From a virus, in IMG/VR virus record IMGVR_UViG_3300008113_000149, positions 1 through 64,000 of that record: a stretch of 64,000 nt of DNA; one strand, given 5' to 3'. The position numbers and the translations under genes are program-made. The notes beneath the pieces were generated by a model. The model was given only the letters and a program-made list of their open reading frames with translations, was not told where the DNA came from and ran no database searches. Shown here piece after piece: positions 1-64,000 of the stretch. How positions within the stretch are numbered: position 1 is the first letter of the stretch; each line of letters opens with the position of its first letter.

Positions 1-203
1 ACGCGAAACCCCGAATTTCCTTGCGTGCCGTTTGGCATACGCACCACGATTACCGCGCTTTAAACGTGCGGGGTAACCCGCGCAAGTAGGGGGAGGCTTT
101 TTTATCGTAAATTTTGTGAAATTTTTGTAGCGTATACCTTCACCCCCCGCGCGAATACTGGATTTACTAACCCCCGGGGGGGGTCAATTACCAGGGGGGG
201 TAT
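1..203. other. Gene-free, G/C-run-rich leader with hairpins
   Basis: I see no convincing gene here. The stretch has an inverted repeat around 22-43 (TGCGTGCC, then GGCATACGCA), a GCGGG/CCCGC hairpin at 68-81 followed by a T run near 98-104, and runs of C and G at about 145-200. It could be a terminator or leader region, or part of a genome-end or packaging region. The sequence does not decide between these. Confidence 0.4.
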
Positions 204-211
204 TATATTTG
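204..211 (+). promoter_or_regulatory. Bacteroidetes -7 box (TATATTTG) of the nuclease gene
   Basis: TATATTTG matches TAnnTTTG and its last base is 4 bases from the ATG at 216. That spacing predicts a leaderless or nearly leaderless message. Confidence 0.7.
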
Positions 212-215
212 CGGG

Positions 216-800
216 ATGAAGAAGTTAATATATATGGCGTTATGTATGGTAGGTACAAGCGTTAGTGGCCAGGTTTTACGGGATTCTGTAATGGTACGGG
301 GGTCTATTTTCAGTGCGGTGTATTCGGAGGTATTACAGCAGCCGAAGCGGGTATGGTATGTGGTGCAGTGTCCAACGGGGAGTTATCCTAGGGCGGGGAT
401 GGATTTTTACGGGTGTGATAGTATTAAGGCGAGTGATGGCAAGGATTACGAGGCGAATGTGTGGGACAAGGGTCATTGTGCTCCTGCTGCTGACTTTAAT
501 TGTGACAGGGCGAGGTTGTGGGCTACGTTTAGTTATTTGAATTGTGTATTGCAGCACGAGAGGCTAAACAGGGGGGCATGGCGGTTGTTGGAGGTACGTG
601 AGCGTGAGTTGGCAAAGACTGTACGGGTGGAGGTAGAGATCAGGATGGTGTACAGTAAGGGGAGTTTAAGGTTGCCTACGGGGGCTACTGTTCCAGATGG
701 GTTTTGGAAGGAGATTAAGTATTCTGGGAACAGTGAGTTGTATTATTTTAGGAATGAGGATCCAAAGACTACGGATTTTCGTAAGTTTTTGGTCCAGTAG
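216..800 (+). CDS. Exported DNA/RNA non-specific endonuclease (NUC family)
   Basis: The 194-residue protein starts with a signal peptide (about residues 1-19, MKKLIYMALCMVGTSVSG). It contains the NUC-family signature DKGHCAPAADF (residues 84-94, catalytic His87), followed by LNRGAW (117-122), whose Asn118 matches the metal-binding Asn of Serratia-type nucleases. The family cuts DNA and RNA with a single Mg2+ ion. The signal peptide implies action in the periplasm or outside the cell. The gene stands alone with its own promoter and converges on the next, minus-strand genes. It could scavenge nucleotides or destroy DNA of superinfecting phages; neither role is shown by the sequence. Confidence 0.85.
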   Translation: MKKLIYMALCMVGTSVSGQVLRDSVMVRGSIFSAVYSEVLQQPKRVWYVVQCPTGSYPRAGMDFYGCDSIKASDGKDYEANVWDKGHCAPAADFNCDRARLWATFSYLNCVLQHERLNRGAWRLLEVRERELAKTVRVEVEIRMVYSKGSLRLPTGATVPDGFWKEIKYSGNSELYYFRNEDPKTTDFRKFLVQ

Positions 801-851
801 GGGGATATTCTGTTTAACTTCTAGGGGTCATTTCTTAAACAAAGTGGCCCT

Positions 852-922
852 AAAAGTTAAACAAAAGTGTCATTGTCTCAAAAATCCCCGGGGTGAGACA
901 AAAAAAAGTTAAACAAAAGTGT
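852..922. repeat. Two 19-bp direct repeats flanking a hairpin
   Basis: AAAAGTTAAACAAAAGTGT occurs at 852-870 and again at 904-922. Between the copies lies a hairpin with arms TGTCTCA and TGAGACA around a CCCCGGGG core (about 874-900). A weaker relative (TTAAACAAAGTGGCCC) begins near 835. The stretch lies between convergent genes, so a two-way terminator is the simplest reading. Protein-binding iterons are an alternative. Confidence 0.6.
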
Positions 923-924
923 AA

Positions 925-1182
925 TTACTCAAATACGTCAATTTGATCTACGAAGATTGGGGTTTGTTCGCCCACGTAGGTATTCCAGGTATTGTATTCT
1001 AGGAATTCTATGGCATCTTCTGGTGTCATATCTTCGTCGATGAGGATTTGGATCATTTGTTGTTTGGAGTAGACGACTCTTAATGAGAGGGTATCTAATC
1101 CTAGGATGGCGTCATCGAATCCATCAGCGAATAGAAGGGAGTCATCGGGGACGAATAGTAGCAGTTGTTCTCGTTTGGTCAT
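925..1182 (-). CDS. Conserved-type small phage protein, unknown function
   Basis: This is an 85-residue acidic protein. I take the ATG at 1182 (MTKREQLLLF) rather than the longer reading, because the upstream extension is low in quality and crosses the gap to the next gene. The central GFDDAILG and the segment DMTPEDAIEFLEYN followed by YVGEQTPI look like a small protein seen in many phages, for which no function is known to me. It is the last gene of the minus-strand recombination block. Confidence 0.6.
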   Translation of the reverse strand: MTKREQLLLFVPDDSLLFADGFDDAILGLDTLSLRVVYSKQQMIQILIDEDMTPEDAIEFLEYNTWNTYVGEQTPIFVDQIDVFE

Positions 1183-1222
1183 AAAATTAAAGCAGGTAAC
1201 GTAAGTAACGTAGTTAACGCAG

Positions 1223-1735
1223 TTATAAAAGTTGTTCGGTTGATACAAGGTAAAAGTTAAAGTGAAAGAAACCTTCTTTGTATAGGGTTTCAAAGCATTG
1301 GTAGGCAGATTTGTCTATTTTTATGGATGCGGGTGAGTGATCTGAAAGGGGGTTAGAGGTTTTAAGTAGGGAGTGAATGGGGTGAGCGATGAGGTTAATC
1401 CCGTAGAGTTTGGGAGAGTCTCTATCCGAGTAGACGTTATAATCACCGGGGGCGGGGTATGAACGTACTGGCTCCATTTGTTGACCGTATACGAAGTTGT
1501 ATTTTTTAAGCAGACGGTATTTATAGCATCCGGGGGTCATTAGTCTGGTGGGGTGTGCAGAGGTAGCACATTGGAATTGGTGGTAGACTCTTTCGGTTCC
1601 GTTGATAGTTGGGATTAATATGGTGTCGTTCATCCCAGGTAAGGTACTATTGCGGATGGCTATAATGTCCGTAAACTGTGGCAGGGTCTGATACGTAGTG
1701 TAGATGAAGTCAGAGAGTTTCTGGTATAGTGACAT
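1223..1735 (-). CDS. Unknown phage protein
   Basis: The product is 170 residues with no signal peptide or membrane segment. It has conspicuous Pro/Gly/Tyr-rich stretches (TPGCYKYR, YPAPGDYNVY, SPKLYGINLIAHP) and a C-terminal Phe/Tyr-rich end. I recognise no domain. The start overlaps the 3' end of the upstream HTH gene by 26 bases, which suggests one transcript. Confidence 0.6.
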   Translation of the reverse strand: MSLYQKLSDFIYTTYQTLPQFTDIIAIRNSTLPGMNDTILIPTINGTERVYHQFQCATSAHPTRLMTPGCYKYRLLKKYNFVYGQQMEPVRSYPAPGDYNVYSDRDSPKLYGINLIAHPIHSLLKTSNPLSDHSPASIKIDKSAYQCFETLYKEGFFHFNFYLVSTEQLL

Positions 1736-1925
1736 AATGAGTTCGATAGAGTTTTTGTTTGGTTCGTTTGTAAAGGGAGCAAAAAGCAGTTCCGTTTAGT
1801 CCGAGTCTTCTTCCTGCTCTTGCGTAGGAATAGCCAAGTTCGTCTTTTAGGATGAGGCTGGCATACTGCCTAGGACTGAGACCCCCCAAATCCAGAATTA
1901 GATCAAGGGTAAGTTCATTCTCCAT
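1710..1925 (-). CDS. Small HTH protein, sigma region-4-like
   Basis: The 71-residue product from the ATG at 1925 has the pattern LSPRQYASLILKDELGYSYA followed by RAGRRLGLNG and LYKRTKQKL. This reads like the helix-turn-helix of sigma-70 region 4 (LTPRQ..V..L...G.SY.EIA..LG....TV...L.RA..KL). Only that DNA-binding part is present; there is no region 2. It overlaps the end of the exonuclease gene by 11 bases and the next gene by 26. It could be a transcription regulator of the phage. Confidence 0.6.
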   Translation of the reverse strand: MENELTLDLILDLGGLSPRQYASLILKDELGYSYARAGRRLGLNGTAFCSLYKRTKQKLYRTHYVTIPETL

Positions 1926-2919
1926 AGATGACGTTATTGCGAAGAGCGCGCGTGCCACGGGCATCAGTCTTCCAAAGAATCTTTCCTTTGGTTCCGAAAT
2001 CCAAGGCTTCGTGTTCCTTCATGTAGTTTTTAATCTGATTGGAATACTCGCGGGCAATAGTCTCTTGAGTTTTTATTTCTTCTTGAGCCTTCTTATGATT
2101 AATGGCTAACTCCAGTAACTCTGGTGTTCCCTGCAAAGTTTTCATTTCTGAATCCGCATAACGCTTATTCAAAAACGATTCAAAGGCTTGGGTGCCATCA
2201 GGTTCGGGTTCATACAAGTGAACATTCTCAATGTCGGCACGCGCCGCTTCTACCCTGTCAGTAAAGTCCTGAACAGCCGATAAGATTTCAGTGACAATGG
2301 CTTCGTTGCGTTCCACAGGAAGCACCGTCAGTTTTCTGCCGTCTTCTAATAGCACGATCTCCCCGTAAGAAGTTTCGAGCCCTATCATATAGGTGGTTAA
2401 CTGAATAATGTAAGAAGGCGGAATCCCACCCTCCCACTGCTTCGATGAAAAGCCACTGATTGTTTTGATTTCCAAAACCCCGTGGATATTCTTGGTCACT
2501 AGGTTTCCGTTGTAGATGATACGCTCAGTATCGCTCTTGGTGATTATGCGGTCTGGTGAAAAGAATAAGTTAGGGTAGTCCGCGTTTAATATGTAACCGG
2601 GGACAGCCTTGCAAAACCTTTTCTTTGAGTCAAAGTTAAAGTTGTCAATGACTGACTCGGCACTATCGTCGTAATACTGCCACATGTTGGCTACGAAATC
2701 CTCTAAGCGCGATCCGTAAAACATCGCTAAGTTCTCGTCTTGCTTCAATGGTATGAAACCTAACTTCTGGTAGAAGAGTTCTATCTTGCTTTTGTAAGGA
2801 TTTAATCCTAGCAAAGTTCCTACTTCTGAGGCCCCAACCCCGCGAAGGCGAAAGTTCAACCAACCCTCGTAGTCGGTTTCTTTCTCTATGTTGACTATTT
2901 TGAATTTTTCGTTGGACAT
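1915..2919 (-). CDS. YqaJ-like phage recombination exonuclease (RecB-type nuclease fold)
   Basis: The 334-residue product (ATG at 2919; the longer reading needs a TTG) carries the ordered motifs of the lambda-exonuclease/YqaJ family. These are a basic RLRGVGASEVG (24-34), Glu73 in GSRLEDFVA, Asp123 in FSPDRI, the E-x-K pair Glu150/Lys152 in GVLEIKT, and Gln173/Tyr177 in IIQLTTY. Such enzymes resect dsDNA ends 5'-3' to feed single-strand annealing. The SSB-like gene two positions upstream fits a Red-type recombination module. No clear annealase (RecT/Erf/Sak) is visible; the 88-residue protein in between is too short and unlike them. Confidence 0.85.
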   Translation of the reverse strand: MSNEKFKIVNIEKETDYEGWLNFRLRGVGASEVGTLLGLNPYKSKIELFYQKLGFIPLKQDENLAMFYGSRLEDFVANMWQYYDDSAESVIDNFNFDSKKRFCKAVPGYILNADYPNLFFSPDRIITKSDTERIIYNGNLVTKNIHGVLEIKTISGFSSKQWEGGIPPSYIIQLTTYMIGLETSYGEIVLLEDGRKLTVLPVERNEAIVTEILSAVQDFTDRVEAARADIENVHLYEPEPDGTQAFESFLNKRYADSEMKTLQGTPELLELAINHKKAQEEIKTQETIAREYSNQIKNYMKEHEALDFGTKGKILWKTDARGTRALRNNVIYGE

Positions 2920-3161
2920 ACTACCCAAGTATATAAGTGTTCCGCAATTTCTATGATTTTTTTGGCTGTGGCCTCAGCACTTTCTCCCGATTTACCAACA
3001 TAGGCCGATGCCGCCGCCTTCAAACAAGATTGCTTAATGATTTTAGCATCCTTGTCATACGCATGCTGCATATGCTCAAATACAGGGGCAGACTTTTCTT
3101 TGTCTGGCCCCGTAATTTGTTTTGCAATAGTGTTGGCTAATTTTTTATTAGCGATGTCCAT
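2895..3161 (-). CDS. Unknown small protein between SSB and exonuclease
   Basis: The product is 88 residues, mostly predicted helix and rich in Lys and Ala (ANKKLANTIAKQI, AEATAKKIIEIAEHLY). It starts one base after the SSB-like gene ends and overlaps the exonuclease start by 25 bases, so it belongs to the recombination operon. I recognise no domain. A nucleic-acid-binding accessory is possible but only from position. Confidence 0.65.
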   Translation of the reverse strand: MDIANKKLANTIAKQITGPDKEKSAPVFEHMQHAYDKDAKIIKQSCLKAAASAYVGKSGESAEATAKKIIEIAEHLYTWVVCPTKNSK

Positions 3162-3162
3162 C

Positions 3163-3834
3163 TTACCAAGGTAAATCGTTTTCTTCTTCCTCTACTTCCT
3201 CAGATGCTACTTCAGTAACAGCAGGGGTAGAATACATAGAAGCCGTTGGTTTTGGTTGAGAATCCTGCGCTACAGCAGGATGTGGCAAACGCTTTTTGGT
3301 CTGAGTCAACAAATTCATAAAGAATTCTAACTCCTCATCGCGATCGATGTCCACGATGTCACCCTTCTTATTCTTTGAAATAATAATGTCGGGCTTTCCG
3401 TTTGGATTGTCCTTGGTGAAAAAGAATTTACAAGGCGCATTGTTGTTTACAACGATCAACGAAGATTTCTTTACTCCGTTTTCCTCTTTGATACGAGGGA
3501 TAAAACGTACTGGGTAATTGAAATCAATGTTCGGCAATACACTACAGAACATTCTAAAGTAAGATGAATTGGTGTCGATCTTCAAAACGTAACTCTCACC
3601 TTGATCCACTAAGTGAATCTGAAGAATCAATTTGGTTTTGCCGACTACCTCTTCCTCACGAGTAGAAAAGTTCGTTACAGTGCCTTCAATAAAATCATAA
3701 ATAAAGTAGTACTTGGTGTCTCCGTTCTTGTTCTGAATCGGGGTAGTACCCATTTCGTTTGTTTTCGAATAGCGGTAAATCTTACCGTTTCGCATGTCAA
3801 CATAAGTTGCCGTAGTGTTGTTTCCTAATCCCAT
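3163..3834 (-). CDS. SSB-like single-stranded DNA-binding protein
   Basis: The 223-residue protein has a beta-rich N-terminal two thirds, a Pro/Ser/Thr-rich linker (about 180-208) and an acidic tail ending EEEENDLPW. That organisation (core, flexible linker, acidic tip ending in Pro-aromatic) is the SSB layout; the E. coli tip ends DIPF. It heads the recombination operon and has its own promoter about 40 bases upstream. The core is not a textbook OB-fold by eye, so the assignment rests on tail, length and context. Confidence 0.65.
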   Translation of the reverse strand: MGLGNNTTATYVDMRNGKIYRYSKTNEMGTTPIQNKNGDTKYYFIYDFIEGTVTNFSTREEEVVGKTKLILQIHLVDQGESYVLKIDTNSSYFRMFCSVLPNIDFNYPVRFIPRIKEENGVKKSSLIVVNNNAPCKFFFTKDNPNGKPDIIISKNKKGDIVDIDRDEELEFFMNLLTQTKKRLPHPAVAQDSQPKPTASMYSTPAVTEVASEEVEEEENDLPW

Positions 3835-3871
3835 TATATAAAATTTTAAATGTTTCTAATTTTAACGTATA

Positions 3872-3879
3872 CAAATATA
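3872..3879 (-). promoter_or_regulatory. Promoter -7 box (TATATTTG) of the recombination operon
   Basis: On the minus strand TATATTTG lies about 38 bases before the ATG at 3834. Unlike the plus-strand late genes, this message should have a short A/T-rich leader. Confidence 0.65.
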
Positions 3880-3896
3880 ACTAATAGAAGGCTAAT

Positions 3897-3941
3897 AAAA
3901 AAGCCCCAAAGTCAGTTCTTACGGTATGAAATTGGGGACAT
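3897..3941 (-). terminator. Terminator after the tRNA, enclosing a 9-codon mini-ORF
   Basis: On the minus strand CCCCAA (3937-3932) pairs with TTGGGG (3909-3904) and is followed by a T run (3902-3897). A tiny ORF, MSPISYRKN (3941-3912), starts ATGTCC and stops inside the hairpin loop. The layout matches the unit at 4076-4126. Confidence 0.6.
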
Positions 3942-3945
3942 TTTG

Positions 3946-4070
3946 AAGTCAGGACAGGATTCGAACCTGTAATTAATCTGTTTCGTTAGTGCTTTGCAGA
4001 ATAACTATTCTGATTAATCCCCACCTTTCGGCTGTTATCTGGGTAGCGTCTACCATTCCGCCACCTGACT
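3946..4070 (-). tRNA. Oversized tRNA-Leu-like gene
   Basis: On the minus strand the acceptor arms AGTCAGG (4070-4064) and CCTGACT (3953-3947) pair perfectly. The D arm (TGGCGGAATGGTAGACGC) is typical of tRNA-Leu. The T arm is ACAGG-TTCGAAT-CCTGT, intact. CCA is not encoded. Between D and T arms there are about 75 bases, where a normal tRNA-Leu has about 35. That middle contains ATTAATC/GATTAAT (7 bp) around a CAGAAT/ATTCTG hairpin. I cannot place a standard 5-bp, 7-base anticodon arm, so the anticodon is unassigned. It may be a tRNA with an insertion, a degraded tRNA or a tRNA-like RNA. Confidence 0.65.
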
Positions 4071-4074
4071 AAAT

Positions 4075-4101
4075 AAAAAGCCCCCAACAGTCACTGGGGG
4101 C
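4075..4101 (-). terminator. Terminator-like hairpin upstream of the tRNA
   Basis: On the minus strand GCCCCCA (4101-4095), an 8-base loop and TGGGGGC (4086-4080) are followed by TTTTTATTT. It lies between a minus-strand promoter (4142-4149) and the tRNA, so it would act as an attenuator or bound a short RNA of about 60 bases. Confidence 0.65.
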
Positions 4102-4126
4102 ATTTCCGTTTTGCATCCTTGGACAT
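4091..4126 (-). other. 11-codon mini-ORF running into the terminator (possible leader peptide)
   Basis: The ORF reads MSKDAKRKCPQ and its TGA falls in the loop of the hairpin at 4080-4101. Translation would cover the first arm and could prevent the hairpin. The companion mini-ORF at 3912-3941 also starts ATGTCC and stops in a terminator loop. Chance cannot be excluded for ORFs this short. Confidence 0.35.
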
Positions 4127-4141
4127 TTAACGACTGCTCAG

Positions 4142-4149
4142 CAAAGATA
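4142..4149 (-). promoter_or_regulatory. Minus-strand -7 box (TATCTTTG) for the tRNA locus
   Basis: TATCTTTG on the minus strand fits TAnnTTTG and points towards the attenuator-like hairpin and the tRNA. Confidence 0.5.
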
Positions 4150-4181
4150 AAAAATAGTTTCGATTTGGCAATGCGTTTCAT

Positions 4182-4189
4182 TATTTTTG
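4182..4189 (+). promoter_or_regulatory. -7 box (TATTTTTG) of the 142-residue gene
   Basis: TATTTTTG fits TAnnTTTG and ends 8 bases before the ATG at 4198. It is divergent from the minus-strand promoter at 4142-4149. Confidence 0.55.
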
Positions 4190-4197
4190 TCTAAAGT

Positions 4198-4626
4198 ATG
4201 ATTGCCACGTATAGAAAAAAGCTAACTCCCGAAGTACTTGAAAAAGTTGTTAACGACATCGAAAGCAAGGGATACCCCAAGCCAATCGAAGACATCAAAA
4301 TCCGAGATATCACTTTTTCTTATTATAGTGATACCGCTGATAAGTATCGTCTTGGCCCTGCTATTAGATTTACTCGCAACTTGGAATATCTAATGAATCA
4401 AAGAGACTTCAAATTTGTGGACCTAGGTAAAGAAGTGGAAAAGAAAACAGGTATTCCCTATGTGTTGTTTTTTTCTAGCGAATGTCTGAACCCCGACCGA
4501 TACGCACTCAACACCCTATTTCAGTACACAGTCATCATTGGCTTCACTTTTAATATCTGCCCCTGGGATCTTCTTCAACACGATATCGAATATCTCAAGC
4601 AAAAAAATATGCTTAGTGTGTTTTGA
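4198..4626 (+). CDS. Possible HTH regulator, unknown family
   Basis: The 142-residue protein has a C-terminal half that loosely resembles an XRE-type helix-turn-helix. It reads FTRNLEYLMNQRDF, VDLGKEVEKKTGIP, then DRYALNTLFQYTVIIG and ICPWDLLQHDIEYL, comparable to the XRE order of core helices, Leu-rich helix and 'DLL..D'. The match is weak and Cys/Phe-rich, so I give it low weight. The gene stands alone between the tRNA locus and the structured RNA, with its own promoter. Confidence 0.55.
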   Translation: MIATYRKKLTPEVLEKVVNDIESKGYPKPIEDIKIRDITFSYYSDTADKYRLGPAIRFTRNLEYLMNQRDFKFVDLGKEVEKKTGIPYVLFFSSECLNPDRYALNTLFQYTVIIGFTFNICPWDLLQHDIEYLKQKNMLSVF

Positions 4627-4651
4627 TATTTCAAATTTTACTTTAGATTTG
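4621..4651 (+). promoter_or_regulatory. Full Bacteroidetes promoter of the structured RNA
   Basis: TTTTG at 4621-4625, an 18-base spacer and TAGATTTG at 4644-4651 match both halves of the Bacteroidetes consensus. Transcription would begin near 4655, where no ORF starts. Confidence 0.75.
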
Positions 4652-4654
4652 TAA

Positions 4655-4980
4655 CCCCCTAACTGGACGGGATGATCTACAGTGGCGGTTAGGGTAGTAG
4701 TGTTACCACGGGATTTCGGCAAAGCACAGCGATGGCACTAAGGAATGAGTCGCAGGACCGAACAGGGGGTGCAACCCTTGACAGTTGATTCCAAGTTGAT
4801 GAACTTGCATGTTTTCATCAACCACGGAAGAGGGTGTACGAGAAAGTGTACAACTTCAGTGGGTGATCTCTGACGACAAGTCAGGATAACTCACTGCACT
4901 CTAGGGTACCAAGAAAATGATGTAATCGTAGTATTAGATTACCTTAACTAGTAATAGGATAAAAGTATTCTTTTATCCTT
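4655..4980 (+). ncRNA. Structured non-coding RNA of about 325 bases, unknown class
   Basis: No credible ORF covers this stretch. Consecutive self-complementary pairs are visible: CCCTAAC 4657-4663 with GTTAGGG 4688-4694; TAGTG 4698-4702 with CACTA 4736-4740; GGAAT 4742-4746 with ATTCC 4788-4792, enclosing GGGT/ACCC 4767-4777; GTTGATGA 4795-4802 with TCATCAAC 4815-4822; GAAG 4827-4830 with CTTC 4854-4857, enclosing TGTAC/GTACA; AGTGGGT 4858-4864 with ACTCACT 4889-4895, enclosing CTGAC/GTCAG 4870-4884. It has a full promoter and a clean terminator. I see no tmRNA, RNase P, SRP or group I intron features. CAAGTT 4792-4797 can alternatively pair with AACTTG 4802-4807, so a conformational switch is possible. 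Confidence 0.75.
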
Positions 4981-4990
4981 AAACTCATTT
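4957..4990 (+). terminator. Intrinsic terminator of the structured RNA
   Basis: GGATAAAAG (4957-4965), loop TATT and CTTTTATCC (4970-4978) form a perfect 9-bp hairpin followed by T-rich sequence. Confidence 0.75.
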
Positions 4991-5030
4991 TTAAAAAATT
5001 ATTCTCCTTATACAATCTAGTTTATTTTAC

Positions 5031-5038
5031 TATATTTG
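5031..5038 (+). promoter_or_regulatory. -7 box (TATATTTG) of the portal gene
   Basis: TATATTTG ends 5 bases before the ATG at 5044, predicting a leaderless message for the start of the virion operon. I see no good TTTG at -33. Confidence 0.7.
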
Positions 5039-5043
5039 TATAA

Positions 5044-7275
5044 ATGTTGGCTCTAAGAGAACAACCCAATCAGTTTATTCCCGAAAACCAGAAAGATCAA
5101 AAATGGTTTTTAGGCAATTTGCGTTATATCGCAGAGAAGTACAATACACAACAAAATCAATTAGGGTATCGTCACGTCAACACTCTTCAAAAACCAATCG
5201 AAGAGATGATTCGTATGTTTACTTACTACCTAGGTAAACAAGAAAACAAAGATTACTACTACACCAACCAAGACGAAAACAACTGCGACTTACCAACTGT
5301 TTGGATTAATGGACAGAAGTTGACTTCTATGATTGACTTCATGATTGGTAACGCAATCAAAATGATTGAGAACATTGAACCTTCAGTTCGTGGCACCTCT
5401 CAAGCGATTGTTTCTCGTAAGTCCAAAAAGTTGGAATACGCTTTGATGAAGTTGGAACTCCAGGAACTTGTAGAAATCATGAGTGCCAAAGGAGTTGAAT
5501 TCAACCCTGTTGGCATGGAGACGTTTCAAAACAAAGAAGAATTGTTTCGTCACATGAAATACGACTACAAAGAACAGGCTGAAGTAGTTGCTCAAAGATT
5601 GGCTGAAGATATCCTTCACCGTAACCACTACATTGAAAAGTACAAACAGTCTTTTCTTTATTTGTTGCTTGGTGGAGTTTGCGGTATTGAAAATACAATC
5701 CAGAATGGAAAGCAAAAGAAAGACGTTATCCTACCTTACAATTTGATTTGGGATAACTCAGTAGATGATGATTTCAATACCAAGGCTCATTTTGTAGGAA
5801 AGATTGAATGGAAAACCCCTGGTGAAATCCTTTCGAATCCTACTTATATGGAGACTCTGACCCCCGAGGAGGTAGATGAGATTCGCCAAATGACGCACCA
5901 AAACATCGATAAGATGTTGGGCGAAGAATACATCACCAGCACTAAGTTGAGATGGTGGTATAATTATTCGGGCGTGCCAAAGATCGCGTGTATCACCGGG
6001 TATTGGATTGGATATAAAGAATTACGTTACGAAAAAACCAAAGACCAGTTCGGAAACGAGCACTTTGCAAAAATTCGTACCAAACACAATTCTAAATATT
6101 GGACCAAAACAGTTTACAAAGGCACCATTATCGCCAACAAATACGTGGTTGAATACGGTGAACAAACCAATATTGTAAGAAAATCAGATGAAATGGCTGA
6201 AGTTCAACTTCCCATTTCTGTGTTTCTTCCCAATATGGTGATGGGTGAGACTCGTTCTATCGCGTCTCGTCTTCACAAACACCAGGATCGTATTGATTTC
6301 TTGAATAACGAGATCACCAAAATGATCACCCGTGCCAAGGGTAAAGTGTTTATCATGAACAAACACAAGTTGGGTAGTGCTACTTCGCAAGAAGTCCTTA
6401 ACGATTTTACTCGTATGGGCATTCACATCACCGATGGCAACGCAACCGGGGAAGATTTTAACCAAAGCGACTACAACAAAGTAGTAGAAATTGTTGATAT
6501 GACACTCGATCCCAACGTACAAATGATTATGGCTCTTCGTCAAGAGGAAGAAAGAATCATGGAAGAGATTGTCAACGTACCAAAAGTAGCCATGGGACAA
6601 CAGCAAGGTTACTTAGGTGCCAAAACTCAAGCAGGTTCTATTGCCCAATCTAACTTGGGTACTGCTTATTTATACCAAGGCTTTATTCAGTTCATCGAAA
6701 AAGACTTACAGTTTGCCTTAAACCAATATAAAATTTCCCTTTTGACTAACAACGACCCCGAAATCGGTGTGTTGGGCGACAGAGAAATGGAATTTATCAA
6801 GGTAACCGACAATTTTAAGTTTGAAGATTTTGGCGTGTATATCAAAATCAAAGACTTTGTTGACGAACAGGCTCGCGAAAGATTGCTTGCCATTGCTCAA
6901 GCGGCCATGCAGAATCAGATGATTGACATGCGTGACTACATCAAAATCGAAACTTCCAAAACTTACACCGAACTTCTTAACGAGTTGGAATATGCTCTCG
7001 AGAAAAAAGATCGCGAAAAGAAAGAAGCAGAAGCAAAAGCACAAATTATGCAGGCGGCTATGCAAGAGGCACAAATGGCTCAGCAGCAAAAAGCCGTTGA
7101 AACTGCACAACAAGGAAATAATTATCGCCAAGAATTAAAAACGGCTTCTGATTTAGTCAAGGCTAATCCTGATACTCAAGACGCGGCTGCTATGGAACCG
7201 ACTGCGCCTCAACAAGGCGGTGAAGTACCTCCAGGTCAACCGATCGAAGAAACTGGGGCGGTGCCAGCATTATAA
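5044..7275 (+). CDS. Portal protein
   Basis: The 743-residue protein would form the dodecameric portal at the capsid vertex through which DNA is packed and ejected. The size, position (first gene of the virion block, followed by an acidic scaffold-like protein and the major capsid protein), mixed alpha/beta body and long charged helical C-terminus (about 640-700, KKDREKKEAEAKAQIMQ...) match large portals of crAss-like and related Bacteroidetes phages. The tail is a Gln/Pro-rich disordered segment. Assignment is by family feel and gene order; there is no short diagnostic motif. Confidence 0.8.
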   Translation: MLALREQPNQFIPENQKDQKWFLGNLRYIAEKYNTQQNQLGYRHVNTLQKPIEEMIRMFTYYLGKQENKDYYYTNQDENNCDLPTVWINGQKLTSMIDFMIGNAIKMIENIEPSVRGTSQAIVSRKSKKLEYALMKLELQELVEIMSAKGVEFNPVGMETFQNKEELFRHMKYDYKEQAEVVAQRLAEDILHRNHYIEKYKQSFLYLLLGGVCGIENTIQNGKQKKDVILPYNLIWDNSVDDDFNTKAHFVGKIEWKTPGEILSNPTYMETLTPEEVDEIRQMTHQNIDKMLGEEYITSTKLRWWYNYSGVPKIACITGYWIGYKELRYEKTKDQFGNEHFAKIRTKHNSKYWTKTVYKGTIIANKYVVEYGEQTNIVRKSDEMAEVQLPISVFLPNMVMGETRSIASRLHKHQDRIDFLNNEITKMITRAKGKVFIMNKHKLGSATSQEVLNDFTRMGIHITDGNATGEDFNQSDYNKVVEIVDMTLDPNVQMIMALRQEEERIMEEIVNVPKVAMGQQQGYLGAKTQAGSIAQSNLGTAYLYQGFIQFIEKDLQFALNQYKISLLTNNDPEIGVLGDREMEFIKVTDNFKFEDFGVYIKIKDFVDEQARERLLAIAQAAMQNQMIDMRDYIKIETSKTYTELLNELEYALEKKDREKKEAEAKAQIMQAAMQEAQMAQQQKAVETAQQGNNYRQELKTASDLVKANPDTQDAAAMEPTAPQQGGEVPPGQPIEETGAVPAL

Positions 7276-7300
7276 ACTAACAACTTACACAAATAAAAAT

Positions 7301-7308
7301 TAAATTTG
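7301..7308 (+). promoter_or_regulatory. -7 box (TAAATTTG) of the scaffold gene
   Basis: TAAATTTG ends 6 bases before the ATG at 7315. It also decides the start: the longer reading would begin at a TTG inside this box. Confidence 0.6.
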
Positions 7309-7314
7309 CAAAAT

Positions 7315-8367
7315 ATGTCTCAATACGAAGAAATTGAAAAACAATTAAAAGAAGCAGAATTAAAAGAAACTGCTGAAGGAAATTTAAACTCAAAAGATAA
7401 TGGAACAAAAGCCAATCAAAAAGAAACCGGCACCGAAGAAGGTTCAACCAAAGCCGGAGAAGAAAGTAACGCAGGTAACTCAGGAAACGCAGGAAACACC
7501 GCAGCCGCCTCAGCAGGAAACCCCGCAACTGGATCAGATCAACCAGAAGGTGGATCAAGCACAGGCAGTGATAGCGGATCAAGTGAAGCAGCTGAATCAG
7601 ATGAAAAGCCTTGGTACGAGTCTGATGGACAAGATCAAAGCGTTCCTCAAGCAGCTACCGTTTTAACGCCTGCCGCAGAAGAGGAAGATGAAGAGATTCG
7701 TCTTTTCAAAGAATATAAAAAGAGCGGTAAGACTCTTAAAGAATTCGTAAAAGAATTTGATCTTACAGATTACAACGCATTGAGCGATGCGGAGATTATT
7801 CAAAAAGGCTTAAAGGAATTGGAAAATTTCGAAGGCGATGAATATGAAGCCGCTGTCGAGGAAGTCGCTCAAATGAGTTTGTTTCAAAAGAAAAAATTGA
7901 TTCAAGAGTATAGATCGGCGTTTGTTGCTCAAAATGAAGAGAAGTTGAAACAACTTTCTTCAGTACCAGAAAAACAACAGGCCCAAACTACTGTAGTCGC
8001 GAATCGTTTTGAGACTGAAATTGAATCATTTGCTAAAGCAATTTCGGGAAAAGAATTGTATGGTTTGAAGGTGACGGACGAAATGTCCACTAAAATCAAA
8101 GATTACTTGACCAAGGAAATTAACTTTAATCGCAAAGATGGTTCTTTGGATGTTGAATTGCTCGCCGATTTTGCTATGTGGCGTTTATACGGTAAAGATA
8201 TCGTACGAACCAACGTAACAAAGGCGAAAAATGATGGGCGGAAAGAAATGTTGATCGCAACAACAAATCCGTCTACAGGATCTGGACCATCTAACCTCAG
8301 TAACTCGTTTGCGAGTAACGGAGCGGCAGATGCGTTCGGTGACTACCTAAATGCGAAAAAACGATAA
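7315..8367 (+). CDS. Scaffold-like capsid assembly protein
   Basis: The 350-residue product has an acidic low-complexity N-terminus (about 20-125, rich in Gly, Ser, Asn, Ala, Glu) and a helical, charged middle (about 130-230). A more ordered C-terminal part ends with a basic NAKKR. Position between portal and major capsid protein, acidity and helical content are those of a scaffolding protein, which chaperones capsid assembly and leaves before maturation. I see no protease motif. A second ORF is superimposed on its N-terminal low-complexity region. Confidence 0.7.
   Translation: MSQYEEIEKQLKEAELKETAEGNLNSKDNGTKANQKETGTEEGSTKAGEESNAGNSGNAGNTAAASAGNPATGSDQPEGGSSTGSDSGSSEAAESDEKPWYESDGQDQSVPQAATVLTPAAEEEDEEIRLFKEYKKSGKTLKEFVKEFDLTDYNALSDAEIIQKGLKELENFEGDEYEAAVEEVAQMSLFQKKKLIQEYRSAFVAQNEEKLKQLSSVPEKQQAQTTVVANRFETEIESFAKAISGKELYGLKVTDEMSTKIKDYLTKEINFNRKDGSLDVELLADFAMWRLYGKDIVRTNVTKAKNDGRKEMLIATTNPSTGSGPSNLSNSFASNGAADAFGDYLNAKKR
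7400..7666 (+). CDS. Possible overprinted ORF inside the scaffold gene
   Basis: An 88-codon ORF in a different frame reads as a plausible protein. It has a Lys/Pro-rich head (MEQKPIKKKPAPKKVQPKPE), a Gln/Pro/Thr-rich middle and an amphipathic tail (DKIKAFLKQLPF). The host frame is low-complexity exactly here, which is what overprinting would require. It may equally be a by-product of GAA/CAA-rich repeats. There is no promoter of its own. Confidence 0.3.
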   Translation: MEQKPIKKKPAPKKVQPKPEKKVTQVTQETQETPQPPQQETPQLDQINQKVDQAQAVIADQVKQLNQMKSLGTSLMDKIKAFLKQLPF

Positions 8368-8379
8368 AAAAAGAAAACA

Positions 8380-9738
8380 ATGGCAAGTCCAGTTACTAAC
8401 CTCGATTTAAACCAATCGCTCCTCCTTAGGGGGTTGAGCCTGCCAAACAAAATGGCCATGGTTTATGCCCAAGATTATGGGTACAATGTTTTGACTCAGT
8501 TGACTTCTAAGTTGGCATCTTCAATTTCAAGCCCTCAGCCTAAAATTGAAATCAGTGCTCTTGGAAACCTTTCTGTTTATTCTCGTGTAAGTGCTGTTGC
8601 TAACGCAACTGGCTACGCTACTGGCGAAGCCTTGGCAGTTACTGTAGATGATGGTTCTAACTTCCGTATCGGTGATATCATCGCTGATGCCAACATGGTA
8701 CAAGGTATCATAGTTGACAAAACTTCTGGAAGTGGAAACATCCTTGTAATCAAGCGTATCAGCGCAACTTTCAGTACTTCTAGCCACTTCTTGGCAGGTA
8801 CTATTGCAAAGGTATTGTTCGATTCTTCTGCAAACCGCTACAGCAACGGTAAGTCTCCTTTGAACTTCGTTCCTCAGACAGACTACACTTACACCGCTAT
8901 CACTCGTGAGAGTTCTAGCCAAGCACGTCGTGACCGTACTGCTTCTTTCGTGAAGTGGCAAGGTGATTTCTGGTACCGTTCATATGATGATTTGGCTCTC
9001 CGTAAATTCTCTAAGAGTTTGGAGTTCAAATATGCATTCTCTGAGCGTGCTATCGTGAATGGTGCTCAAGGTGAATCTTACACCACTGCTGGTTTGCGTT
9101 GGTCTATCATCAACAATGGTGGTACTTACTTGCCTTTGACTGCTGAAATCACTCAGTCTCAGTTCAACGATTTCTTGGAAAACTTGGTTCGTAAAAGTGC
9201 TGAAAACGGTCGTAACCTTATCGCTTTGATGGGTACTGCTGCTATGGCTCGTTTGCAAACTTTGTTGGGTCAATACATTCAATACGCAGGTAGCAACAAC
9301 ACCTTGGGTGGCGTTTCTGTTGAAGGTTTGAATGTTATGACTTACAGCTATGCTGGTATCAAAGTTGATTTCGTTCGTTGGGCATTGTTGGATGACGACG
9401 CTTTCAAAGGTGACTTGTCTGCTGTTACTGGTAAGCCTCGTATGTCTCACTCAATCTATGTATTGGATACTACTACTATCCCTGCTGCTGACGGTAGCGG
9501 AGTATTGTCTCCTTTGCAGAAGTACCACTTCAACAACGATGAGATGTTGGCTGCCTACGTACCAGGTATGATCGGTTTGCAAGATTCTAACCCTTCTACT
9601 ATTAAGCAAGCCCTTGCTAATGGTTTGAGTGGTTCTATGGCTGCAAGCGATGTTGATGGTGTGGATTTCCACATTTTGTCTGATTGCGGACTTTATTGCG
9701 CTTCTGAGCGTATGGGTCTGATCGAATTGGTTGCTTAA
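8380..9738 (+). CDS. Major capsid protein
   Basis: The 452-residue protein directly follows the scaffold gene, as HK97-fold capsid genes usually do. It has an N-terminal helical arm, a long beta-rich middle and a C-terminal domain with VDFHILSDCGLYCASERMGL near the end. Codon use is strongly skewed (GCT, GGT, CGT, TTG, TCT) compared with the flanking genes, as expected for the most abundant virion protein. With the following gene it ends at a strong terminator. The fold call is inferred from context and length. Confidence 0.8.
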   Translation: MASPVTNLDLNQSLLLRGLSLPNKMAMVYAQDYGYNVLTQLTSKLASSISSPQPKIEISALGNLSVYSRVSAVANATGYATGEALAVTVDDGSNFRIGDIIADANMVQGIIVDKTSGSGNILVIKRISATFSTSSHFLAGTIAKVLFDSSANRYSNGKSPLNFVPQTDYTYTAITRESSSQARRDRTASFVKWQGDFWYRSYDDLALRKFSKSLEFKYAFSERAIVNGAQGESYTTAGLRWSIINNGGTYLPLTAEITQSQFNDFLENLVRKSAENGRNLIALMGTAAMARLQTLLGQYIQYAGSNNTLGGVSVEGLNVMTYSYAGIKVDFVRWALLDDDAFKGDLSAVTGKPRMSHSIYVLDTTTIPAADGSGVLSPLQKYHFNNDEMLAAYVPGMIGLQDSNPSTIKQALANGLSGSMAASDVDGVDFHILSDCGLYCASERMGLIELVA

Positions 9739-9750
9739 TTTTTTACGAAC

Positions 9751-10491
9751 ATGCAAAATCAAACTTTATTAAATGGCGCAAGCACTCTTGCCGTTGATGG
9801 CGGTAAGTTGCTTATCACTCGTGTGGGCGTGGATATCAATAACGTAGATGCTTCTCGTTACATCCCTATGGATGTTGCTGGTATCTTTTCTATGGAAATC
9901 CAACCTGGTGTTGCTGGTACTTCTCGTAGCCAGACTTTGACTCCAACTGCTGCTAACAACACTGTATACACAGTAACTATTAGTGTGTTCAAAGAGTCTG
10001 ATTGGGGTTACTTCGGTCCTCAGTTGGTAACTTTCAGTGCTTCTTTCACTTCAGACGGAACTGCAACTGTAGCCGAAATCACTGCTGGTTTGACTGCCGC
10101 CATTAACTTGGTAGGTGCTGCCTACGGTGTAACTGCTACTGACGGTACCACCTTGGTAACTGTAACTTCTAACACTACTGTTCCTCAGAACATCAACTGT
10201 GTTAGCGTAGGTGCAGGTACTTTGGCTGTTGCTCAAACAGTTGCTTTTGCTAAGCCTTACGGTTTGGCTGCTGAATTGCAAGCACGTGGATTGGCAAGTG
10301 CAACTACTGGACAACTTTACACCAAATTTGTTTTCAGAGCAAAAAATGGTACTGTTTCTGGTCACGTAAACACTGGTGGCGAGTACTTGGAACAAACCAT
10401 CTGGATCAATACTACACAAAGCACTTTGATTACCGCTTTGGGTACTACCTTCCGTGATGCTCCTTTCACTACTCCTGCTTACAACTTGTAA
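9751..10491 (+). CDS. Probable minor or decoration capsid protein
   Basis: The 246-residue product is Thr/Ala/Val-rich and beta-like throughout (TVTISVF, TLVTVTSNTTV), without Cys clusters or catalytic motifs. It shares the highly biased codon use of the preceding capsid gene and lies between it and a terminator, so it is probably made in comparable amounts. A capsid-decoration or vertex protein is the likely role; a tail-tube role is less likely in this layout. Confidence 0.6.
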   Translation: MQNQTLLNGASTLAVDGGKLLITRVGVDINNVDASRYIPMDVAGIFSMEIQPGVAGTSRSQTLTPTAANNTVYTVTISVFKESDWGYFGPQLVTFSASFTSDGTATVAEITAGLTAAINLVGAAYGVTATDGTTLVTVTSNTTVPQNINCVSVGAGTLAVAQTVAFAKPYGLAAELQARGLASATTGQLYTKFVFRAKNGTVSGHVNTGGEYLEQTIWINTTQSTLITALGTTFRDAPFTTPAYNL

Positions 10492-10505
10492 TTTCATTTT
10501 TCCTA

Positions 10506-10538
10506 AAGGAGGGGTACTTCGGTACCCTTCCTTTTTTA
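10506..10538 (+). terminator. Strong terminator after the capsid genes
   Basis: AAGGAGGGGTAC, a TTCG tetraloop and GTACCCTTCCTT (one G-T wobble) are followed by a run of T. It ends the highly expressed capsid pair. Confidence 0.85.
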
Positions 10539-10572
10539 CTTTAAAAATCTTAACTTCGAAACTTAATAATAT

Positions 10573-11436
10573 ATGATACGTAAACTCATTATTTCTGCAA
10601 AAGCCCCTAAAGGCACTCTTACCCTTCTGGGGAACTATTACGATAAAAAAAGTCGTAAAAATTTACACCTCGTTGAAAATGGCAAACGAGTAATTACTGA
10701 AATGGAATACGATGACTACACCAAGCAGTTTGATATTCTATTGACTGATGCCGCAACCTACACTTTGGAGTATGATGATGCAAACAAAAACGAAAGTGCT
10801 GTTGTAGACTTCTACTTAAACCACCCTTTGTGCAGCAACGTAAACCACACCAACCCCAATTTGGTTAGCCCTTTGTTTACTGTTGTAATGCAACACATGA
10901 TTGTAGAAAACGAGATTTCGTCTATGAATGAAAACTTGGATACTGCAATCAAATGCTTATCTCTTTCGTTTGATGAAAAACACGATCTTGCATTTGCTCT
11001 TGGAATTGATGCTCGTGGCTTAACTCACAAAGAATTGGTTAGTCGTTTGGTAGGTCCAAACCTAACCGGAGATGCAATCAAGCAAAAACATGTATTCGAT
11101 CATTACTACGATTCACTTGAAACCGATCGTAAAGTAAAAGTATATGTTACTAAAGCAATTACCACTGGAATCATCCAACAAGAAAACGGTTACTACCGAG
11201 TTGGTGGCAGAACTTTAGGTTCTCAAGAACGTGATGTAATTGACATGTGTAACAGCGACAAGGATTTCTTCTACGGCTTTATTGTACCAGAGGTAGATAA
11301 AGTTGTAAATGTTCCGAACGAAAAATTAAATGACTTGGCTGAAACTGATATCACAAATGTAGTGACAGAAAAGTTAGAAGGTGTTCGTAAGATCAGAGCA
11401 AAGAAGAATGCTATCATTGATAAATTAATTGTGTAA
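10573..11436 (+). CDS. Unknown virion-block protein
   Basis: The product is 287 residues. The first ~90 residues look beta-rich (LIISAKAPKGTLTLLGNYYD); the rest is helical and charged, ending in a basic KKNAIIDKLIV. It lies between the capsid-gene terminator and a second terminator, so it is a single-gene transcript unit. I recognise no family. A head-completion or neck role is possible from position only. Confidence 0.6.
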   Translation: MIRKLIISAKAPKGTLTLLGNYYDKKSRKNLHLVENGKRVITEMEYDDYTKQFDILLTDAATYTLEYDDANKNESAVVDFYLNHPLCSNVNHTNPNLVSPLFTVVMQHMIVENEISSMNENLDTAIKCLSLSFDEKHDLAFALGIDARGLTHKELVSRLVGPNLTGDAIKQKHVFDHYYDSLETDRKVKVYVTKAITTGIIQQENGYYRVGGRTLGSQERDVIDMCNSDKDFFYGFIVPEVDKVVNVPNEKLNDLAETDITNVVTEKLEGVRKIRAKKNAIIDKLIV

Positions 11437-11456
11437 GTTTTAGTTTAATGTTTAGT

Positions 11457-11478
11457 GCCCCCCGCAAGGGGGGTTTTT
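11457..11478 (+). terminator. Intrinsic terminator before ninG
   Basis: GCCCCCC, loop GCAA, GGGGGG and TTTTT form a compact terminator. The longer reading of the next gene (from 11448) would run through it, which argues for the ATG at 11484. Confidence 0.85.
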
Positions 11479-11483
11479 GTTTT

Positions 11484-12086
11484 ATGCCAATTAGAAAAGT
11501 TGTAAAAAAAGAACCTGTAAAAGGAAAAGTAGAGAAACCTCTAAAGGAGGAAATCTGCTCAGAATGTGGAAAAAAACGTCCGTATTCGAACAAAACCAAG
11601 AAATTATGTGCAGTTTGTGTGAAAAAATCACAAATAGCGAAGGTTAAAGAAAAGAAGGCAAAGGTCCGTCAAAAGAAAGCCATCTCTACAAGCGTACTGA
11701 TTAAAAAACTAGACGCTTTGTATTCTGTGTATATAAGATTAAAAGCAATCGAAAAGGATGGTTATGTAAAATGCTTTACTTGTGATCGAGTAGAATACTG
11801 GCGTAAAATCCAGAATGGTCACTTTCAGTCAAGAAGATTTTTATCTACTCGTTTTTACGATTTTAATTGCGCCCCTCAATGCTATGCTTGTAATGTTGGG
11901 CTGAGCGGAATGCAGTATGAGTATGGCATCAGACTTGATAAAAAATATGGCGAGGGCACGGCACAACATGTTGTCGAATTATCGAAGGAGTTTTGCAAAT
12001 TTAATTCCGATGAACTGCTGAAAATGATAGACGAAACTGAGCAAAAAATACAATTCTTAAGGAAGTTGAAAGACATATGGGATTAA
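11484..12086 (+). CDS. ninG: NinG/Rap-like recombination protein
   Basis: The 200-residue protein has a lysine-rich N-terminus with a CxxC pair (CSECGKKR) and a second pair (CAVC). It then shows the NinG-type zinc/HNH-like centre: KCFTCDR, QNGHFQSRRF, and NCAPQCYACN. Lambda NinG (Rap) is a structure-specific nuclease acting on D-loops and Holliday-type junctions. Finding it within the virion block rather than next to the recombination genes is unusual. Start chosen after the terminator. Confidence 0.8.
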   Translation: MPIRKVVKKEPVKGKVEKPLKEEICSECGKKRPYSNKTKKLCAVCVKKSQIAKVKEKKAKVRQKKAISTSVLIKKLDALYSVYIRLKAIEKDGYVKCFTCDRVEYWRKIQNGHFQSRRFLSTRFYDFNCAPQCYACNVGLSGMQYEYGIRLDKKYGEGTAQHVVELSKEFCKFNSDELLKMIDETEQKIQFLRKLKDIWD

Positions 12087-12097
12087 ATTAATTTTTG

Positions 12098-12105
12098 TAT
12101 ATTTG
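12098..12105 (+). promoter_or_regulatory. -7 box (TATATTTG) of the connector operon
   Basis: TATATTTG ends 5 bases before the ATG at 12111, so the message should be leaderless. Confidence 0.7.
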
Positions 12106-12110
12106 TGTAA

Positions 12111-12932
12111 ATGACTGGTGCTCAATTCTACGATTTACTTCAGCAAAAAATTGACAAGGCTTACAGTGCTTACATTGACACAACGAAAGCCAATCGATTA
12201 ATTGAAGAAACAATCTTAAGGTTGTGTGAAAAACTGTACACTACGTTAGACACACAGAAAGAATATGACGAGTTGTGGAGTTTATTGGTAAAAGATGAAG
12301 TACGTCCTGTTACAAATCAATACTTTGATTTATCTGGCTTGTCTAGAACTTATATGCACTTGTTTCGTTTGGGATTTACTTTTGATACTTTACTTGGTAA
12401 CTTAAGTCGTACTTCAACAGGGGCAGGTCCTTACACAACAGTATTTACTTCCACTGGTCATAGTGCAAGAAAAGGCGATACTATTAAGGTTGGCGCAAAT
12501 ACTGGAACTGTAGTTTCATACACAAAAACCAAATTTACGGTAACTTCTGCTGCTAGTTTAGCATCTGGGGCGGTATATTTGGTTCGCTTCTTTGAAGGCA
12601 GCGAGTGGTTTTCAGATCGTAAATCAGATTCATACCACGCCCCCACAATTTTTAGCCCGAAATATCAGTTTCAAAACCGACTCAGCGGCGTAACTAACGT
12701 AAAATCGTTGTATATTTACCCTCAGTGTTCTAGTTTGACAATTGATTATATGGCACTTCCTACTCTAGCAACAGGTCACATTTTTTTGTCAACAGATTCG
12801 ACTGCGATTACTGCATACACAGAAAAGTTTTTATACCGATTGGCAGATGAATGTGTATTTACCTATGCTGAACAAGTTCGCGATGCTGAACTTCGTCAGA
12901 ATTCTGCTCAAAGTATAATGATTAATCCATGA
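12111..12932 (+). CDS. Probable head-tail connector or neck protein
   Basis: The 273-residue product has a helical N-terminal third, a beta-rich middle (GDTIKVGANTGTVVSYTKTKFTVTS), and a helical C-terminus. Its stop overlaps the next start (ATGA), and three such genes in a row precede the long tail-hub protein, as adaptor and neck genes do in podoviruses. No specific family is recognised. Confidence 0.55.
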   Translation: MTGAQFYDLLQQKIDKAYSAYIDTTKANRLIEETILRLCEKLYTTLDTQKEYDELWSLLVKDEVRPVTNQYFDLSGLSRTYMHLFRLGFTFDTLLGNLSRTSTGAGPYTTVFTSTGHSARKGDTIKVGANTGTVVSYTKTKFTVTSAASLASGAVYLVRFFEGSEWFSDRKSDSYHAPTIFSPKYQFQNRLSGVTNVKSLYIYPQCSSLTIDYMALPTLATGHIFLSTDSTAITAYTEKFLYRLADECVFTYAEQVRDAELRQNSAQSIMINP

Positions 12933-13579
12933 GTACACTTGCTCAGATTGTAGATAGAATTAAATCGAACTTAACCGGGGGTATCACAACAGACGAAACT
13001 CGTTTTGAAGATGCCTTGATTGAGTCTAAGATTCATAACCACCGCGCTGCTTATTTGTCGGCAATCTCTCGCCAACCAACCAGAGACAGAATTAATGACG
13101 CATTTCTCCAAGTCTACCATGTTGATTTATTGGAATACGATGTAGAATGTGACGTAGTAAAATTCGCTTGCCCGACGGTAATTCAGTTAGATGAAAGGCA
13201 TGATGGATTTTTTTACGTAGGACATATTAATGGGTTGAAACCATTTATTCGGTTGCGTACAAACTACCAGGCATTGAGCATGCACTCTTTGTTTAAGAAA
13301 GAGAAAGAGATTGTTTGGGATTACCGCGCGGATTATGATGGGCAATGGTATATCAATGTTTACAGAAATCCAAAGTTGACCAAGTTATTGGTTATGGCTG
13401 TCTTTAATGACCCAACTGTTGTTCCGAACTATCGTAAAGACGTAGATCAATACCCTTTGGATGGAGTAGCGGAGCATGAGGTTGTTGATGCGGTAAGTAA
13501 AGATTTACTTGGTAAAAATATTGGGATTCCAGATATGGTATCTGATTCCGCAGAAGTTAACGCCCCTACTAGGAAATGA
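12929..13579 (+). CDS. Virion neck/connector protein, unknown family
   Basis: The product is 216 residues with mixed alpha/beta character and many aromatic residues (WDYRADYDGQWYINVYRNP). It is coupled by ATGA overlaps to genes on both sides, implying coordinated translation. By position it is a head-completion or neck protein; no motif proves it. Confidence 0.5.
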   Translation: MSTLAQIVDRIKSNLTGGITTDETRFEDALIESKIHNHRAAYLSAISRQPTRDRINDAFLQVYHVDLLEYDVECDVVKFACPTVIQLDERHDGFFYVGHINGLKPFIRLRTNYQALSMHSLFKKEKEIVWDYRADYDGQWYINVYRNPKLTKLLVMAVFNDPTVVPNYRKDVDQYPLDGVAEHEVVDAVSKDLLGKNIGIPDMVSDSAEVNAPTRK

Positions 13580-14067
13580 AAATTGAAGATGTGATAGCCG
13601 CTGCTTGCGAGGAACTTCAAATAAGTTACTCTGAAAATGCCTTATGGTTTAAGGTATTGATCAACCAAGTGATGAGAACTTTTCGTTCATCTCATGCTAC
13701 GCACGTGTACGGTGTTATACTCACGGCTGAAGATTCTCGTCTTAAATTACCAGATGGCTACAATAGTCTAGTAAGCGTTCACTTGTGTCACGGAGGATTG
13801 TACTGCGAAGGGTATGATTTCGAAATTCAGAATGATTGTATCATTTTCAAATCTCACTTGGGAGTTGTAGATGGTTACAAGTTTAATGTACAATATCGTG
13901 GCTTTCCTATTGACGAACATGGTGATTTGATTTTAAAGCCAGAATGGGAAAGAATGTTTGTGGCCTACATTGGATGGAAGTATTCACGTAGGCATTTTGA
14001 AAGGTACGCTCCTGTAATGGATAATTTCAAAAGAGAATATCAGTTACAGAGAGTTGCTAACGTATAA
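13576..14067 (+). CDS. Virion neck/connector protein, unknown family
   Basis: The 163-residue protein starts with helices (IEDVIAAACEELQIS) and has a beta-rich middle with LKLPDGYNSLVSVHLCHGG. It ends in a charged helix. Overall it is reminiscent of small tail-adaptor proteins placed before the tail-hub gene. It overlaps the preceding stop by ATGA and ends 3 bases before the next gene. Confidence 0.5.
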   Translation: MKIEDVIAAACEELQISYSENALWFKVLINQVMRTFRSSHATHVYGVILTAEDSRLKLPDGYNSLVSVHLCHGGLYCEGYDFEIQNDCIIFKSHLGVVDGYKFNVQYRGFPIDEHGDLILKPEWERMFVAYIGWKYSRRHFERYAPVMDNFKREYQLQRVANV

Positions 14068-14070
14068 GAC

Positions 14071-17000
14071 ATGTCACAACTGGTAAAGTTAATTCAGTCG
14101 GGAGTAATGGATTCTGATGCCGATCTTCAACTGATTGGGCAAGGAAATTATGTGGAAGGCGTAAACATTCGCCACAGGGATTTAACAGGAGCCAATGTTG
14201 GAGGCATAAGTCCAGTAAAAGGAAACAGTTTTATGTCTCCGTGGGATGGAAATACCATTCCTATTCCTACTGATTTGACCAAAACCATTCAAGACAATGC
14301 CGCTTCCGTGGCGATATTTCGAATTTACATTACTGTATCGACGGATCCGAATGCTCTTTTTAATGGTAATATTTACGTACAAAACTTAAGTAGTGTTTAC
14401 ACAATTTCTTTGAGTGGTTCGGCAAACGTGAGTTTGACAACCTGGAGAAACTCATTGGCATCTGCGCTTCAAGTATCAATTACTGGGGTAACCAACCCAT
14501 TTATTATAGGATCAGTTACAACAATTACAAGTACCTACGGCTATTTTGAATTGCGTAAGAACCCAGCGGCAACCCCATCTCCTGCGTTAGTAGACGATGA
14601 TTTTTTGTTGTTTGAGGATGGCAATTTAGCCGAAATCGTTCAAAAGTCCGAATTCGTTGATGGAGTAGGTTCTTTTAAAGTGATTGGAATGGAGAGCGTG
14701 GGCAATGATACGTTTATTTGGTCATGCACGCCCGAAATAACAACTGGCACTCCTTCTCGTACTGTGAGTGAAGTAGGAGTATTGGTATCCAACCCAACGA
14801 ATGGAACAACGCAATACACGACGTTGATTCAATCTAAACTTTTAGGCTTTAGTCAAAATTATCAGATTCAAGCCCAAGTTGAAAAAAGAACCAATGAAGT
14901 AATTCTTTACTGGACTGACGATTATAACAAACCGCGCACATTAACAGTTCCGTATCCTTACGTGACCAATGGTGTACTTATATCAAATGGCGGTAGTATC
15001 GACTTTGCCAAAGTAGATCAGCAGTTATCTTATTTTGTAGCCAACCCGAATGCTACAATTTCTGTAACTGGTATTACAGAAGGAGGAGGTTCATTGACGT
15101 GTGGAAACAAAAGATACACTGGGCGTTTCCTAACTGATGATTTGGTTGGTACTGATTACTTGTACCCCACCAACCCAATTAATATTTATTCCGCGAAGAA
15201 AAGTATTCCTAGTAAAATTCTAGGGGATATCCCGGGGACTCAGACCAATAAAAGTGTTACTGTAAAAATCGACAACATCCCGGTAAATGAATATGCTTAC
15301 TTTGAATTGGTAGCCATTGAGTATGAAGGAGAAACATTTAGTCTAAAAACAGTACAGCGAGTAGCAGTAGGTTCGAATTCGACGATTGAAATTACTCATA
15401 GTAACAATGGGCAAGAAAACCTTCCTTTGGCCCCGTCTGAGTTGTTAGCAATTACTGCAAAGTTCACGCAAGTAAAAACCTTAAAGATACATTCAAACCG
15501 AATGTTCATGTCGAATGTAGTTGAGCAAACAGACATCGATTTGACTGCGTGGGCTCAGACTATCAAACATTCTATTGAACAAAAAACAATGGACTCTATA
15601 TTCCGCAACAACAGAAGCGGGACTACAGATATGACGAAAGCCTATCCGTTGTTTAAATATGGAGAATACCTAGACCCATTCAACACCTATGCGAATACCT
15701 CTTACATGATCAACGATACATATCGTTTTGGTATTCAAGTTCAATGGAAAGAAACAGGTAAGTGGAGTGCCCCATACTGGGTGGACGACATTCGTTTTGA
15801 TACCTTGGCTTACAATGTAACTGATCCTGTGGCTACTCCTGGGTCTTGGAGAAGAACCGCCAATAACATCACCACAACTAATTTGGGAGATATTGATAGT
15901 AAATTGGTTTACATTTACTACCCTAAGTTTCACAACATCAATTTGAATTATGTTGTTAATGGTGAATATTTGTACAAACAAATCAAAGCGTTTAGGTTTG
16001 TTCGTAGCAAACGTATTCCCGAAGTTTTGGCTACAGGAATTGCCGTTGCCGCAACGAGAGATGCATCAAGTGCCACAACAGTAATTCCATTCCATAAAGA
16101 TTTGGCTGCTGGGTATGCTGTGTTCAATAGTTACCCAAACAATTTTTGTCGAAGATACAGAACAGGAGCACCTGTAGAAAACATACAGGTAGGTAATTTG
16201 GATAAATCTGAATTTGCATATTTTCATTCGCCCGATTTATACTTCAACAATTTTAATTACACGTTTCTTGCTGGGGATAAATTGAAGGTATTAAATGTAC
16301 CATTTTCCTATGATGAATCTTTGTTGCAAGGCCAAGCGGTTGGGGATTTCGAATCAGTATATGAAGATTTTACTGGCTATTTTTCTTCGTCATTAATAAA
16401 CTATACTGACTTTACTGTTTCGTACGGTCAGACATTGGATACAGGTGAATTAGTAACGAGTTTTAATGCTAGTGGCACCGACGTAAAAAATGGAATTAAC
16501 ATACCTAGTTCAGGTACGGTAAATGCTTTTTATAGCAACATGCGTTCTTGTGTGGCATTTCAGTTGTCAGCAAAACTCTCTACTATTGCAGCGGCGTATC
16601 AGCCATTTAGCAAAGAAGGTTTGGTATACGCTCAAATCTTCAGAGATAAAAAAGCCAACTTAAAATACCCAATCAATAAAAACGAAAGTAACTACGAGTC
16701 AACAGGTCATATGACAGTTTTGACAGGTGTAGAAAGAGGGATATTGAATTCTATTTCTGTGTTCGGCGGCGATGTGTTCAACCAAAAGACTCATATGCAA
16801 GTCAGAATGAGTACTTCCAACCCAGAACCAAAGAACGGGTTTGGATTGGGTTACTCTTTCTACTCTCAGAATGTTTGTAATAGTCAGATGTTCTACGCAA
16901 TCCCTCACAATTTAGAGGATGCTGGACCGGGGTATATTTTTCCTCAGTATCTTGACAAACAAACCACAGGGTTTGGTGTTACTTATGGACAAATGCGATA

Positions 17001-18504
17001 TGCATTCTTGGGAGCAGGTTCTTATGAACGTGTATACCAAGGTAGTATCGGGGCAGGATTACTTTATTGGCTTGAGTTATGGCCCGAAGTAAGTAACCAA
17101 AATAACTACGATTCTCAATACAGTTATATTGATAACACCATTGTAGAATCTGGGTTTGACCCAGACGTTGCGTACAATGGGGATAAGCCAGCGACTATAA
17201 TTTGGTCTCAGACTAAAACTGTCAATTCGCGAAAAGACAACTACCGGGTATTTAAACCAATCGATACAGTTGACTTGAACTTGAATGAAGGTGAAATTAT
17301 CAACCACGAAATTCTAAATGGTAATTTGTATACTTGGCAACCATATTCTGTAAGGCGGCAGTCAGTAAATGAGCCTACCGCTTTACAAGGGGCTAGTAGT
17401 TCAAGTGTAATTGTGGGTAGTGGTGGAGTGATGTCGTACCCTGGTTTGCAGTTGTCTAGTTTAGGGGCAACAAAAAAGTGGGCTATGGTAAAAGGATCTA
17501 CGATGAGCGGTGGCGATAGCATGTATTGGTACAATGACCAACTCAGAAAAATCATTCGTTTCGGAGAAAATGGTATCCAAGTAATTTCGGATCGTGGCGT
17601 AGCATCATTCTTAAACACATCTGCTAATTGGGTCGGAGATAAAGAACAACCAATCACAGGGTATGGTGTAAACGCAGGCTGGAATGACCGATTTGCTGAA
17701 GTGTTATTTACATTTAAATCGGTGACTCCGACAATCGTGCAATACGCAATTTACGATAGTACCCCGGCTTTAATTAACTATTCGGTTGGAAATTTAGTTG
17801 TCAATAATGATTTGGGGGGTGTGTCGTCTGTTTTAAGTAGCACTCCTGCCCCTCGACATATCTCAGGCATGAGTTATGTATATCGTTGCAAATTAGCCCA
17901 CGTAGCGAGTGCTACGCGAGTTCCTGGCACAGGAATATCGTGGACTACTTATTGGGATCAGTTAACTCCAGAAACAAACCCAAGTTACTATACAATGTTT
18001 ACTTTGGTTTATGATGAAATCAAAAATGGTTTTATTTCTTTCTTGAGCATGTATCCAAATATTTATGCTGTTCGCACCAATACTTTCTACACCACAATTC
18101 CAAATGCGCAGAATAAGTTATATGTTCAAAATCCAGGTAATTACAATACTTTTTATGGCACTGCATACGCTGGTAGTATTACTGGGGTTATTAATATTGA
18201 TCCGAACATGTCAAAGACTTATGAGGCATTGCAGGTCGTTTCTCATACCACGCCAAAAAGATTAGATTTTACAACCCGAGACCACGTTTCGTTTTTGGTG
18301 GACTCAGAATTTGAAGAAAGAGAAGACTACTATTACGCTCCAGTAAAGAATGATTCAACAATCTCTGGGGTAAATAGTTCAGATACTAGTAGACTATGGG
18401 GCAGATATCTCAAAATTAAGTTTACATTTGAGGGAAATGTATTTCAGAAACTCATTGATTATGTGGTGAAGTTCCGCCCAAATCATAGGTTGTATAATAA
18501 GTAA
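14071..18504 (+). CDS. Large tail-hub/stabilisation protein (P22 gp10-like role)
   Basis: The 1,477-residue, mostly beta protein opens with GVMDSDADLQLIGQGNYVEG followed by VNIRHRDLTGANVGGI and SPVKGN. This is the kind of start seen in the large 'stabilisation' proteins of crAss-like and other podoviruses ('...D.D.R.I..G.Y..A.N.R......GN.G.....KGN'). P22 gp10 seals the portal and links to the tail needle. Long stretches of Tyr/Asn/Ser-rich beta sequence suit a propeller-like hub. No receptor-binding domain is evident. It follows three short neck genes. Confidence 0.65.
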   Translation: MSQLVKLIQSGVMDSDADLQLIGQGNYVEGVNIRHRDLTGANVGGISPVKGNSFMSPWDGNTIPIPTDLTKTIQDNAASVAIFRIYITVSTDPNALFNGNIYVQNLSSVYTISLSGSANVSLTTWRNSLASALQVSITGVTNPFIIGSVTTITSTYGYFELRKNPAATPSPALVDDDFLLFEDGNLAEIVQKSEFVDGVGSFKVIGMESVGNDTFIWSCTPEITTGTPSRTVSEVGVLVSNPTNGTTQYTTLIQSKLLGFSQNYQIQAQVEKRTNEVILYWTDDYNKPRTLTVPYPYVTNGVLISNGGSIDFAKVDQQLSYFVANPNATISVTGITEGGGSLTCGNKRYTGRFLTDDLVGTDYLYPTNPINIYSAKKSIPSKILGDIPGTQTNKSVTVKIDNIPVNEYAYFELVAIEYEGETFSLKTVQRVAVGSNSTIEITHSNNGQENLPLAPSELLAITAKFTQVKTLKIHSNRMFMSNVVEQTDIDLTAWAQTIKHSIEQKTMDSIFRNNRSGTTDMTKAYPLFKYGEYLDPFNTYANTSYMINDTYRFGIQVQWKETGKWSAPYWVDDIRFDTLAYNVTDPVATPGSWRRTANNITTTNLGDIDSKLVYIYYPKFHNINLNYVVNGEYLYKQIKAFRFVRSKRIPEVLATGIAVAATRDASSATTVIPFHKDLAAGYAVFNSYPNNFCRRYRTGAPVENIQVGNLDKSEFAYFHSPDLYFNNFNYTFLAGDKLKVLNVPFSYDESLLQGQAVGDFESVYEDFTGYFSSSLINYTDFTVSYGQTLDTGELVTSFNASGTDVKNGINIPSSGTVNAFYSNMRSCVAFQLSAKLSTIAAAYQPFSKEGLVYAQIFRDKKANLKYPINKNESNYESTGHMTVLTGVERGILNSISVFGGDVFNQKTHMQVRMSTSNPEPKNGFGLGYSFYSQNVCNSQMFYAIPHNLEDAGPGYIFPQYLDKQTTGFGVTYGQMRYAFLGAGSYERVYQGSIGAGLLYWLELWPEVSNQNNYDSQYSYIDNTIVESGFDPDVAYNGDKPATIIWSQTKTVNSRKDNYRVFKPIDTVDLNLNEGEIINHEILNGNLYTWQPYSVRRQSVNEPTALQGASSSSVIVGSGGVMSYPGLQLSSLGATKKWAMVKGSTMSGGDSMYWYNDQLRKIIRFGENGIQVISDRGVASFLNTSANWVGDKEQPITGYGVNAGWNDRFAEVLFTFKSVTPTIVQYAIYDSTPALINYSVGNLVVNNDLGGVSSVLSSTPAPRHISGMSYVYRCKLAHVASATRVPGTGISWTTYWDQLTPETNPSYYTMFTLVYDEIKNGFISFLSMYPNIYAVRTNTFYTTIPNAQNKLYVQNPGNYNTFYGTAYAGSITGVINIDPNMSKTYEALQVVSHTTPKRLDFTTRDHVSFLVDSEFEEREDYYYAPVKNDSTISGVNSSDTSRLWGRYLKIKFTFEGNVFQKLIDYVVKFRPNHRLYNK

Positions 18505-18512
18505 TTAAAACA

Positions 18513-18520
18513 TAAATTTG
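18513..18520 (+). promoter_or_regulatory. -7 box (TAAATTTG) of the internal-protein operon
   Basis: TAAATTTG ends 5 bases before the ATG at 18526. Confidence 0.65.
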
Positions 18521-18525
18521 TAAAC

Positions 18526-19152
18526 ATGCCAAACCAAGAATCACCAGATCAAATTGCCGCGCGAATTGCTTCAATGAGTTTACCGACAGGAGGGGCAAGT
18601 GGAGAGACAACGTCGTTAGGTGGTGGCCCAATAGGAATGCTTGGGGGAATTGTTCAGATGGCAGTTGGACTAAACCAAGCCAAAAAAGCAAAAAAACTAC
18701 CCTTTCCACAGTACACTGAGGGAATGAAATATGCTTTGCAAACTCAACAACTTGCAAAACAAAACATGCAAGTTGGATTGGGATCAGAAAGAATTGCTGG
18801 TATGAACCAAGCACTTGCCACTCAAAACGCACTGGCTTATCGAAACATTGCTGAAAATTCACCTCAAGGAGCAAGTTACTTTGGTCGTGTTGCAGCAATG
18901 GATAGAAACACAGGGCAACAAAACATTGCGGCCCAAGATTTGGCATATCGTACACAACAACAAGATCGTTTTGCCCAGGCTAATACTGCTTTGACAGCAA
19001 TACAACAACGTTCAATTGAGGCACAAAGATCCTACAAGATGATGGCTCAACAAGCGGCTGGAGCAGCAATTAAACAGGGAAGTGAAAACTTTATGAAAGG
19101 TGCTGAAGGAACAGCACAAATGGGAATGCAGGCCCTAAAAATGTTAGTATAA
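18526..19152 (+). CDS. Internal virion protein, possible T7 gp14-like ejection protein
   Basis: The 208-residue protein is Gln/Ala-rich and helical, with a Gly-rich hydrophobic segment (GGGPIGMLGGIVQMAVGL, about 32-49) that could insert into a membrane. A long Gln-rich helix follows (LATQNALAYRNIAENSPQGA onwards). Size and the order small-medium-giant (208, 509, 4,111 residues) resemble the T7 gp14-gp15-gp16 ejectosome. That is inference from layout; sequence similarity to gp14 is not visible by eye. Confidence 0.5.
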   Translation: MPNQESPDQIAARIASMSLPTGGASGETTSLGGGPIGMLGGIVQMAVGLNQAKKAKKLPFPQYTEGMKYALQTQQLAKQNMQVGLGSERIAGMNQALATQNALAYRNIAENSPQGASYFGRVAAMDRNTGQQNIAAQDLAYRTQQQDRFAQANTALTAIQQRSIEAQRSYKMMAQQAAGAAIKQGSENFMKGAEGTAQMGMQALKMLV

Positions 19153-19153
19153 G

Positions 19154-20683
19154 ATGGCAGAATTTAATTTAGCAGCGGCCATTGGGGCCACAGGGGAAAC
19201 GCCCAACTACGAGAAAATGCTAAGCAATTGGCAGAAATCTCGCGTGCCTCAAGGTCCAGACGCTGCTGATAAAGCCCATTTGAGAGACTTGTACAAAATG
19301 GTAACGATTGATAAGACTGCTTATCACCCAGTATACCAACAACAAATTGTAAAGGCCACCGCAGATTTTTACGATACTTATCGTAACGCCAGAGCAAGTA
19401 ACGCGGACGATGTAGTTGAACAAGTGCAATCGGCATTTGAAAAGTGGAATCAAATTGCTGACAATGCTAAACTAAAAAGTCCAGATTTATTTGCGTTACA
19501 AAAGAAAGCAGAAGGTGGAGCAAAAGCAGGGCTATTTGTTTCTCCGAGTGAAAAATTTGCCGCTCAAATCTTAACTAAATCAAATAGCCCAGAAGCGTTT
19601 TACGAAAACTTACTGTTAAACAAAGATGCGTTGGAAGATGGGTACTTTAATTTTGACCCTCAGAATCAAACCATTTTGACTCCGACTCACCCAATTATTG
19701 ATTACGATAGAGAATTGAAGTCTATTTTATCGTCTAAAAAATTGACAATTGGGGAGCAACAGATCAAATCTCCAGATGGCAAAACTATTACTACCCAGTC
19801 AGTACAAGGATTGCCATTGGACAGGGAAGATGCTCGTAAACTAAGGAATTACTATTTGGACAAAACGGGCGAAGATCCAGGGGAGGAATATAAATTGAAT
19901 GCTTACGATGTTGGAAAAGAATCTTATTGGACTACAGATCCAATGATTAAACAACAATTTAGAGCAACCCACCCAGAGTTTAAGACATTGAGTGATGATG
20001 CGTTGTATAATGAATTTTATAAGCAACACGTAATTCCAAACACGCCAATGGTGGAAAAAAGTGCTACCTTGTATACGGGTCCTCGAACTAGTGTTTATGT
20101 AAATAATGCTTTGACCGATGAGCCAGGTACATTCCAAGGTAGTGCCACAACATTTACTTACGCTAACGGTAAAACTATCAACAGTAAACGCACCACGGCA
20201 TTGTCAAAAGATGCGGAGGGGGTTGCTGTACAATGGGCAGCCAATCAATACGCAGTAGATAAAGCCACAGGATTGCCAGCATTTGATACAAATGATACTG
20301 GTAATTACAATTTCAAAATTGCTAATGTAATGGTTCTGCCCTGTATTAAGGCAAAAGATGCCAGCGGAAGAATCTATTGGAAACCTTTGGATGCAACATC
20401 GGAGGCAGAAGTGCAAGCCAATGGTGAATTGGCAAAGGGCTTACGATACTTGCCATTTGCTGAGGCCACAATCCAAGAATTGAATATTTCTGCATTGCCT
20501 ACCGTAGGAGGAAAGAACATCTTGATGCCTCTGTATGAAGACGGAGTTGTCAAAAAAGTAACTGATAGCAATGACCAAGGTTCTGCATTGTTGGGTGCTT
20601 TATTTACCAACAGAAAACTAAACGATAAAGAAAGTGCAAACTGGCGTTTAGAGTGGAAAAGAATGGCTAAACTCTTCAAGTAA
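19154..20683 (+). CDS. Internal virion protein, possible second ejection protein
   Basis: The 509-residue product begins one base after the previous stop. It is soluble-looking, Lys/Asp/Thr-rich and mixed alpha/beta, with no catalytic motif I can identify. By its place between a small membrane-active-looking protein and the giant protein it would correspond to T7 gp15. It could alternatively be a structural tail component. Confidence 0.45.
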   Translation: MAEFNLAAAIGATGETPNYEKMLSNWQKSRVPQGPDAADKAHLRDLYKMVTIDKTAYHPVYQQQIVKATADFYDTYRNARASNADDVVEQVQSAFEKWNQIADNAKLKSPDLFALQKKAEGGAKAGLFVSPSEKFAAQILTKSNSPEAFYENLLLNKDALEDGYFNFDPQNQTILTPTHPIIDYDRELKSILSSKKLTIGEQQIKSPDGKTITTQSVQGLPLDREDARKLRNYYLDKTGEDPGEEYKLNAYDVGKESYWTTDPMIKQQFRATHPEFKTLSDDALYNEFYKQHVIPNTPMVEKSATLYTGPRTSVYVNNALTDEPGTFQGSATTFTYANGKTINSKRTTALSKDAEGVAVQWAANQYAVDKATGLPAFDTNDTGNYNFKIANVMVLPCIKAKDASGRIYWKPLDATSEAEVQANGELAKGLRYLPFAEATIQELNISALPTVGGKNILMPLYEDGVVKKVTDSNDQGSALLGALFTNRKLNDKESANWRLEWKRMAKLFK

Positions 20684-20723
20684 TTGGGTTAAAGTTATTC
20701 GTTTAAATCTTATCTAGGTTTAT

Positions 20724-20731
20724 TATATTTG
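20724..20731 (+). promoter_or_regulatory. -7 box (TATATTTG) of the giant gene
   Basis: TATATTTG ends 4 bases before the ATG at 20736. The 12-kb gene thus has its own, apparently leaderless, transcript start. Confidence 0.7.
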
Positions 20732-20735
20732 TAAT

Positions 20736-23700
20736 ATGCCTGAAGATAAGAAACCAACTCCTTCTGCCCAAACACCAAAGCCTAAAATCGGTCCATTAGG
20801 CAAGGGTCCAGAAGATCCAAATATGGTTCAGCCCCCTAAACAAGGTTTTGTTAGTGCTCCAACTGTTAAAAAACCAATCGGTAAAGAGGGAATAAAAGTA
20901 ATTAACAAAGCAGCTGCTCAAGTAAGTCAAGACTTTGGTCCAATGACGAAAGTAGATGACTTAGAACAGTTACAGGCAACCCGTGAAAAGGAAATTGAGT
21001 TGGCCAAAGAGCAAGGTTACAATATTCAAAACCTATTTAACACATCAAAAAACAATTTCGGTAAAGTAAGAATTGGCAATGAGGATATCGCAAGTCCAGC
21101 TGATTTATTAATTGCTTTAGAAGATAGAAATAAAAAAGAATTATTTTACTTTGATAACCGCAATAATCTTGTAAATAACTTTAATATTTACACGCTTGAT
21201 GATTTAGACGCAAAAGTATCTGGGGGATTGACCACAACGGAAAAAAGCAATTTAAAGCCACTCCCAGAAAAAACAATCTTTGATTATACAGAAGTAAAGG
21301 CTCCAGGTTTTGGACAGCCGGGGTATCGTCCACAGACTGATCCAATGGCAGGCAGTCAACTGGACCCACAGAATAAGTTTGAATTGGGCCAAAAAAATTA
21401 CAGCGCGATTCAGACATTTAAAAAAGTGGTTGCAAATGGTTTGAATATAACGGCAGATGGCACCAAGTTAAACTCATATCAAGACTACTTTACTTACTTG
21501 GCAGACCCTCAGCATCGTGATGCATATGGTCGTAAGTACAACAAACAATTATCAAACTCTGAGTTAGAATCTGCAAGCAAAATTCTTAAGGACAGCCAGA
21601 TATTACTTGACTCTGCTTCAACCGTAGCATTGGATGCCAAAAAAGAGCAACTAGTAAACGATATCCGTATTAATACCGCGGATGATCACATATCAACTAC
21701 GTTGTTAGGAAAGACGGCTACAGTTTATGATGAGGACGTAGAGAACCCAAAGAGTATACCACAACTTACCGAAGATGATTTAGGTCGTTTGATTTGGGAG
21801 CATGAAAACGGAAACGAGATTACATTAAGCGTTGTTAACAACGATAAGAATTTACGCGGCAAAACTGAGTATACATACAAAGATTTAACGAATTACTTTT
21901 CTAAAGTAGGGTTAACTTCAGATGAAATTGATACGCGGTTTGCTCAGTACAAGCAAAATTACATTTACAATCAAGCCAATGGAAATCTTGAAACTAAACG
22001 TAAGCAAGCAGGTTTCTTTAAAAATGAAAACGGGCAACTGATTTCAAGATACGATCAAACAAAAGAACAACGCGCTCGTACTGAGATGTCCGATGTCGAC
22101 AATCAGATTGCAGATTTGTATGATGAGTTAAGGGGCATTTATGAATCTCGTAGGGCTGGGGCGTCAGAAATCGATAAGAAAGCCTATGGCCCAACGATTA
22201 GCAAGTCTATGTTTGCTAGTACCCCGACATTAGGATTGGATGGACAGCAAATCAAACGTATCAACGCGATTAATTCTTCGATCGCCAAATTAAAGCAACA
22301 GGCTGGATACAATGCTCCCGAATTCTTTGATCCTAGTGGCAAAAGAATCGATCAGCCAGAGCAGTTACAAAAAGTAACTCAGACATATAATCAAACTCTC
22401 GAAGAAGATAAAACAAGTGATATTGTATTTTTAAAGCAGAAGAGAAATGTTTTGTATGAGCAACTCGATGCATTAAAGGAGAAGATTGATAAAGTCAAAA
22501 GTGTTACTAGTAAAGTAGAAGTAACGGCACCAGAAGGATTTGAATCAGATAATACGGCTTATTTTGTTAAGTTGTATCAATCATTTACAGGAGTACTTGG
22601 TCAACTAGGCCAACCACAATCTCAAGGTCAACTAAACAATCAAGCGTACTTAGGTAAAATGCTTGACCAATATGGTGAGTTGAGTGCGCGAATTAAAGCA
22701 GTCAACAAATTAATCTACACCAATACCGATTTAACTAAGCAAGCGGAAGATGGTTGGGTTAAAACATTTGGTAAAACAGCAGTAAAACAAGTTGCTGAAA
22801 CATTTACCGGGGATGTTTACAACACAGTAAACGATGAAATCGAACAGACTGCTAATTTCTTAAGTGAAAATGGGTACTATGTAAGCCCCGATATAAAAGA
22901 AAAGTTAACTACAATCTACGAAAACAAAACAATCGGAGAAGGCTTTTTGGAGTCATTGAAGATTGGTATTGAAATGAGTGGTTATTCGCGTGGTGGTGCA
23001 GCGGAGTTGAAGAATATTTTCACTGGCCAAAAGGCATTGGTCTTGCGTTCTTATATGATGAGCCGTTATGGACAACCTGGTGCCGCGGCATTTAACTTGA
23101 TGGAAAGTGCCGTAGTAAAATACGGGGTGCCCATCTTTTCTTGGGAAGCAGCGGGTCAATCTGGTAGTGGTGCGGTGGCAGAACAAGTTGGAACGCAGAT
23201 ATATGACAAATTAACGGGCGTTATGAAGTTCGGGCAGTTGATCCCATCAAACATCTTTGGGCGTTTGATGTATACTGCTGGGCGTACTCTTTTTGGTACG
23301 GGGGGTCAGATGACAGAGGAAACTTTCTCTAACACCTGGGCAGTAATGCAAGAAAATGGTTTCGATATCATTGATGCAACCAAGAGAGCCTACGGTGATA
23401 CAGAAGACGAACGCTTATTGAATTTACGTGCTACTGCAACTTTGTGTTTCACAATGTCAGCATTGAATCTAGAGAATGTAGATTTGGTATTGAAAACAGC
23501 ACAGAACTTTGAGGCACATTTGAATTCATTAAGCACACCTCCAAGTGCAGTAGATACTGAAATCTTACGTATGCTTAACGAAACAATTAAGCATAGCGGA
23601 TGGGATGAAACCAAAACGCCACAAGTAGTACAGGCCGCTGGAACTACAATGTCTGGCGATGTTCCTGTAACTGCTCCTTTGCCGACGACTCAGAACAACA

Positions 23701-26700
23701 TTCAAGGTAGTAGTGCGACTGCAAGTGGAACTCCTAGTTCAAGTGAAACCGATGTCAAAGTAGAAAAGCGTCAAGGCAACTTAGGAGAGACATTCTACGT
23801 AGCAGAGAATAACGGTGCCATCGATGGTCGAGTATCGTACAGATACAACCCAGAGAACGGAGTATTGGAGGCAAAAGGTTTGACTTCTACGACAGATGAG
23901 TTTGTGCCTTTGAATGAAGCAACTCAAAAACACATTGAAACCAAATCGGTGAATAACGGGATTGCCCCAGCCGAAAAGGTAGAATCTCTGGCAAAGAAAA
24001 ACTTGGGGATCACCGAAGATCAAACAGAAAACCTGCCTGAGGATAACAATGTTTTGTATCAAACCCCTCAAAATGAAACAGGGCGTAAAAAGAAAGAACG
24101 AGTAGACAAAACAGTGCAAAGTGCAGAGAAACGGTTTAACGCAACTTTGGCACAAAAAGCACAGCGTATATTGGGATTGTTTACTGGCATCGCGGAAAAT
24201 GTAGATGAAACTGACCCACAGATCAGACAAAAGATGTCTGATTATCGCAATGCGATCGGCAATAAATTGCGTGTGAACTTGAGTTCATTCTTTAATGATG
24301 GTAAGGCTGTAATCACAAATTTGGTTAACAAAAAGATTGGCAAGGTTGCCGATTACACAAATGCATTGTTACATGACTTTGATAAATCATTTGATGAAGT
24401 AATTGATACAGATTTAAATACCAACCAACCTGTAACACGCAGAAAGTCTGGCAATGTAATTGATAAATTGAAAGAAGGTATTGCTCGCTCTAACTTCTTT
24501 AACGAGAAATTACGTCCGTTGGTCGATGCAGGTAAAATGACAGAAGAGGAGGCCATTAATAACTTGATGGCGGATATGTTGTTGAACAATGTGAGTGTTG
24601 TAAAAGACATCTTTGGTAATGACACCCCGGCTTACGAGGCGTTTAAATCCATGCGTAAAGACTTCAATAATTACGTAGCAAATAAATACACAGGTTCAAA
24701 CACGTTTAGTTCCACTGAGAATTTTTTGCAAAATACTATCATGTCAGATAGTACTACCAAGAATAGAAAAAGTGACTATAAGAAAAAAGCACAGGATGTA
24801 GCGGATGCTCAGAATCGACGCAATGAGATTGCGGCTACTTTATCTGATGCTGGACAAGGCGTTGATGTCGCTCAAGTGGACGGCGTCAGATTCTTAGACA
24901 ACGAAATTACCGCAAAAGAATACTTAGACAACAACAATGTAGATACAGCAGGTATGACTCCCGATCAAATGATTGCGGAAGCAGAAAACCTTGCTAACTC
25001 TTCAGTTGACATGGATAAGTATAGACAAGCATTGACTTTGGAAGAAGAAAACCAAGCGGCTAAGAAAAAGCATGTTGCCCAGTTGAATAGAATGGCAAAA
25101 GGAGTATTTGGTATTAAAACCATGAATCCTTTACGTAAACGCAAAATGGCCAAACAAAGACAGGCTATTGCTGCGGTATCGTATGCTTTGTTGAAGTCTA
25201 ATGCACATCGCGCGGGCATGAGCATGACAGACTTCATGAAGAATGCCGTAGAGTTCAAAAAGTACACTGAAGTTGCATTCAATGCTTTGATCCGTCAGAA
25301 TCAAAATGTAACTACCCTTTACCAAGCAATCAGTAAAGTAGGGGCAGAAAAATTAGGCGCAGACTTTAACAAAGCATTTGAACTAGAAGAGCAGGGATAT
25401 ACCCAGGAACAAATTTTACACATGACAGGCTTCACTAAAGATGCTAGTGGTGAGTATGTGTATCAAATTCCTCAGACAGCGGTACCCAAGGCGTTTGTGT
25501 TAGGAGGAACGATGTTCAATCAGATTGTTCAAAAGACGTTACCTAACTTCCCGGCAATTCAAGCCAAGGTTTCAAAAAAGAAATTCCTACGATTCAATCA
25601 AGTAAATCGCGGCACGTATACGATGGCAGATTTGTACGCAAGTCATCCTGTGTTTGATGCCTATCCAGATGCTCGCAATGTATCGGTTCAAGTCATCAAT
25701 AAACCTGGGGCTGATCCATATATGTTTGTGCCAAATGCTTTTTATAAGGAGGGAAAAGGTTCAACTCCCGGTAAGATTGTAATAAACTCAGCCACTATTT
25801 CGCAAGGTACTACAGGTACTGATTTGGAAATGGCAGTTGCTGGTCAGTTTCAGAATGCCATTCAGCACATTGAAGGTGTATACAATCGCCCTCAAAAAGA
25901 TGTATTCGTAAATCCAAACTCAGTAAGAACGGCAATAAATACTTTGCGTTTAAATGAAGAGGCTACTAGTGATGATGTAGAGTTTATAAACTCTATGTTG
26001 GATGCGTTCCAGAATGCAAGTATTTTCCAGTTCAGTTCTTACCGCAACGCGTTTGCAGATATCGCCAACGTGTTAATTGGTTATAATTTGACTAGCGATA
26101 ATGCATTGGATGTGAATGATGAGTATTCAGCGATCTCTTTGCTAGGGCAAAAATATGGCTTGAATGATTCTGAAACCCTAGAATTAAAATCACAGTTTGC
26201 TAACGCAATTGGCAAACTTCAAGCGGTTGAAAACGAGACTTCATCGGCTGCCAATAAAACAAACAACGTCATGAGACTTTGTTTGACTTTGTCGGGTTTA
26301 AACGAGAGTCAGTTGAACAACTCTGAGTTGTCGGTAAAAGAGGCAATGAATTTGCTTGAGGCTAAGTCATCTTTGACAAACGCAATCTTCAAAAATTTGT
26401 TTGAGGGGCCTCAGAGCCTAACTCAAGTGGAGAAAGACTTACTCGCTAAAAACCAGGAGCAAGTATCTCAAATCAATCCAAGTCCAAAATTAGAAGCGGC
26501 ATTCAATCAAATTCTAGATGGCTATGCAGATTTCGCGGATGCCTTCAAAGATGTAGAACCTTACATGCAATACTTGGATGAAAATGGCAAAGCCAAGTTG
26601 AAAGGTTTAATGGATTTGGCGGAGAGATTAAAAAACAATCCATTCAAGATTTTCGAAGCAGGGGATTTGGTAGCAGCAGTTGATAAAATCACGGCGGATT

Positions 26701-29700
26701 TAGATGCTCAAGTGACTGATTTGTACAACGCTGGAAACTACGATAAGGCGGAACGAATTCAAGAAGTCATTGATAAAACACATGACGCAAGTGACAGTTT
26801 ACACCAAATCCTACAAAACGCAAATGAATTGACATCTGCTGTTTCATTCGGAGATCAGTTGGTAACTTCTCAGTTCGCAAATCAAGAATCATTTTACAGA
26901 GCATTCCCGGGTATCGACAGTGTTGAGAATGGAATTTTTGATCCTTACAAACCAGTATCTGAGTTTTCAGAAAGCGAGTTGAAAGGCTTACTAGTTCCGA
27001 ACTACATGTCTGAGGCAGACTTTACTAAGAAGTACGAAGCCTTTAAAGTAAACCCAAGTGCATTTAAAGGAAGTGTAGCGGATAATTTTATTGGCAAGAA
27101 AGAACTCGATACCGCCGCTAAAAACAAAGCGTTAGTATCAGCAAAGATTCAAGAGTCAATTGCTCGCAACATAGGTACTAGATTTTATAATAACATCGAT
27201 AAAGCGTATGGAAGTTTGATGGTTGATCCTAACCCCAGCGTAAACAAAGTACAAAACACAGTTGATGCGTGGGATACATTATTGAAAAAGTATGGTGCCA
27301 AGCAGTACGAGTTGAACTACATGAATTGGAATACGTTCAAAAATGACAACGCGGTAGACGGTAAATTGACAGCGGCCCAAGTTCAAAACTGGATCAATAG
27401 TAACAGAGTAAACCTTGCAGTATTCGACCCTAGCCAAATTGAAACCCAAACTCAAGTTAAAGATGTTTACGTATACAGAAAGTCAGAAAGCGATCCTTAC
27501 TTGGCAACTGGTATACTTGAGTCAGGTGAGTACTTTGAAATTGAAGTAACCCCTGCGGTAATTGAAAAACTCAGAGAAGAGTTGAGCATCACCGTAGATA
27601 AAACCTCACAGGAGTATAAAACTTACAAAGAAGCATTCGATAAACTTGACGCGATTGGAACTGTAAACCCTGATGTGCCATCAATGAAGCAAGCATTAAA
27701 ATTAGTACTTAATGCTCGGGTGCGTGCTCTTCAAAATAACTATGCGGCAAGTGGAGATGTTGTTCCGAATATTATTAATAAGTGGGAAAGTTATAGTATC
27801 TACTCGACCAATTTGCAGTTGTCTGGTAAACCATTCCAAAAGAAAAGTTACCATGAGTTGTTAATTTCATATCCGAATCGTTCAGTTGCTAAAGCCAATG
27901 ACGCGAAAGAAGAGTTATTGAAAACTATGAACCGACTCCAGGAACTTGACAAACAAAGGACGGCTCAGAATGCGGCGCAGACGGATAGTGAAATTCTAAC
28001 TCTTAAAAATAAAATTGACGAGTTGAATACCGCTATGGATATCCCAAATAACTATAGCGATAATACTGCAACACAAAAAAATCACTTTGCTGACCCTAAT
28101 GTTCAAGTTCACGCAAGGGTAAATATTCAAGTAGATGACCAAGGCAACCCTTTGCTTTTTATAAACGAGATACAATCTGATCTCGCACAAAACATTCGTA
28201 AAGAAAGCAGTTATCTAATTAACAAAAAAATTGCAGAGATTGTTTTGGGGCGTACGTTGAGTGATACGTCTGGCAACCCCATGAATGACGCTTTCGTTCA
28301 AATTGGAATAAATGAAATAGAGATTGCAGCATGGAGAGATAATAACCCCGCAGAGTATGCTAAAATTACTGAACAAGTAAAAGAAGACTTCAAAGATTAT
28401 AGTCCAATTGATCCTAACCAAATTACCCTATTGGGATTGAAACACGCGATCAATTTTGCTATTGAAAATGGGATTAGTAAAATTCAAATGAACCGCCCAC
28501 AGTTTGCAGGACCGTCCGTGTTTGCAATTACATATAGGCAGTCAAAAGGATTGGAAGACAACTACACTAAAAAAATTCCAGGGTTAATTAATAAACTCCA
28601 AAAGGATTTGAAGTTTACGGTTTCAGAAGCCCCCAATGGAAGTATTACCCCATACACATTTGCGGATATTCCAAGTGATCAAGATTTGGCTCAACATGCG
28701 TCAGTACTAGAAAATGATTTTGCAGATAAATTAGCAAGAGACCCCAACAATAAGGAATGGATTGCTTACATTCTTAAAAACGAGTATGGGTTTAATGATT
28801 TTGAAGTAAGTCAGTTTGACGTAAATTCAATAAATGGTTTTCGTGATCTTGCTCAAACACAATTAGATTGGGTAAATAATGTAATAATGCAATTGACTGA
28901 TTCTACAACAGCAGAAGAAGTCATTAGTGCTTTTGGAGAAGACTTTAAAAACACCTTCGGCAAAGAATTGACCACCGCCGATGCTGAAGAATTGTTATCT
29001 GATCCTTACGTATTTACAAACCGAAACGTATTGAAAATAATGTATAGCAACAATGCTAACTTTATTACAATCAACCTTACAGAAGAATCCAAAGATATTG
29101 TTGCTGCTGGTATGGCATTGTTTCAACAGGATCAAGCAGGTGCCCATGGTGCCACAGTATTCCAAGAGCATGGTCCGACCATTATTGCAGCGTTGACAGA
29201 TGCCAACTTCTCTACTCCTTTACATGAATTGGCTCACCTTCGTGAGAAGTACATGACCCCCGAAGAGAGATTGATTGTTATGGAAGCCGCTGGACATGAC
29301 ACTTGGACCAGAGAAACATCTGAGTATTTTGCCCGAGGATTTGAAAAGTATTTGTACGAAGGCATTGCACCAAGTTCTAAACTTGCCAAGGCATTTGAGA
29401 ACATGCGTAAGTGGATGTTGCAGGTTTACGGAGCAATAAAGGGTTCGGATATCGATATTGCATTGACTCCAGAAATGCGTAGAATCTACGACGCGATGTT
29501 GGGGCAGGCCAAAACAACTGCTGTAGCAAACAAAATCGATGTAGACAAATCAATCTACGACGAAATTGCTGTTTTCGCGGATGAAATTAAAGCGAACCCA
29601 GAGTTTGCTGGTATTACTGACGGAGAAATGTACAGTGCTCTTTTGAAAAAAGGATTTGACCCAGTTGATTTACAGGATTATTTCGCGTTGCGTTCTCGTA

Positions 29701-32700
29701 AGAACGTACAGGCTCAGATGGAAAACAAAGGTCAGTTCCGTGATGAGGCCAATACCATTCAGAACGAGCAGGAAGCGATGCGTACTATTCGTGATGAAAA
29801 GGCTTTGACCGAAGAAATCGAGAACATTGACCCTGTTGATTTGCCACACATGTTGGAAGCGTTAGAGGATGTGGTGTCAGATGGTGACGTACCATTTGCC
29901 ATCCTAATCCGTGATTTGCTTCAGATGAAAGCCAACAACGCAGATCCACAGCAAATCAAAGAGCAGTACGCAAAGATTCTTAAGATAGGCACAGGTGTAG
30001 GACGTATGCTACAAATGATGCGTCAGTTGAATGGCGAATCTATCGAGATGAATGCTCGAGGCTTATTTAAGAAAGCAGAAAGAGATGGTAAGGTAATTCC
30101 AGAAGGAAGCAAGTCTAAAATCTTGGCGTTGGCTCAACAACTTGACCAGTTAAAAGAAAAATTAAAGAGTGCTCGTGAGGCGGCTGCAACAAACCCCTTG
30201 GGTATTTCTAAGAACGATCCGACCAAAAACAACATCGAGTACTTCAAGTCTGTACAAGAAGAGTACAAAACATTGGTAGAATCTTACGTAAGTGAACGTA
30301 TGCCATTTGAAGGTACTTCATCATTGACAGATTTGTACCGCTCGTTGGTGAAGGGGGGGTTGATGACTCCTTCGTCGTTCTCTGTGAATACACTTTCGAA
30401 CGTAACTAAGTTCTTTACCAACTTCGTAGTTGACCCATTCATTAGCCGCCCGATCAGTTTTGTAAGAAGTAAACTGACAGGCGAAGAGCAAGCGACCAAA
30501 AAAGGTTTGCGTGATGCTTTGCGTGGGGTGAAATACGGATTCCCAAGTGGATTCAAACGTGCTTGGAAAATCTTGAAGAACGGAAGTGTCATCGAAGCCT
30601 ATGATAATCCAGGAGCATTTGTTCAGTCGTTCAACTCGTTTAAGTCATTTGCCAACACAGTGGGTATGGTTGTTTCATTGGGACAACGTAAACTTGGCTT
30701 TAATGATTTGAGTAACGACGAAATTGCTAGTATCTACAAGATTAAACTTGACCAAGAGACAGGCAAAATCAGCACCAAGGATAGCATTAAGAAAGCAATC
30801 GAAGGTTCGTTTGGTATTATTCCAGATGTGGTATTCAGAATCATGGGTGCTACGGATGCGGTCTTCAGAGACTATGCTTACTACAGTACGGTGGCCGAGC
30901 AGTTCAAAAACCAAGCGGATAACAAGCGTATTGAAACTCAGTTGAAAGATGCTTCTATCCCGGCCGATGAAAAAGCAAGGTTGCAAAAAGAACAACGTGC
31001 TTTGAGAAAAGCGTATATGCTTTTGAATAGTGACTACGGAAACGATGTGGCCAATGCTGATGCTATGCGGTTCGTATACACCGTGGACAACGATGTGACC
31101 AAAGCAATCGCCGGGATTCAAAAAGGATTATCTTCAACTGAAAAAGCAACTGGGTCTTTCTTACCTAAGGTATTGAAAGTATTGGGTACAGGTGTAGTTC
31201 CATTCACAAAAATTCCTACGAACTATGCGGTGGAATTGATGGAATTCTTGATCCCAGAATACGCGTTGTTTAAAGTTGGAGTTCAAGGCAAGAAGCGTCT
31301 TACACGTATGCTCAAGGGCGATACTCGTACGGCTGAAGAAATTGAATCAGAAACTTTCAAGTCTAACCGTGAGATGGACAGAATCTTGGGTCGCGCGATT
31401 GCCGGGGCTACTATTCAGTATGTGGCAGGTGCAATTGCTCAGAGCGGCGCGGTGTCAGGATCTCCAGATGACGAGGAAAACAAAGGCAAAGCACGTACCT
31501 TAGCGTACAAATTCGAACGCCCTTATTCTATCAACATTACATTGTTGAAAGCCTTCTTTAATGGAGAGCGTCAAGATGGTTTGTGGGATCCAGAAAATGA
31601 TTTGATTGTTGACTATCGTTCATTTGGCTTGTTCGGTGCTTCTTTGTATTTGCAGAACAAATTTTCTAAGGAAAGCGGTAAAGAGCCAAACACAGAATTC
31701 GCAAACCGTGGTGTATTGGAAAAGGCTAACAGCATGTTCTTTGGTAACTTTGGAGACGCGGGGGAATATATTCTTGATCAAACTTTCGTGAGAGGTATTA
31801 ATTCATTCGCCAAAATCCTTACCGAAACTGACGAAGATAAGTTGGCATCTTCTTTGGCTGACTTTACTATCACATTGACTGCGGGTATCTTGCCAAACAC
31901 ATTGAGTTTCATCGACAAGATGAACCGCAAGTATATGGTAGATTACGATGCCAAAGAGGCTCCGTCATTCAAGGCGTTTGGTATGGAAGTAGAAAGCACA
32001 TTCGCAACAACTTACTGGACCAAAATGGCAATCAAGTTGTCAGAAAGATGGCCTATGGGAGATCCCACTAAATTTGTGGACTTGCCATTTGTTGAGTCTC
32101 AGTTCAATGAGATTCCTGTAAAGGTTGACCCATTTGGTATACCAGTGCTTCAAACACCAGAAGGGAGTGTAATGGGCAAATTCCTTTACAACACTTTTGA
32201 TGTGACCAAGGCAACTAGAGGTATTGCAGGATATGATGTACCCGATTGGGAAGCGTTGGTATACTACGCTACTAAAAAAGGTGAATTTTGGGATGCGATT
32301 CCAAGTCTGCCCCCACGCACTTTGATTGATGAGCGCGGAGTAAAATACAAGTTGAATCCAAACGAATACAACAACTATGTAATGTTCAATGCTCTGAAGC
32401 GTCGGGAGTTGGTAGAAAAAGCCTTGATTAAAAATGGCGTTTACAAAAGGTTCATCGACATGGAGTCTGAATTGAACATGGATCAAATTAACAAAACGCC
32501 TAAGACAGGAAAGGGCAATGTGTTGTTTGGTTATGAGCAACTTGGGGCGGTGTTGAGTACCGTTTACGCAGCGGCAGATAAAGCCTGTACGTTGGCTTAC
32601 TTTGATTTGATTAGTGCTGAGCGTGAGAAAATGCGTAAAGACCAACCCGATAAGTACAAAAAGTTGATTGACGATGAATCTAGATCGGTTTACGGCAAGG

Positions 32701-33071
32701 CAATCAGTGATAAAATTTATGGAGGTTTGGATGAATCATCAGCAACTGACAACTACAAAGCAACTGCTGTGCGACGTGTGAACAACGGAAAGGTTTCTTA
32801 CCCATATAAAATTGACGAACAATCCGTGTGGACCAATATTACACAGGAAGAAATTTCCAAATATGTGACTGGCACCATGAAAGATTTGCGTAATTTTACG
32901 GTGAAAAATCCTATTGTTCCCAAGACAAACACAGTTACTTTGAAAGATGGTACTCAGATGGTGGTAGAAACGCCAATCGCAAAACCAACAGTAAAGGCTG
33001 GGGCGTCAGAACAAAAGGGTGGAGGTAAGCAAGTTACACTATCTGATGGCACAGTAATGATAATTGACTAA
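20736..33071 (+). CDS. Giant polyvalent virion protein with zincin metallopeptidase motif
   Basis: At 4,111 residues this is the largest protein here. The order seen is: a Pro/Lys-rich start; helical regions; Gly/Ala-rich possible membrane segments around 740-900; and a region near 2370-2640 with NPLLFINEIQSDLAQ and LKHAINFAIENGISKIQ. The last resembles a domain common in 'large polyvalent proteins' of phages and conjugative elements. HELAH at 2830-2834, with Glu2863 in SEYFARGFE, matches zincin peptidases. A C-terminal part (about 3180-4000) has hydrophobic stretches near 3190-3230 and 3540-3570, and a disordered tail ends it. Such proteins are injected with the DNA. I see no DxDGD-type RNA polymerase motif and no transglycosylase motif. 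Confidence 0.75.
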   Translation: MPEDKKPTPSAQTPKPKIGPLGKGPEDPNMVQPPKQGFVSAPTVKKPIGKEGIKVINKAAAQVSQDFGPMTKVDDLEQLQATREKEIELAKEQGYNIQNLFNTSKNNFGKVRIGNEDIASPADLLIALEDRNKKELFYFDNRNNLVNNFNIYTLDDLDAKVSGGLTTTEKSNLKPLPEKTIFDYTEVKAPGFGQPGYRPQTDPMAGSQLDPQNKFELGQKNYSAIQTFKKVVANGLNITADGTKLNSYQDYFTYLADPQHRDAYGRKYNKQLSNSELESASKILKDSQILLDSASTVALDAKKEQLVNDIRINTADDHISTTLLGKTATVYDEDVENPKSIPQLTEDDLGRLIWEHENGNEITLSVVNNDKNLRGKTEYTYKDLTNYFSKVGLTSDEIDTRFAQYKQNYIYNQANGNLETKRKQAGFFKNENGQLISRYDQTKEQRARTEMSDVDNQIADLYDELRGIYESRRAGASEIDKKAYGPTISKSMFASTPTLGLDGQQIKRINAINSSIAKLKQQAGYNAPEFFDPSGKRIDQPEQLQKVTQTYNQTLEEDKTSDIVFLKQKRNVLYEQLDALKEKIDKVKSVTSKVEVTAPEGFESDNTAYFVKLYQSFTGVLGQLGQPQSQGQLNNQAYLGKMLDQYGELSARIKAVNKLIYTNTDLTKQAEDGWVKTFGKTAVKQVAETFTGDVYNTVNDEIEQTANFLSENGYYVSPDIKEKLTTIYENKTIGEGFLESLKIGIEMSGYSRGGAAELKNIFTGQKALVLRSYMMSRYGQPGAAAFNLMESAVVKYGVPIFSWEAAGQSGSGAVAEQVGTQIYDKLTGVMKFGQLIPSNIFGRLMYTAGRTLFGTGGQMTEETFSNTWAVMQENGFDIIDATKRAYGDTEDERLLNLRATATLCFTMSALNLENVDLVLKTAQNFEAHLNSLSTPPSAVDTEILRMLNETIKHSGWDETKTPQVVQAAGTTMSGDVPVTAPLPTTQNNIQGSSATASGTPSSSETDVKVEKRQGNLGETFYVAENNGAIDGRVSYRYNPENGVLEAKGLTSTTDEFVPLNEATQKHIETKSVNNGIAPAEKVESLAKKNLGITEDQTENLPEDNNVLYQTPQNETGRKKKERVDKTVQSAEKRFNATLAQKAQRILGLFTGIAENVDETDPQIRQKMSDYRNAIGNKLRVNLSSFFNDGKAVITNLVNKKIGKVADYTNALLHDFDKSFDEVIDTDLNTNQPVTRRKSGNVIDKLKEGIARSNFFNEKLRPLVDAGKMTEEEAINNLMADMLLNNVSVVKDIFGNDTPAYEAFKSMRKDFNNYVANKYTGSNTFSSTENFLQNTIMSDSTTKNRKSDYKKKAQDVADAQNRRNEIAATLSDAGQGVDVAQVDGVRFLDNEITAKEYLDNNNVDTAGMTPDQMIAEAENLANSSVDMDKYRQALTLEEENQAAKKKHVAQLNRMAKGVFGIKTMNPLRKRKMAKQRQAIAAVSYALLKSNAHRAGMSMTDFMKNAVEFKKYTEVAFNALIRQNQNVTTLYQAISKVGAEKLGADFNKAFELEEQGYTQEQILHMTGFTKDASGEYVYQIPQTAVPKAFVLGGTMFNQIVQKTLPNFPAIQAKVSKKKFLRFNQVNRGTYTMADLYASHPVFDAYPDARNVSVQVINKPGADPYMFVPNAFYKEGKGSTPGKIVINSATISQGTTGTDLEMAVAGQFQNAIQHIEGVYNRPQKDVFVNPNSVRTAINTLRLNEEATSDDVEFINSMLDAFQNASIFQFSSYRNAFADIANVLIGYNLTSDNALDVNDEYSAISLLGQKYGLNDSETLELKSQFANAIGKLQAVENETSSAANKTNNVMRLCLTLSGLNESQLNNSELSVKEAMNLLEAKSSLTNAIFKNLFEGPQSLTQVEKDLLAKNQEQVSQINPSPKLEAAFNQILDGYADFADAFKDVEPYMQYLDENGKAKLKGLMDLAERLKNNPFKIFEAGDLVAAVDKITADLDAQVTDLYNAGNYDKAERIQEVIDKTHDASDSLHQILQNANELTSAVSFGDQLVTSQFANQESFYRAFPGIDSVENGIFDPYKPVSEFSESELKGLLVPNYMSEADFTKKYEAFKVNPSAFKGSVADNFIGKKELDTAAKNKALVSAKIQESIARNIGTRFYNNIDKAYGSLMVDPNPSVNKVQNTVDAWDTLLKKYGAKQYELNYMNWNTFKNDNAVDGKLTAAQVQNWINSNRVNLAVFDPSQIETQTQVKDVYVYRKSESDPYLATGILESGEYFEIEVTPAVIEKLREELSITVDKTSQEYKTYKEAFDKLDAIGTVNPDVPSMKQALKLVLNARVRALQNNYAASGDVVPNIINKWESYSIYSTNLQLSGKPFQKKSYHELLISYPNRSVAKANDAKEELLKTMNRLQELDKQRTAQNAAQTDSEILTLKNKIDELNTAMDIPNNYSDNTATQKNHFADPNVQVHARVNIQVDDQGNPLLFINEIQSDLAQNIRKESSYLINKKIAEIVLGRTLSDTSGNPMNDAFVQIGINEIEIAAWRDNNPAEYAKITEQVKEDFKDYSPIDPNQITLLGLKHAINFAIENGISKIQMNRPQFAGPSVFAITYRQSKGLEDNYTKKIPGLINKLQKDLKFTVSEAPNGSITPYTFADIPSDQDLAQHASVLENDFADKLARDPNNKEWIAYILKNEYGFNDFEVSQFDVNSINGFRDLAQTQLDWVNNVIMQLTDSTTAEEVISAFGEDFKNTFGKELTTADAEELLSDPYVFTNRNVLKIMYSNNANFITINLTEESKDIVAAGMALFQQDQAGAHGATVFQEHGPTIIAALTDANFSTPLHELAHLREKYMTPEERLIVMEAAGHDTWTRETSEYFARGFEKYLYEGIAPSSKLAKAFENMRKWMLQVYGAIKGSDIDIALTPEMRRIYDAMLGQAKTTAVANKIDVDKSIYDEIAVFADEIKANPEFAGITDGEMYSALLKKGFDPVDLQDYFALRSRKNVQAQMENKGQFRDEANTIQNEQEAMRTIRDEKALTEEIENIDPVDLPHMLEALEDVVSDGDVPFAILIRDLLQMKANNADPQQIKEQYAKILKIGTGVGRMLQMMRQLNGESIEMNARGLFKKAERDGKVIPEGSKSKILALAQQLDQLKEKLKSAREAAATNPLGISKNDPTKNNIEYFKSVQEEYKTLVESYVSERMPFEGTSSLTDLYRSLVKGGLMTPSSFSVNTLSNVTKFFTNFVVDPFISRPISFVRSKLTGEEQATKKGLRDALRGVKYGFPSGFKRAWKILKNGSVIEAYDNPGAFVQSFNSFKSFANTVGMVVSLGQRKLGFNDLSNDEIASIYKIKLDQETGKISTKDSIKKAIEGSFGIIPDVVFRIMGATDAVFRDYAYYSTVAEQFKNQADNKRIETQLKDASIPADEKARLQKEQRALRKAYMLLNSDYGNDVANADAMRFVYTVDNDVTKAIAGIQKGLSSTEKATGSFLPKVLKVLGTGVVPFTKIPTNYAVELMEFLIPEYALFKVGVQGKKRLTRMLKGDTRTAEEIESETFKSNREMDRILGRAIAGATIQYVAGAIAQSGAVSGSPDDEENKGKARTLAYKFERPYSINITLLKAFFNGERQDGLWDPENDLIVDYRSFGLFGASLYLQNKFSKESGKEPNTEFANRGVLEKANSMFFGNFGDAGEYILDQTFVRGINSFAKILTETDEDKLASSLADFTITLTAGILPNTLSFIDKMNRKYMVDYDAKEAPSFKAFGMEVESTFATTYWTKMAIKLSERWPMGDPTKFVDLPFVESQFNEIPVKVDPFGIPVLQTPEGSVMGKFLYNTFDVTKATRGIAGYDVPDWEALVYYATKKGEFWDAIPSLPPRTLIDERGVKYKLNPNEYNNYVMFNALKRRELVEKALIKNGVYKRFIDMESELNMDQINKTPKTGKGNVLFGYEQLGAVLSTVYAAADKACTLAYFDLISAEREKMRKDQPDKYKKLIDDESRSVYGKAISDKIYGGLDESSATDNYKATAVRRVNNGKVSYPYKIDEQSVWTNITQEEISKYVTGTMKDLRNFTVKNPIVPKTNTVTLKDGTQMVVETPIAKPTVKAGASEQKGGGKQVTLSDGTVMIID

Positions 33072-33073
33072 TG

Positions 33074-33104
33074 TTTGAAATAATAATTAAATAAAGTATC
33101 TTTG
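33074..33104 (+). promoter_or_regulatory. Full promoter (TTTG-19-TATCTTTG)
   Basis: TTTG at 33074-33077, a 19-base spacer and TATCTTTG at 33097-33104 give both boxes. The second ends 4 bases before the ATG at 33109. Confidence 0.75.
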
Positions 33105-33108
33105 ATCT

Positions 33109-33660
33109 ATGCCTTTAACTATTAACACCGCTTCATACAACACCAAAACTGGCATGTATGTTACCGAGACAACTGGTGATTATAATGCTGTAACTAACCC
33201 AGGTGGGTTTGGGGCTCCAAACCCTACCCGTGCGAATGTTACATCGATCATATTTGTAATCACTCAGCCAGACGGCTCGGTTGTAACGATGGATGTACCA
33301 TCTACTTTTGTTACAGGGCCATCGTATGCGTATGATGTTGTAAACACCGCAAGTGGCGAGGAAGCCACTTTGATGGATGGCGTGTATAGTGTTTTGACAA
33401 CTTACACGGCTTCAGTTGGAGGTCCATATACAACTACTGAGTACATCTTAAGGGATTACGATTTGCGTTGTGCGATGGGGGCATTGGCATTGAAAGACAT
33501 GAAAGGCACCGAGTATCAGCAATTAAAGTTAGCATATGATAGAATGGCACAAGCATTTGCGTGTGAAGATTATACTTTGACTCAAGAGTTGATGGATGAT
33601 GCCAATGCATTGCTTGATGATTGTAACGGAACATATTTCAACTGCGGTTGCGGTTGCTAA
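33109..33660 (+). CDS. Unknown virion-associated protein with Cys-rich tail
   Basis: The product is 183 residues. The N-terminal ~115 residues are Thr/Val/Tyr-rich and beta-like, as in an Ig-type or fibre-head domain. A helical part follows, and the last residues are FNCGCGC. The Cys-rich end could bind metal or form disulfides. It begins a transcript that also covers the 102-residue protein and the putative cell-wall enzyme. Confidence 0.55.
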   Translation: MPLTINTASYNTKTGMYVTETTGDYNAVTNPGGFGAPNPTRANVTSIIFVITQPDGSVVTMDVPSTFVTGPSYAYDVVNTASGEEATLMDGVYSVLTTYTASVGGPYTTTEYILRDYDLRCAMGALALKDMKGTEYQQLKLAYDRMAQAFACEDYTLTQELMDDANALLDDCNGTYFNCGCGC

Positions 33661-33670
33661 TTAAATCAAA

Positions 33671-33979
33671 ATGACAACGACTGAAGTTGGAAAAGCATTT
33701 TTGGGTCTCAGAAAATACTTCTGTGAAATTCAAACCAAGCGTTTAACTGCATTGCAGTATGATATCGCATGTGAGGGAGTAGAAGATTTGGAACAAAAAC
33801 TTCTGTACTACATGTTTGTGTTTGAAAGTTTAGATTGTTTTACTGAGGACGAATTAGAAGTCGTAGTAAGTAGAGCCAAAAGAGTAAGTGCAAATTGTGG
33901 ATCATGTTCAGTTTCAGATGCTGAGATTGCAGCGTGGTTATTAACCGCAGAGGGAATATACATTACAGGTAAAATATAA
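33671..33979 (+). CDS. Unknown small helical protein
   Basis: The 102-residue product is largely helical, with an acidic C-terminal half (FTEDELEVVVSRAKRVSAN) and six Cys residues, including CGSCSVSD. It lies 10 bases after the Cys-ended 183-residue protein and may act with it. No family recognised. Confidence 0.5.
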   Translation: MTTTEVGKAFLGLRKYFCEIQTKRLTALQYDIACEGVEDLEQKLLYYMFVFESLDCFTEDELEVVVSRAKRVSANCGSCSVSDAEIAAWLLTAEGIYITGKI

Positions 33980-33984
33980 TAATT

Positions 33985-34593
33985 ATGAGTTATACAAGAC
34001 AACAAATCGAAGCAGCCGTTAAAGCAAAAGGCTACAAGTATTTTGAAAACGGTGATTTCAACATCAATATCATCGGTATTCGTAATTCATCTACTGGTAA
34101 GAAAGTTACCAATGTATTTGACGACCACTTGACTCTTTCTTACAAAGAAGGTGGTGTTTGGAAATTTTTAATTTGGCCTGCGACCACTGATCCAGGAACT
34201 AAGGGGGTTAAGGAATTCCACAACGCAGCAGGTGTTGCTCGTTTGGTTCCCGGCCAATACCCTGGTTCACACCATTTGGGTTTACACCAAGGTAAGTACG
34301 AGGCTTTAAAACAGAAGGCTAACGTAAAAGTTTACCGTGATGCCAACCGCGATATGACTTACGATGAGTCTAAAATCCAAGAGGGTATTTTTGGAATCAA
34401 CATCCACAAGGCTGGAGCCGATAGTCAGACTGTAGAAAACTGGTCTGAGGGATGTCAAGTATTTAAGAAAGCCGCTGATTTCGAAGCGTTCATGGTTATT
34501 TGTCGCAAAGCCGCACAATTGGGAGGAAATTCTTTTACTTACACTTTGATTGAAAGCAAAGACATTGTAACTGAAAAAAGTACTACTGCTTAA
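33985..34593 (+). CDS. Putative cell-wall enzyme with L,D-transpeptidase-like SxGC motif; candidate endolysin
   Basis: The 202-residue protein has GINIHKAG (His141) followed by ENWSEGCQVF (Ser154, Cys157). This is the spacing and shape of the YkuD L,D-transpeptidase active site (H...S-x-G-C), although the usual final Arg is replaced. Earlier Gly/His-rich GQYPGSHHLGLHQGKY also recalls that fold. Such proteins occur near tail genes in Bacteroidetes phages and may cut or modify peptidoglycan. There is no signal peptide or transmembrane segment, so release would need a holin or it acts as a virion enzyme. I see no other lysozyme or amidase candidate in the window. Confidence 0.55.
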   Translation: MSYTRQQIEAAVKAKGYKYFENGDFNINIIGIRNSSTGKKVTNVFDDHLTLSYKEGGVWKFLIWPATTDPGTKGVKEFHNAAGVARLVPGQYPGSHHLGLHQGKYEALKQKANVKVYRDANRDMTYDESKIQEGIFGINIHKAGADSQTVENWSEGCQVFKKAADFEAFMVICRKAAQLGGNSFTYTLIESKDIVTEKSTTA

Positions 34594-34607
34594 TTCTGCG
34601 GTCTCAG

Positions 34608-37250
34608 ATGGCAACACCACTGGAAGTAATAGCGTCCGAATTACTTAAATCTGCCATCGATGCAGAGAAACTATTTGGCAAAACAAAAGACCAATCCTAC
34701 AAGGACAAGGCTGTTCGTTTACGCAGAATAGTTGTTAACTTACAAGAGTTAACAATCGGCACCAGTAGTGTTGCCACACTAAATGATTTAACTGATGTAA
34801 CGATCAGTGCCCCGGCTAACGCACAAGTACTAACCTACAACTCCACCACAGGACAATGGGAAAATCAAACTCCTGCTGGCGGTGGCGGTGGAGGGGACAT
34901 GAGTAAAAGCACCTACGATACAGACAATAGTGGAATCGTAGACAAAGCAGAAGCCTTAATGACCTTGGGGAGAAACTCTACAGGGGCGACTTTATATAAA
35001 GGTACAGTAATCAGAATCCAAGGTTCGACAGGGCACCTTCCTAACTTTGTAAAGGCCCAGGGTAACAACGATGCTAATTCAGCACAAACCTTTGGTGTAG
35101 TTGCAACGGACATAAACAACAACTCAGATGGGTATGTTATTGTTCAAGGAACGATTGATACTTTAGATACTCGTTCAGTAGCGACACATCCTTTTACAGA
35201 CGTTACTCTCGTAGACGGAGACATTCTTTACCTTCACCCTACAATTCCTGGATATCTTACGAACGTAAAACCTTCGGCTCCTCAGCACTTAGTTTACGTA
35301 GGGGTCGTAACTAGAACCTCTCCGACAAACGGAACTATAGTTTATAGAATTCAGAACGGATACGAGTTATACGAACTTCACGATGTAGCCATTGCCTCAG
35401 AAGTTAACAACGACCTTTTAGTTTATGAATCTTCTACGGATTTATGGAAGAACAAAAGCATATCTACCATCTTTGGAGGTACTCCTTTGGTCTCAGTTCC
35501 TACCCTAGCTCAAGTAACCACAGCAGGGAACACCACCACCAATGCCATTACTGTAGGTGGGCTTGAAGTTAAGTCTGGGGCAATTTATGTAGCAAATACC
35601 GGAAATCACACCGCACAAGGTTATACGTTTAGAATTTGGAGTACATCCAATAACTTCACTTTAGATTTAAATGGAACTGGTAGTATAACACATCAGCAAG
35701 TTTTAATATTCGGCATTGGGAACGCTACTTCATACAATGAAGCCATGAGAGTAGCATCAACAAGGAACGTTCTCATAGGCACTACTACCGATGCAGGATA
35801 TAAGTTAGATGTTAATGGAACTGCTAGAATAGTAAATAAAACAAACATAGGAAGTGAGACTGTTTCTCAAGGATCATTATACATTGGACATAACGGAACA
35901 GCTGGTGGAAGTAATGGAACCTCAACTGTATTCTTCGTGTCTCAGTTTGGAAACTACCCTTATAGACTAGGAGCTGAAGGTAACGGATATGACTTTTACT
36001 TAAGACAAGCAAATGGAGGTCAAGGGAGTATAAATATTGACTTTAGTGGATTAAATAGTATTTCTTACAACATAACAAATACAAATGTATTAAATCAGTC
36101 TTTTGGAAAAAGCGTTGTTATAGACGCTAAAACGAGCCTTAACTCCTACTTAGCAATGGGAACACGCTTTGGGTTTAGCGACTCACTTACAGCAGGCGAT
36201 AGTCCGTTGATATTCTTTAGATCAATGAGTGGCAGTTACTATGATAAAACATTAGATGCTGCCGTTACTATTCGCAATGGTTTACCAACAGTTGCCGATA
36301 ACAATATCACAAAGAATACAGCATATTGGTACAGGAATGGTTACATTGGAATAGGAACTTCAACAACTCTCTCTGCAACTAATACATTAAAAGGCGCAAT
36401 TACTATAAACCAAGGGACAACAATAGGGTATCAGAACCTAAACCCTGGAAGTTTGTCGTCTGTAATTACATCTGGAACATCTACAACTGTAACATTTACT
36501 CCAAATAACGGAAATGTAGTTCCAGGATATGACATTATTGTAGGAACAATTATCACAGCCAACGGAGTTAGTAGAAGAGTAACAGCAGTAAATTACCAAA
36601 GTGTCACAGTTGATAGCGCAGTAGATTGGAGTGCGGGGTATAACTATACATACAGAAATCCATACGTAAGTATAGCGGATGGATCTACTCCAATTTTCGA
36701 CATACTACCAAGTGGAAACGTAGCAGTAGGTACAACAACAGGACTTGCTAAATTCACAGTAGCAGGCTCAATCACTGCGGCCTCACTTATTGCAAGAGGA
36801 GTATACTTCAACAACACTTTAGTAGCAGCAGCAAACAATGACGTATTAGTAGGACTAGACATCAATCCTACCTTTACTAATGGTGCGTTTACAAATGTTA
36901 CAAGAAACTCGTTAAGAATACAAGGAAATAATGGTGGTAGCCACCCGTTATTGTCAGTATTAATGCCTAATAATACAACAACCACTTGGTTATCTGTTAG
37001 AAATACAAATGATTATTTAGTAGGCACTGTTGCTGCTGAGTTTGGTGTTGCAGGAACTGCAGGTTCTTTTTTTACGGGTACTGCACAGGGGGATATTGCT
37101 TTTAAAGCATACAGTCAAGCAGGAACAAGTAAATTTTTTATCGGAGCAACAAGTGGGAGTGCTGCTCAAATAGTTTTATTCCCATCAACCAATAATGTAT
37201 CTATAGGAACAACCACAGACGCAGGATACAAACTAGATGTAATCAATTAA
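34608..37250 (+). CDS. Tail fibre, N-terminal part
   Basis: The 880-residue protein has a helical start (virion attachment). A linker follows (QVLTYNSTTGQWENQTP, then a Gly run), and then a long Thr/Asn/Gly-rich beta fibre with repeats such as LIGTTTDAGYKLDVNGT (about 385-402). The same repeat recurs at the end (SIGTTTDAGYKLDV). These repeats are typical of Bacteroidetes phage fibres. The ORF stops in the middle of such a repeat, and the downstream ORF continues the pattern in the -1 frame, so the native fibre may be about 1,400 residues. The region from about 35,400 is more A/T-rich, with many AGA/ATA codons. Confidence 0.75.
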   Translation: MATPLEVIASELLKSAIDAEKLFGKTKDQSYKDKAVRLRRIVVNLQELTIGTSSVATLNDLTDVTISAPANAQVLTYNSTTGQWENQTPAGGGGGGDMSKSTYDTDNSGIVDKAEALMTLGRNSTGATLYKGTVIRIQGSTGHLPNFVKAQGNNDANSAQTFGVVATDINNNSDGYVIVQGTIDTLDTRSVATHPFTDVTLVDGDILYLHPTIPGYLTNVKPSAPQHLVYVGVVTRTSPTNGTIVYRIQNGYELYELHDVAIASEVNNDLLVYESSTDLWKNKSISTIFGGTPLVSVPTLAQVTTAGNTTTNAITVGGLEVKSGAIYVANTGNHTAQGYTFRIWSTSNNFTLDLNGTGSITHQQVLIFGIGNATSYNEAMRVASTRNVLIGTTTDAGYKLDVNGTARIVNKTNIGSETVSQGSLYIGHNGTAGGSNGTSTVFFVSQFGNYPYRLGAEGNGYDFYLRQANGGQGSINIDFSGLNSISYNITNTNVLNQSFGKSVVIDAKTSLNSYLAMGTRFGFSDSLTAGDSPLIFFRSMSGSYYDKTLDAAVTIRNGLPTVADNNITKNTAYWYRNGYIGIGTSTTLSATNTLKGAITINQGTTIGYQNLNPGSLSSVITSGTSTTVTFTPNNGNVVPGYDIIVGTIITANGVSRRVTAVNYQSVTVDSAVDWSAGYNYTYRNPYVSIADGSTPIFDILPSGNVAVGTTTGLAKFTVAGSITAASLIARGVYFNNTLVAAANNDVLVGLDINPTFTNGAFTNVTRNSLRIQGNNGGSHPLLSVLMPNNTTTTWLSVRNTNDYLVGTVAAEFGVAGTAGSFFTGTAQGDIAFKAYSQAGTSKFFIGATSGSAAQIVLFPSTNNVSIGTTTDAGYKLDVIN

Positions 37251-37264
37251 ATAATAATGGTTCA

Positions 37265-38815
37265 TTGAATACAGGTGGAAATGTTGTTGCGACAGGTGCT
37301 TCAAGTAGGTTAGGTAATTTTAGTATATTAACAACAGGTAACGCTTCTACTGGATTTGGTGTTTCTACTGAAGAATCATCTGTTAATTTTCAAGGAGATA
37401 CGTTAGGAAGTACAACGATAGGCTCTCAATTTACATTTAGAAAATGGAATAGTACCACTGCTGCATTAAATTTTATAAATTCTGGAATTATAAGAATTAC
37501 AAAAACAGGTTTTAATAGTGGTAACGTAAATAACTTATCGGGAAATACTTTGTGGATTGAACCAACGTATAATTTTAGCAATGCTTTAATTACGGGAACA
37601 ACTGTAAGGGGTATTTACTACAATCCAACGCTTACAAGTTTAACCAATACTACCCACTACGGAATACATACAACTTCTGGAGGTGCTTATATTAATACAG
37701 CGTCACCAAACGCTTCGGCTGCTTTACAAGCCGATTCTATAACGCTAGGATTCTTACAACCAAGAATGACCAATGCACAAGCATTAGCAATAGTTACACC
37801 TGCTACTGGTCTTCAAGCATACGATACCACCAACAACAAAAACTTAGTCTACAACGGAACTCTTTGGCAGAACATAGCAACTGAAAGTTGGGTAACAGGT
37901 CAAGGATACATTACTTCTCAACCTTGGACAGTAAGTGGAAGCGACATTTACTACAATACAGGCAACGTAGGTATAGGAACAGCATCTCCGCTTTATAAAC
38001 TTCATGTATCAGGTACTGCTGGAGATATAGTCTATATATTAGCAACTTCTAAACTTCATATAAATGGAGCTGATCCATTTTTAAGAGTAAACAATGTTGG
38101 AAGTGCTAATACACACGGAATAAAAATTAGTTATAATTCTTCTGATACTCAAGGATTTCACTTATTATATAATCCAGCTTTAGCGGTTGCTTATTTGGAT
38201 AATACATACCTAGTTACCTCTGGACAACCTTATGGAGACATATACTTCAGGCAAAATGTTTCTGGTACCATGACTACCAGAATGACTATTAAGGCTGAAA
38301 CAGGCAATATAGGTATAGGAACAACAACACCAACAGACAAACTACACATCGTAGACAACACCAATGGTAATAAGTTTGCAAGGATCAGTGCTGGTGGAAG
38401 TGATGCGAGTGCTGCATGGGTTGCACAGAACGACCAGGTCGACAACGTAGTGTACCGTGTGTTCAGTTCTGGAGTTTCGGGGTCTCAGATGGGAATAGCG
38501 TTAGCACGCAGTGCATCGTTGATGGCCAACCTCGGAGGAAGCGGTAAGTTCTTGCTCGGAACATACTCCAACACCGACTTTGTGATGGGTACAGGTAACG
38601 CAGAGAAGATGCGTATCGTAGACTCAACTGGTAACATACTCATTGCAACCACAACCGACCTAGGAAATAAACTAGAGGTAAACGGTGAAATAAACTCAAC
38701 TGGATACAAAATAAACAATGTTTTAGGCTACACAGGCATCCTAAATATCCCAATGAATCCCCCTGGTCAGCAAAACGTTGATATACAGAGTGGAATTATC
38801 GTAAATATTTTCTAA
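37265..38815 (+). CDS. Tail fibre, C-terminal part (frame-shifted continuation)
   Basis: The frame is open from 37196 but has no ATG at a sensible start: the first candidate is a TTG at 37265. It carries the same fibre repeats (VGIGTASPLYKLHVSGTA; IGIGTTTPTDKLHIVD) and a typical domain MTNAQALAIVTPATGLQAYD. It ends with a short C-terminal segment, not a recognisable chaperone domain. Overlap with the upstream ORF is 55 bases. Either one indel (error or mutation) split the gene, or ribosomes shift frame, or a separate short product is made from the TTG. Confidence 0.6.
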   Translation: MNTGGNVVATGASSRLGNFSILTTGNASTGFGVSTEESSVNFQGDTLGSTTIGSQFTFRKWNSTTAALNFINSGIIRITKTGFNSGNVNNLSGNTLWIEPTYNFSNALITGTTVRGIYYNPTLTSLTNTTHYGIHTTSGGAYINTASPNASAALQADSITLGFLQPRMTNAQALAIVTPATGLQAYDTTNNKNLVYNGTLWQNIATESWVTGQGYITSQPWTVSGSDIYYNTGNVGIGTASPLYKLHVSGTAGDIVYILATSKLHINGADPFLRVNNVGSANTHGIKISYNSSDTQGFHLLYNPALAVAYLDNTYLVTSGQPYGDIYFRQNVSGTMTTRMTIKAETGNIGIGTTTPTDKLHIVDNTNGNKFARISAGGSDASAAWVAQNDQVDNVVYRVFSSGVSGSQMGIALARSASLMANLGGSGKFLLGTYSNTDFVMGTGNAEKMRIVDSTGNILIATTTDLGNKLEVNGEINSTGYKINNVLGYTGILNIPMNPPGQQNVDIQSGIIVNIF

Positions 38816-38820
38816 ATTTG
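38813..38820 (+). promoter_or_regulatory. -7 box (TAAATTTG)
   Basis: TAAATTTG overlaps the end of the fibre gene region and ends 4 bases before the ATG at 38825. Confidence 0.65.
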
Positions 38821-38824
38821 TGTT

Positions 38825-39115
38825 ATGATCAAGATACAAGATGTAATCGTACCAACTAAGGGAACAGCAAAATACTTCAATGTTATTGCATTGAACTTCC
38901 CAATGAACCCTAGTTCAGTTACTTTTTACTGGCAGATTTTTTCAGAGGTATCTGAGCCCGCAGATCAATCGGACGAGCAACCAACACTGAAACCTGGTGT
39001 ATCGTTGATGGACGGCAACTTAACAATGGATCAAACAACTTACAATTCATGGAACAACGATGACACTTATGTCATTGATTGGGCCTTATCGCAACTCGGA
39101 TTTACTAAAATTTAA
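38825..39115 (+). CDS. Unknown small protein after the tail fibre
   Basis: The 96-residue product has a beta-like start (IKIQDVIVPTKGTAKYFNVI) and an acidic Gln/Asp-rich middle. Its end is Trp-rich (YNSWNNDDTYVIDWALSQLG). It starts a transcript that leads into the two-component operon. No family recognised; a fibre-associated or assembly protein is possible. Confidence 0.5.
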   Translation: MIKIQDVIVPTKGTAKYFNVIALNFPMNPSSVTFYWQIFSEVSEPADQSDEQPTLKPGVSLMDGNLTMDQTTYNSWNNDDTYVIDWALSQLGFTKI

Positions 39116-39118
39116 AAC

Positions 39119-39379
39119 ATGATAAACTTCAACAAAAACTTACTTGACCTCGAAGGAAAAGAAATCGAGGGAGCAAACATTGGCAAAATCGTAGCCCAAA
39201 CACTGGTACAATCTTCAAAAGGAGACGCTTTAAAGTACTGGGGCTGGGCAACTAAAATGAATGCTGGCGAAGAATTGGACTTGGACAAAAGCGACACCGA
39301 GACACTCAAAAACTTTATTAAGGAGTCAGAAACATTGACTATCCTTACTAAAGCACAGGCGTTAGAGTGTTTTGAGTAA
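39119..39379 (+). CDS. Unknown small phage protein
   Basis: The 86-residue acidic protein has the pattern FNKNLLDLEGKEIEGANIGK, then YWGWATKMN, and a helical C-terminus. It resembles small proteins found near tail genes in many phages, with no assigned function that I know. It lies 3 bases after the previous gene and 11 before the kinase. Confidence 0.5.
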   Translation: MINFNKNLLDLEGKEIEGANIGKIVAQTLVQSSKGDALKYWGWATKMNAGEELDLDKSDTETLKNFIKESETLTILTKAQALECFE

Positions 39380-39390
39380 CATGACCTAAT

Positions 39391-40617
39391 ATGAAACTCT
39401 CCCTTAGGGCATCAATATCACTGGGTGTGGCCATTCTGATAATGATGGTGTTCTTTGGGGTACAGAGTGCGGTTGTATTTGGATATTTCGAACCGTCATT
39501 ATTAGTTATAGAATTTGGGTATGGTTGCATCATTGCTTTCATACCCTTTTTCTTTTTTACGCTCATTGAATTTGTTCGCAAAGCAAAATACAAATCGCAG
39601 TCTGTTGATGATACTTTAAAGGCAATCAACATATCAAACGCTTTGGTGGAGTTGGATTTGCAGGGCAATATTCTGAGTGCCAACAAAGTGTTTTGTGAAA
39701 TTATTGGGTACTCGGTCTCAGAACTTAAAACGGTAAAACACCGACAACTCGTACCCGAAGTAAGCGACTACGATTACAAAATGTTTTGGAGAAACCTACA
39801 ACTAGGTTACGCAAACTCTGGTGAGTTCCAAAGAATCAGTAAGAGCGGGGAAATTGTTTGGATATACGGTAATTATAACCCAATCAAAGATCCATACGGT
39901 GAGGTGTATCGCGTGATTAAGATTGCCTCAGACATTACTGACAAAAAGAAAATCGAAGCAGAGGTTGCCAAGAAAAACAGTTATCTGGAACACGCCGCCA
40001 AGATTCTACGTCACGACATGCATTCTGGAATCAACACCTACATCCCAAGGGGATTATCGTCGTTGAAGCGTCGCTTGAGCGAAGAGCAGATTAAAGAAAT
40101 GCGTATTGAAGGGCCGTTGAAGTTAATCGAAGAGGGATTGACACATACCCAAAAGGTTTACAAAGGCGTTAAAGAATTCACCAACTTGGTGAAAAAAGAT
40201 GCACAACTGGAGAAGACAGAGTGCAATTTGAAAGATATTTTGCAGTCTTATCTGTCATCTACTTCATATGAAAAACAAGTAGTTATCGATGAGATGCCTA
40301 TTAAATTGGTCAATGAAAGTTTATTCTGCACCGCCGTGGATAACTTGATTCGGAACGGCCTAAAATATAACGATTCGCCAACGAAGATCGTTCGTATCTT
40401 TGTTGAAAACGGTTACTTTGTGATACAGGACAATGGTCGAGGCATGTCACAGCAAGATTTCGCGCTGTGGTCTCAGCCTTACACCCGAAAGGAAGGACAG
40501 GAAGAAGCAGGATCGGGCCTAGGACTTAACATCTGTACTGCAATCATGGAAGAACATGGCTTCAAAATAGAAGTTGAAAAGTTACAAGTAGGCACAAAAA
40601 TAAAATTAAAGATATGA
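39391..40617 (+). CDS. Membrane-bound PAS sensor histidine kinase
   Basis: The 408-residue kinase has two membrane segments (about 9-31 and 37-60) with almost no extracytoplasmic loop. A PAS domain follows (about 72-184, with the core WIYGNYNPIKDPYGEVYRV and ending DIT). The phosphoacceptor helix carries RHDMHSG (His208). The ATPase domain has an N box DNLIRNGLKYN (317-327), G1 DNGRGM (347-352) and G2 GSGLGL (374-379). All catalytic elements are present. It should autophosphorylate and pass phosphate to the adjoining receiver protein, whose start overlaps this stop (ATGA). With so short a periplasmic loop, the signal is more likely intramembrane or sensed by PAS in the cytoplasm. Confidence 0.9.
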   Translation: MKLSLRASISLGVAILIMMVFFGVQSAVVFGYFEPSLLVIEFGYGCIIAFIPFFFFTLIEFVRKAKYKSQSVDDTLKAINISNALVELDLQGNILSANKVFCEIIGYSVSELKTVKHRQLVPEVSDYDYKMFWRNLQLGYANSGEFQRISKSGEIVWIYGNYNPIKDPYGEVYRVIKIASDITDKKKIEAEVAKKNSYLEHAAKILRHDMHSGINTYIPRGLSSLKRRLSEEQIKEMRIEGPLKLIEEGLTHTQKVYKGVKEFTNLVKKDAQLEKTECNLKDILQSYLSSTSYEKQVVIDEMPIKLVNESLFCTAVDNLIRNGLKYNDSPTKIVRIFVENGYFVIQDNGRGMSQQDFALWSQPYTRKEGQEEAGSGLGLNICTAIMEEHGFKIEVEKLQVGTKIKLKI

Positions 40618-41051
40618 TCGATTCTATATTACTGGTTGACGACGAGGACTTGTTCCATTTGGTGTTTGAAGATTCATGTTCATTATTGGACATCACGCTT
40701 TCTCTTCAGAGTTTGACTTCATCTGACGAGGCAGACCGCTTGTTCAAGAAGTGGTTCAACGAAGGCCCGGTAGAGGAAAGACCAGAGTGCGTATTTGTCG
40801 ACCTTAATATCATCGGCTCATCTTTTGACGGAATTGAGTTGATTAGAAAGATCAATACCGAGTATGGCAATGGTGTGGTGATAGGAATCATCTCGTCTTC
40901 TGACGACAAGCAGGAGATTGAAAAGGCCAAAAAGGTGGGGGCTCAGTTCTGGATCATCAAGTCAGACGAAATCGAACCCCGTCTAGAGGCATTCCGTAAC
41001 GACTACGACGGATACAAAAACAAGACTGCTCCCTTTAAAGTGTACAAGTGA
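40614..41051 (+). CDS. Stand-alone response regulator receiver
   Basis: The 145-residue protein is a complete receiver domain: acidic pair Asp9/Asp10 (LLVDDED), phosphoacceptor Asp63 (CVFVDLNI), Ser93-95 (GIISSSDD) and Lys116 (WIIKSDE). No DNA-binding or enzymatic output domain follows, only a short Lys-rich tail. Output must therefore be by protein contact (CheY/Spo0F style), plausibly with the coiled-coil membrane protein encoded next. Its start overlaps the kinase stop and its stop overlaps the next GTG start, so the genes are translationally coupled. Confidence 0.9.
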   Translation: MIDSILLVDDEDLFHLVFEDSCSLLDITLSLQSLTSSDEADRLFKKWFNEGPVEERPECVFVDLNIIGSSFDGIELIRKINTEYGNGVVIGIISSSDDKQEIEKAKKVGAQFWIIKSDEIEPRLEAFRNDYDGYKNKTAPFKVYK

Positions 41052-41596
41052 TAACCTTCAGCAAGGATACCTGTAATGAACTGATAGCGTTATACAAAAC
41101 CAAAAAGATATCGCTAGAAGGAAATATCTTAAAAGTCATTAAGGGTGGAGATGCTGAGTTTTCAAAGTACATCGAGGAGGCAAAACAGCGGGACAACGAT
41201 ACTAGGCGGAAGCGATTAGAAATCACCAAGCAGGTCCAACAACAGAACAAAGATTTAACTGAGAGCCAGGCCGACAGGGACAAACTGATGGCTGAGTTAC
41301 AGGTGTCTTTGGCGGAGTCAGAAAAACTAAAGAACGCGGCGGTTGAAGATTTAGAAACCCTACAGAAGCGAACTCAGTTTGAGTTGGTAGGATTGATTGT
41401 TAAGGTTGCATTAGGAGTAATCGGCACAGTTGCATTTTTGACATCTATTTTATACTTTTACGTCATATCTAAAGGATTGGATGCCAAGATCATAGAGAGC
41501 ACTTGGTCAAATCTTTTTGGTATATTGCTGACGAATTCGTTTTCTATAATAGGAACAATCATGGGAGTTAAATACGCATCTGGTGAAAAGGGGTAG
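41048..41596 (+). CDS. Coiled-coil membrane protein of the two-component operon
   Basis: The 182-residue protein (GTG start overlapping the receiver stop) has a soluble N-terminus of about 40 residues. A charged coiled coil follows (about 42-110: REKR-, Q- and L-rich heptads). Two membrane segments come next (about 116-140 and 153-176). The N-terminus should face the cytoplasm, where it could contact the receiver. The paired C-terminal membrane segments resemble a small channel, holin or sensor module, but no family is recognised. Functional link to kinase and receiver is inferred from the overlaps. Confidence 0.6.
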   Translation: MITFSKDTCNELIALYKTKKISLEGNILKVIKGGDAEFSKYIEEAKQRDNDTRRKRLEITKQVQQQNKDLTESQADRDKLMAELQVSLAESEKLKNAAVEDLETLQKRTQFELVGLIVKVALGVIGTVAFLTSILYFYVISKGLDAKIIESTWSNLFGILLTNSFSIIGTIMGVKYASGEKG

Positions 41597-41906
41597 TCAA
41601 GAGTGGATAGACAGTATGAATCGTGCCTGCGATAGCCTTGTGGACATGATGCATGCGAGTCATGTTGAGGAGATGAATGAAATCGATGATGTGAGCGCGA
41701 TGCAATCCTCAACTGTAGAACCATTGGATACAGATGCTAACTGGTATATGGGGGCACAGAGTTATGTAGTGCCTGCATTTTTTGTGATCATGCTGACCTT
41801 ATTTATTTTTGGCACGATGACATTATTGGACACTCGCAAGGCAAATAAAAATAAACACAAGTTGAAAGTTTTGGATTTTTTGGAAGACGATAAACAATCA
41901 AAATAA
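41583..41906 (+). CDS. Single-pass membrane protein, end of the two-component operon
   Basis: The 107-residue product (GTG at 41583; an ATG at 41616 would give 96 residues) has an acidic N-terminal region (HVEEMNEIDDVSAM). It has one membrane segment (about 59-80, VVPAFFVIMLTLFIFGTMTL) and a Lys-rich C-terminal tail, suggesting N-out, C-in. It overlaps the previous gene by 14 bases and is followed by a promoter for the next transcript, so it closes the operon. Confidence 0.55.
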   Translation: MKRGSQEWIDSMNRACDSLVDMMHASHVEEMNEIDDVSAMQSSTVEPLDTDANWYMGAQSYVVPAFFVIMLTLFIFGTMTLLDTRKANKNKHKLKVLDFLEDDKQSK

Positions 41907-41914
41907 AAATTAAT

Positions 41915-41922
41915 TATATTTG
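41915..41922 (+). promoter_or_regulatory. -7 box (TATATTTG)
   Basis: TATATTTG ends 4 bases before the ATG at 41927. Confidence 0.65.
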
Positions 41923-41926
41923 TATT

Positions 41927-42208
41927 ATGCAAGAAATATTCTCACGCACATTAGACTTTCAGAGCGGTTTAACCGGGTGTAGAGTCATCTCCAATACATC
42001 AGCAAACACTGGAGGATTCCAAGGTTTTGTGGTGAATTCAGACGCTGTTGTTGCTCAAGTATTAAATTCTGCGGGATCAGATATTACTTCTGCTCTTGGA
42101 CTCACTGGAGTAACTATTAAACAAGGAATGTTGATTACCGCTGCTGAGGGTGCATTCTTCTCTTCAATTACATTGACCAGCGGTAGTGTTGTTGCTTATC
42201 TGAAATGA
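41927..42208 (+). CDS. Small tail-type protein
   Basis: The 93-residue product is Ser/Thr/Val/Gly-rich and beta-like (LTGVTIKQGMLITAAEGAFF), with no charged helices. Such composition fits a small fibre or spike subunit. It overlaps the next gene by 4 bases (ATGA). Confidence 0.5.
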   Translation: MQEIFSRTLDFQSGLTGCRVISNTSANTGGFQGFVVNSDAVVAQVLNSAGSDITSALGLTGVTIKQGMLITAAEGAFFSSITLTSGSVVAYLK

Positions 42209-43047
42209 TAGGAATTGGGTTAAATATTGGCAATCGTGTAATGGGCGGTGGAGGCGGTGCTCCTGCTTTTGACGTAGACGCTCAAGCCTTCTTTGACCGC
42301 GTAACCACTGCGGGTGGGACATTGTCAGAAACCGAAAAAACTGCAACCAATCAATTGGTACTTGATATGAAAACTGCGGGTATTTGGTCAAGTATGAAAG
42401 CCGTTTACCCAATGGTGGGTGCAAGTGCGGCAGCGTGTGCACAAAACTTAAAGAGCAGTTCTTTTACGGGTACATTTAGTAGTGGTTGGACTTTTGCGAG
42501 TACGGGGGTAACGCCAAATGGTGGGAGTGCGTTTATGAATACAGGTTTAAACATTGGTACAGAATTAACACAAACAAATTCACACGCTTCTTTTTATTCA
42601 AGAACTGCAAGTGATACCAGTCCCTATCCTACTGTCCTTGGTGCTTATGGTAATGGCTCATATACTCGGGCAATTGACTTGTATATTCGTAGACCAACGC
42701 CAGGCGACAAAGGAGGAGGACAATTGGGTAGTTTTACGACATCGGTAATCAATTATACAGAAACCGATGCACGAAAATTTGCTATATTATCAAGAACGAG
42801 TGCAACAAGTTTGAAGTATTACACGACAGGAATTTTAAGAGATACAAACACAACAAGCGACACAACTGGATTCGGTAGTGTAACTGCTTACATTGGTGCA
42901 GGTAATTTTCAAAATCTTTCCGCACAAAACTTTTCAATTTTACAATGTGCTTTTGCTTCCATCGGTGACGGCTTAACCGACACCCAAGCATCCAATTTCT
43001 ACACCGCAGTACAAGCGTTTCAAACAACCCTTTCAAGACAAGTATAA
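42205..43047 (+). CDS. Probable receptor-binding or tail-spike protein
   Basis: The 280-residue protein has a Gly-rich hinge (GNRVMGGGGGAPAF) and a short helical domain (FDVDAQAFFDRVTTAGGTLS). A long Thr/Ser/Asn/Tyr-rich beta region follows, ending in a helix. The beta part has a lectin/LamG-like feel (FYSRTAS, YIGAGNFQNLSAQNF). Related-looking proteins follow tail fibres in Bacteroidetes phages. Its stop and the next ATG share a base. Confidence 0.5.
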   Translation: MIGIGLNIGNRVMGGGGGAPAFDVDAQAFFDRVTTAGGTLSETEKTATNQLVLDMKTAGIWSSMKAVYPMVGASAAACAQNLKSSSFTGTFSSGWTFASTGVTPNGGSAFMNTGLNIGTELTQTNSHASFYSRTASDTSPYPTVLGAYGNGSYTRAIDLYIRRPTPGDKGGGQLGSFTTSVINYTETDARKFAILSRTSATSLKYYTTGILRDTNTTSDTTGFGSVTAYIGAGNFQNLSAQNFSILQCAFASIGDGLTDTQASNFYTAVQAFQTTLSRQV

Positions 43048-43274
43048 TGTTAGGTTACACACTTACACCCGAAGAAAAGGATTTGATTCAAGGGCAGTAT
43101 TACACGCCTTATCAATTTTTTAATTGCGTTCAAGACATTAACGGAACTTGGTTTTTGTTTCTTTCCGATGAAGACAAACCCGAAGTTGCAATAACCGAAT
43201 ACGCTTGGGTTTTAGATTTACCCGAAGCCGAATACATACCACCACCAGCACCGCCATTCCCACCTACTGAATAA
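43047..43274 (+). CDS. Small acidic protein after the spike gene
   Basis: The 75-residue product opens LGYTLTPEEKDLIQGQYYTP and ends in a Pro-rich tail (PPPAPPFPPTE). It is coupled to its neighbours by one-base overlaps. A fibre-assembly chaperone or spike partner is possible from position; no family is proven. Confidence 0.5.
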   Translation: MLGYTLTPEEKDLIQGQYYTPYQFFNCVQDINGTWFLFLSDEDKPEVAITEYAWVLDLPEAEYIPPPAPPFPPTE

Positions 43275-43555
43275 TGACTGCTCCAAAGATAAAACCCAAC
43301 GCGTTCCCGGTTTCATTTGATCAATTCAAGAAGAACCCAATTGCTGCTGTAGCATTTTGTATGCTAGTTGCTGTTTCATATTTGTACTACGATGTAAAGA
43401 CTGGTTATTCAGCGCAGATTGAGAATGCTAATGCAAAGATCACAGCGTTGGAAATAAAGGTAGATAGGATGAGTTCAGCATTAAAGAAATCTGACTCCGC
43501 CCTCGCTGCCGCCATTACTGAGTTGAGAATCATCAACACCGTCAAAAAGTTATGA
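43274..43555 (+). CDS. Membrane-anchored coiled-coil protein, i-spanin-like
   Basis: The 93-residue protein has a short cytoplasmic N-terminus and one membrane segment (about 24-40, IAAVAFCMLVAVSYLYY). A periplasmic coiled coil follows (about 48-88). This is the layout of an inner-membrane spanin (Rz type), which helps disrupt the outer membrane at lysis. The neighbouring 141-residue secreted protein could be its partner, although that protein lacks a lipobox. Confidence 0.5.
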   Translation: MTAPKIKPNAFPVSFDQFKKNPIAAVAFCMLVAVSYLYYDVKTGYSAQIENANAKITALEIKVDRMSSALKKSDSALAAAITELRIINTVKKL

Positions 43556-43977
43556 AAAACATACTACTTATATTCTGCGCCTTGTTTTTGATGGGAGAAT
43601 TGATCTTCCCAGTAAAGGCATTGAACTCTCCGAACATCGATGAGATCGAAGAGATGTTAAAAAAGGTTGAGAACAACATGAAGATGGCTTCTCAAGTCGT
43701 GTCTGTCGCCAAAGAAAAAGGTGAAAAGTTGGTAGAAACCAAAGTAGAAGAGAAGGCAGAATTGAAAGAAGCCGTTCTTACTGCTGAGGCCAAGGTCGAA
43801 GTAATGGAAAAAAAGAACGAAGTTTTCATGCAGAGAATGGTAGAAGTTGGGTTAGATACCAGCACGGTACCTGTTGAAGAGGCAAAGTTGGCAGGACCTG
43901 TCTATGACGAATGGTTACAGTACAGAAAGAACGGTGGGGAATCAGATTTTGAGTACTACCGTTTGTACAAGAAATAG
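43552..43977 (+). CDS. Secreted coiled-coil protein in the lysis region
   Basis: The 141-residue protein has a signal peptide (about 1-23, MKNILLIFCALFLMGELIFP...). A long Glu/Lys/Val coiled coil follows (about 30-100), then a short acidic C-terminal domain with FEYYRLYKK. It is coupled by ATGA to the i-spanin-like gene. No lipobox Cys follows the signal, so it is not a classical o-spanin; a periplasmic partner is possible. Confidence 0.5.
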   Translation: MKNILLIFCALFLMGELIFPVKALNSPNIDEIEEMLKKVENNMKMASQVVSVAKEKGEKLVETKVEEKAELKEAVLTAEAKVEVMEKKNEVFMQRMVEVGLDTSTVPVEEAKLAGPVYDEWLQYRKNGGESDFEYYRLYKK

Positions 43978-44008
43978 TTTGAAAATTGAATTCAAAGTTA
44001 TATTTTTG
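43978..44008 (+). promoter_or_regulatory. Full promoter (TTTG-19-TATTTTTG)
   Basis: TTTG at 43978-43981 and TATTTTTG at 44001-44008 are separated by 19 bases. The second box ends 4 bases before the ATG at 44013. Confidence 0.7.
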
Positions 44009-44012
44009 ATAT

Positions 44013-44261
44013 ATGAAAAAATTAATTGGATTTATTAGCGGTATGTTTACCGATGAAAAAGGTAAACCATCCTCTAAGAGATTCGTTGGAATCGTTGCTG
44101 GGTTGATGTTATGCGTCACCATGTATGAAAACTCATTTACTGAGGCTCACTTTGCTCCTGCTGAATCATTGGTGAACGCTGTTGCTGCTTTGGCATTCGG
44201 TTGTTTGGGTTTGGCTAGTGCTGACAAATTCTTCGGAAAGAAGTCTGATGGCGAAGGATAA
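44013..44261 (+). CDS. Putative holin
   Basis: The 82-residue protein has a basic start (MKKLIGFISGMFTDEKGK), two hydrophobic segments (about 28-40 and 55-70, VAGLMLCVTMY and AVAALAFGCLGLA) and a basic C-terminus (DKFFGKKSDGEG). Size, two membrane segments and charged ends suit a class II holin. Similar small proteins (FISGMF, SSKRFVG) are common in Bacteroidetes phages. It has its own promoter, as a timing gene might. Confidence 0.55.
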   Translation: MKKLIGFISGMFTDEKGKPSSKRFVGIVAGLMLCVTMYENSFTEAHFAPAESLVNAVAALAFGCLGLASADKFFGKKSDGEG

Positions 44262-44538
44262 TCCCATACCAAAGACTACCAAAGGCAAAAGTGCCAATTA
44301 CCTCCCCACTAAAAAGGGGGCGGGGATGACGGCTAAAGGCGTTGCTGCCTATAGAAAAGCAAATCCTGGCTCTAAATTAAAAACCGCAGTGACTGGCGAG
44401 GTAAAGGCAGGAAGTAAAGATGCAAAGAGACGCAAGTCTTTTTGTGCTCGTAGCGCAGGGCAAATGAAGATGTTCCCCAAGGCGGCCTCAGATCCTAATT
44501 CAAGACTGAGACAGGCCCGTAAAAGATGGAAGTGCTAA
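44248..44538 (+). CDS. Lysine-rich small protein (DUF6321-like)
   Basis: The 96-residue protein is read from the ATG at 44248 (MAKDNPIPK); the longer frame from 44182 is an artefact across the holin gene. It contains YLPTKKGAGMTAKGVAAYRK, then NPGSKLKTAVTG and KRRKSFCARSAGQ, a pattern found in many phages and, as I recall, in DUF6321. It is strongly basic and first of a run of eight such genes. Nucleic-acid or particle packaging is plausible; the function is unknown. Confidence 0.65.
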   Translation: MAKDNPIPKTTKGKSANYLPTKKGAGMTAKGVAAYRKANPGSKLKTAVTGEVKAGSKDAKRRKSFCARSAGQMKMFPKAASDPNSRLRQARKRWKC

Positions 44539-44642
44539 TGTTTAACTGCAATTTTGTACAACAGAAATTAATGGAGATGAATGCCAAGACTCCAAAACAA
44601 GGGGGCAAAATAAAGGTAAAGAAAAATAAACCAAAAAAATGA
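44538..44642 (+). CDS. 34-residue basic peptide
   Basis: The ATG shares a base with the preceding stop and the TGA overlaps the next ATG. The peptide reads MFNCNFVQQKLMEMNAK and then a Lys/Pro-rich tail. The double overlap in a tightly packed operon is the main evidence that it is real. Confidence 0.5.
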   Translation: MFNCNFVQQKLMEMNAKTPKQGGKIKVKKNKPKK

Positions 44643-44929
44643 CGCCAAAAAAACCTATGGCAAAAAGCACCAAGAAGGTGATGCCAGCAAAACCAGTTAA
44701 GTCGGGCAAAATGTCAACTGCCCCTAATAAAAAGATGAGTTCTAAGTACGGAACAGAAGGTACAGGAACTGCCCCAAAAGGAACTCCTGTTTATAGTCGT
44801 TCTGCCCCCACCAAGTCTTATCAAGATAGTATGGCTGCCTATAACAAATACAAAGGTAAAGCAGCAGGTGCTGAAAATCTTAAACCCAAAGGTGCTCCAA
44901 AAACCTTTGTAAAAATGAAGAAATCATGA
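44639..44929 (+). CDS. Lysine-rich small protein
   Basis: The 96-residue product has an extremely basic N-terminal half (PKKPMAKSTKKVMPAKPVKS), a Gly/Thr/Pro middle and a SYQDSMAAYNKYKG segment. It looks disordered and histone-tail-like. ATGA overlaps link it to both neighbours. Confidence 0.55.
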   Translation: MTPKKPMAKSTKKVMPAKPVKSGKMSTAPNKKMSSKYGTEGTGTAPKGTPVYSRSAPTKSYQDSMAAYNKYKGKAAGAENLKPKGAPKTFVKMKKS

Positions 44930-45228
44930 AACCCAAAAAACCCGTAGTCGGACCAGTTACAAAAAAGGTAGCCAAGAAGGTTGCTCCGAAAGTACCAATG
45001 ACATCGGCAGGAACTGCTGAAGCAAAGGCCGCTAAGAAAAAATCAATGATGAAGACTGTTGGTACTGCTATTGGCGTGGCGGGTGCTACTGTTGGATCAA
45101 TGTTGGCAGATGCTAGATTTCAACGTGGTGCCGAAAGAATTCGAGGCAATAGAGCCAATGTAAAGGTTTCTCCTAAAGATGCCTGGAAAGCAGGTAAGAA
45201 TCAAAAATCAACTAAGAAAAAACCATAA
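44926..45228 (+). CDS. Lysine-rich protein with a hydrophobic middle
   Basis: The 100-residue product has Lys/Val/Pro-rich ends and a central Gly/Ala-rich hydrophobic stretch (about 42-62, MKTVGTAIGVAGATVGSMLA) that could contact a membrane. A basic RFQRGAERIRGNRANVK segment follows. Within the run of basic proteins it alone has such a stretch. Confidence 0.55.
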   Translation: MKPKKPVVGPVTKKVAKKVAPKVPMTSAGTAEAKAAKKKSMMKTVGTAIGVAGATVGSMLADARFQRGAERIRGNRANVKVSPKDAWKAGKNQKSTKKKP

Positions 45229-45230
45229 TC

Positions 45231-45749
45231 ATGCCAAACATTAAGGAGAAAGTACGTGCCGTAAAAACCAAAACCAAAGCGGTTGTTGGTGCCAAAGTTA
45301 AAAAGGTTGGTACACTTGCTAAACAAGAGGCTCGTGGTGCTAGTGTAAACGCTCGTCAGAGGGTTGCTGATATGCAAGACGACAACACTCTTGGATATGT
45401 AAAGCGTCAAGGTCGTGTTAGCGCAAGACGTGCTGAGCGTGTTAAGCGTTCTTATGAAAGAAATATAAGCAGTCCTACTGCTCCCAAATACAAAGGAGAG
45501 AACTTGCCAGGAAGCAAAAGAAAAGCTATTCGTACAATCAACGAAAGTCTTAATACGAAATTGCAGGGTAGAGAGCGTAAGAAATTGGCTAAGGCATATT
45601 ATGCTGATTTGAAATCAAAACCAAAGACAATGGAAGAGATGCGCAAACAGAACAAAAAGAAATCTAAACAAGCATCTAAGTGTATTCCTGGAGGAAAAGG
45701 AAATAACTTGTGTTTGCCACAAGGTCGTAACAATGAAGGAGGATTTTAA
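45231..45749 (+). CDS. Lys/Arg-rich 172-residue protein
   Basis: The product is highly basic and helical, with many Arg residues (YVKRQGRVSARRAERVKRSY) and a C-terminal Cys-containing segment (SKCIPGGKGNNLCLPQGRN). It resembles an eccentric histone-like DNA condenser, but no family is recognised. It ends three bases before the next ATG. Confidence 0.55.
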   Translation: MPNIKEKVRAVKTKTKAVVGAKVKKVGTLAKQEARGASVNARQRVADMQDDNTLGYVKRQGRVSARRAERVKRSYERNISSPTAPKYKGENLPGSKRKAIRTINESLNTKLQGRERKKLAKAYYADLKSKPKTMEEMRKQNKKKSKQASKCIPGGKGNNLCLPQGRNNEGGF

Positions 45750-45752
45750 GAA

Positions 45753-45920
45753 ATGAAAAAACCAGTAAAAAAAGCCGTAGGTAAGAAGATTTCTGAATAT
45801 GGAGGTATGGAAAAGTACACTTCTAAAAAGGCTGAGATGAAGCATGAAAAGAAAGAGGGTAAGAAGGTTGAAGCCAAAGAGAAAATGATGTATTCTAACT
45901 TGAAAAAGAAGAAAAAGTAA
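45753..45920 (+). CDS. 55-residue lysine-rich protein
   Basis: This short gene starts MKKPVKKAVGKKISEYGGME and is about one third lysine. The stop shares a base with the next ATG. A conserved-looking core 'ISEYGGMEKYTSKKAEMKHEKKE' type pattern (residues 13-35) suggests a real gene of the basic series. Confidence 0.5.
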   Translation: MKKPVKKAVGKKISEYGGMEKYTSKKAEMKHEKKEGKKVEAKEKMMYSNLKKKKK

Positions 45921-46132
45921 TGGCATACGGCACTAAAAAGCAAAGATCAACTATCGTTAAGAAGGCGGTTGCTGGTAAAGACTTAGGAAAGAAAGGTAAA
46001 GAATTCAAACCTATGGCTCAAGCAGTCGCTAAATCTTACGAGAAAAAGGGGATGTCTTCCGCTAAAGCCGAAGCAATTGGTAAGGCAACTGCGGCCAAAA
46101 CCATGTGGAAAAAACTCACTAAGAAAAAGTAA
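45920..46132 (+). CDS. 70-residue lysine-rich helical protein
   Basis: It reads MAYGTKKQRSTIVKKAVAGK and continues with Ala/Lys helices (AQAVAKSYEKKGMSSAKAEA), ending KKLTKKK. The Ala/Lys pattern recalls the C-terminal tails of H1-type proteins. One-base overlaps with both neighbours. Confidence 0.55.
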   Translation: MAYGTKKQRSTIVKKAVAGKDLGKKGKEFKPMAQAVAKSYEKKGMSSAKAEAIGKATAAKTMWKKLTKKK

Positions 46133-46284
46133 TGGCTGGCAAGGCAAAAGTAAAAACTTCCAAAGAAATTGCTAAGTGGAAACCAAAAGCAAAGGTTCGC
46201 CGCCCGGGTGTGGTTTCTAAAAAGAAGAACAGCAAACTCAAGTCAAGTAAAAATTATCGTAAGGCTTACAAAGGTCAAGGATGA
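46132..46284 (+). CDS. 50-residue lysine-rich protein
   Basis: It reads MAGKAKVKTSKEIAKWKPKA and then KVRRPGVVSKKKNSK. It is too short for most gene finders, but it is framed by a one-base overlap upstream and an ATGA overlap downstream. Confidence 0.5.
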   Translation: MAGKAKVKTSKEIAKWKPKAKVRRPGVVSKKKNSKLKSSKNYRKAYKGQG

Positions 46285-46625
46285 AAGACGCTTGCTACAC
46301 TAAAGTCAAAGCAAAATATGCTGTATTCCCTTCTGCAAGGGCATCTCAAGCAATTGCCAAGTGTAGAAAATCATCTGGTACAGTACGAAAAACAAAGGCT
46401 GGTTCAGATTTAAAAAGATGGGGAGCAGAAAAATGGGTAGATACTAAAAGTGGCAAAGCCTGTGGAGCAGGTGGATCTAATGAGTATTGCCGCCCATCAA
46501 AAAGAGTATCATCAAAAACACCAGTTACAAAGTCTGAATTAAGCCCATCAAAACTCGCGGCAAAGAAAGCCGAGAAATCGAGAGTTGGAATGGGTAAAAG
46601 AGTTACAAACGTAAAAAGAAAATGA
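46281..46625 (+). CDS. DUF5872-like basic phage protein
   Basis: The 114-residue protein has MKDACYTKVKAKYAVFPSAR, a Cys-containing RWGAEKWVDTKSGKACGAGG segment and EYCRPSKRVSSKTPVTKSEL. This is the conserved order I associate with DUF5872 (R-W-x-x-E-x-W-V-D...C-G...C-R-P-S-K-R). The family occurs in many large phages; function unknown. Its three Cys could bind a metal. It ends the basic run. Confidence 0.7.
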   Translation: MKDACYTKVKAKYAVFPSARASQAIAKCRKSSGTVRKTKAGSDLKRWGAEKWVDTKSGKACGAGGSNEYCRPSKRVSSKTPVTKSELSPSKLAAKKAEKSRVGMGKRVTNVKRK

Positions 46626-46711
46626 CGGAAGGTTTTTTATTCGGGGTAATATTCTGTATCTTTTTGTGGCTTATGGGGTATGCTGTTGCTAGTTATAGAC
46701 ACAAATCATGA
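46622..46711 (+). CDS. 29-residue membrane peptide
   Basis: A short ORF (MTEGFLFGVIFCIFLWLMGY...) with one membrane segment and a basic end (SYRHKS). ATGA overlaps at both ends support it. A small inner-membrane peptide next to spanin-like genes. Confidence 0.5.
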   Translation: MTEGFLFGVIFCIFLWLMGYAVASYRHKS

Positions 46712-47019
46712 AATTTATCACGCCAATTTTACTAGTGATTCTGATCGCTTTGCTGGGGTATCAGACTTTTGTAAAGGAAGAACCAGACACCAAGAGTGAA
46801 ATACTACACTTCTTGGATTCAATTGAAAAGCACAACGAAGTCGTATTCAGCAAAATAGATTCGCTAGACCGACTGAAGCACGAGGAATACAAAGTCTACG
46901 AACAACTCAATTTAAAATATGACACGATTCAAATTGCTATTGACACTATGCCTGACATTGATGGCACAAAATATCTACTCACAATCAGTAGACAGCTTAC
47001 CGCTAAAGGAGTTGAATAA
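46708..47019 (+). CDS. Membrane-anchored coiled-coil protein, second i-spanin-like candidate
   Basis: The 103-residue product has an N-terminal membrane segment (about 3-20, FITPILLVILIALLGYQ) and a periplasmic helical region with heptad-like spacing (about 28-80). The next gene starts inside it in another frame and encodes a signal peptide there, an arrangement like Rz/Rz1. Confidence 0.5.
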   Translation: MKFITPILLVILIALLGYQTFVKEEPDTKSEILHFLDSIEKHNEVVFSKIDSLDRLKHEEYKVYEQLNLKYDTIQIAIDTMPDIDGTKYLLTISRQLTAKGVE

Positions 47020-47269
47020 TGAATTCCTCAAAGGAATAAAGGCCCGGGAGCGTGTGGTAACTCTGAAGACCATCATTCAGTTGGACAGCCAGCAACTGAG
47101 TTTGTACAAAGATACCATTGTTCCCAATTACAAAAAGGCATTGGATACCTGTAAGTATGAGATCGTTCGTTTGAACGGAGTCATTGATCGTAAGGACCAA
47201 GCCATGAAGTTTTACAAGTACGGGTTTATTGGAACCACTGTACTTTTTATTTTAAAATTAATTATTTGA
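46919..47269 (+). CDS. Secreted protein with C-terminal membrane segment, nested start
   Basis: The 116-residue protein starts 101 bases inside the previous gene. It has a signal-like start (MTRFKLLLTLCLTLMAQNIY), a helical middle (about 35-90) and a C-terminal membrane segment (about 98-116). The layout recalls a unimolecular spanin, but there is no good lipobox (LTLC at 8-11 is poor). Together with the gene it overlaps it may form a spanin-type pair. Confidence 0.5.
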   Translation: MTRFKLLLTLCLTLMAQNIYSQSVDSLPLKELNNEFLKGIKARERVVTLKTIIQLDSQQLSLYKDTIVPNYKKALDTCKYEIVRLNGVIDRKDQAMKFYKYGFIGTTVLFILKLII

Positions 47270-47270
47270 C

Positions 47271-47498
47271 ATGAGTTTTGAGACAAAAGTAAATCCCAGT
47301 TATTACAAAAATGGGAAGGTAGAATGCATTGATGCGATTGAAGCAGCGACAATTAACAAATCTGGGCTAGAAGCCTATTGCACGGGCAATATTATTAAGT
47401 ATCTTTGGAGATGCGAGGAAAAGAATGGTTTAGAAGACATTGCTAAAGCCAAGTGGTATTTGGATAAACTATATGATCACATGAATAAAAATGAATAA
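47271..47498 (+). CDS. DUF3310 family protein
   Basis: The 75-residue protein has NPSYYKNGKVECIDAIEAA, then TGNIIKYLWRCEEKNGLEDI and AKAKWYLDKLYDHM. This is the signature of DUF3310 (NP.HY...IE.ID.I......GN.IKYL.R...K...ED..KA.WYL), widespread in phages. The family is sometimes called nucleotide-kinase-like, but its role is unsettled. Confidence 0.8.
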   Translation: MSFETKVNPSYYKNGKVECIDAIEAATINKSGLEAYCTGNIIKYLWRCEEKNGLEDIAKAKWYLDKLYDHMNKNE

Positions 47499-47679
47499 CT
47501 TAGAATCACTATTTAAAAAACTAGAGGAATTGGTGGCTTGGAACGATTACTATCACCAGCAACACAACCCAATTGAGGCCAACAAAGTTCAAAAAGAAAT
47601 TGAACAATTAAAGAAAACAATTACAGAAATAAAAAATGGACAAACTAAAAGCGTTTCTCAAAAAGGTCAACATAACTGA
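47491..47679 (+). CDS. 62-residue coiled-coil protein
   Basis: The product is a Glu/Lys/Gln-rich helix, probably a coiled coil (SLFKKLEELVAWNDYYHQQH). It overlaps DUF3310 by 8 bases and the next gene by 44. No family recognised. Confidence 0.5.
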   Translation: MNNLESLFKKLEELVAWNDYYHQQHNPIEANKVQKEIEQLKKTITEIKNGQTKSVSQKGQHN

Positions 47680-47956
47680 GGAAGAAGCGATTGATCGCCT
47701 TCAAGTTCAGATGTTTGATCCAGCCAAAGATTTCTATGGAACTTTGGTATCGGCATCTCGTCAGTTGATGGATGCTGTCAAAAGCAAAGAAATTGATTTA
47801 GATGACCCTTACTACAAGGCTTTGTTCCAGTTGCTACAGGCAGGGGATAAAATCAATAAGAGTCTGAAACTCGCCCAATTAGAGGCGTACCCGAGCGAAG
47901 AAGTAGTCGATAGTGAAGTATCATTTATCGATCGCATGGCAGGTAAGAAAAAATAA
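47636..47956 (+). CDS. Candidate terminase small subunit or terminase-linked protein
   Basis: The 106-residue protein is helical, with an N-terminal segment FLKKVNITEEEAIDRLQVQM and a long second half (DDPYYKALFQLLQAGDKINK). It directly precedes the large terminase, sharing one base with its ATG, which is the usual place for the DNA-recognising small subunit. There is no clear HTH, so the call is positional. Confidence 0.5.
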   Translation: MDKLKAFLKKVNITEEEAIDRLQVQMFDPAKDFYGTLVSASRQLMDAVKSKEIDLDDPYYKALFQLLQAGDKINKSLKLAQLEAYPSEEVVDSEVSFIDRMAGKKK

Positions 47957-49794
47957 TGGAGATCCTAACTAAGCAGAAGAGTTCGAAGTTCGTCTACGAG
48001 GATTGGGCGGCTAAACATTTGATTAGCCCACATGCTACTCGAAAAGAAAAGGACATCTGGTGGAACACCGAGATGGAATTCTGGCGTACTGGTAGGTTTG
48101 GATTGACAGGTGCTCAGTACTTTTTTCTGAGTCAGGCTACAATCAAGGAAGCCACGGGTCTCAGAATCAAACCTATCTGGCGTGACTTGGACGATTTGAT
48201 TTACCAATCTTACGACGAAGCCCGAAATACATACTGGGATTTGATGGTTACCAAACGACGTGAGGCAGGTTTGTCTTTGACTTTTGGTGGGGTGATCCCT
48301 GTATGGATATCACTGACCAATCCCGGGTCAACTTCTCTGCTAACATCCGCGGATAAAACGCGACTCGAGGAAATGTTTAAAGACAAGACTCGTGTAATCT
48401 ATGATGGCTTGGATGATTACATCCGCCCTTCGGTTATTAGTACACGTCAGAGTGGTTATTTGCACATGGGGCAGTTAGATCAAAAGACAGGAGCAATCTC
48501 TGGTCTAGACTCAAAGATTATTACTCGTGACACAGTTGACAGCCCACAGTCATTGGAAGCGTTTCGTGCGATGCACATCTTTTTGGATGAGTTCTTTCTT
48601 CACCCAAAGGCAGACGTAGTGTATCGTTCGGCACAGGCGTCAACAAAGAAAGGATTTATGAAAGTGGCTCCTATTGTTATGGGAGGAAGTGCCGGGGAAT
48701 CTTCGGTGATAGGTCAGAAGAAAGGAGCAGAACTTTGGCGGAATGCGGAAACTATTAAGATGCTCACAGTTTTCTTACCTGGATGGATGGGTATTACAGC
48801 GGCCCCAGAAATCGATTCAAAGGGTAAAGAAACAGGAAAGATAATTAACTTCTGTCCTAATGGATGGAGTGATGAAAAGATTGCTACGGAGTGGATTCTG
48901 AGAACCCGAGACAATTTAAATAAACTTGAGGATAAGAGTTTCTTGGATTCGTTCATCAAGCAGTATCCATTGGATATCCAAGAAGTATTTAGTGCCAATG
49001 CCAAGGGTGCTTTGCCTGCTGACGTGATGGCTAAACTTAACGAGCAGGAAAGAATTATTCTAGGAAGTCCCCCGCCAATTGAAAAGTGTAATCTATCGCG
49101 CGATGTAAACGAAAAGTTGCAGGTCACTCCGATTCAGAATGGCAAGATTTTGATTTTAGAGCGTTACAATCCGCTTCACAAATACATCTGTGGCATGGAC
49201 CCGATTCCATTCGTTTCATCGAAGTTGAATGATGGGTCGGACAATTGCATTGTGGTTAAGAATATAGACACCAATCGATATGTAGCATTCTACAAAGAGC
49301 GCGCGCTGGACCCAGATATCATCATGCACAATAACATTTTACTTCAAGATTATTATGGTAAGGCAAAAGTGATGATTGAAGTCAACCGGGGAGGGGTAAT
49401 TCTAGATCACTACAAACAGCGTAATAGACTCGATCTTTTGGCTCCTAGACCATCACTACTGGGAAAGGTTTTTATTAGCGGAGAGCGAACCTTTGGTTGG
49501 TATAAGAACGACCATACGGGGGAGAGAGCCAACTCTTATATTATTGATTACTTCAGAAAGTACTGGGACTCAGTTTACTTCATGGATATTATTGAAGAGG
49601 CCAAACTTTACCTTGTAGATAACACGGATATCGTGGATGCAATGGTCTCCGCAGAAATCTATCACCGCCAGATCATTGAAAAAGGTAAACGGGATACTGG
49701 ACCAGAGTTAGAGGTCAAGAAAATCCCGTTCATAGAAATGGTAGACGGCCGGGCGGTCAGAGTATGGAAAGAGATTCGTGTGGAACGACAGTAG
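47956..49794 (+). CDS. terL: Terminase large subunit
   Basis: The 612-residue packaging motor has a variant Walker A, KRREAGLS (100-107), and a Walker B, HIFLDEF (207-213). Its C-terminal RNase H-like nuclease shows GMDP near 414-418, IEVN near 474, and DIVDAM near 558. The ATPase drives DNA into the capsid through the portal and the nuclease cuts concatemers. The lack of the usual GKS/T in Walker A is typical of some phage families with 'R-x-x-G-x-S'. The gene ends overlapping, tail to tail, the minus-strand replication block by 38 bases. Confidence 0.9.
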   Translation: MEILTKQKSSKFVYEDWAAKHLISPHATRKEKDIWWNTEMEFWRTGRFGLTGAQYFFLSQATIKEATGLRIKPIWRDLDDLIYQSYDEARNTYWDLMVTKRREAGLSLTFGGVIPVWISLTNPGSTSLLTSADKTRLEEMFKDKTRVIYDGLDDYIRPSVISTRQSGYLHMGQLDQKTGAISGLDSKIITRDTVDSPQSLEAFRAMHIFLDEFFLHPKADVVYRSAQASTKKGFMKVAPIVMGGSAGESSVIGQKKGAELWRNAETIKMLTVFLPGWMGITAAPEIDSKGKETGKIINFCPNGWSDEKIATEWILRTRDNLNKLEDKSFLDSFIKQYPLDIQEVFSANAKGALPADVMAKLNEQERIILGSPPPIEKCNLSRDVNEKLQVTPIQNGKILILERYNPLHKYICGMDPIPFVSSKLNDGSDNCIVVKNIDTNRYVAFYKERALDPDIIMHNNILLQDYYGKAKVMIEVNRGGVILDHYKQRNRLDLLAPRPSLLGKVFISGERTFGWYKNDHTGERANSYIIDYFRKYWDSVYFMDIIEEAKLYLVDNTDIVDAMVSAEIYHRQIIEKGKRDTGPELEVKKIPFIEMVDGRAVRVWKEIRVERQ

Positions 49795-50272
49795 TCATAA
49801 TTTCCTCTTTTAACCTTCCGTAAACTTTAGCATATTGTTTTGAGGAGTGCATGAAATTTTCATGCTGGTTACAAGAGTGAATCACTGTGCTATGGTCCTT
49901 TCTAAATATTGTTCCAATCTTTTCGTAGGTGTAGTGTAATTCGCGCCGCATATAATACATTACATGTCTTCGGCAATCAACGAACTCCCCTTTTCTGGTG
50001 TTGCCGCAAAAATCCATGATGGTGATACTATGAATAATGCACGCACAATCGATGATCTGTTTGTCCAGAGTCTTTAAAACATTGTAGGTGATGACCATGC
50101 TAGGTCGCTTCGCTTTACCAGTGATGGGGTTTAACGTACGGTTTTTGTACTTTAGATACAAATGATTTTTATTAATCGCGCGAACGATGCGGTTTGTTTC
50201 TAAGGAGTCTAGGTCAAGTTGTTTGACCACTAATTCCAATATTTCAGCGGTAAATTCTGCTACAGTAGGCAT
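49757..50272 (-). CDS. DnaA domain IV-like replication protein
   Basis: The 171-residue protein ends with RRHVMYYMRRELHYTYEKIG and TIFRKDHSTVIHS (121-133). This is the DnaA-box-binding signature (R...A.YL.RE......IG..F..RDHSTV.HA). The ATPase domain is missing. Known DnaA domain IV reads DnaA boxes; here it may recruit or hijack origin recognition, or bind the phage origin. It starts one base after the polymerase ends and its 3' end overlaps terL. Confidence 0.8.
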   Translation of the reverse strand: MPTVAEFTAEILELVVKQLDLDSLETNRIVRAINKNHLYLKYKNRTLNPITGKAKRPSMVITYNVLKTLDKQIIDCACIIHSITIMDFCGNTRKGEFVDCRRHVMYYMRRELHYTYEKIGTIFRKDHSTVIHSCNQHENFMHSSKQYAKVYGRLKEEIMTTVVPHESLSIL

Positions 50273-52123
50273 TTAAAATAAGGTTAATTGTTTGGGTTCG
50301 ACTTCATCGATAATTTTGTAACACTCCCGAAAGTAAAATTCGTAATGCAGATTGTAATCTTCAAACTTAGGTACGCTAAAGTACCGATTGAACAAGACAG
50401 TTTTTTGATTGGCTAGTAAATGGTGTACTCGTCCATCTTCGCACACTTTGAAGGATGTGCCTCCGTCTTTCGTTGTCGAGTAAAACCGAAGAACTTTGCC
50501 GTGATTCTCCGTAATAACTGTGTTTTCCTTCGAGTAGTTGTACTCGGCATGCCAGCCTTTAGTCGCTTTATATCTTCCACAAAAATCATATATGTTGGTG
50601 TTTTCTTTTACTGTTTTTTCTATTGGGATGTTTTCTAAAAAGTATTTTTCTAATGCTTTGGGTACTACTAAGAATGAATTGTCTTTGTGAAAGTCTTTTA
50701 CGGTTTCAAATATACCTTTTCGTTTGATTTCTTCCTTCATGGAAACCGCTAAATAATTATTTACGTTGAAAATAACCATCTTTTTGTAGTCACTGCTTTC
50801 TAAAATTAAGCCAGTCAGTTTCATAAATCTAGTATTGATGGCTTCCAGAATCTTTACGCTGGATCTATTGCATCGTATGGTGATACCATCGGTGTTGATC
50901 TGTAAGATTTCAATGTCTGGCACCCCATCCGCATACCACTCGGCCAGCATCGCCAGAGTCAACTGCCCATTCAAGGTGATGCTGTAGAAGTAGTACCTGT
51001 CAAAAAAGGCACTCGTTGACTCCCCTGTCTTACCAAACACCCCGTTCAAACTGAGTTTAAACCCAGCATCCTTTACTTTGTCCTTGGCCTTTTGGGCCTC
51101 GACCCTCTCATCAAACAACTTGCGATACACATTGATGAATACATCTTTGGGGATGTGCTTAGGGTGAAGTCCATTTTGAATGGCAAGGTTGGGGTAATAG
51201 GATTTCACATCGTAGTCAATGATGATTTTTTCATCGTCAGAATCATAGACCCCGGGCGTTATGCATCCGTGTATCCCGCCTACTCCGAAGTCGTATCTGA
51301 AGCCCCGGTATGTCACGTTGTACTTTAATTTGTTGGTATCGTTGACCACCGTCCACCGAACTTTTTTAAGGAGTTCGTTAAATTCATCGCTATTGAATTT
51401 GATGTAGGGCAAAATGCATCTGTTCAAATCAATTTCCTTGTCGAACTTAATTTGTGATTTTAGTTCGTTGCGACTCAGCCCACTTTCTTTCTTGATATAC
51501 TGTAGAAATATCTCCTCCCCGATGGTGATGTCTGGAAAGTTGATCATGTTCTTTTTGTAAACCCTGCTTAACTCTTTACGGAACTCAATCTTGTCAAGGT
51601 TTACTTCGTAGAATGCTTTGGTAGAGAGTACGTCGTTGCGGTTGTACTTAATTACCTCCTCGATTAGATCATCGGGGACAGGCTCATTAAATTTCAAAGG
51701 CATGTCTTGTACATTCTCCCAGTAAATACTACATTGTAGGGCTTTCAGTGAAGTACTACGAGCCTTGTTGTTGTAGTGATTGATGAGGAACAGGTCAATT
51801 TCATACTTTCCTTGGAACTTTTCCTTCTTTTCGTTTTGAATGTATAGTTGAACTTGATTGTAAAGCGAGTTGAGTATTTGCTGGGGGCTCAGTTTCTGAA
51901 ATAACGAGTAATTATTCATCACCATTTCAAGTACCGGGGCATCAAAGTACAAGTTATTAAAGCCAATTCGCAGTTTCGGTAGACAGTTGTAGTGAATCAT
52001 CGCCTCTAAATCGTTGCGAGATTCGTGAATCACGAAGAGTTTTTCTTCTCCTGTTTCAATATCAACATCAAGATAAGAAAAGAAGTTTGGGAATATTTCT
52101 ATATCATAGACTACTGTCTTCAT
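50273..52123 (-). CDS. Family-B DNA polymerase
   Basis: The 616-residue enzyme has proofreading motifs ExoI YDIEIF (Asp7/Glu9), ExoII GFNNLYFD (54-61) and ExoIII YNRND (160-164). Its polymerase motifs are A DYDVKSYYPN (303-312), B KLSLNGVFG (357-364) and C NTDGI (410-414). The spacing between A and B is too short for the TPR1 insertion of protein-primed polymerases, and a primase is encoded nearby, so RNA priming is likely. The last five residues, QLTLF, match the bacterial sliding-clamp-binding motif QL(S/D)LF. Confidence 0.9.
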   Translation of the reverse strand: MKTVVYDIEIFPNFFSYLDVDIETGEEKLFVIHESRNDLEAMIHYNCLPKLRIGFNNLYFDAPVLEMVMNNYSLFQKLSPQQILNSLYNQVQLYIQNEKKEKFQGKYEIDLFLINHYNNKARSTSLKALQCSIYWENVQDMPLKFNEPVPDDLIEEVIKYNRNDVLSTKAFYEVNLDKIEFRKELSRVYKKNMINFPDITIGEEIFLQYIKKESGLSRNELKSQIKFDKEIDLNRCILPYIKFNSDEFNELLKKVRWTVVNDTNKLKYNVTYRGFRYDFGVGGIHGCITPGVYDSDDEKIIIDYDVKSYYPNLAIQNGLHPKHIPKDVFINVYRKLFDERVEAQKAKDKVKDAGFKLSLNGVFGKTGESTSAFFDRYYFYSITLNGQLTLAMLAEWYADGVPDIEILQINTDGITIRCNRSSVKILEAINTRFMKLTGLILESSDYKKMVIFNVNNYLAVSMKEEIKRKGIFETVKDFHKDNSFLVVPKALEKYFLENIPIEKTVKENTNIYDFCGRYKATKGWHAEYNYSKENTVITENHGKVLRFYSTTKDGGTSFKVCEDGRVHHLLANQKTVLFNRYFSVPKFEDYNLHYEFYFRECYKIIDEVEPKQLTLF

Positions 52124-52355
52124 CTTTCATTTTGATTAAGTAATCGAAGAAATACATGCCATTCTCTATCAGATAGTAACTGTGGACATTGTGAGATCGC
52201 CTCCAGTTACGGCTATAAATTAAAAATTTGCAATCATTCATTGTCAGAATGAAGTGGTTGGGATGCAGAGAGCATTCCATATTCCTAAGGGCTTTTGCCG
52301 CGCTCTGCATACGGATGTAAGTATTGGGGTTGACATTGATATATTCAACTTCCAT
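52104..52355 (-). CDS. 83-residue unknown protein between polymerase and primase-helicase
   Basis: I take the ATG at 52355 (MEVEYINVNP), 7 bases after the primase-helicase stop; the longer reading would overlap that gene. The protein is basic, with an aromatic-rich second half (FLIYSRNWRRSHNVHSYYLI). It overlaps the polymerase start by 20 bases. No family recognised. Confidence 0.55.
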   Translation of the reverse strand: MEVEYINVNPNTYIRMQSAAKALRNMECSLHPNHFILTMNDCKFLIYSRNWRRSHNVHSYYLIENGMYFFDYLIKMKDEDSSL

Positions 52356-52362
52356 TTTCTTT

Positions 52363-54072
52363 CTAGAAATGAATCTCAGAGAACTCAGCAAAGAGGTTGT
52401 TGGTGTCATTGTAGTCGATTTCGTTAGTCCATATTTCAGTTTGTTCCTTGTATCTACCGCTAGGTAAATCAAAGTCCATTGTTACGTTACCTACTTTACC
52501 CATAAAGTAGTGCTTGATTTTCTGTACATGTATTTCTACAAGGCCAGTTTGATATTGGCGGTGCACCACAAATCCGTTGTCACAGACATTGAAGAAGTGG
52601 TGGGAGCCAGAGATATCGTAGAGACGGGGTACATCGTATTCATTTGTTTGGCTATTCTTACCCATCTTGCGCGGGTGAGCAATTAGAATGATCAGAACAT
52701 CGTTGGTGAGAGCGAACTTTTTAAGTTTGACCAGCATCTTACCAATCTTTTCGTTCATGATTTCATCTTTGAAATCGTTCTCGATGTAGTTAAATGGGTC
52801 AAAGACTATGCAGTCAACTCCGCGCTGGCGTATCAGATTCTTAGCGATGCGTAAAAGGTTATCGATTTTGTAATCATCAAGGTTGTTGGTATCATAGAAA
52901 TAAAACTTACTGTTAATTATTTCCAATGCTCTTGTAAATAACTCCTTGGGCATACGGTTTTGACCATGCACAGGCTTACCAGCAATTTGTTCTGCCATAC
53001 GAATTGATTTCAATTTGTTGTCGTTTTCTGGGCTAAACATTCCGAACTTCCAGTTCTTACGACAGGCCAATCGAATACAAACTTGATCTACAAACGTGCT
53101 CTTCCCACTACCGGGGATGCCCGAGGCTACTACGAACTGTCCGCGCTTCCACGAAATCAGTTGGTCGAGTTCCAGATAATCCAGATTATCTCCTTTGGGG
53201 TAGCCGTTCTCATAGATAAAGTTTAATTCTTTGTAGTAATCCTCGACGCTACTAATTTCGGGGATAGGCAATGGCTTGGCTTTGTCTTTGATATCGATCA
53301 GTGCTTGCTTACCTTCGGCGATCAACGTATCGTTGGCGTCTTTGTGCTTACCGAAGTCAACGATAAACACATTGCTTGGCTCAAACCTACGAGATAAATC
53401 GTCAGATAACTTTTTGCCGGGGGCATCGTTGTCCGTTGCGATGTAAATTAGTTTGTCTTGGAAATACTGATAAGTGTTATCGAGCCACTCAAGATTATTG
53501 TTACCTGCGTTTGCACCTGCTGGACAACTGATGGCATAAGGAAAGCCACACTCATACCATACCATGGCTTCTTCTTCGCCCTCGCAAATGATGACTGTGT
53601 CAGAATCTTTGATCCCGTTCAAGTTATAGGGAATCTTTTTGGCTCCAGATACCATCTTGAACATCTTCTCTCTTGTTTTGAATTTGATGTTTACTAGTTC
53701 AAAGCCTTCGTAGTAGTTAAAACAAATGGTCTTGTGGGGTTTGTTATCCTGTGGCATCACTTCGATGCTCTGAGTGACCTTAAAATGCTTTACGGTTTCG
53801 GCACTGAGGCCCCGTTTTAAAAAATGCTGAAGCAACAAATCATCGGGGGCCGTCTCTTTGGGTTCTGGGCGGTTGTATTTCTGAATTACCACAGTTCCTT
53901 TCCATTGACAATGATGGCATTTGTACAACCCTTCGTCAATGTTTACCGAAAGCGATGGATCTGATGTCTTTTTGCGGGTGGCCGAGCACCGGGGACATAC
54001 AGTTTTAATCACTCCACTATACTTACCCTTGGTATCAATACCAAGTTTCATTAAATCGCTTTGATAACTCAT
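52363..54072 (-). CDS. Primase-helicase (T7 gp4-like)
   Basis: The 569-residue product (ATG at 54072, overlapping the previous stop by ATGA) has a four-Cys zinc ribbon (Cys26, Cys29, Cys52, Cys55). A Toprim domain follows with Glu164 (ICEGEEEAMV) and ATDNDAPG (212-219). The DnaB-type helicase domain has Walker A GIPGSGKST (318-326) and a Walker B around CIVFDPFNYIE. It unwinds DNA and makes primers at the fork for the nearby polymerase. The layout is that of a single-protein primase-helicase. Confidence 0.92.
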   Translation of the reverse strand: MSYQSDLMKLGIDTKGKYSGVIKTVCPRCSATRKKTSDPSLSVNIDEGLYKCHHCQWKGTVVIQKYNRPEPKETAPDDLLLQHFLKRGLSAETVKHFKVTQSIEVMPQDNKPHKTICFNYYEGFELVNIKFKTREKMFKMVSGAKKIPYNLNGIKDSDTVIICEGEEEAMVWYECGFPYAISCPAGANAGNNNLEWLDNTYQYFQDKLIYIATDNDAPGKKLSDDLSRRFEPSNVFIVDFGKHKDANDTLIAEGKQALIDIKDKAKPLPIPEISSVEDYYKELNFIYENGYPKGDNLDYLELDQLISWKRGQFVVASGIPGSGKSTFVDQVCIRLACRKNWKFGMFSPENDNKLKSIRMAEQIAGKPVHGQNRMPKELFTRALEIINSKFYFYDTNNLDDYKIDNLLRIAKNLIRQRGVDCIVFDPFNYIENDFKDEIMNEKIGKMLVKLKKFALTNDVLIILIAHPRKMGKNSQTNEYDVPRLYDISGSHHFFNVCDNGFVVHRQYQTGLVEIHVQKIKHYFMGKVGNVTMDFDLPSGRYKEQTEIWTNEIDYNDTNNLFAEFSEIHF

Positions 54073-54398
54073 ACAATTAGCGGTTTGTTTTGCCCTTTGG
54101 GTAAGTTCATAGCCCATCGCCCCGCGGCGGACTTCCAGACTTTCATTTTGTTTTTGCCGACCATCCAGCCTTTGCTGTCATAGAAGTAAACAAATTCCTG
54201 GGCATGTTTCATGGATTCATTTACGTTCAATTCAATGAATAAGTTAAACACTTCTTCTATTGTAGGGGCGATAAATTTCTTGGTGGCGGGGGTGTCAGAT
54301 TTCATTGCATCTCTAATGAGTTGCTTCTTTTCTTCGGGTAAATTGACCTCAAGTAAGATGTTCGCAATGACGTGCAGTAGTTTGTCTGAGTTGTTCAT
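54069..54398 (-). CDS. Unknown replication-block protein, possible replisome accessory
   Basis: The 109-residue protein ends with FVYFYDSKGWMVGKNKMKVW and then KSAAGRWAMN. This pattern (FY.SKGW.VGK..M..WK.A...W) recurs at the C-termini of replication-associated proteins in Bacteroidetes phages and mobile elements, where it may contact DNA. It overlaps the primase-helicase start by ATGA. Confidence 0.6.
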   Translation of the reverse strand: MNNSDKLLHVIANILLEVNLPEEKKQLIRDAMKSDTPATKKFIAPTIEEVFNLFIELNVNESMKHAQEFVYFYDSKGWMVGKNKMKVWKSAAGRWAMNLPKGQNKPLIV

Positions 54399-54736
54399 TG
54401 TATGATTTTTAGTTTTAGTTTTTGTTTCAATAGTGGTTTGTAGTTTAGTCCGCTTTCCACAATATCGATTTGTGAAGAAGACAGCAAATCTAAGTGCGGA
54501 GATTCAATAATGCCAACAAATTCTAAATTATCCACAATGTCGCACCAATTTAATTTCTTAACATAGTCGATAAGCCCCAGCAAATCCACGCGCGGTATTT
54601 TGCTTGTGTAGGGCATTTCTTTATTGTATAAGAATCTGTTACGATGTTCATACACGTATTTGATCGGTATGTCAAAGACAAACCCGTTTTGTGTATAAAT
54701 TCTAAAATTTACGGGGATTTCATATGAATTGGTCAT
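54395..54736 (-). CDS. Unknown 113-residue protein
   Basis: The product has a beta-like start (EIPVNFRIYTQNGFVFDIPI), a helical middle with DLLGLIDYVKKLNWCDIVDN and a Leu/Lys-rich end. It overlaps the upstream recombinase by 17 bases and the next gene by 4. No family recognised. Confidence 0.5.
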   Translation of the reverse strand: MTNSYEIPVNFRIYTQNGFVFDIPIKYVYEHRNRFLYNKEMPYTSKIPRVDLLGLIDYVKKLNWCDIVDNLEFVGIIESPHLDLLSSSQIDIVESGLNYKPLLKQKLKLKIIQ

Positions 54737-55463
54737 AGATGTTGTTGTTTACAATTTTGATGATAGTGGAATGGTGAAATTGCTTGCCTGTCTTTGAGGT
54801 AATACCATCTTTATTCAAGTGTCTGGCGATTTCGCTGTATTTCATTTGCTTCTTACAGGTAAATATTTTACGGACAATTTTCATTTCGCTTTCATTTACC
54901 ACCAGATTGCCATCGTTCTTATCAAAACCAAATGGTACGGGTCCGCAATAGACTTTGTTTTCTTTCTTGAGATACTTCATCACCGAAGAAATGAGTTCGC
55001 CTCTTTGGTTTGATTCAAACTCAGCAAACGCCGCGATCATTTGAAGCATTAATTTACCATGGCTGGTAGAAGTATCAAATTGAAAGTCCAGCGTATAAAA
55101 CGACACCCCGAAGTTTTCTAAGAATGCTACCCATTTCAAAGTGTCTTTGGTGTTTCTACCAAAACGAGACAGGCTGTAAACAACTACGACGTCTACTTCT
55201 TTTCTTTTGACCATGTCAATCATCTTCATGAAGTCTGGGCGGTTCTCAAACTTTCTGCCTGAGACCCCCGGATCTGAAAATGTTGCTACAATTTCGTAGT
55301 TATTTAGTTTGCAGAACGCTTCGATGCGGTCCTCTTGGTTGTCTAACGACGAACCATCTTCTACTTGATTTTCATGAGAGACTCTCGTATAATAAACGGC
55401 TCTCTTCTTCGGTGAATGGTCCTTCTGTGGTAGTCTTTCGTTCGGGTACGGATTCGATTTCAT
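54720..55463 (-). CDS. Short serine recombinase
   Basis: The 247-residue protein has the resolvase/invertase catalytic domain (residues 20-165): YYTRVS with Ser29, VVYSLSRFGR and LMLQMIAAFAEFESNQRGE. A single 'recombinase' DNA-binding domain follows (about 170-247, VPFGFDKNDGNLVVNESE onwards). Large serine integrases are usually 450-700 residues and have a zinc ribbon and coiled coil; those are absent. It could resolve dimers, invert a segment or integrate with a compact architecture. Palindromic sequences lie just upstream of its operon (55937-55970). Confidence 0.85.
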   Translation of the reverse strand: MKSNPYPNERLPQKDHSPKKRAVYYTRVSHENQVEDGSSLDNQEDRIEAFCKLNNYEIVATFSDPGVSGRKFENRPDFMKMIDMVKRKEVDVVVVYSLSRFGRNTKDTLKWVAFLENFGVSFYTLDFQFDTSTSHGKLMLQMIAAFAEFESNQRGELISSVMKYLKKENKVYCGPVPFGFDKNDGNLVVNESEMKIVRKIFTCKKQMKYSEIARHLNKDGITSKTGKQFHHSTIIKIVNNNIYDQFI

Positions 55464-55788
55464 TTTTCTTGACGTTTGATAAAATTTCCTTCATGATAAG
55501 TTGCAAGTACAATTTCTTTCCAATTTCATTGGCTTTGCAGAAAATGTCTATCGCTTTGTAGTTTTTAGGTGACAGTTGTACGTAGGCATAACTTGTCTTT
55601 TGATATTCTACCGCGCTACGTAAAAGCGACCGCCTGTTCTTGCTAATGTAGGCGTGCAGTAAGTCATCGGCCAGAGAGTAAAAATTACCATAGCCATTGG
55701 CATCTGCGATTTCTTTGAGTTTTTCCAATTGTTTTTCGTTCAATGTCATTTTTAAACTATGCTCATTGATTTTATATTTTCTGTCCAT
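55372..55788 (-). CDS. Small DNA-binding-like regulator upstream of the recombinase
   Basis: The 138-residue protein has SLKMTLNEKQLEKLKEIADA in its N-terminal part and AYVQLSPKNYKAIDIFCKAN in the middle. Each is a beta strand followed by two helices, the shape of ribbon-helix-helix proteins. The acidic C-terminus overlaps the recombinase start by 92 bases, so the two are made together. RHH proteins often regulate their own operon; direct repeats sit just upstream at 55793-55813. Confidence 0.5.
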   Translation of the reverse strand: MDRKYKINEHSLKMTLNEKQLEKLKEIADANGYGNFYSLADDLLHAYISKNRRSLLRSAVEYQKTSYAYVQLSPKNYKAIDIFCKANEIGKKLYLQLIMKEILSNVKKNEIESVPERKTTTEGPFTEEESRLLYESLS

Positions 55789-55792
55789 ATCT

Positions 55793-55813
55793 GATTAAGT
55801 AGTGGATTAAGTA
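55793..55813. repeat. Tandem GATTAAGTA repeats upstream of the regulator gene
   Basis: GATTAAGTA occurs at 55793-55801 and 55805-55813, 12 bases apart (about one helical turn), directly before the ATG at 55788. It is a plausible operator for the RHH-like protein. Confidence 0.5.
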
Positions 55814-55936
55814 TACGAGAATGACTATTACAACATTGAAAAGAAACGATTTTTTCGCTTGGTGCAAAGCATTGTCTCGTTTATTCCCAATCGTATATCG
55901 AGGTCGGGGTAACATAAATTAATCTAAAATTAAGTC

Positions 55937-55970
55937 GGAGGGTTGTGTTACCATGGTATACTAACCCTCC
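55937..55970. repeat. 34-bp near-perfect palindrome, putative recombination site or terminator
   Basis: GGAGGGTT (55937-55944) and AACCCTCC (55963-55970) flank the palindrome TACCATGGTA (55949-55958). It lies 150 bases upstream of the recombinase operon and 26 bases after the stop of the next minus-strand gene. There is no strong T run, so a plain terminator is not certain. Confidence 0.55.
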
Positions 55971-55996
55971 TTGGTAAATTGTGAAACGATTTCCCA

Positions 55997-56347
55997 TTAT
56001 ACGAGGGTTAGTTTGTACAGGGTTTTGTTGATTAGGCTTAGCATTTCATCCATGATATTTTGAAGATCAGAAGAATACTTGTTCCGCTCACGAGCAATAA
56101 TTTGCTTGAGTTTATTCAAGTGTTCAACTGGGTTCTCGGGCTTCAGAGGATCAATGGCCATGACTTCGATAGGTATTCTCCTGTTTTGACCGAAGTAATT
56201 CTCTGTGAATTCATCTGTCAGACCAAGGATACCTTCGTAGTATTCCCCTAAGGTTTGATGTTGTGAGTAAGAGGTTGTACTCCAATGTGCTAAATGCATA
56301 GCATCTCTTGAATGCAATAGTGTGCTGATAAATTTCTGAGTAATCAT
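55997..56347 (-). CDS. DUF5856-like helical protein (possible ferritin/Dps-like fold)
   Basis: The 116-residue product from the ATG at 56347 contains LAHWSTTSYSQHQTLGEYYE, then ILGLTDEFTENYFGQ, and a long C-terminal helix. This resembles DUF5856 phage proteins (H.WH..TKSYA.H.AL..FY....L.D...E.YQG), which look ferritin/Dps-like. His, Glu and Asp residues along the helices could bind metal. A TAAATTTG box ends 3 bases before the ATG, so this gene starts its own transcript. Confidence 0.65.
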   Translation of the reverse strand: MITQKFISTLLHSRDAMHLAHWSTTSYSQHQTLGEYYEGILGLTDEFTENYFGQNRRIPIEVMAIDPLKPENPVEHLNKLKQIIARERNKYSSDLQNIMDEMLSLINKTLYKLTLV

Positions 56348-56350
56348 ATA

Positions 56351-56358
56351 CAAATTTA
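56351..56358 (-). promoter_or_regulatory. -7 box (TAAATTTG) of the DUF5856-like gene
   Basis: On the minus strand TAAATTTG is followed by TAT and the ATG at 56347, so transcription would start at or after the ATG, giving a leaderless message. Confidence 0.6.
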
Positions 56359-56511
56359 TTCTTTTAAAATGGTATCAATAAGTTTTGCTAAACATATTTT
56401 GGCTTCGGTTTCACTTGCGAATCGACGAATAATAACTCCGTCATAATAAATCCGATACTCTGGAACAGAGTTAACGAATGCAAGTCTGATCATAGGTATT
56501 ATTTTAGTCAT
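56356..56511 (-). CDS. 51-residue small protein
   Basis: The ORF reads MTKIIPMIRLAFVNSVPEYR and continues with a short strand and a helix (VIIRRFASETEAKICLAKLI). The ATG overlaps the stop of the membrane-protein gene upstream (ATGA). It looks like a small beta-alpha protein; no family recognised. Confidence 0.5.
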   Translation of the reverse strand: MTKIIPMIRLAFVNSVPEYRIYYDGVIIRRFASETEAKICLAKLIDTILKE

Positions 56512-56675
56512 TTTGTATTTTTTGAAGGGTAAAGTGCCAAGGCTAAAACAAAAAGAAAAGATAACGCCATGCCCCCGGCAATAATCTGAGCCACAATGGG
56601 ATGTTTTACAATCATCCAGCCATAGACCAACCCGCTAAGGATGACGCATATGTACACGAAAATTATTTTTTTCAT
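56508..56675 (-). CDS. 55-residue membrane protein
   Basis: The product has two membrane segments (about 4-22, IIFVYICVILSGLVYGWMI, and 28-48, VAQIIAGGMALSFLFVLALA). The start directly follows the stop of the 31-residue ORF and the stop overlaps the next ATG. Role unknown. Confidence 0.55.
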   Translation of the reverse strand: MKKIIFVYICVILSGLVYGWMIVKHPIVAQIIAGGMALSFLFVLALALYPSKNTK

Positions 56676-56771
56676 CTAAAATTTATTAATGTAACCTTGC
56701 TTTTGCATTTGATACAGATGGTAAGATACAATTCTATTCCATTTTTTCCAACGGCAAACTAAATTTTTCAT
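56676..56771 (-). CDS. 31-residue basic peptide
   Basis: The ORF reads MKNLVCRWKKWNRIVSYHLY and then a polar end. The ATG overlaps the preceding stop (ATGA) and the TAG abuts the next ATG, filling exactly the gap between two genes. That packing is the main support for it. Confidence 0.4.
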   Translation of the reverse strand: MKNLVCRWKKWNRIVSYHLYQMQKQGYINKF

Positions 56772-56977
56772 TCGCTGTCAAGATAAATTGATTTAGCCTT
56801 GGCAAAGCCTTGGTTGTAGGCTTGTTGCTTTTCAAAATTTTCGATGTCTTTGGCTTTATTAAAGTATGGCGTCAAATCCACAGTTTCTTTGAAGGAACCT
56901 AATCGTTGACCAAAGCCGTTATCGTAAGTGATTTCTTCCTGTAACCACTCTACTGCCGAATCGTGTTTATTGCTCAT
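56768..56977 (-). CDS. 69-residue protein with SAVEW motif
   Basis: It reads MSNKHDSAVEWLQEEITYDN at the start and ends with AYNQGFAKAKSIYLDSE. A related start, TAVEWQFEQL, occurs in the gene at 57185-57442, so the two may be diverged copies. Such small proteins are common in Bacteroidetes phages; function unknown. Confidence 0.5.
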   Translation of the reverse strand: MSNKHDSAVEWLQEEITYDNGFGQRLGSFKETVDLTPYFNKAKDIENFEKQQAYNQGFAKAKSIYLDSE

Positions 56978-57188
56978 CGTTCATCTCATTATAATTGTCC
57001 ATTTCCCATTCCTCTTCCATCCTGTTGTAATCATCCACAGCATCTTGGTTTGTGTCCTCATCACTTGGTAGTTCAATGGGTGTTTCAGTTTTCAAAATGT
57101 CCTCAAATGTCAAAATGTGTTCGTATAAATCACTATCTATACAAACTTGAAGCATTTTCCTTACTTGTTCTTCTGTGTATAGCTTCAT
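56967..57188 (-). CDS. 73-residue acidic protein
   Basis: It begins MKLYTEEQVRKMLQVCIDSD and is very acidic in its second half (DEDTNQDAVDDYNRMEEEWE). ATGA-type overlap with the gene upstream, 11-base overlap with the one downstream. Function unknown. Confidence 0.5.
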   Translation of the reverse strand: MKLYTEEQVRKMLQVCIDSDLYEHILTFEDILKTETPIELPSDEDTNQDAVDDYNRMEEEWEMDNYNEMNDEQ

Positions 57189-57442
57189 TGCTCACCTCCT
57201 CCGTAGGTTTCGTTGTAGTATTCTACTGCTCTTAAATAAGTTCCAATTTGCCCTCTGCAATCACCAAACATATGTGATTGCATTATTTGTTCCTTCTCCA
57301 TTTCTTTGGCTTGGGCTCTTATTTCTAAATTCCTTTTAAGATATTCATCAAATGAGTATTCACCATTGTTGAACTTTTCAAATGAATTAAACAATTGTTC
57401 AAATTGCCACTCCACTGCCGTTTGTTGTTTATTATTTGTCAT
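57185..57442 (-). CDS. 85-residue protein with TAVEW motif
   Basis: The product (MTNNKQQTAVEWQFEQLFNS...) is charged and helical, with a C-terminal Cys-Gly-Tyr-rich end (FGDCRGQIGTYLRAVEYYNE). It shares the AVEW start with the gene at 56768-56977. It overlaps both neighbours by 4 bases. Confidence 0.5.
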   Translation of the reverse strand: MTNNKQQTAVEWQFEQLFNSFEKFNNGEYSFDEYLKRNLEIRAQAKEMEKEQIMQSHMFGDCRGQIGTYLRAVEYYNETYGGGEQ

Positions 57443-57696
57443 AGTTGTTTTTTAATTTCTTCTTGCCAAGCAGTGGGTAAATCTGTACATGAAATAACAA
57501 TTTCATTACCTCGACAGTCTGAATCTGCTTCCGATTTGTCACCAAATAAAATAACTCTTCCATATGAATCTGAAAGCACGTGGTCGTTGGCTTTATCATA
57601 AATTACGTAGTCTGTTGTAAATAATCTCTTAATGCATTTTTCATCGTTTCTCTCTTTCCATTTTTTCATAAGTGTTTTTTGTTTGTTGTTTTTCAT
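57439..57696 (-). CDS. 85-residue unknown protein
   Basis: I take the ATG at 57696, which overlaps the upstream stop (ATGA); the longer frame is not needed. The product has a basic start (KNNKQKTLMKKWKERNDEKC) and a beta-like middle (DYVIYDKANDHVLSDSYGRV). Function unknown. Confidence 0.5.
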   Translation of the reverse strand: MKNNKQKTLMKKWKERNDEKCIKRLFTTDYVIYDKANDHVLSDSYGRVILFGDKSEADSDCRGNEIVISCTDLPTAWQEEIKKQL

Positions 57697-57881
57697 AGTT
57701 TTTCTATTTCTTGTTTTACTTTTTGCCAAAAATAGATTTCACCATTACTTAAAAGAAATGTTGAATTGCATAACAACTCATCGCACATAATTAATGCACA
57801 TTGAATTCCTTCATTTCTTTGTTGCAATCCAACCACGGTGAATTTATCAACCAGTTCTTTTGCTTTCTCTTGTGGTGTCAT
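57693..57881 (-). CDS. 62-residue unknown protein
   Basis: The ATG at 57881 (MTPQEKAKELVDKF) is preferred to an upstream TTG. The rest (QRNEGIQCALIMCDELLCNS) is helical with several Cys. The opening MTPQEKAKELVDKF resembles that of the gene just upstream (MTPKDKVDKINAL). Confidence 0.5.
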   Translation of the reverse strand: MTPQEKAKELVDKFTVVGLQQRNEGIQCALIMCDELLCNSTFLLSNGEIYFWQKVKQEIEKL

Positions 57882-57882
57882 C

Positions 57883-58023
57883 TTATTCAATGGTTAATTC
57901 GATTAATTCTAAAAATTGTTGTAAAGATACTTTGCCTGTTTTCACCCACTCGTAAATCAATTTACGTTTCTCGTATGGGAATTGCAAAGCGTTGATTTTG
58001 TCAACTTTGTCTTTCGGGGTCAT
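57883..58023 (-). CDS. 46-residue unknown protein
   Basis: The short ORF starts MTPKDKVDKINALQFPYEKR; its ATG overlaps the upstream stop. It consists of two or three helices ending QQFLELIELTIE. The overlap and the MTP(K/Q) start shared with its neighbour support it. Confidence 0.5.
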   Translation of the reverse strand: MTPKDKVDKINALQFPYEKRKLIYEWVKTGKVSLQQFLELIELTIE

Positions 58024-58577
58024 TGCTTTGGTTTTATTGGGGTTTGAAAAACTAGTTCGTTGGTATTTTGTTTGGTATGGCGGTAAACACAAATCTGATT
58101 GTAATCTTCGCAATAGTGTACATCAAAGTAAATCTGATTGCCGTTTCCATCGGAAACATTTACTGTAGTCCACCAATCTGACTCCCCAGGAGTAACTCTA
58201 AGAATAACAAGATTGCCAGCATATGGAAATACAAGTTCATAGTCTTGAAAATACTTTTTCTTGGGCAGGGCCTCAGTGTATTGATTGAACTTTGATCTAC
58301 GCATTCTGAAGAAGCCTTTGTGCTCTGGAAACTCATTATCAAACAACCTAGCAAACAAAGGAGCATAGTTGTTATTGATTTTAAATACGCCATCGCCTTT
58401 CTCGGCTGTCTTCCAACGAATGATTTCAAATATGCCGTTGGCACCATAGTGATCGAATCCCATTGCTTTTGTCTTTAAAGCAATTTCTTTGAACGCTTCA
58501 TACAAATGAGGATTTGTTTTGTGGTACTCGATAAACTCCTTGTTATCGATTCCTTCGAATAAATTTAATTGTGACAT
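58020..58577 (-). CDS. Unknown phage protein with N-terminal clamp-binding-like motif
   Basis: The 185-residue protein starts MSQLNLFEGIDN, where QLNLF is close to the sliding-clamp-binding motif QL(S/D)LF. Then comes FIEYHKTNPHLYEAFKEIAL and GANGIFEIIRW, a domain I associate with small phage proteins of unknown function. It overlaps the next gene by ATGA and the previous one by 13 bases. Confidence 0.55.
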   Translation of the reverse strand: MSQLNLFEGIDNKEFIEYHKTNPHLYEAFKEIALKTKAMGFDHYGANGIFEIIRWKTAEKGDGVFKINNNYAPLFARLFDNEFPEHKGFFRMRRSKFNQYTEALPKKKYFQDYELVFPYAGNLVILRVTPGESDWWTTVNVSDGNGNQIYFDVHYCEDYNQICVYRHTKQNTNELVFQTPIKPKQ

Positions 58578-59089
58578 AAGTTGTGTGCTTTGTATAGGTT
58601 TCGTTTGTTATATTTTATGATTCTGTTAGAAGTGGTGTCGTAGTGGTATCGAGTTTTACTGAGCATGTTTTCGTCAAAGATAGTTTCACGGATGGTCTCA
58701 GCCAATAATTCGTTTGACTCATCAATCTCTGATTGAGTGTATTCTACTCCGTAGTATTCTGCTTCGGTAGGTTCGCTGATAATCATCCCAGTATAAAATC
58801 CAGGAAGGGCGTGTTTATCAAAGAATTTATTGGCGTGGCACCATACAGCGACCAATTCTTTGGAGGCTATCTTTGATACGTGAGAGGCATTGATCATGAT
58901 TCGGCGGTGACCATAAAGACCACCTTCGTAGCCATGACCTAGCATGATGATACGATCGTGCTCTTCAATTAAATCTATGAGTTCATCGTTGGTTACGTAG
59001 TGAGTTACTACGTTCCAATTTTTACCTTGGTAGATACGACTTAAAAAGTCAGTTGTGGCATCCTTAGGATGGATTACAAGTGTTTTCAT
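58565..59089 (-). CDS. Possible caspase/CHAT-like protein, unknown function
   Basis: The 174-residue protein has a Rossmann-like alternation of strands and helices. One strand ends in IIMLGHG (His52), the next in LVAVWCHAN (Cys84). In caspase/CHAT peptidases the catalytic His sits in HG at the end of a strand and the catalytic Cys at the end of the following strand, as here. The conserved-looking GFYTGMIISEPTEA follows. I recall similar hypothetical proteins in Bacteroides and phages. Peptidase activity is inference; there is no experimental link. Confidence 0.5.
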   Translation of the reverse strand: MKTLVIHPKDATTDFLSRIYQGKNWNVVTHYVTNDELIDLIEEHDRIIMLGHGYEGGLYGHRRIMINASHVSKIASKELVAVWCHANKFFDKHALPGFYTGMIISEPTEAEYYGVEYTQSEIDESNELLAETIRETIFDENMLSKTRYHYDTTSNRIIKYNKRNLYKAHNLCHN

Positions 59090-59090
59090 T

Positions 59091-59321
59091 TTAGTGTGTA
59101 GTTGTTAGGATAGAGGTGAGTTCGTAATCAATTGTTGAGATAGGTTGTTCTAGTTGCCATTGGCTTAAGAGTTCGACGAGTTGTTGGAATTTGCTCTTGT
59201 CATACAAGATGTGTTCGGAAACATAGGCAAGGAAGATTCTACGTTCGTGTTCTCTCAAGTCCCGGAATGAAACATCATCCACAGGCATTTCAATTTTGAT
59301 CTTTTTGATTTTAGGTGTCAT
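59091..59321 (-). CDS. 76-residue unknown protein
   Basis: The product (MTPKIKKIKIEMPVDDVSFR...) has a strand followed by helices with many acidic and Gln residues. It begins in an AAAAACTATG context, 1 base upstream of the next gene's start. Function unknown. Confidence 0.45.
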   Translation of the reverse strand: MTPKIKKIKIEMPVDDVSFRDLREHERRIFLAYVSEHILYDKSKFQQLVELLSQWQLEQPISTIDYELTSILTTTH

Positions 59322-59335
59322 AGTTTTTAAAGTAA

Positions 59336-59355
59336 ACCCCCTCCGAAGAGGGGGT
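59336..59355 (-). terminator. Terminator after the DUF932-type gene
   Basis: ACCCCCTC, a CGAA loop and GAGGGGGT form a perfect hairpin. On the minus strand it is followed by TTTACTTT, just after the stop of the gene at 59364. Confidence 0.75.
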
Positions 59356-59363
59356 GTGGTGAA

Positions 59364-60326
59364 TTAAGCGAGGGTATAAACTTTCTGAGCAGTATTCTGT
59401 TCGATCCAAGACATGATGGTTTCGTAGGCAACATTGTTGATGTTGTAGCCAGTACCTGTCATTAGATAATCTAACTTGCGGTCTTTGTCAACAGGAGCCG
59501 ACATATGGTTGGTGTAACGAGTCACGGCATTGAACAATCCCCACAATGTATCACCTTCTAGGTCACGTTCGATGTTGTAGGCTTGAGCAAAGTCTTGCAT
59601 CTGATTGATCTTACGGGTGCTGATGTCTTCACGATTGGTCTTCTTGACATCGATCTTGAACATGTTGTTGAGGACGGCCTGTACTACATTCTCGCTGGGA
59701 GCAATTTCAGACATACGTTTGAAGTTGTCAAACAACTGCTTGTCAGCATTGATTGTTTCTTGAAACTGCTTGATAGCATTTTCGATACGACCTTTGGCTG
59801 ATTCGGTGTGTCTGAACTTGTCAGTTTCTTTGAATGCTCGGTGGAATGTATTGGAGCATACAACAACTGTATTGGTAGAACCAAAGCCAATTGAACTGCT
59901 ACCATCGTGGGAGTTCAAACAGGTGACCCATCTTTTGATATTCGATTTGCCTACATACTCATCGGGAAGCGATGCTTGTAAGAATACTTTGCGACCTTGG
60001 TCTAGCATACCGCCTTTGGTAGTTTCGATGCCAATACCTTCGGTTGCTCTGACAATTGTGTCGGCAAGTTCCCAGTTTTGGAATGTACGATAGCGGTCTT
60101 TGACTGAGCCCAAACATGCTACAGGGGTTTCTTCGCCGGGGTTGTATCTAAAGATACCGAAGTGACCCGTAGATAAGTTAGATGGGTGAACAAATTCTTC
60201 CTTGCGGACTTCCCAATTGAGGTTGGTTCTTTCGAGTAAATTCATTGTTTTCTCGAAGTTTTCGATGGTTAAGTTTGGAGTGCTCATGTTTGTTGATTCG
60301 TTGTTGATAAAGTTGTTAGATGTCAT
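59364..60326 (-). CDS. DUF932 / TIGR03299-type phage and plasmid protein
   Basis: The 320-residue protein is read from the ATG at 60326 (MTSNNFINNEST). It contains VKDRYRTFQNWELADTIVRA, VVVCSNTFHRA and LWGLFNAVTRYTNHM, the usual landmarks of the DUF932/TIGR03299 family carried by phages and plasmids. Members are often abundant early proteins; proposed roles include DNA protection, without proof. The gene is flanked by a probable promoter near 60397-60404 and a terminator. Confidence 0.8.
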   Translation of the reverse strand: MTSNNFINNESTNMSTPNLTIENFEKTMNLLERTNLNWEVRKEEFVHPSNLSTGHFGIFRYNPGEETPVACLGSVKDRYRTFQNWELADTIVRATEGIGIETTKGGMLDQGRKVFLQASLPDEYVGKSNIKRWVTCLNSHDGSSSIGFGSTNTVVVCSNTFHRAFKETDKFRHTESAKGRIENAIKQFQETINADKQLFDNFKRMSEIAPSENVVQAVLNNMFKIDVKKTNREDISTRKINQMQDFAQAYNIERDLEGDTLWGLFNAVTRYTNHMSAPVDKDRKLDYLMTGTGYNINNVAYETIMSWIEQNTAQKVYTLA

Positions 60327-60406
60327 AGTTTTTAGGTTTAGAGTGTGGGTTTTGTGTTGGTTAGAATGCAAATGAAATACTTCTTTTTTAAAATTACAAA
60401 TAAAGT

Positions 60407-60784
60407 TTAATTATTTTTTAGGATGTAGGCTTTTTGTTTGCTGAGTCCGACGTAGTTTTCCCTTACGATTATTTCGGTTGTCTCTTTATTTATAAAGGAC
60501 GTTGTGGTGTAGGGGTTGTAATACATTTCGGGGTTATGAGATTCCCAATCGTATTGATCTTTATCGATCTTGATATAAGAATCAGCCAAGATGTAGGCAT
60601 GCACATTTTTCTGCTGAGATTTCAGAACTCTTTGACGGCCCGCTTCTGAGACCCAAGGTCGTACGTTCATCAGCAGAGCACAATGAATGTGCTCTAGAAG
60701 ACGATAGTTTTGCTTTTTGTAGTCATAGGCCAGGACGCTAAAGCAATTTCGGTGCAGATTGCGATAGATTTTGTAAGGTTTCAT
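60407..60784 (-). CDS. 125-residue unknown protein
   Basis: The product (MKPYKIYRNLHRNCFSVLAY...) is basic and aromatic-rich, with RPWVSEAGRQRVLKSQQKNV in the middle, and ends in a Lys-rich helix. It resembles a phage-type protein with HRNCFS and VSEAGRQRVL motifs seen elsewhere (family name not known to me). It overlaps the upstream gene by ATGA. Confidence 0.55.
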   Translation of the reverse strand: MKPYKIYRNLHRNCFSVLAYDYKKQNYRLLEHIHCALLMNVRPWVSEAGRQRVLKSQQKNVHAYILADSYIKIDKDQYDWESHNPEMYYNPYTTTSFINKETTEIIVRENYVGLSKQKAYILKNN

Positions 60785-61017
60785 AATTCGATTAAGTAGG
60801 GTTCGGGTACATATTGAATGGTATAACCACGCAATGCCTTTTTTAGGGCAAGGACATAGTCATCATGATCATAGAACACATCGACATCATGACGTTCTTG
60901 GTCAACCATTGGTTTCAATACGGCTTCGATTTGTTCGGCTGAGGCATCAGAGATGATAAGCAAGTCTTCTTCTTCATAAGAATTGACGCGGATTTGAAAT
61001 ATTTCTATGAGGTTCAT
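60781..61017 (-). CDS. 78-residue unknown protein
   Basis: The acidic protein (MNLIEIFQIRVNSYEEEDLL...) has a beta-alpha-beta look, with DYVLALKKALRGYTIQYVPE towards the end. ATGA overlaps with both neighbours. Function unknown. Confidence 0.5.
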   Translation of the reverse strand: MNLIEIFQIRVNSYEEEDLLIISDASAEQIEAVLKPMVDQERHDVDVFYDHDDYVLALKKALRGYTIQYVPEPYLIEL

Positions 61018-61223
61018 GGGGTTATTGGTTTAGGAATCATTTTGTAATTTAAGAAATCTACCATACAATCGTATGCACTTTTCGTATCGATGTTAAATTG
61101 GCTGTCTTCGAATTCTTTGTACAATTCGGGTAGTACATCGTACTGCCAATCGTATGGTTGGTCATCAAAAGTCTTATCGAAATTTTTCAATAAGCAAGAG
61201 AATAAATACATGTCGTAGTCCAT
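61014..61223 (-). CDS. 69-residue unknown protein
   Basis: The acidic, helical product (MDYDMYLFSCLLKNFDKTFD...) overlaps the next gene by 4 bases and starts 3 bases after the 189-residue gene ends. Function unknown. Confidence 0.5.
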   Translation of the reverse strand: MDYDMYLFSCLLKNFDKTFDDQPYDWQYDVLPELYKEFEDSQFNIDTKSAYDCMVDFLNYKMIPKPITP

Positions 61224-61226
61224 AGG

Positions 61227-61796
61227 TTATTTTTCTTGAGTTTTATATTTGTTGATTGCTTCGATTAATTCTTGTTTTTGGGTCTCAGATAGCATTGCTA
61301 TGAATTCTTGATCCATTTCATCGATAGATTCCCAATAGCCTTCCTCGGCATATTCTATTACGCTATAGAAGAATTCAGTATCTTCTTCGCTAAAGCGATA
61401 GACATGGTAACTTACGCATTCATCCCGGGAAACAAGGCCATTGATACAATTGAACCACCCACCAAAATCCATACCACCTTCTTCGTAGGTAGATTCAATT
61501 TCGAACTCATAAACCTCAGACAATTTGCGAAAGAATTCAGAGACGGGTGACCATGCTGAATCTCCAGTTAATACACCATTGGTGTCGCTTAGTCTTTCCC
61601 AATCGGTATGAAACCATCGTGAGCCAAATACTTCGTAAGAAATACCTTCTTCCACAGGTCGCCCTAGTACTGTAAAGTACGTCTCCCACCAAAGGTGGTC
61701 TTGTTCTTTTCTAGCCTCTGCAAGGCGTTTTTCGAATAGGTCGAGCATCTTTTTACTGCCTTCAATTGATGCCCAATTATAACAATGATTTGCCAT
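61227..61796 (-). CDS. Api92/YubB-like (DUF1281-type) protein
   Basis: The 189-residue protein starts MANHCYNWASIEGSKKMLDL and has TGDSAWSPVSEFFRKL and STYEEGGMDFGGWFN. This is the pattern of Api92/YubB proteins of phages and plasmids (N-terminal NWCYN..., central SAW.PP..., later EPG..F.G). A ferredoxin-like fold is reported for that group; the function is unknown. The C-terminal acidic helical tail is an addition. Confidence 0.65.
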   Translation of the reverse strand: MANHCYNWASIEGSKKMLDLFEKRLAEARKEQDHLWWETYFTVLGRPVEEGISYEVFGSRWFHTDWERLSDTNGVLTGDSAWSPVSEFFRKLSEVYEFEIESTYEEGGMDFGGWFNCINGLVSRDECVSYHVYRFSEEDTEFFYSVIEYAEEGYWESIDEMDQEFIAMLSETQKQELIEAINKYKTQEK

Positions 61797-61799
61797 GTT

Positions 61800-62345
61800 T
61801 TATCGGTTTTTATATTCGTACATTTTTTTGATTCTACTACGTAACTTTGGGTGTTGACACAACTTCTCAAAAGAATGATGTTCATTGTCATACTCATACA
61901 ATAAGATTGGCTTCAATGTTTTTACTGACCACATTGTTTCACCTTCGAACAATAATACGTCACCTGCAATGCTGACATTTATATAAAAATCATGATCACT
62001 TCGTCTATCGTCATACATATTGACTTTCATATGAGTGCCACATGATGATTTATCTTGAGTATAGTACCACTCGTCACGTTGAGTGAGACAAAACCCCATC
62101 GCATTGAATTCTTCCCATAAGTTGGCAAAGTGCTCATCGAAGATTGGTTCGACTGCTTTGAATACGGCTTCATTGTGTGCTTTGATTCTTGAAATCTCTT
62201 TTTGTTTGCGGTGAACTGAATCCATAATTTCGTCAACCCCCAATAGGGATTTGGTTTTGATGGTTTCAGATGTTTCGTTGTGGTGAATAAATTCTGAGAT
62301 GATCTGATTAATTAAATTTTGTTGAGTTAAAGTCAAAGTTGTCAT
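61800..62345 (-). CDS. 181-residue unknown protein
   Basis: The product has a helical N-terminal half (LTQQNLINQIISEFIHHNET) and a beta-rich middle (DHDFYINVSIAGDVLLFEGE). The C-terminus is basic (KLRSRIKKMYEYKNR). It lies 3 bases upstream of the Api92-like gene. No family recognised. Confidence 0.5.
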   Translation of the reverse strand: MTTLTLTQQNLINQIISEFIHHNETSETIKTKSLLGVDEIMDSVHRKQKEISRIKAHNEAVFKAVEPIFDEHFANLWEEFNAMGFCLTQRDEWYYTQDKSSCGTHMKVNMYDDRRSDHDFYINVSIAGDVLLFEGETMWSVKTLKPILLYEYDNEHHSFEKLCQHPKLRSRIKKMYEYKNR

Positions 62346-62629
62346 AGTGTTGGTTGGGTTTTAACAATGGTAAATTCGGTTTTGATTGGTGCAAGTTGTA
62401 CATTGTAATGTAGTTCGTGAAAGTCTTCTTCAAACATGTTACCAATCCCTTTTAGGGACTGCATTTTATCATAGGAGGCAATCATTTCAAACGCTTCTTG
62501 CCGTTGGGCTTCAGATAAAAATGACGAGAAGTGAGCGAAGTGAGATAAGGCATCTCCGATGTTCTGATACCATTTGAAAGCGATTACTTGGGATTCCCAA
62601 GAGACTTGTGTTTTAGATAGATTTATCAT
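62342..62629 (-). CDS. 95-residue unknown protein
   Basis: The protein (MINLSKTQVSWESQVIAFKW...) is mostly helical with FSSFLSEAQRQEAFEMIASY. ATGA-type overlaps with both neighbours show it belongs to the same operon. Function unknown. Confidence 0.5.
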   Translation of the reverse strand: MINLSKTQVSWESQVIAFKWYQNIGDALSHFAHFSSFLSEAQRQEAFEMIASYDKMQSLKGIGNMFEEDFHELHYNVQLAPIKTEFTIVKTQPTL

Positions 62630-62799
62630 ATTTCTACGTGAGTTTCGGTGATGTTACATTGTTCCAATTCTTCGATGCAGATGTCTTCGATCGCCATAGA
62701 ATCAAAGATTTTACCCGCTTCTTCTTTGCTGTTGGCTTCGACTTCAAAGGTGGTGCAGTAGGTTCGCCACATTGTAATTACGTAAGTTTCTTTCGTCAT
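62626..62799 (-). CDS. 57-residue unknown protein
   Basis: The ORF starts MTKETYVITMWRTYCTTFEV and continues with ANSKEEAGKIFDSMAIEDI. That is a strand followed by a helix, as in small beta-alpha-beta proteins of phages. The stop overlaps the next ATG. A long hairpin lies about 26 bases before its start. Confidence 0.55.
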   Translation of the reverse strand: MTKETYVITMWRTYCTTFEVEANSKEEAGKIFDSMAIEDICIEELEQCNITETHVEI

Positions 62800-62824
62800 G
62801 TTTTTATATTTTAACTATCTCTAA

Positions 62825-62866
62825 GTGTATGGTACCTTTTCACTACGTTCAAAGGATACCATACAC
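62825..62866. promoter_or_regulatory. Long hairpin in the leader of the 57-residue gene
   Basis: GTGTATGGTA (62825-62834) pairs perfectly with TACCATACAC (62857-62866) around a 22-base loop, with some further pairing outside. No T run follows on either strand. It could be an operator, an RNA leader element or a processing site. Confidence 0.5.
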
Positions 62867-62891
62867 GAGAGTTAGTAAAGGTGAGATGGTT

Positions 62892-63068
62892 TTAGATGAT
62901 TTTGTGGTCACTATTGAATTCCACGCTGTAATAAAACTCTAGCATGTATCGTAAATCATCTAGAATTTCAAGAACTTCTGTCAATTCATAAGTGATATCG
63001 GTAGTTGTTGGTTCGTCAATTTCTGGCCGATTCATTAATTCATAGATTTTTATCAGTTTATCCTTCAT
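62892..63068 (-). CDS. 58-residue acidic protein
   Basis: I take the ATG at 63068 (MKDKLIKIYELMN), which overlaps the upstream stop by 11 bases. The product is acidic and helical (ELTEVLEILDDLRYMLEFYY). Function unknown. Confidence 0.5.
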   Translation of the reverse strand: MKDKLIKIYELMNRPEIDEPTTTDITYELTEVLEILDDLRYMLEFYYSVEFNSDHKII

Positions 63069-63672
63069 TTTTCCAGTTTTTAGGTTCGTCATCGTTTAAG
63101 TCACAAGCCACTTCTATGTTAGAAACATAGTTCCAACCTGTGGCACCGAGGTCGTCTTGTAATTCAAAGATGCCATCCAATCGTTTATCTTTGATAAATT
63201 TCACAAGATTTTCGATGTCTTTGGCGATAAATCTGAGGCGTTGGGCTTCAGATACATCTTTTGAAAAGATATTATCGTAAATCTTTTGAACTAAATCCAT
63301 GTCTTTGGCATGAGCAAAAACATTGACTACATTATTGCTGAAGTTATGGTCATAAGTCATGCTTTCCATACCAACAATTCTACGAATAAATTCATTGCAG
63401 ACGTCTGAATTCTTGAATTGAAACTCTTGTCTAAAGCAAGGCAAGAACGCGGTATTGTAATCGGGCAAATCGACGTCTAATGTATCGTGAGGATATTTGT
63501 CAACATCCGAAGGAACTGTGATTGTAACAGGCAATTTCATTAGATTTTTAAGAGTGACAACGTCATAGAGTAGATGGCCATCGGATGGTACATCAACTAG
63601 GGCATCTTCGTACAATTTCAAGGCTTTGCGGATAATTTTTGTTTCGGTTTCGGGTAAATAGATTTTTCTCAT
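63058..63672 (-). CDS. 204-residue unknown protein
   Basis: The acidic protein (MRKIYLPETETKIIRKALKL...) is mixed alpha/beta. Its central VNVFAHAKDMDLVQKIYDNI and acidic C-terminus have no match that I recognise. It lies 4 bases after the 94-residue gene in the same operon. Confidence 0.5.
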   Translation of the reverse strand: MRKIYLPETETKIIRKALKLYEDALVDVPSDGHLLYDVVTLKNLMKLPVTITVPSDVDKYPHDTLDVDLPDYNTAFLPCFRQEFQFKNSDVCNEFIRRIVGMESMTYDHNFSNNVVNVFAHAKDMDLVQKIYDNIFSKDVSEAQRLRFIAKDIENLVKFIKDKRLDGIFELQDDLGATGWNYVSNIEVACDLNDDEPKNWKNEG

Positions 63673-63676
63673 ATTT

Positions 63677-63961
63677 TTAGTAGTTAGGGGTTAAAATTAT
63701 AGATTCGCCATCTTGGGGTTCGGCAAACCAACCAAATTCTTCGACGTATTCTTGAAATTCTTTTAGAATTCCAAACTCGTACTTGTGTTCTTCCCAAATT
63801 TCCGGGAATAAATTCACGACAGGTAATCTTGAATCGGGAAAGGTTTCGTAGATGTAGATGGCACCTTTGGTACCATCCACAACTTCGCTAATTTTACAAT
63901 CTAGGCTTGGGTAGTCTCCTATTAGGAGATTCACCATTTGGTTTTGAGTCATCTTTTTCAT
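63677..63961 (-). CDS. 94-residue unknown protein
   Basis: The acidic product (MKKMTQNQMVNLLIGDYPSL...) has a helical start and many Glu/Tyr/Phe residues later (VEEFGWFAEPQDGESI). It is the last complete gene; the 39 bases to the window end hold no gene. Confidence 0.5.
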   Translation of the reverse strand: MKKMTQNQMVNLLIGDYPSLDCKISEVVDGTKGAIYIYETFPDSRLPVVNLFPEIWEEHKYEFGILKEFQEYVEEFGWFAEPQDGESIILTPNY

Positions 63962-64000
63962 GGGGTAAATTTATTTGAATTTCACAACAAATCCCGAGTC

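Follow-up and report, generated by a model that had tools for sequence, protein, structure and literature searches.

Phages are known to take their decisions through repressors, through peptides such as arbitrium and through holin clocks. In T4 lysis inhibition, RI and RIII act on the holin T, and we know of no phosphorelay in that system. In Gram-positive bacteria, LytSR together with LrgAB/CidAB provides two-component control of holin-like membrane proteins, and the regulator, LytR, is a DNA-binding LytTR protein. The intramembrane-sensing histidine kinases of the BceS, LiaS and SaeS type have an N-terminal hairpin of two transmembrane (TM) segments with a very short external loop and no extra sensor domain, while the bacterial systems of the CheY, Spo0F and Rcp1 type consist of a kinase with DHp and HATPase_c domains and a receiver that keeps its acidic pocket but lacks an output domain. 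Pelagiphage histidine kinases sit in curli (T8SS) clusters with FecR and adenylate cyclase (PMC9599517), so that phage kinases as such are already known; these are phage-encoded like the kinase described below, and the accessible part of that source describes no receiver partner and no coiled-coil membrane protein with them. The cRec domain of jumbo phages has a receiver-like fold and is reported never to occur with a histidine kinase (PMC7824862). In the open-access papers searched, we came across no account of a kinase-receiver pair encoded by a phage, nor of a dedicated phage set of kinase, receiver and effector.

The window, which is the whole stretch of DNA that we analyzed, covers 64 kb of the 67,969 bases of a virus record. 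Because this record encodes a portal protein and a terminase large subunit, in addition to a DNA polymerase and a primase-helicase, the placement of the locus in a phage by the first-pass annotation is borne out. Four genes, for a histidine kinase (HK), a receiver (RR), a coiled-coil membrane protein (CC) and a fourth protein, lie on the + strand and overlap head to tail from 39391 to 41906. The coordinates, frames and overlaps given earlier for these genes are correct, with ATGA at the HK/RR junction, GTGA at the RR/CC junction and 14 bases shared by CC and the fourth gene; across loci, the usual junction between the HK, RR and CC genes is a 4-base overlap. The features of the operon are:

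39391..40617, + strand: HK, 408 aa (Pfam domains, invariant motifs)
HK residues 11-29 and 37-55: N-terminal TM hairpin, external loop nearly absent
HK residues 81-186: PAS domain (Pfam)
HK residues 197-268: DHp domain with His208
40012..40014, + strand: codon of the predicted phosphoacceptor His208 in the ILRHDMHSG box, invariant in 44/44 homologues
HK residues 311-407: HATPase_c domain (Pfam)
40614..41051, + strand: RR, 145-aa stand-alone receiver (Response_reg, AF2 model)
40800..40802, + strand: codon of the predicted phosphoacceptor Asp63, invariant in 46/46 homologues
41048..41596, + strand: CC, 182 aa (AF2 model, 37-sequence alignment)
41583..41906, + strand: optional fourth gene, single-pass protein of 107 aa

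A candidate Bacteroidota-type -7 box at 41915-41922, 5' of the next gene, was rejected because such boxes occur in the window at the frequency expected by chance. No tRNA genes were found. Elsewhere in the window, the virion structural genes are followed downstream by one open reading frame that spans 4,111 codons (20736-33071).

HK matched HATPase_c (E=3.7e-14) and PAS_3 (E=4.4e-12) in Pfam, and among 44 diverse homologues H208, N318/N322, D347-N348-G349-x-G351 and G374/G376/G378 are all invariant; PF02518 was found in 44/44 of these kinases, with the N, G1 and G2 boxes present. The matches and motifs confirm the initial description of a membrane PAS kinase with all ATPase boxes and His208. 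PAS domains occur in about 33 of the 44 kinases and GAF domains in 3, and there are short kinases of about 300 aa in which the hairpin is joined straight to the DHp domain without an extra sensor domain. The HK of the window shares the hairpin of the intramembrane-sensing kinases but differs from that class by its PAS domain, and only the short phage versions match the class fully. A single RR is preceded by a pair of same-family histidine kinases in three large phage records (L195, L298 and L308), and one of the pair in L195 is without the membrane hairpin.

RR matched Response_reg (Pfam, E=3.2e-8), and D9, D10, D63, S94 and K116 are invariant among its 46 homologues. The receiver residues had been read as Asp63, Lys116 and Ser93-95; the aspartate and the lysine are correct, while the serines are Ser94-96. 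The AlphaFold model shows a confident receiver fold (pLDDT 92), and comparison with the PDB returned receivers at query TM-scores of 0.60-0.76, the fold neighbours including Rcp1-type, EutV and phytochrome regulators. Neither Pfam nor the model of the 145 aa revealed an output domain or a DNA-binding domain, as the first-pass annotation had said of the latter. The sequence features tested place HK among the two-component histidine kinases and RR among the single-domain response regulators, and the pair resembles the CheY, Spo0F and Rcp1-type systems in the respects listed above. Unlike them, it is encoded by phages and obligately tied to a coiled-coil membrane protein that belongs to no known family, and its receiver shares just about 30% identity with those cellular receivers that were found. 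Since RR has no DNA-binding LytTR output, the system is not of the LytSR type, and in contrast to cRec (PMC7824862), RR is always accompanied by HK.

CC consists of a small N-terminal domain (residues 1-35), a helix of about 107 residues that enters the membrane and a second TM helix, with TM segments at 113-131 and 156-174, which agrees with the coiled-coil protein with two membrane segments first described; its AF2 model has a pLDDT of 85, yet a pTM of 0.39. In the 37-sequence alignment the second TM helix, STWSNLFGILLTNSFSIIGTIMGVKYA, is near-invariant and forms the most conserved segment of the protein (mean majority-residue frequency 0.91), with N155, T162, N163, S166, G169, T170 and G173 invariant. 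No relatives of CC were found in Pfam, PHROGs or the PDB and none of the Pfam/PHROG holin families matched it, so that its identification as a known holin or a known fold was ruled out; its one good structural match is an uncharacterised protein of an uncultured phage in BFVD. CC represents a new family of membrane proteins, marked by a TM helix that hardly varies. The fourth protein is single-pass as proposed, with its one TM segment at 62-80, and neither it nor CC gave a family match to RI or T homologues in Pfam or PHROGs. Where present, the fourth gene always lies directly 3' of CC, but it occurs in only 25/113 distinct loci; the four-gene unit of the first-pass annotation therefore does not hold, and the conserved unit is the three-gene set HK-RR-CC. 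In about 11 loci (L232:871-1500 and its relatives) CC is followed by the gene of a 49-aa membrane protein and then by one that resembles DNA/RNA non-specific endonucleases. The gene directly 3' of CC in another locus (L292:833-2431, record G009), on the same strand, encodes ankyrin repeats and gives a weak match to a guanylate/adenylate cyclase domain.

After the removal of duplicates, 147 loci contained CC, and gene order was tested in the 101 of them whose sequence reaches beyond 3.2 kb on the upstream side of CC. HK-RR-CC was found in one order and on the same strand in all 101 of these distinct loci, so that of the set sought in other phages the first three genes are kept together and the fourth is not. 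Insertions into the operon were seen (a YceI-like protein, a 166-aa membrane protein, a rhodopsin and a second HK) and left the gene order unbroken; the YceI-like gene, of the lipocalin fold, separates HK from RR in two large phage records (L079:5468-5989 and L107:5025-5516). The dN/dS values are 0.08 for the catalytic part of HK, 0.05 for RR and 0.09 for CC, indicating strongly purifying selection. The mean majority-residue frequency is 0.55 in the HK TM hairpin and 0.46 in the PAS region, and rises to 0.87 in DHp, 0.74 in the ATPase domain and 0.85 in RR, the most conserved protein of the triad; the alignments thus indicate a variable input region with a frozen phosphotransfer core and membrane output. 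Covariation between HK and RR is clear, with z up to 7.6 at RR residue 12 (the start of helix 1) after clade effects had been partly removed, and it indirectly suggests that RR is phosphorylated by its cognate HK. Covariation between RR and CC is weak, in that the output face of RR is joined to the N-terminus of CC in 8 of the 30 top pairs against 2.6 expected, for regions picked post hoc, and shuffling of partners inside fine clades removes most of it. Mirror-tree correlations of 0.56-0.73 were set aside because there was no neutral gene to provide a baseline.

The first-pass annotation had also pointed to holin and spanin-like genes downstream of the operon. The lysis-associated features of the window are:

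33985..34593, + strand: endolysin-like protein (phrog_3000 / phrog_33083 family); a homologue lies directly 3' of CC in G013, G016 and G025
43274..43555, + strand: i-spanin-like protein, short TM segment and coiled coil; weak Rz-like PHROG matches (E=0.06-0.09)
43552..43977, + strand: o-spanin-like partner, signal-peptide coiled coil, paired with the preceding gene in relatives
44013..44261, + strand: holin-like small two-helix membrane protein, from hydropathy; homologues near other triads

The operon is followed at 1.4-2.4 kb by the spanin-like pair and the small holin-like gene, and the closest family-matched endolysin lies 6.3 kb upstream of RR. The spanin-like pair is found in relatives too, where homologues of the 43274..43555 gene directly follow CC or CC and the fourth gene; the 43552..43977 protein had no convincing family match in Pfam or PHROGs. 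For the "holin", the cluster member tested for 44013..44261 matched no family. We searched whole records for six lysis-associated families, namely holin PF05105, Amidase_2, the phrog_3000 endolysin-like family, phage lysozyme, peptidase M15 and DUF5675, the last being of unknown function. Among the 31 dereplicated records with any match, which are related and hence non-independent, 17 had a lysis family no more than 3 kb from RR, where random placement would give 5.25 (P<5e-5), an enrichment that is somewhat inflated because most of the families were first noticed as neighbours; the link to lysis genes is far stronger than the window alone had suggested. Holin PF05105 was near RR in 8 of 9 records, with 1.4 expected, and lysis proximity was also above that of random placement inside the same 40-kb regions. 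In a PHROGs and Pfam scan of neighbours, the near set included at least four endolysin families and the far set none among the 25 families listed. The arrangements differ between phages: the triad is flanked on both sides in the order lysozyme-HK-RR-CC-endolysin in G013, G016 and G025, lysis genes again stand on both sides in G020 (amidase-TM-HK-RR-x-CC-...-holin), and elsewhere we found holin-spanin-like-HK-RR-CC, or CC followed directly by a spanin-like pair. Such differences speak for a functional link and against a region inherited from a common ancestor. In four records (G001, G003, G005 and G024, the first three of them large) there is no recognised lysis gene close by, the nearest being 7 to 59 kb away.

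The reading we favour, to which we give roughly even weight, is a virus-dedicated phosphorelay in which RR acts through the inner-membrane protein CC to time lysis. Its parts are not equally firm: from sequence, the kinase-receiver chemistry is near certain and CC is likely to be the output, while lysis as the controlled process is what we infer first from the neighbourhood. HK would be anchored in the host inner membrane by its two-helix hairpin, with a periplasmic loop of almost no length, and the hairpin may detect the state of the membrane or envelope, to which most HKs would add cytoplasmic ligand or redox sensing through PAS or GAF. HK is predicted to autophosphorylate on His208 and would pass the phosphate to Asp63 of RR. 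Phosphorylated RR would then contact CC, protein to protein and without DNA binding; CC is the probable target because it is never found apart from HK and RR, and the first-pass proposal that the receiver targets the coiled-coil protein is in this way supported as likely. The N-terminal domain and long helix of CC would be cytoplasmic, with the TM hairpin in the membrane, and CC may either promote or restrain the adjacent holin/endolysin system and so set holin triggering. The time of lysis would then track the sensed condition and not a fixed clock, a proposed logic that is shared with T4 lysis inhibition, where a sensed state alters holin timing.

The same membrane parts could serve another end. 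HK might sense a second phage or envelope damage, and CC might block superinfection or stabilise the membrane, so that the module guards the infected cell and adjoins lysis genes merely since both are late and membrane-acting. The intramembrane-sensing hairpin of HK, the near-invariant TM helix of CC and the records without nearby lysis genes are all consistent with such protection; we consider it unlikely, though the strongest of the alternatives, since lysis proximity exceeds random expectation both in 40-kb regions and in whole records and unrelated holins and endolysins recur in the same neighbourhood. Slightly less probable is that CC is itself a holin-like hole or channel gated by phosphorylated RR and not the regulator of a separate holin. 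Its two-TM hairpin and the invariant small and polar residues of TM2, its most conserved part, would suit a pore, but several triad phages have a recognisable holin within a few genes, and CC itself matches no holin family.

The distribution of the genes bears on two further explanations. Relatives of RR were found in 392 IMG/VR contigs and relatives of CC in at least 595, while neither was found in 50,697 records of isolate phages and CC was found in none of 72,556 plasmids, where the receivers present have only about 30% identity to RR. A scan of 84,980 prokaryote genomes with two conserved peptide patterns, which would miss distant cellular relatives, gave CC in one, a GTDB genome contig (CAJQGZ010000002.1; L162) that carries the whole triad beside terminase-like and PhoH-like genes as read by eye; with such neighbours it looks like a phage contig, and binning of a phage into a metagenome-assembled genome probably explains it. 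Two-component genes are widespread in bacteria, so one has to consider that an ordinary host signalling operon was captured as a set of auxiliary metabolic genes or that a piece of bacterial DNA was mis-binned; these counts, together with the portal and terminase genes on the record of the window, make either highly improbable, and host capture or contamination was ruled out on the contrast between the viral contigs and the isolate-phage, plasmid and prokaryote-genome counts. It is also improbable, if less extremely so, that the proteins rewire host signalling, with RR draining phosphate from host kinases or rivalling a host single-domain regulator and CC as an anchor only: the stand-alone receiver and its being the most conserved protein of the triad would fit, but a decoy needs no conserved cognate kinase and CC of its own at every locus, and the plasmid-borne cellular receivers are too distant to favour it. 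That a complete kinase-receiver pair is phage-encoded, as first claimed, is supported, whereas the rarity of intact pairs in phages holds for the isolates and not for the uncultured phages; given its absence from the isolate collection, the system could easily have been missed. The carriers range from fragments to records of 297 kb. Major capsid proteins of the crAss type occur in three triad records and, more weakly, in three others including the window, whose match (E=2.8e-5) is under the curated cut-off, and T4-type gp23 occurs in four other triad records, and the module has therefore been transferred as a block between unrelated phage lineages.

In two records, a microbial rhodopsin of 193 aa is encoded between RR and CC (L103:5393-5971, in a record that also holds L187, and L296:6001-6579, on a 297-kb contig). 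The two proteins are 84% identical to each other, match Bac_rhodopsin in Pfam (E=1.2e-13) and have the viral rhodopsin OLPVRII as their best solved relative; a DLTAK motif aligns with the retinal-lysine region, and the 297-kb contig also carries a T4-type capsid protein. The position of the gene within the operon suggests a light input, and if the rhodopsin is functional, light would be one input of HK-RR-CC. We tentatively extend the timing reading to a phage-specific module of crAss-type and T4-type phages, a broader picture that is possible but rather less probable than the timing reading itself, in which interchangeable sensors (membrane hairpin, PAS, GAF and, in the two records, microbial rhodopsin) feed a near-invariant phosphorelay and a new membrane effector that decides the time of lysis, light-gated in some.

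The occurrence of HK-RR-CC in hundreds of uncultured phages, usually beside lysis genes, suggests that phospho-signalling decides the time of lysis in them. A strictly conserved phosphorelay owned by the phage would add a sensory layer to phage decisions, and would account for a possible link of lysis to host or environmental state in uncultured phages that are abundant and in some cases have crAss-group capsids. HK-RR-CC offers a defined and testable kinase-receiver-effector trio, and the rhodopsin in two of its operons opens a direct test of a response to light.
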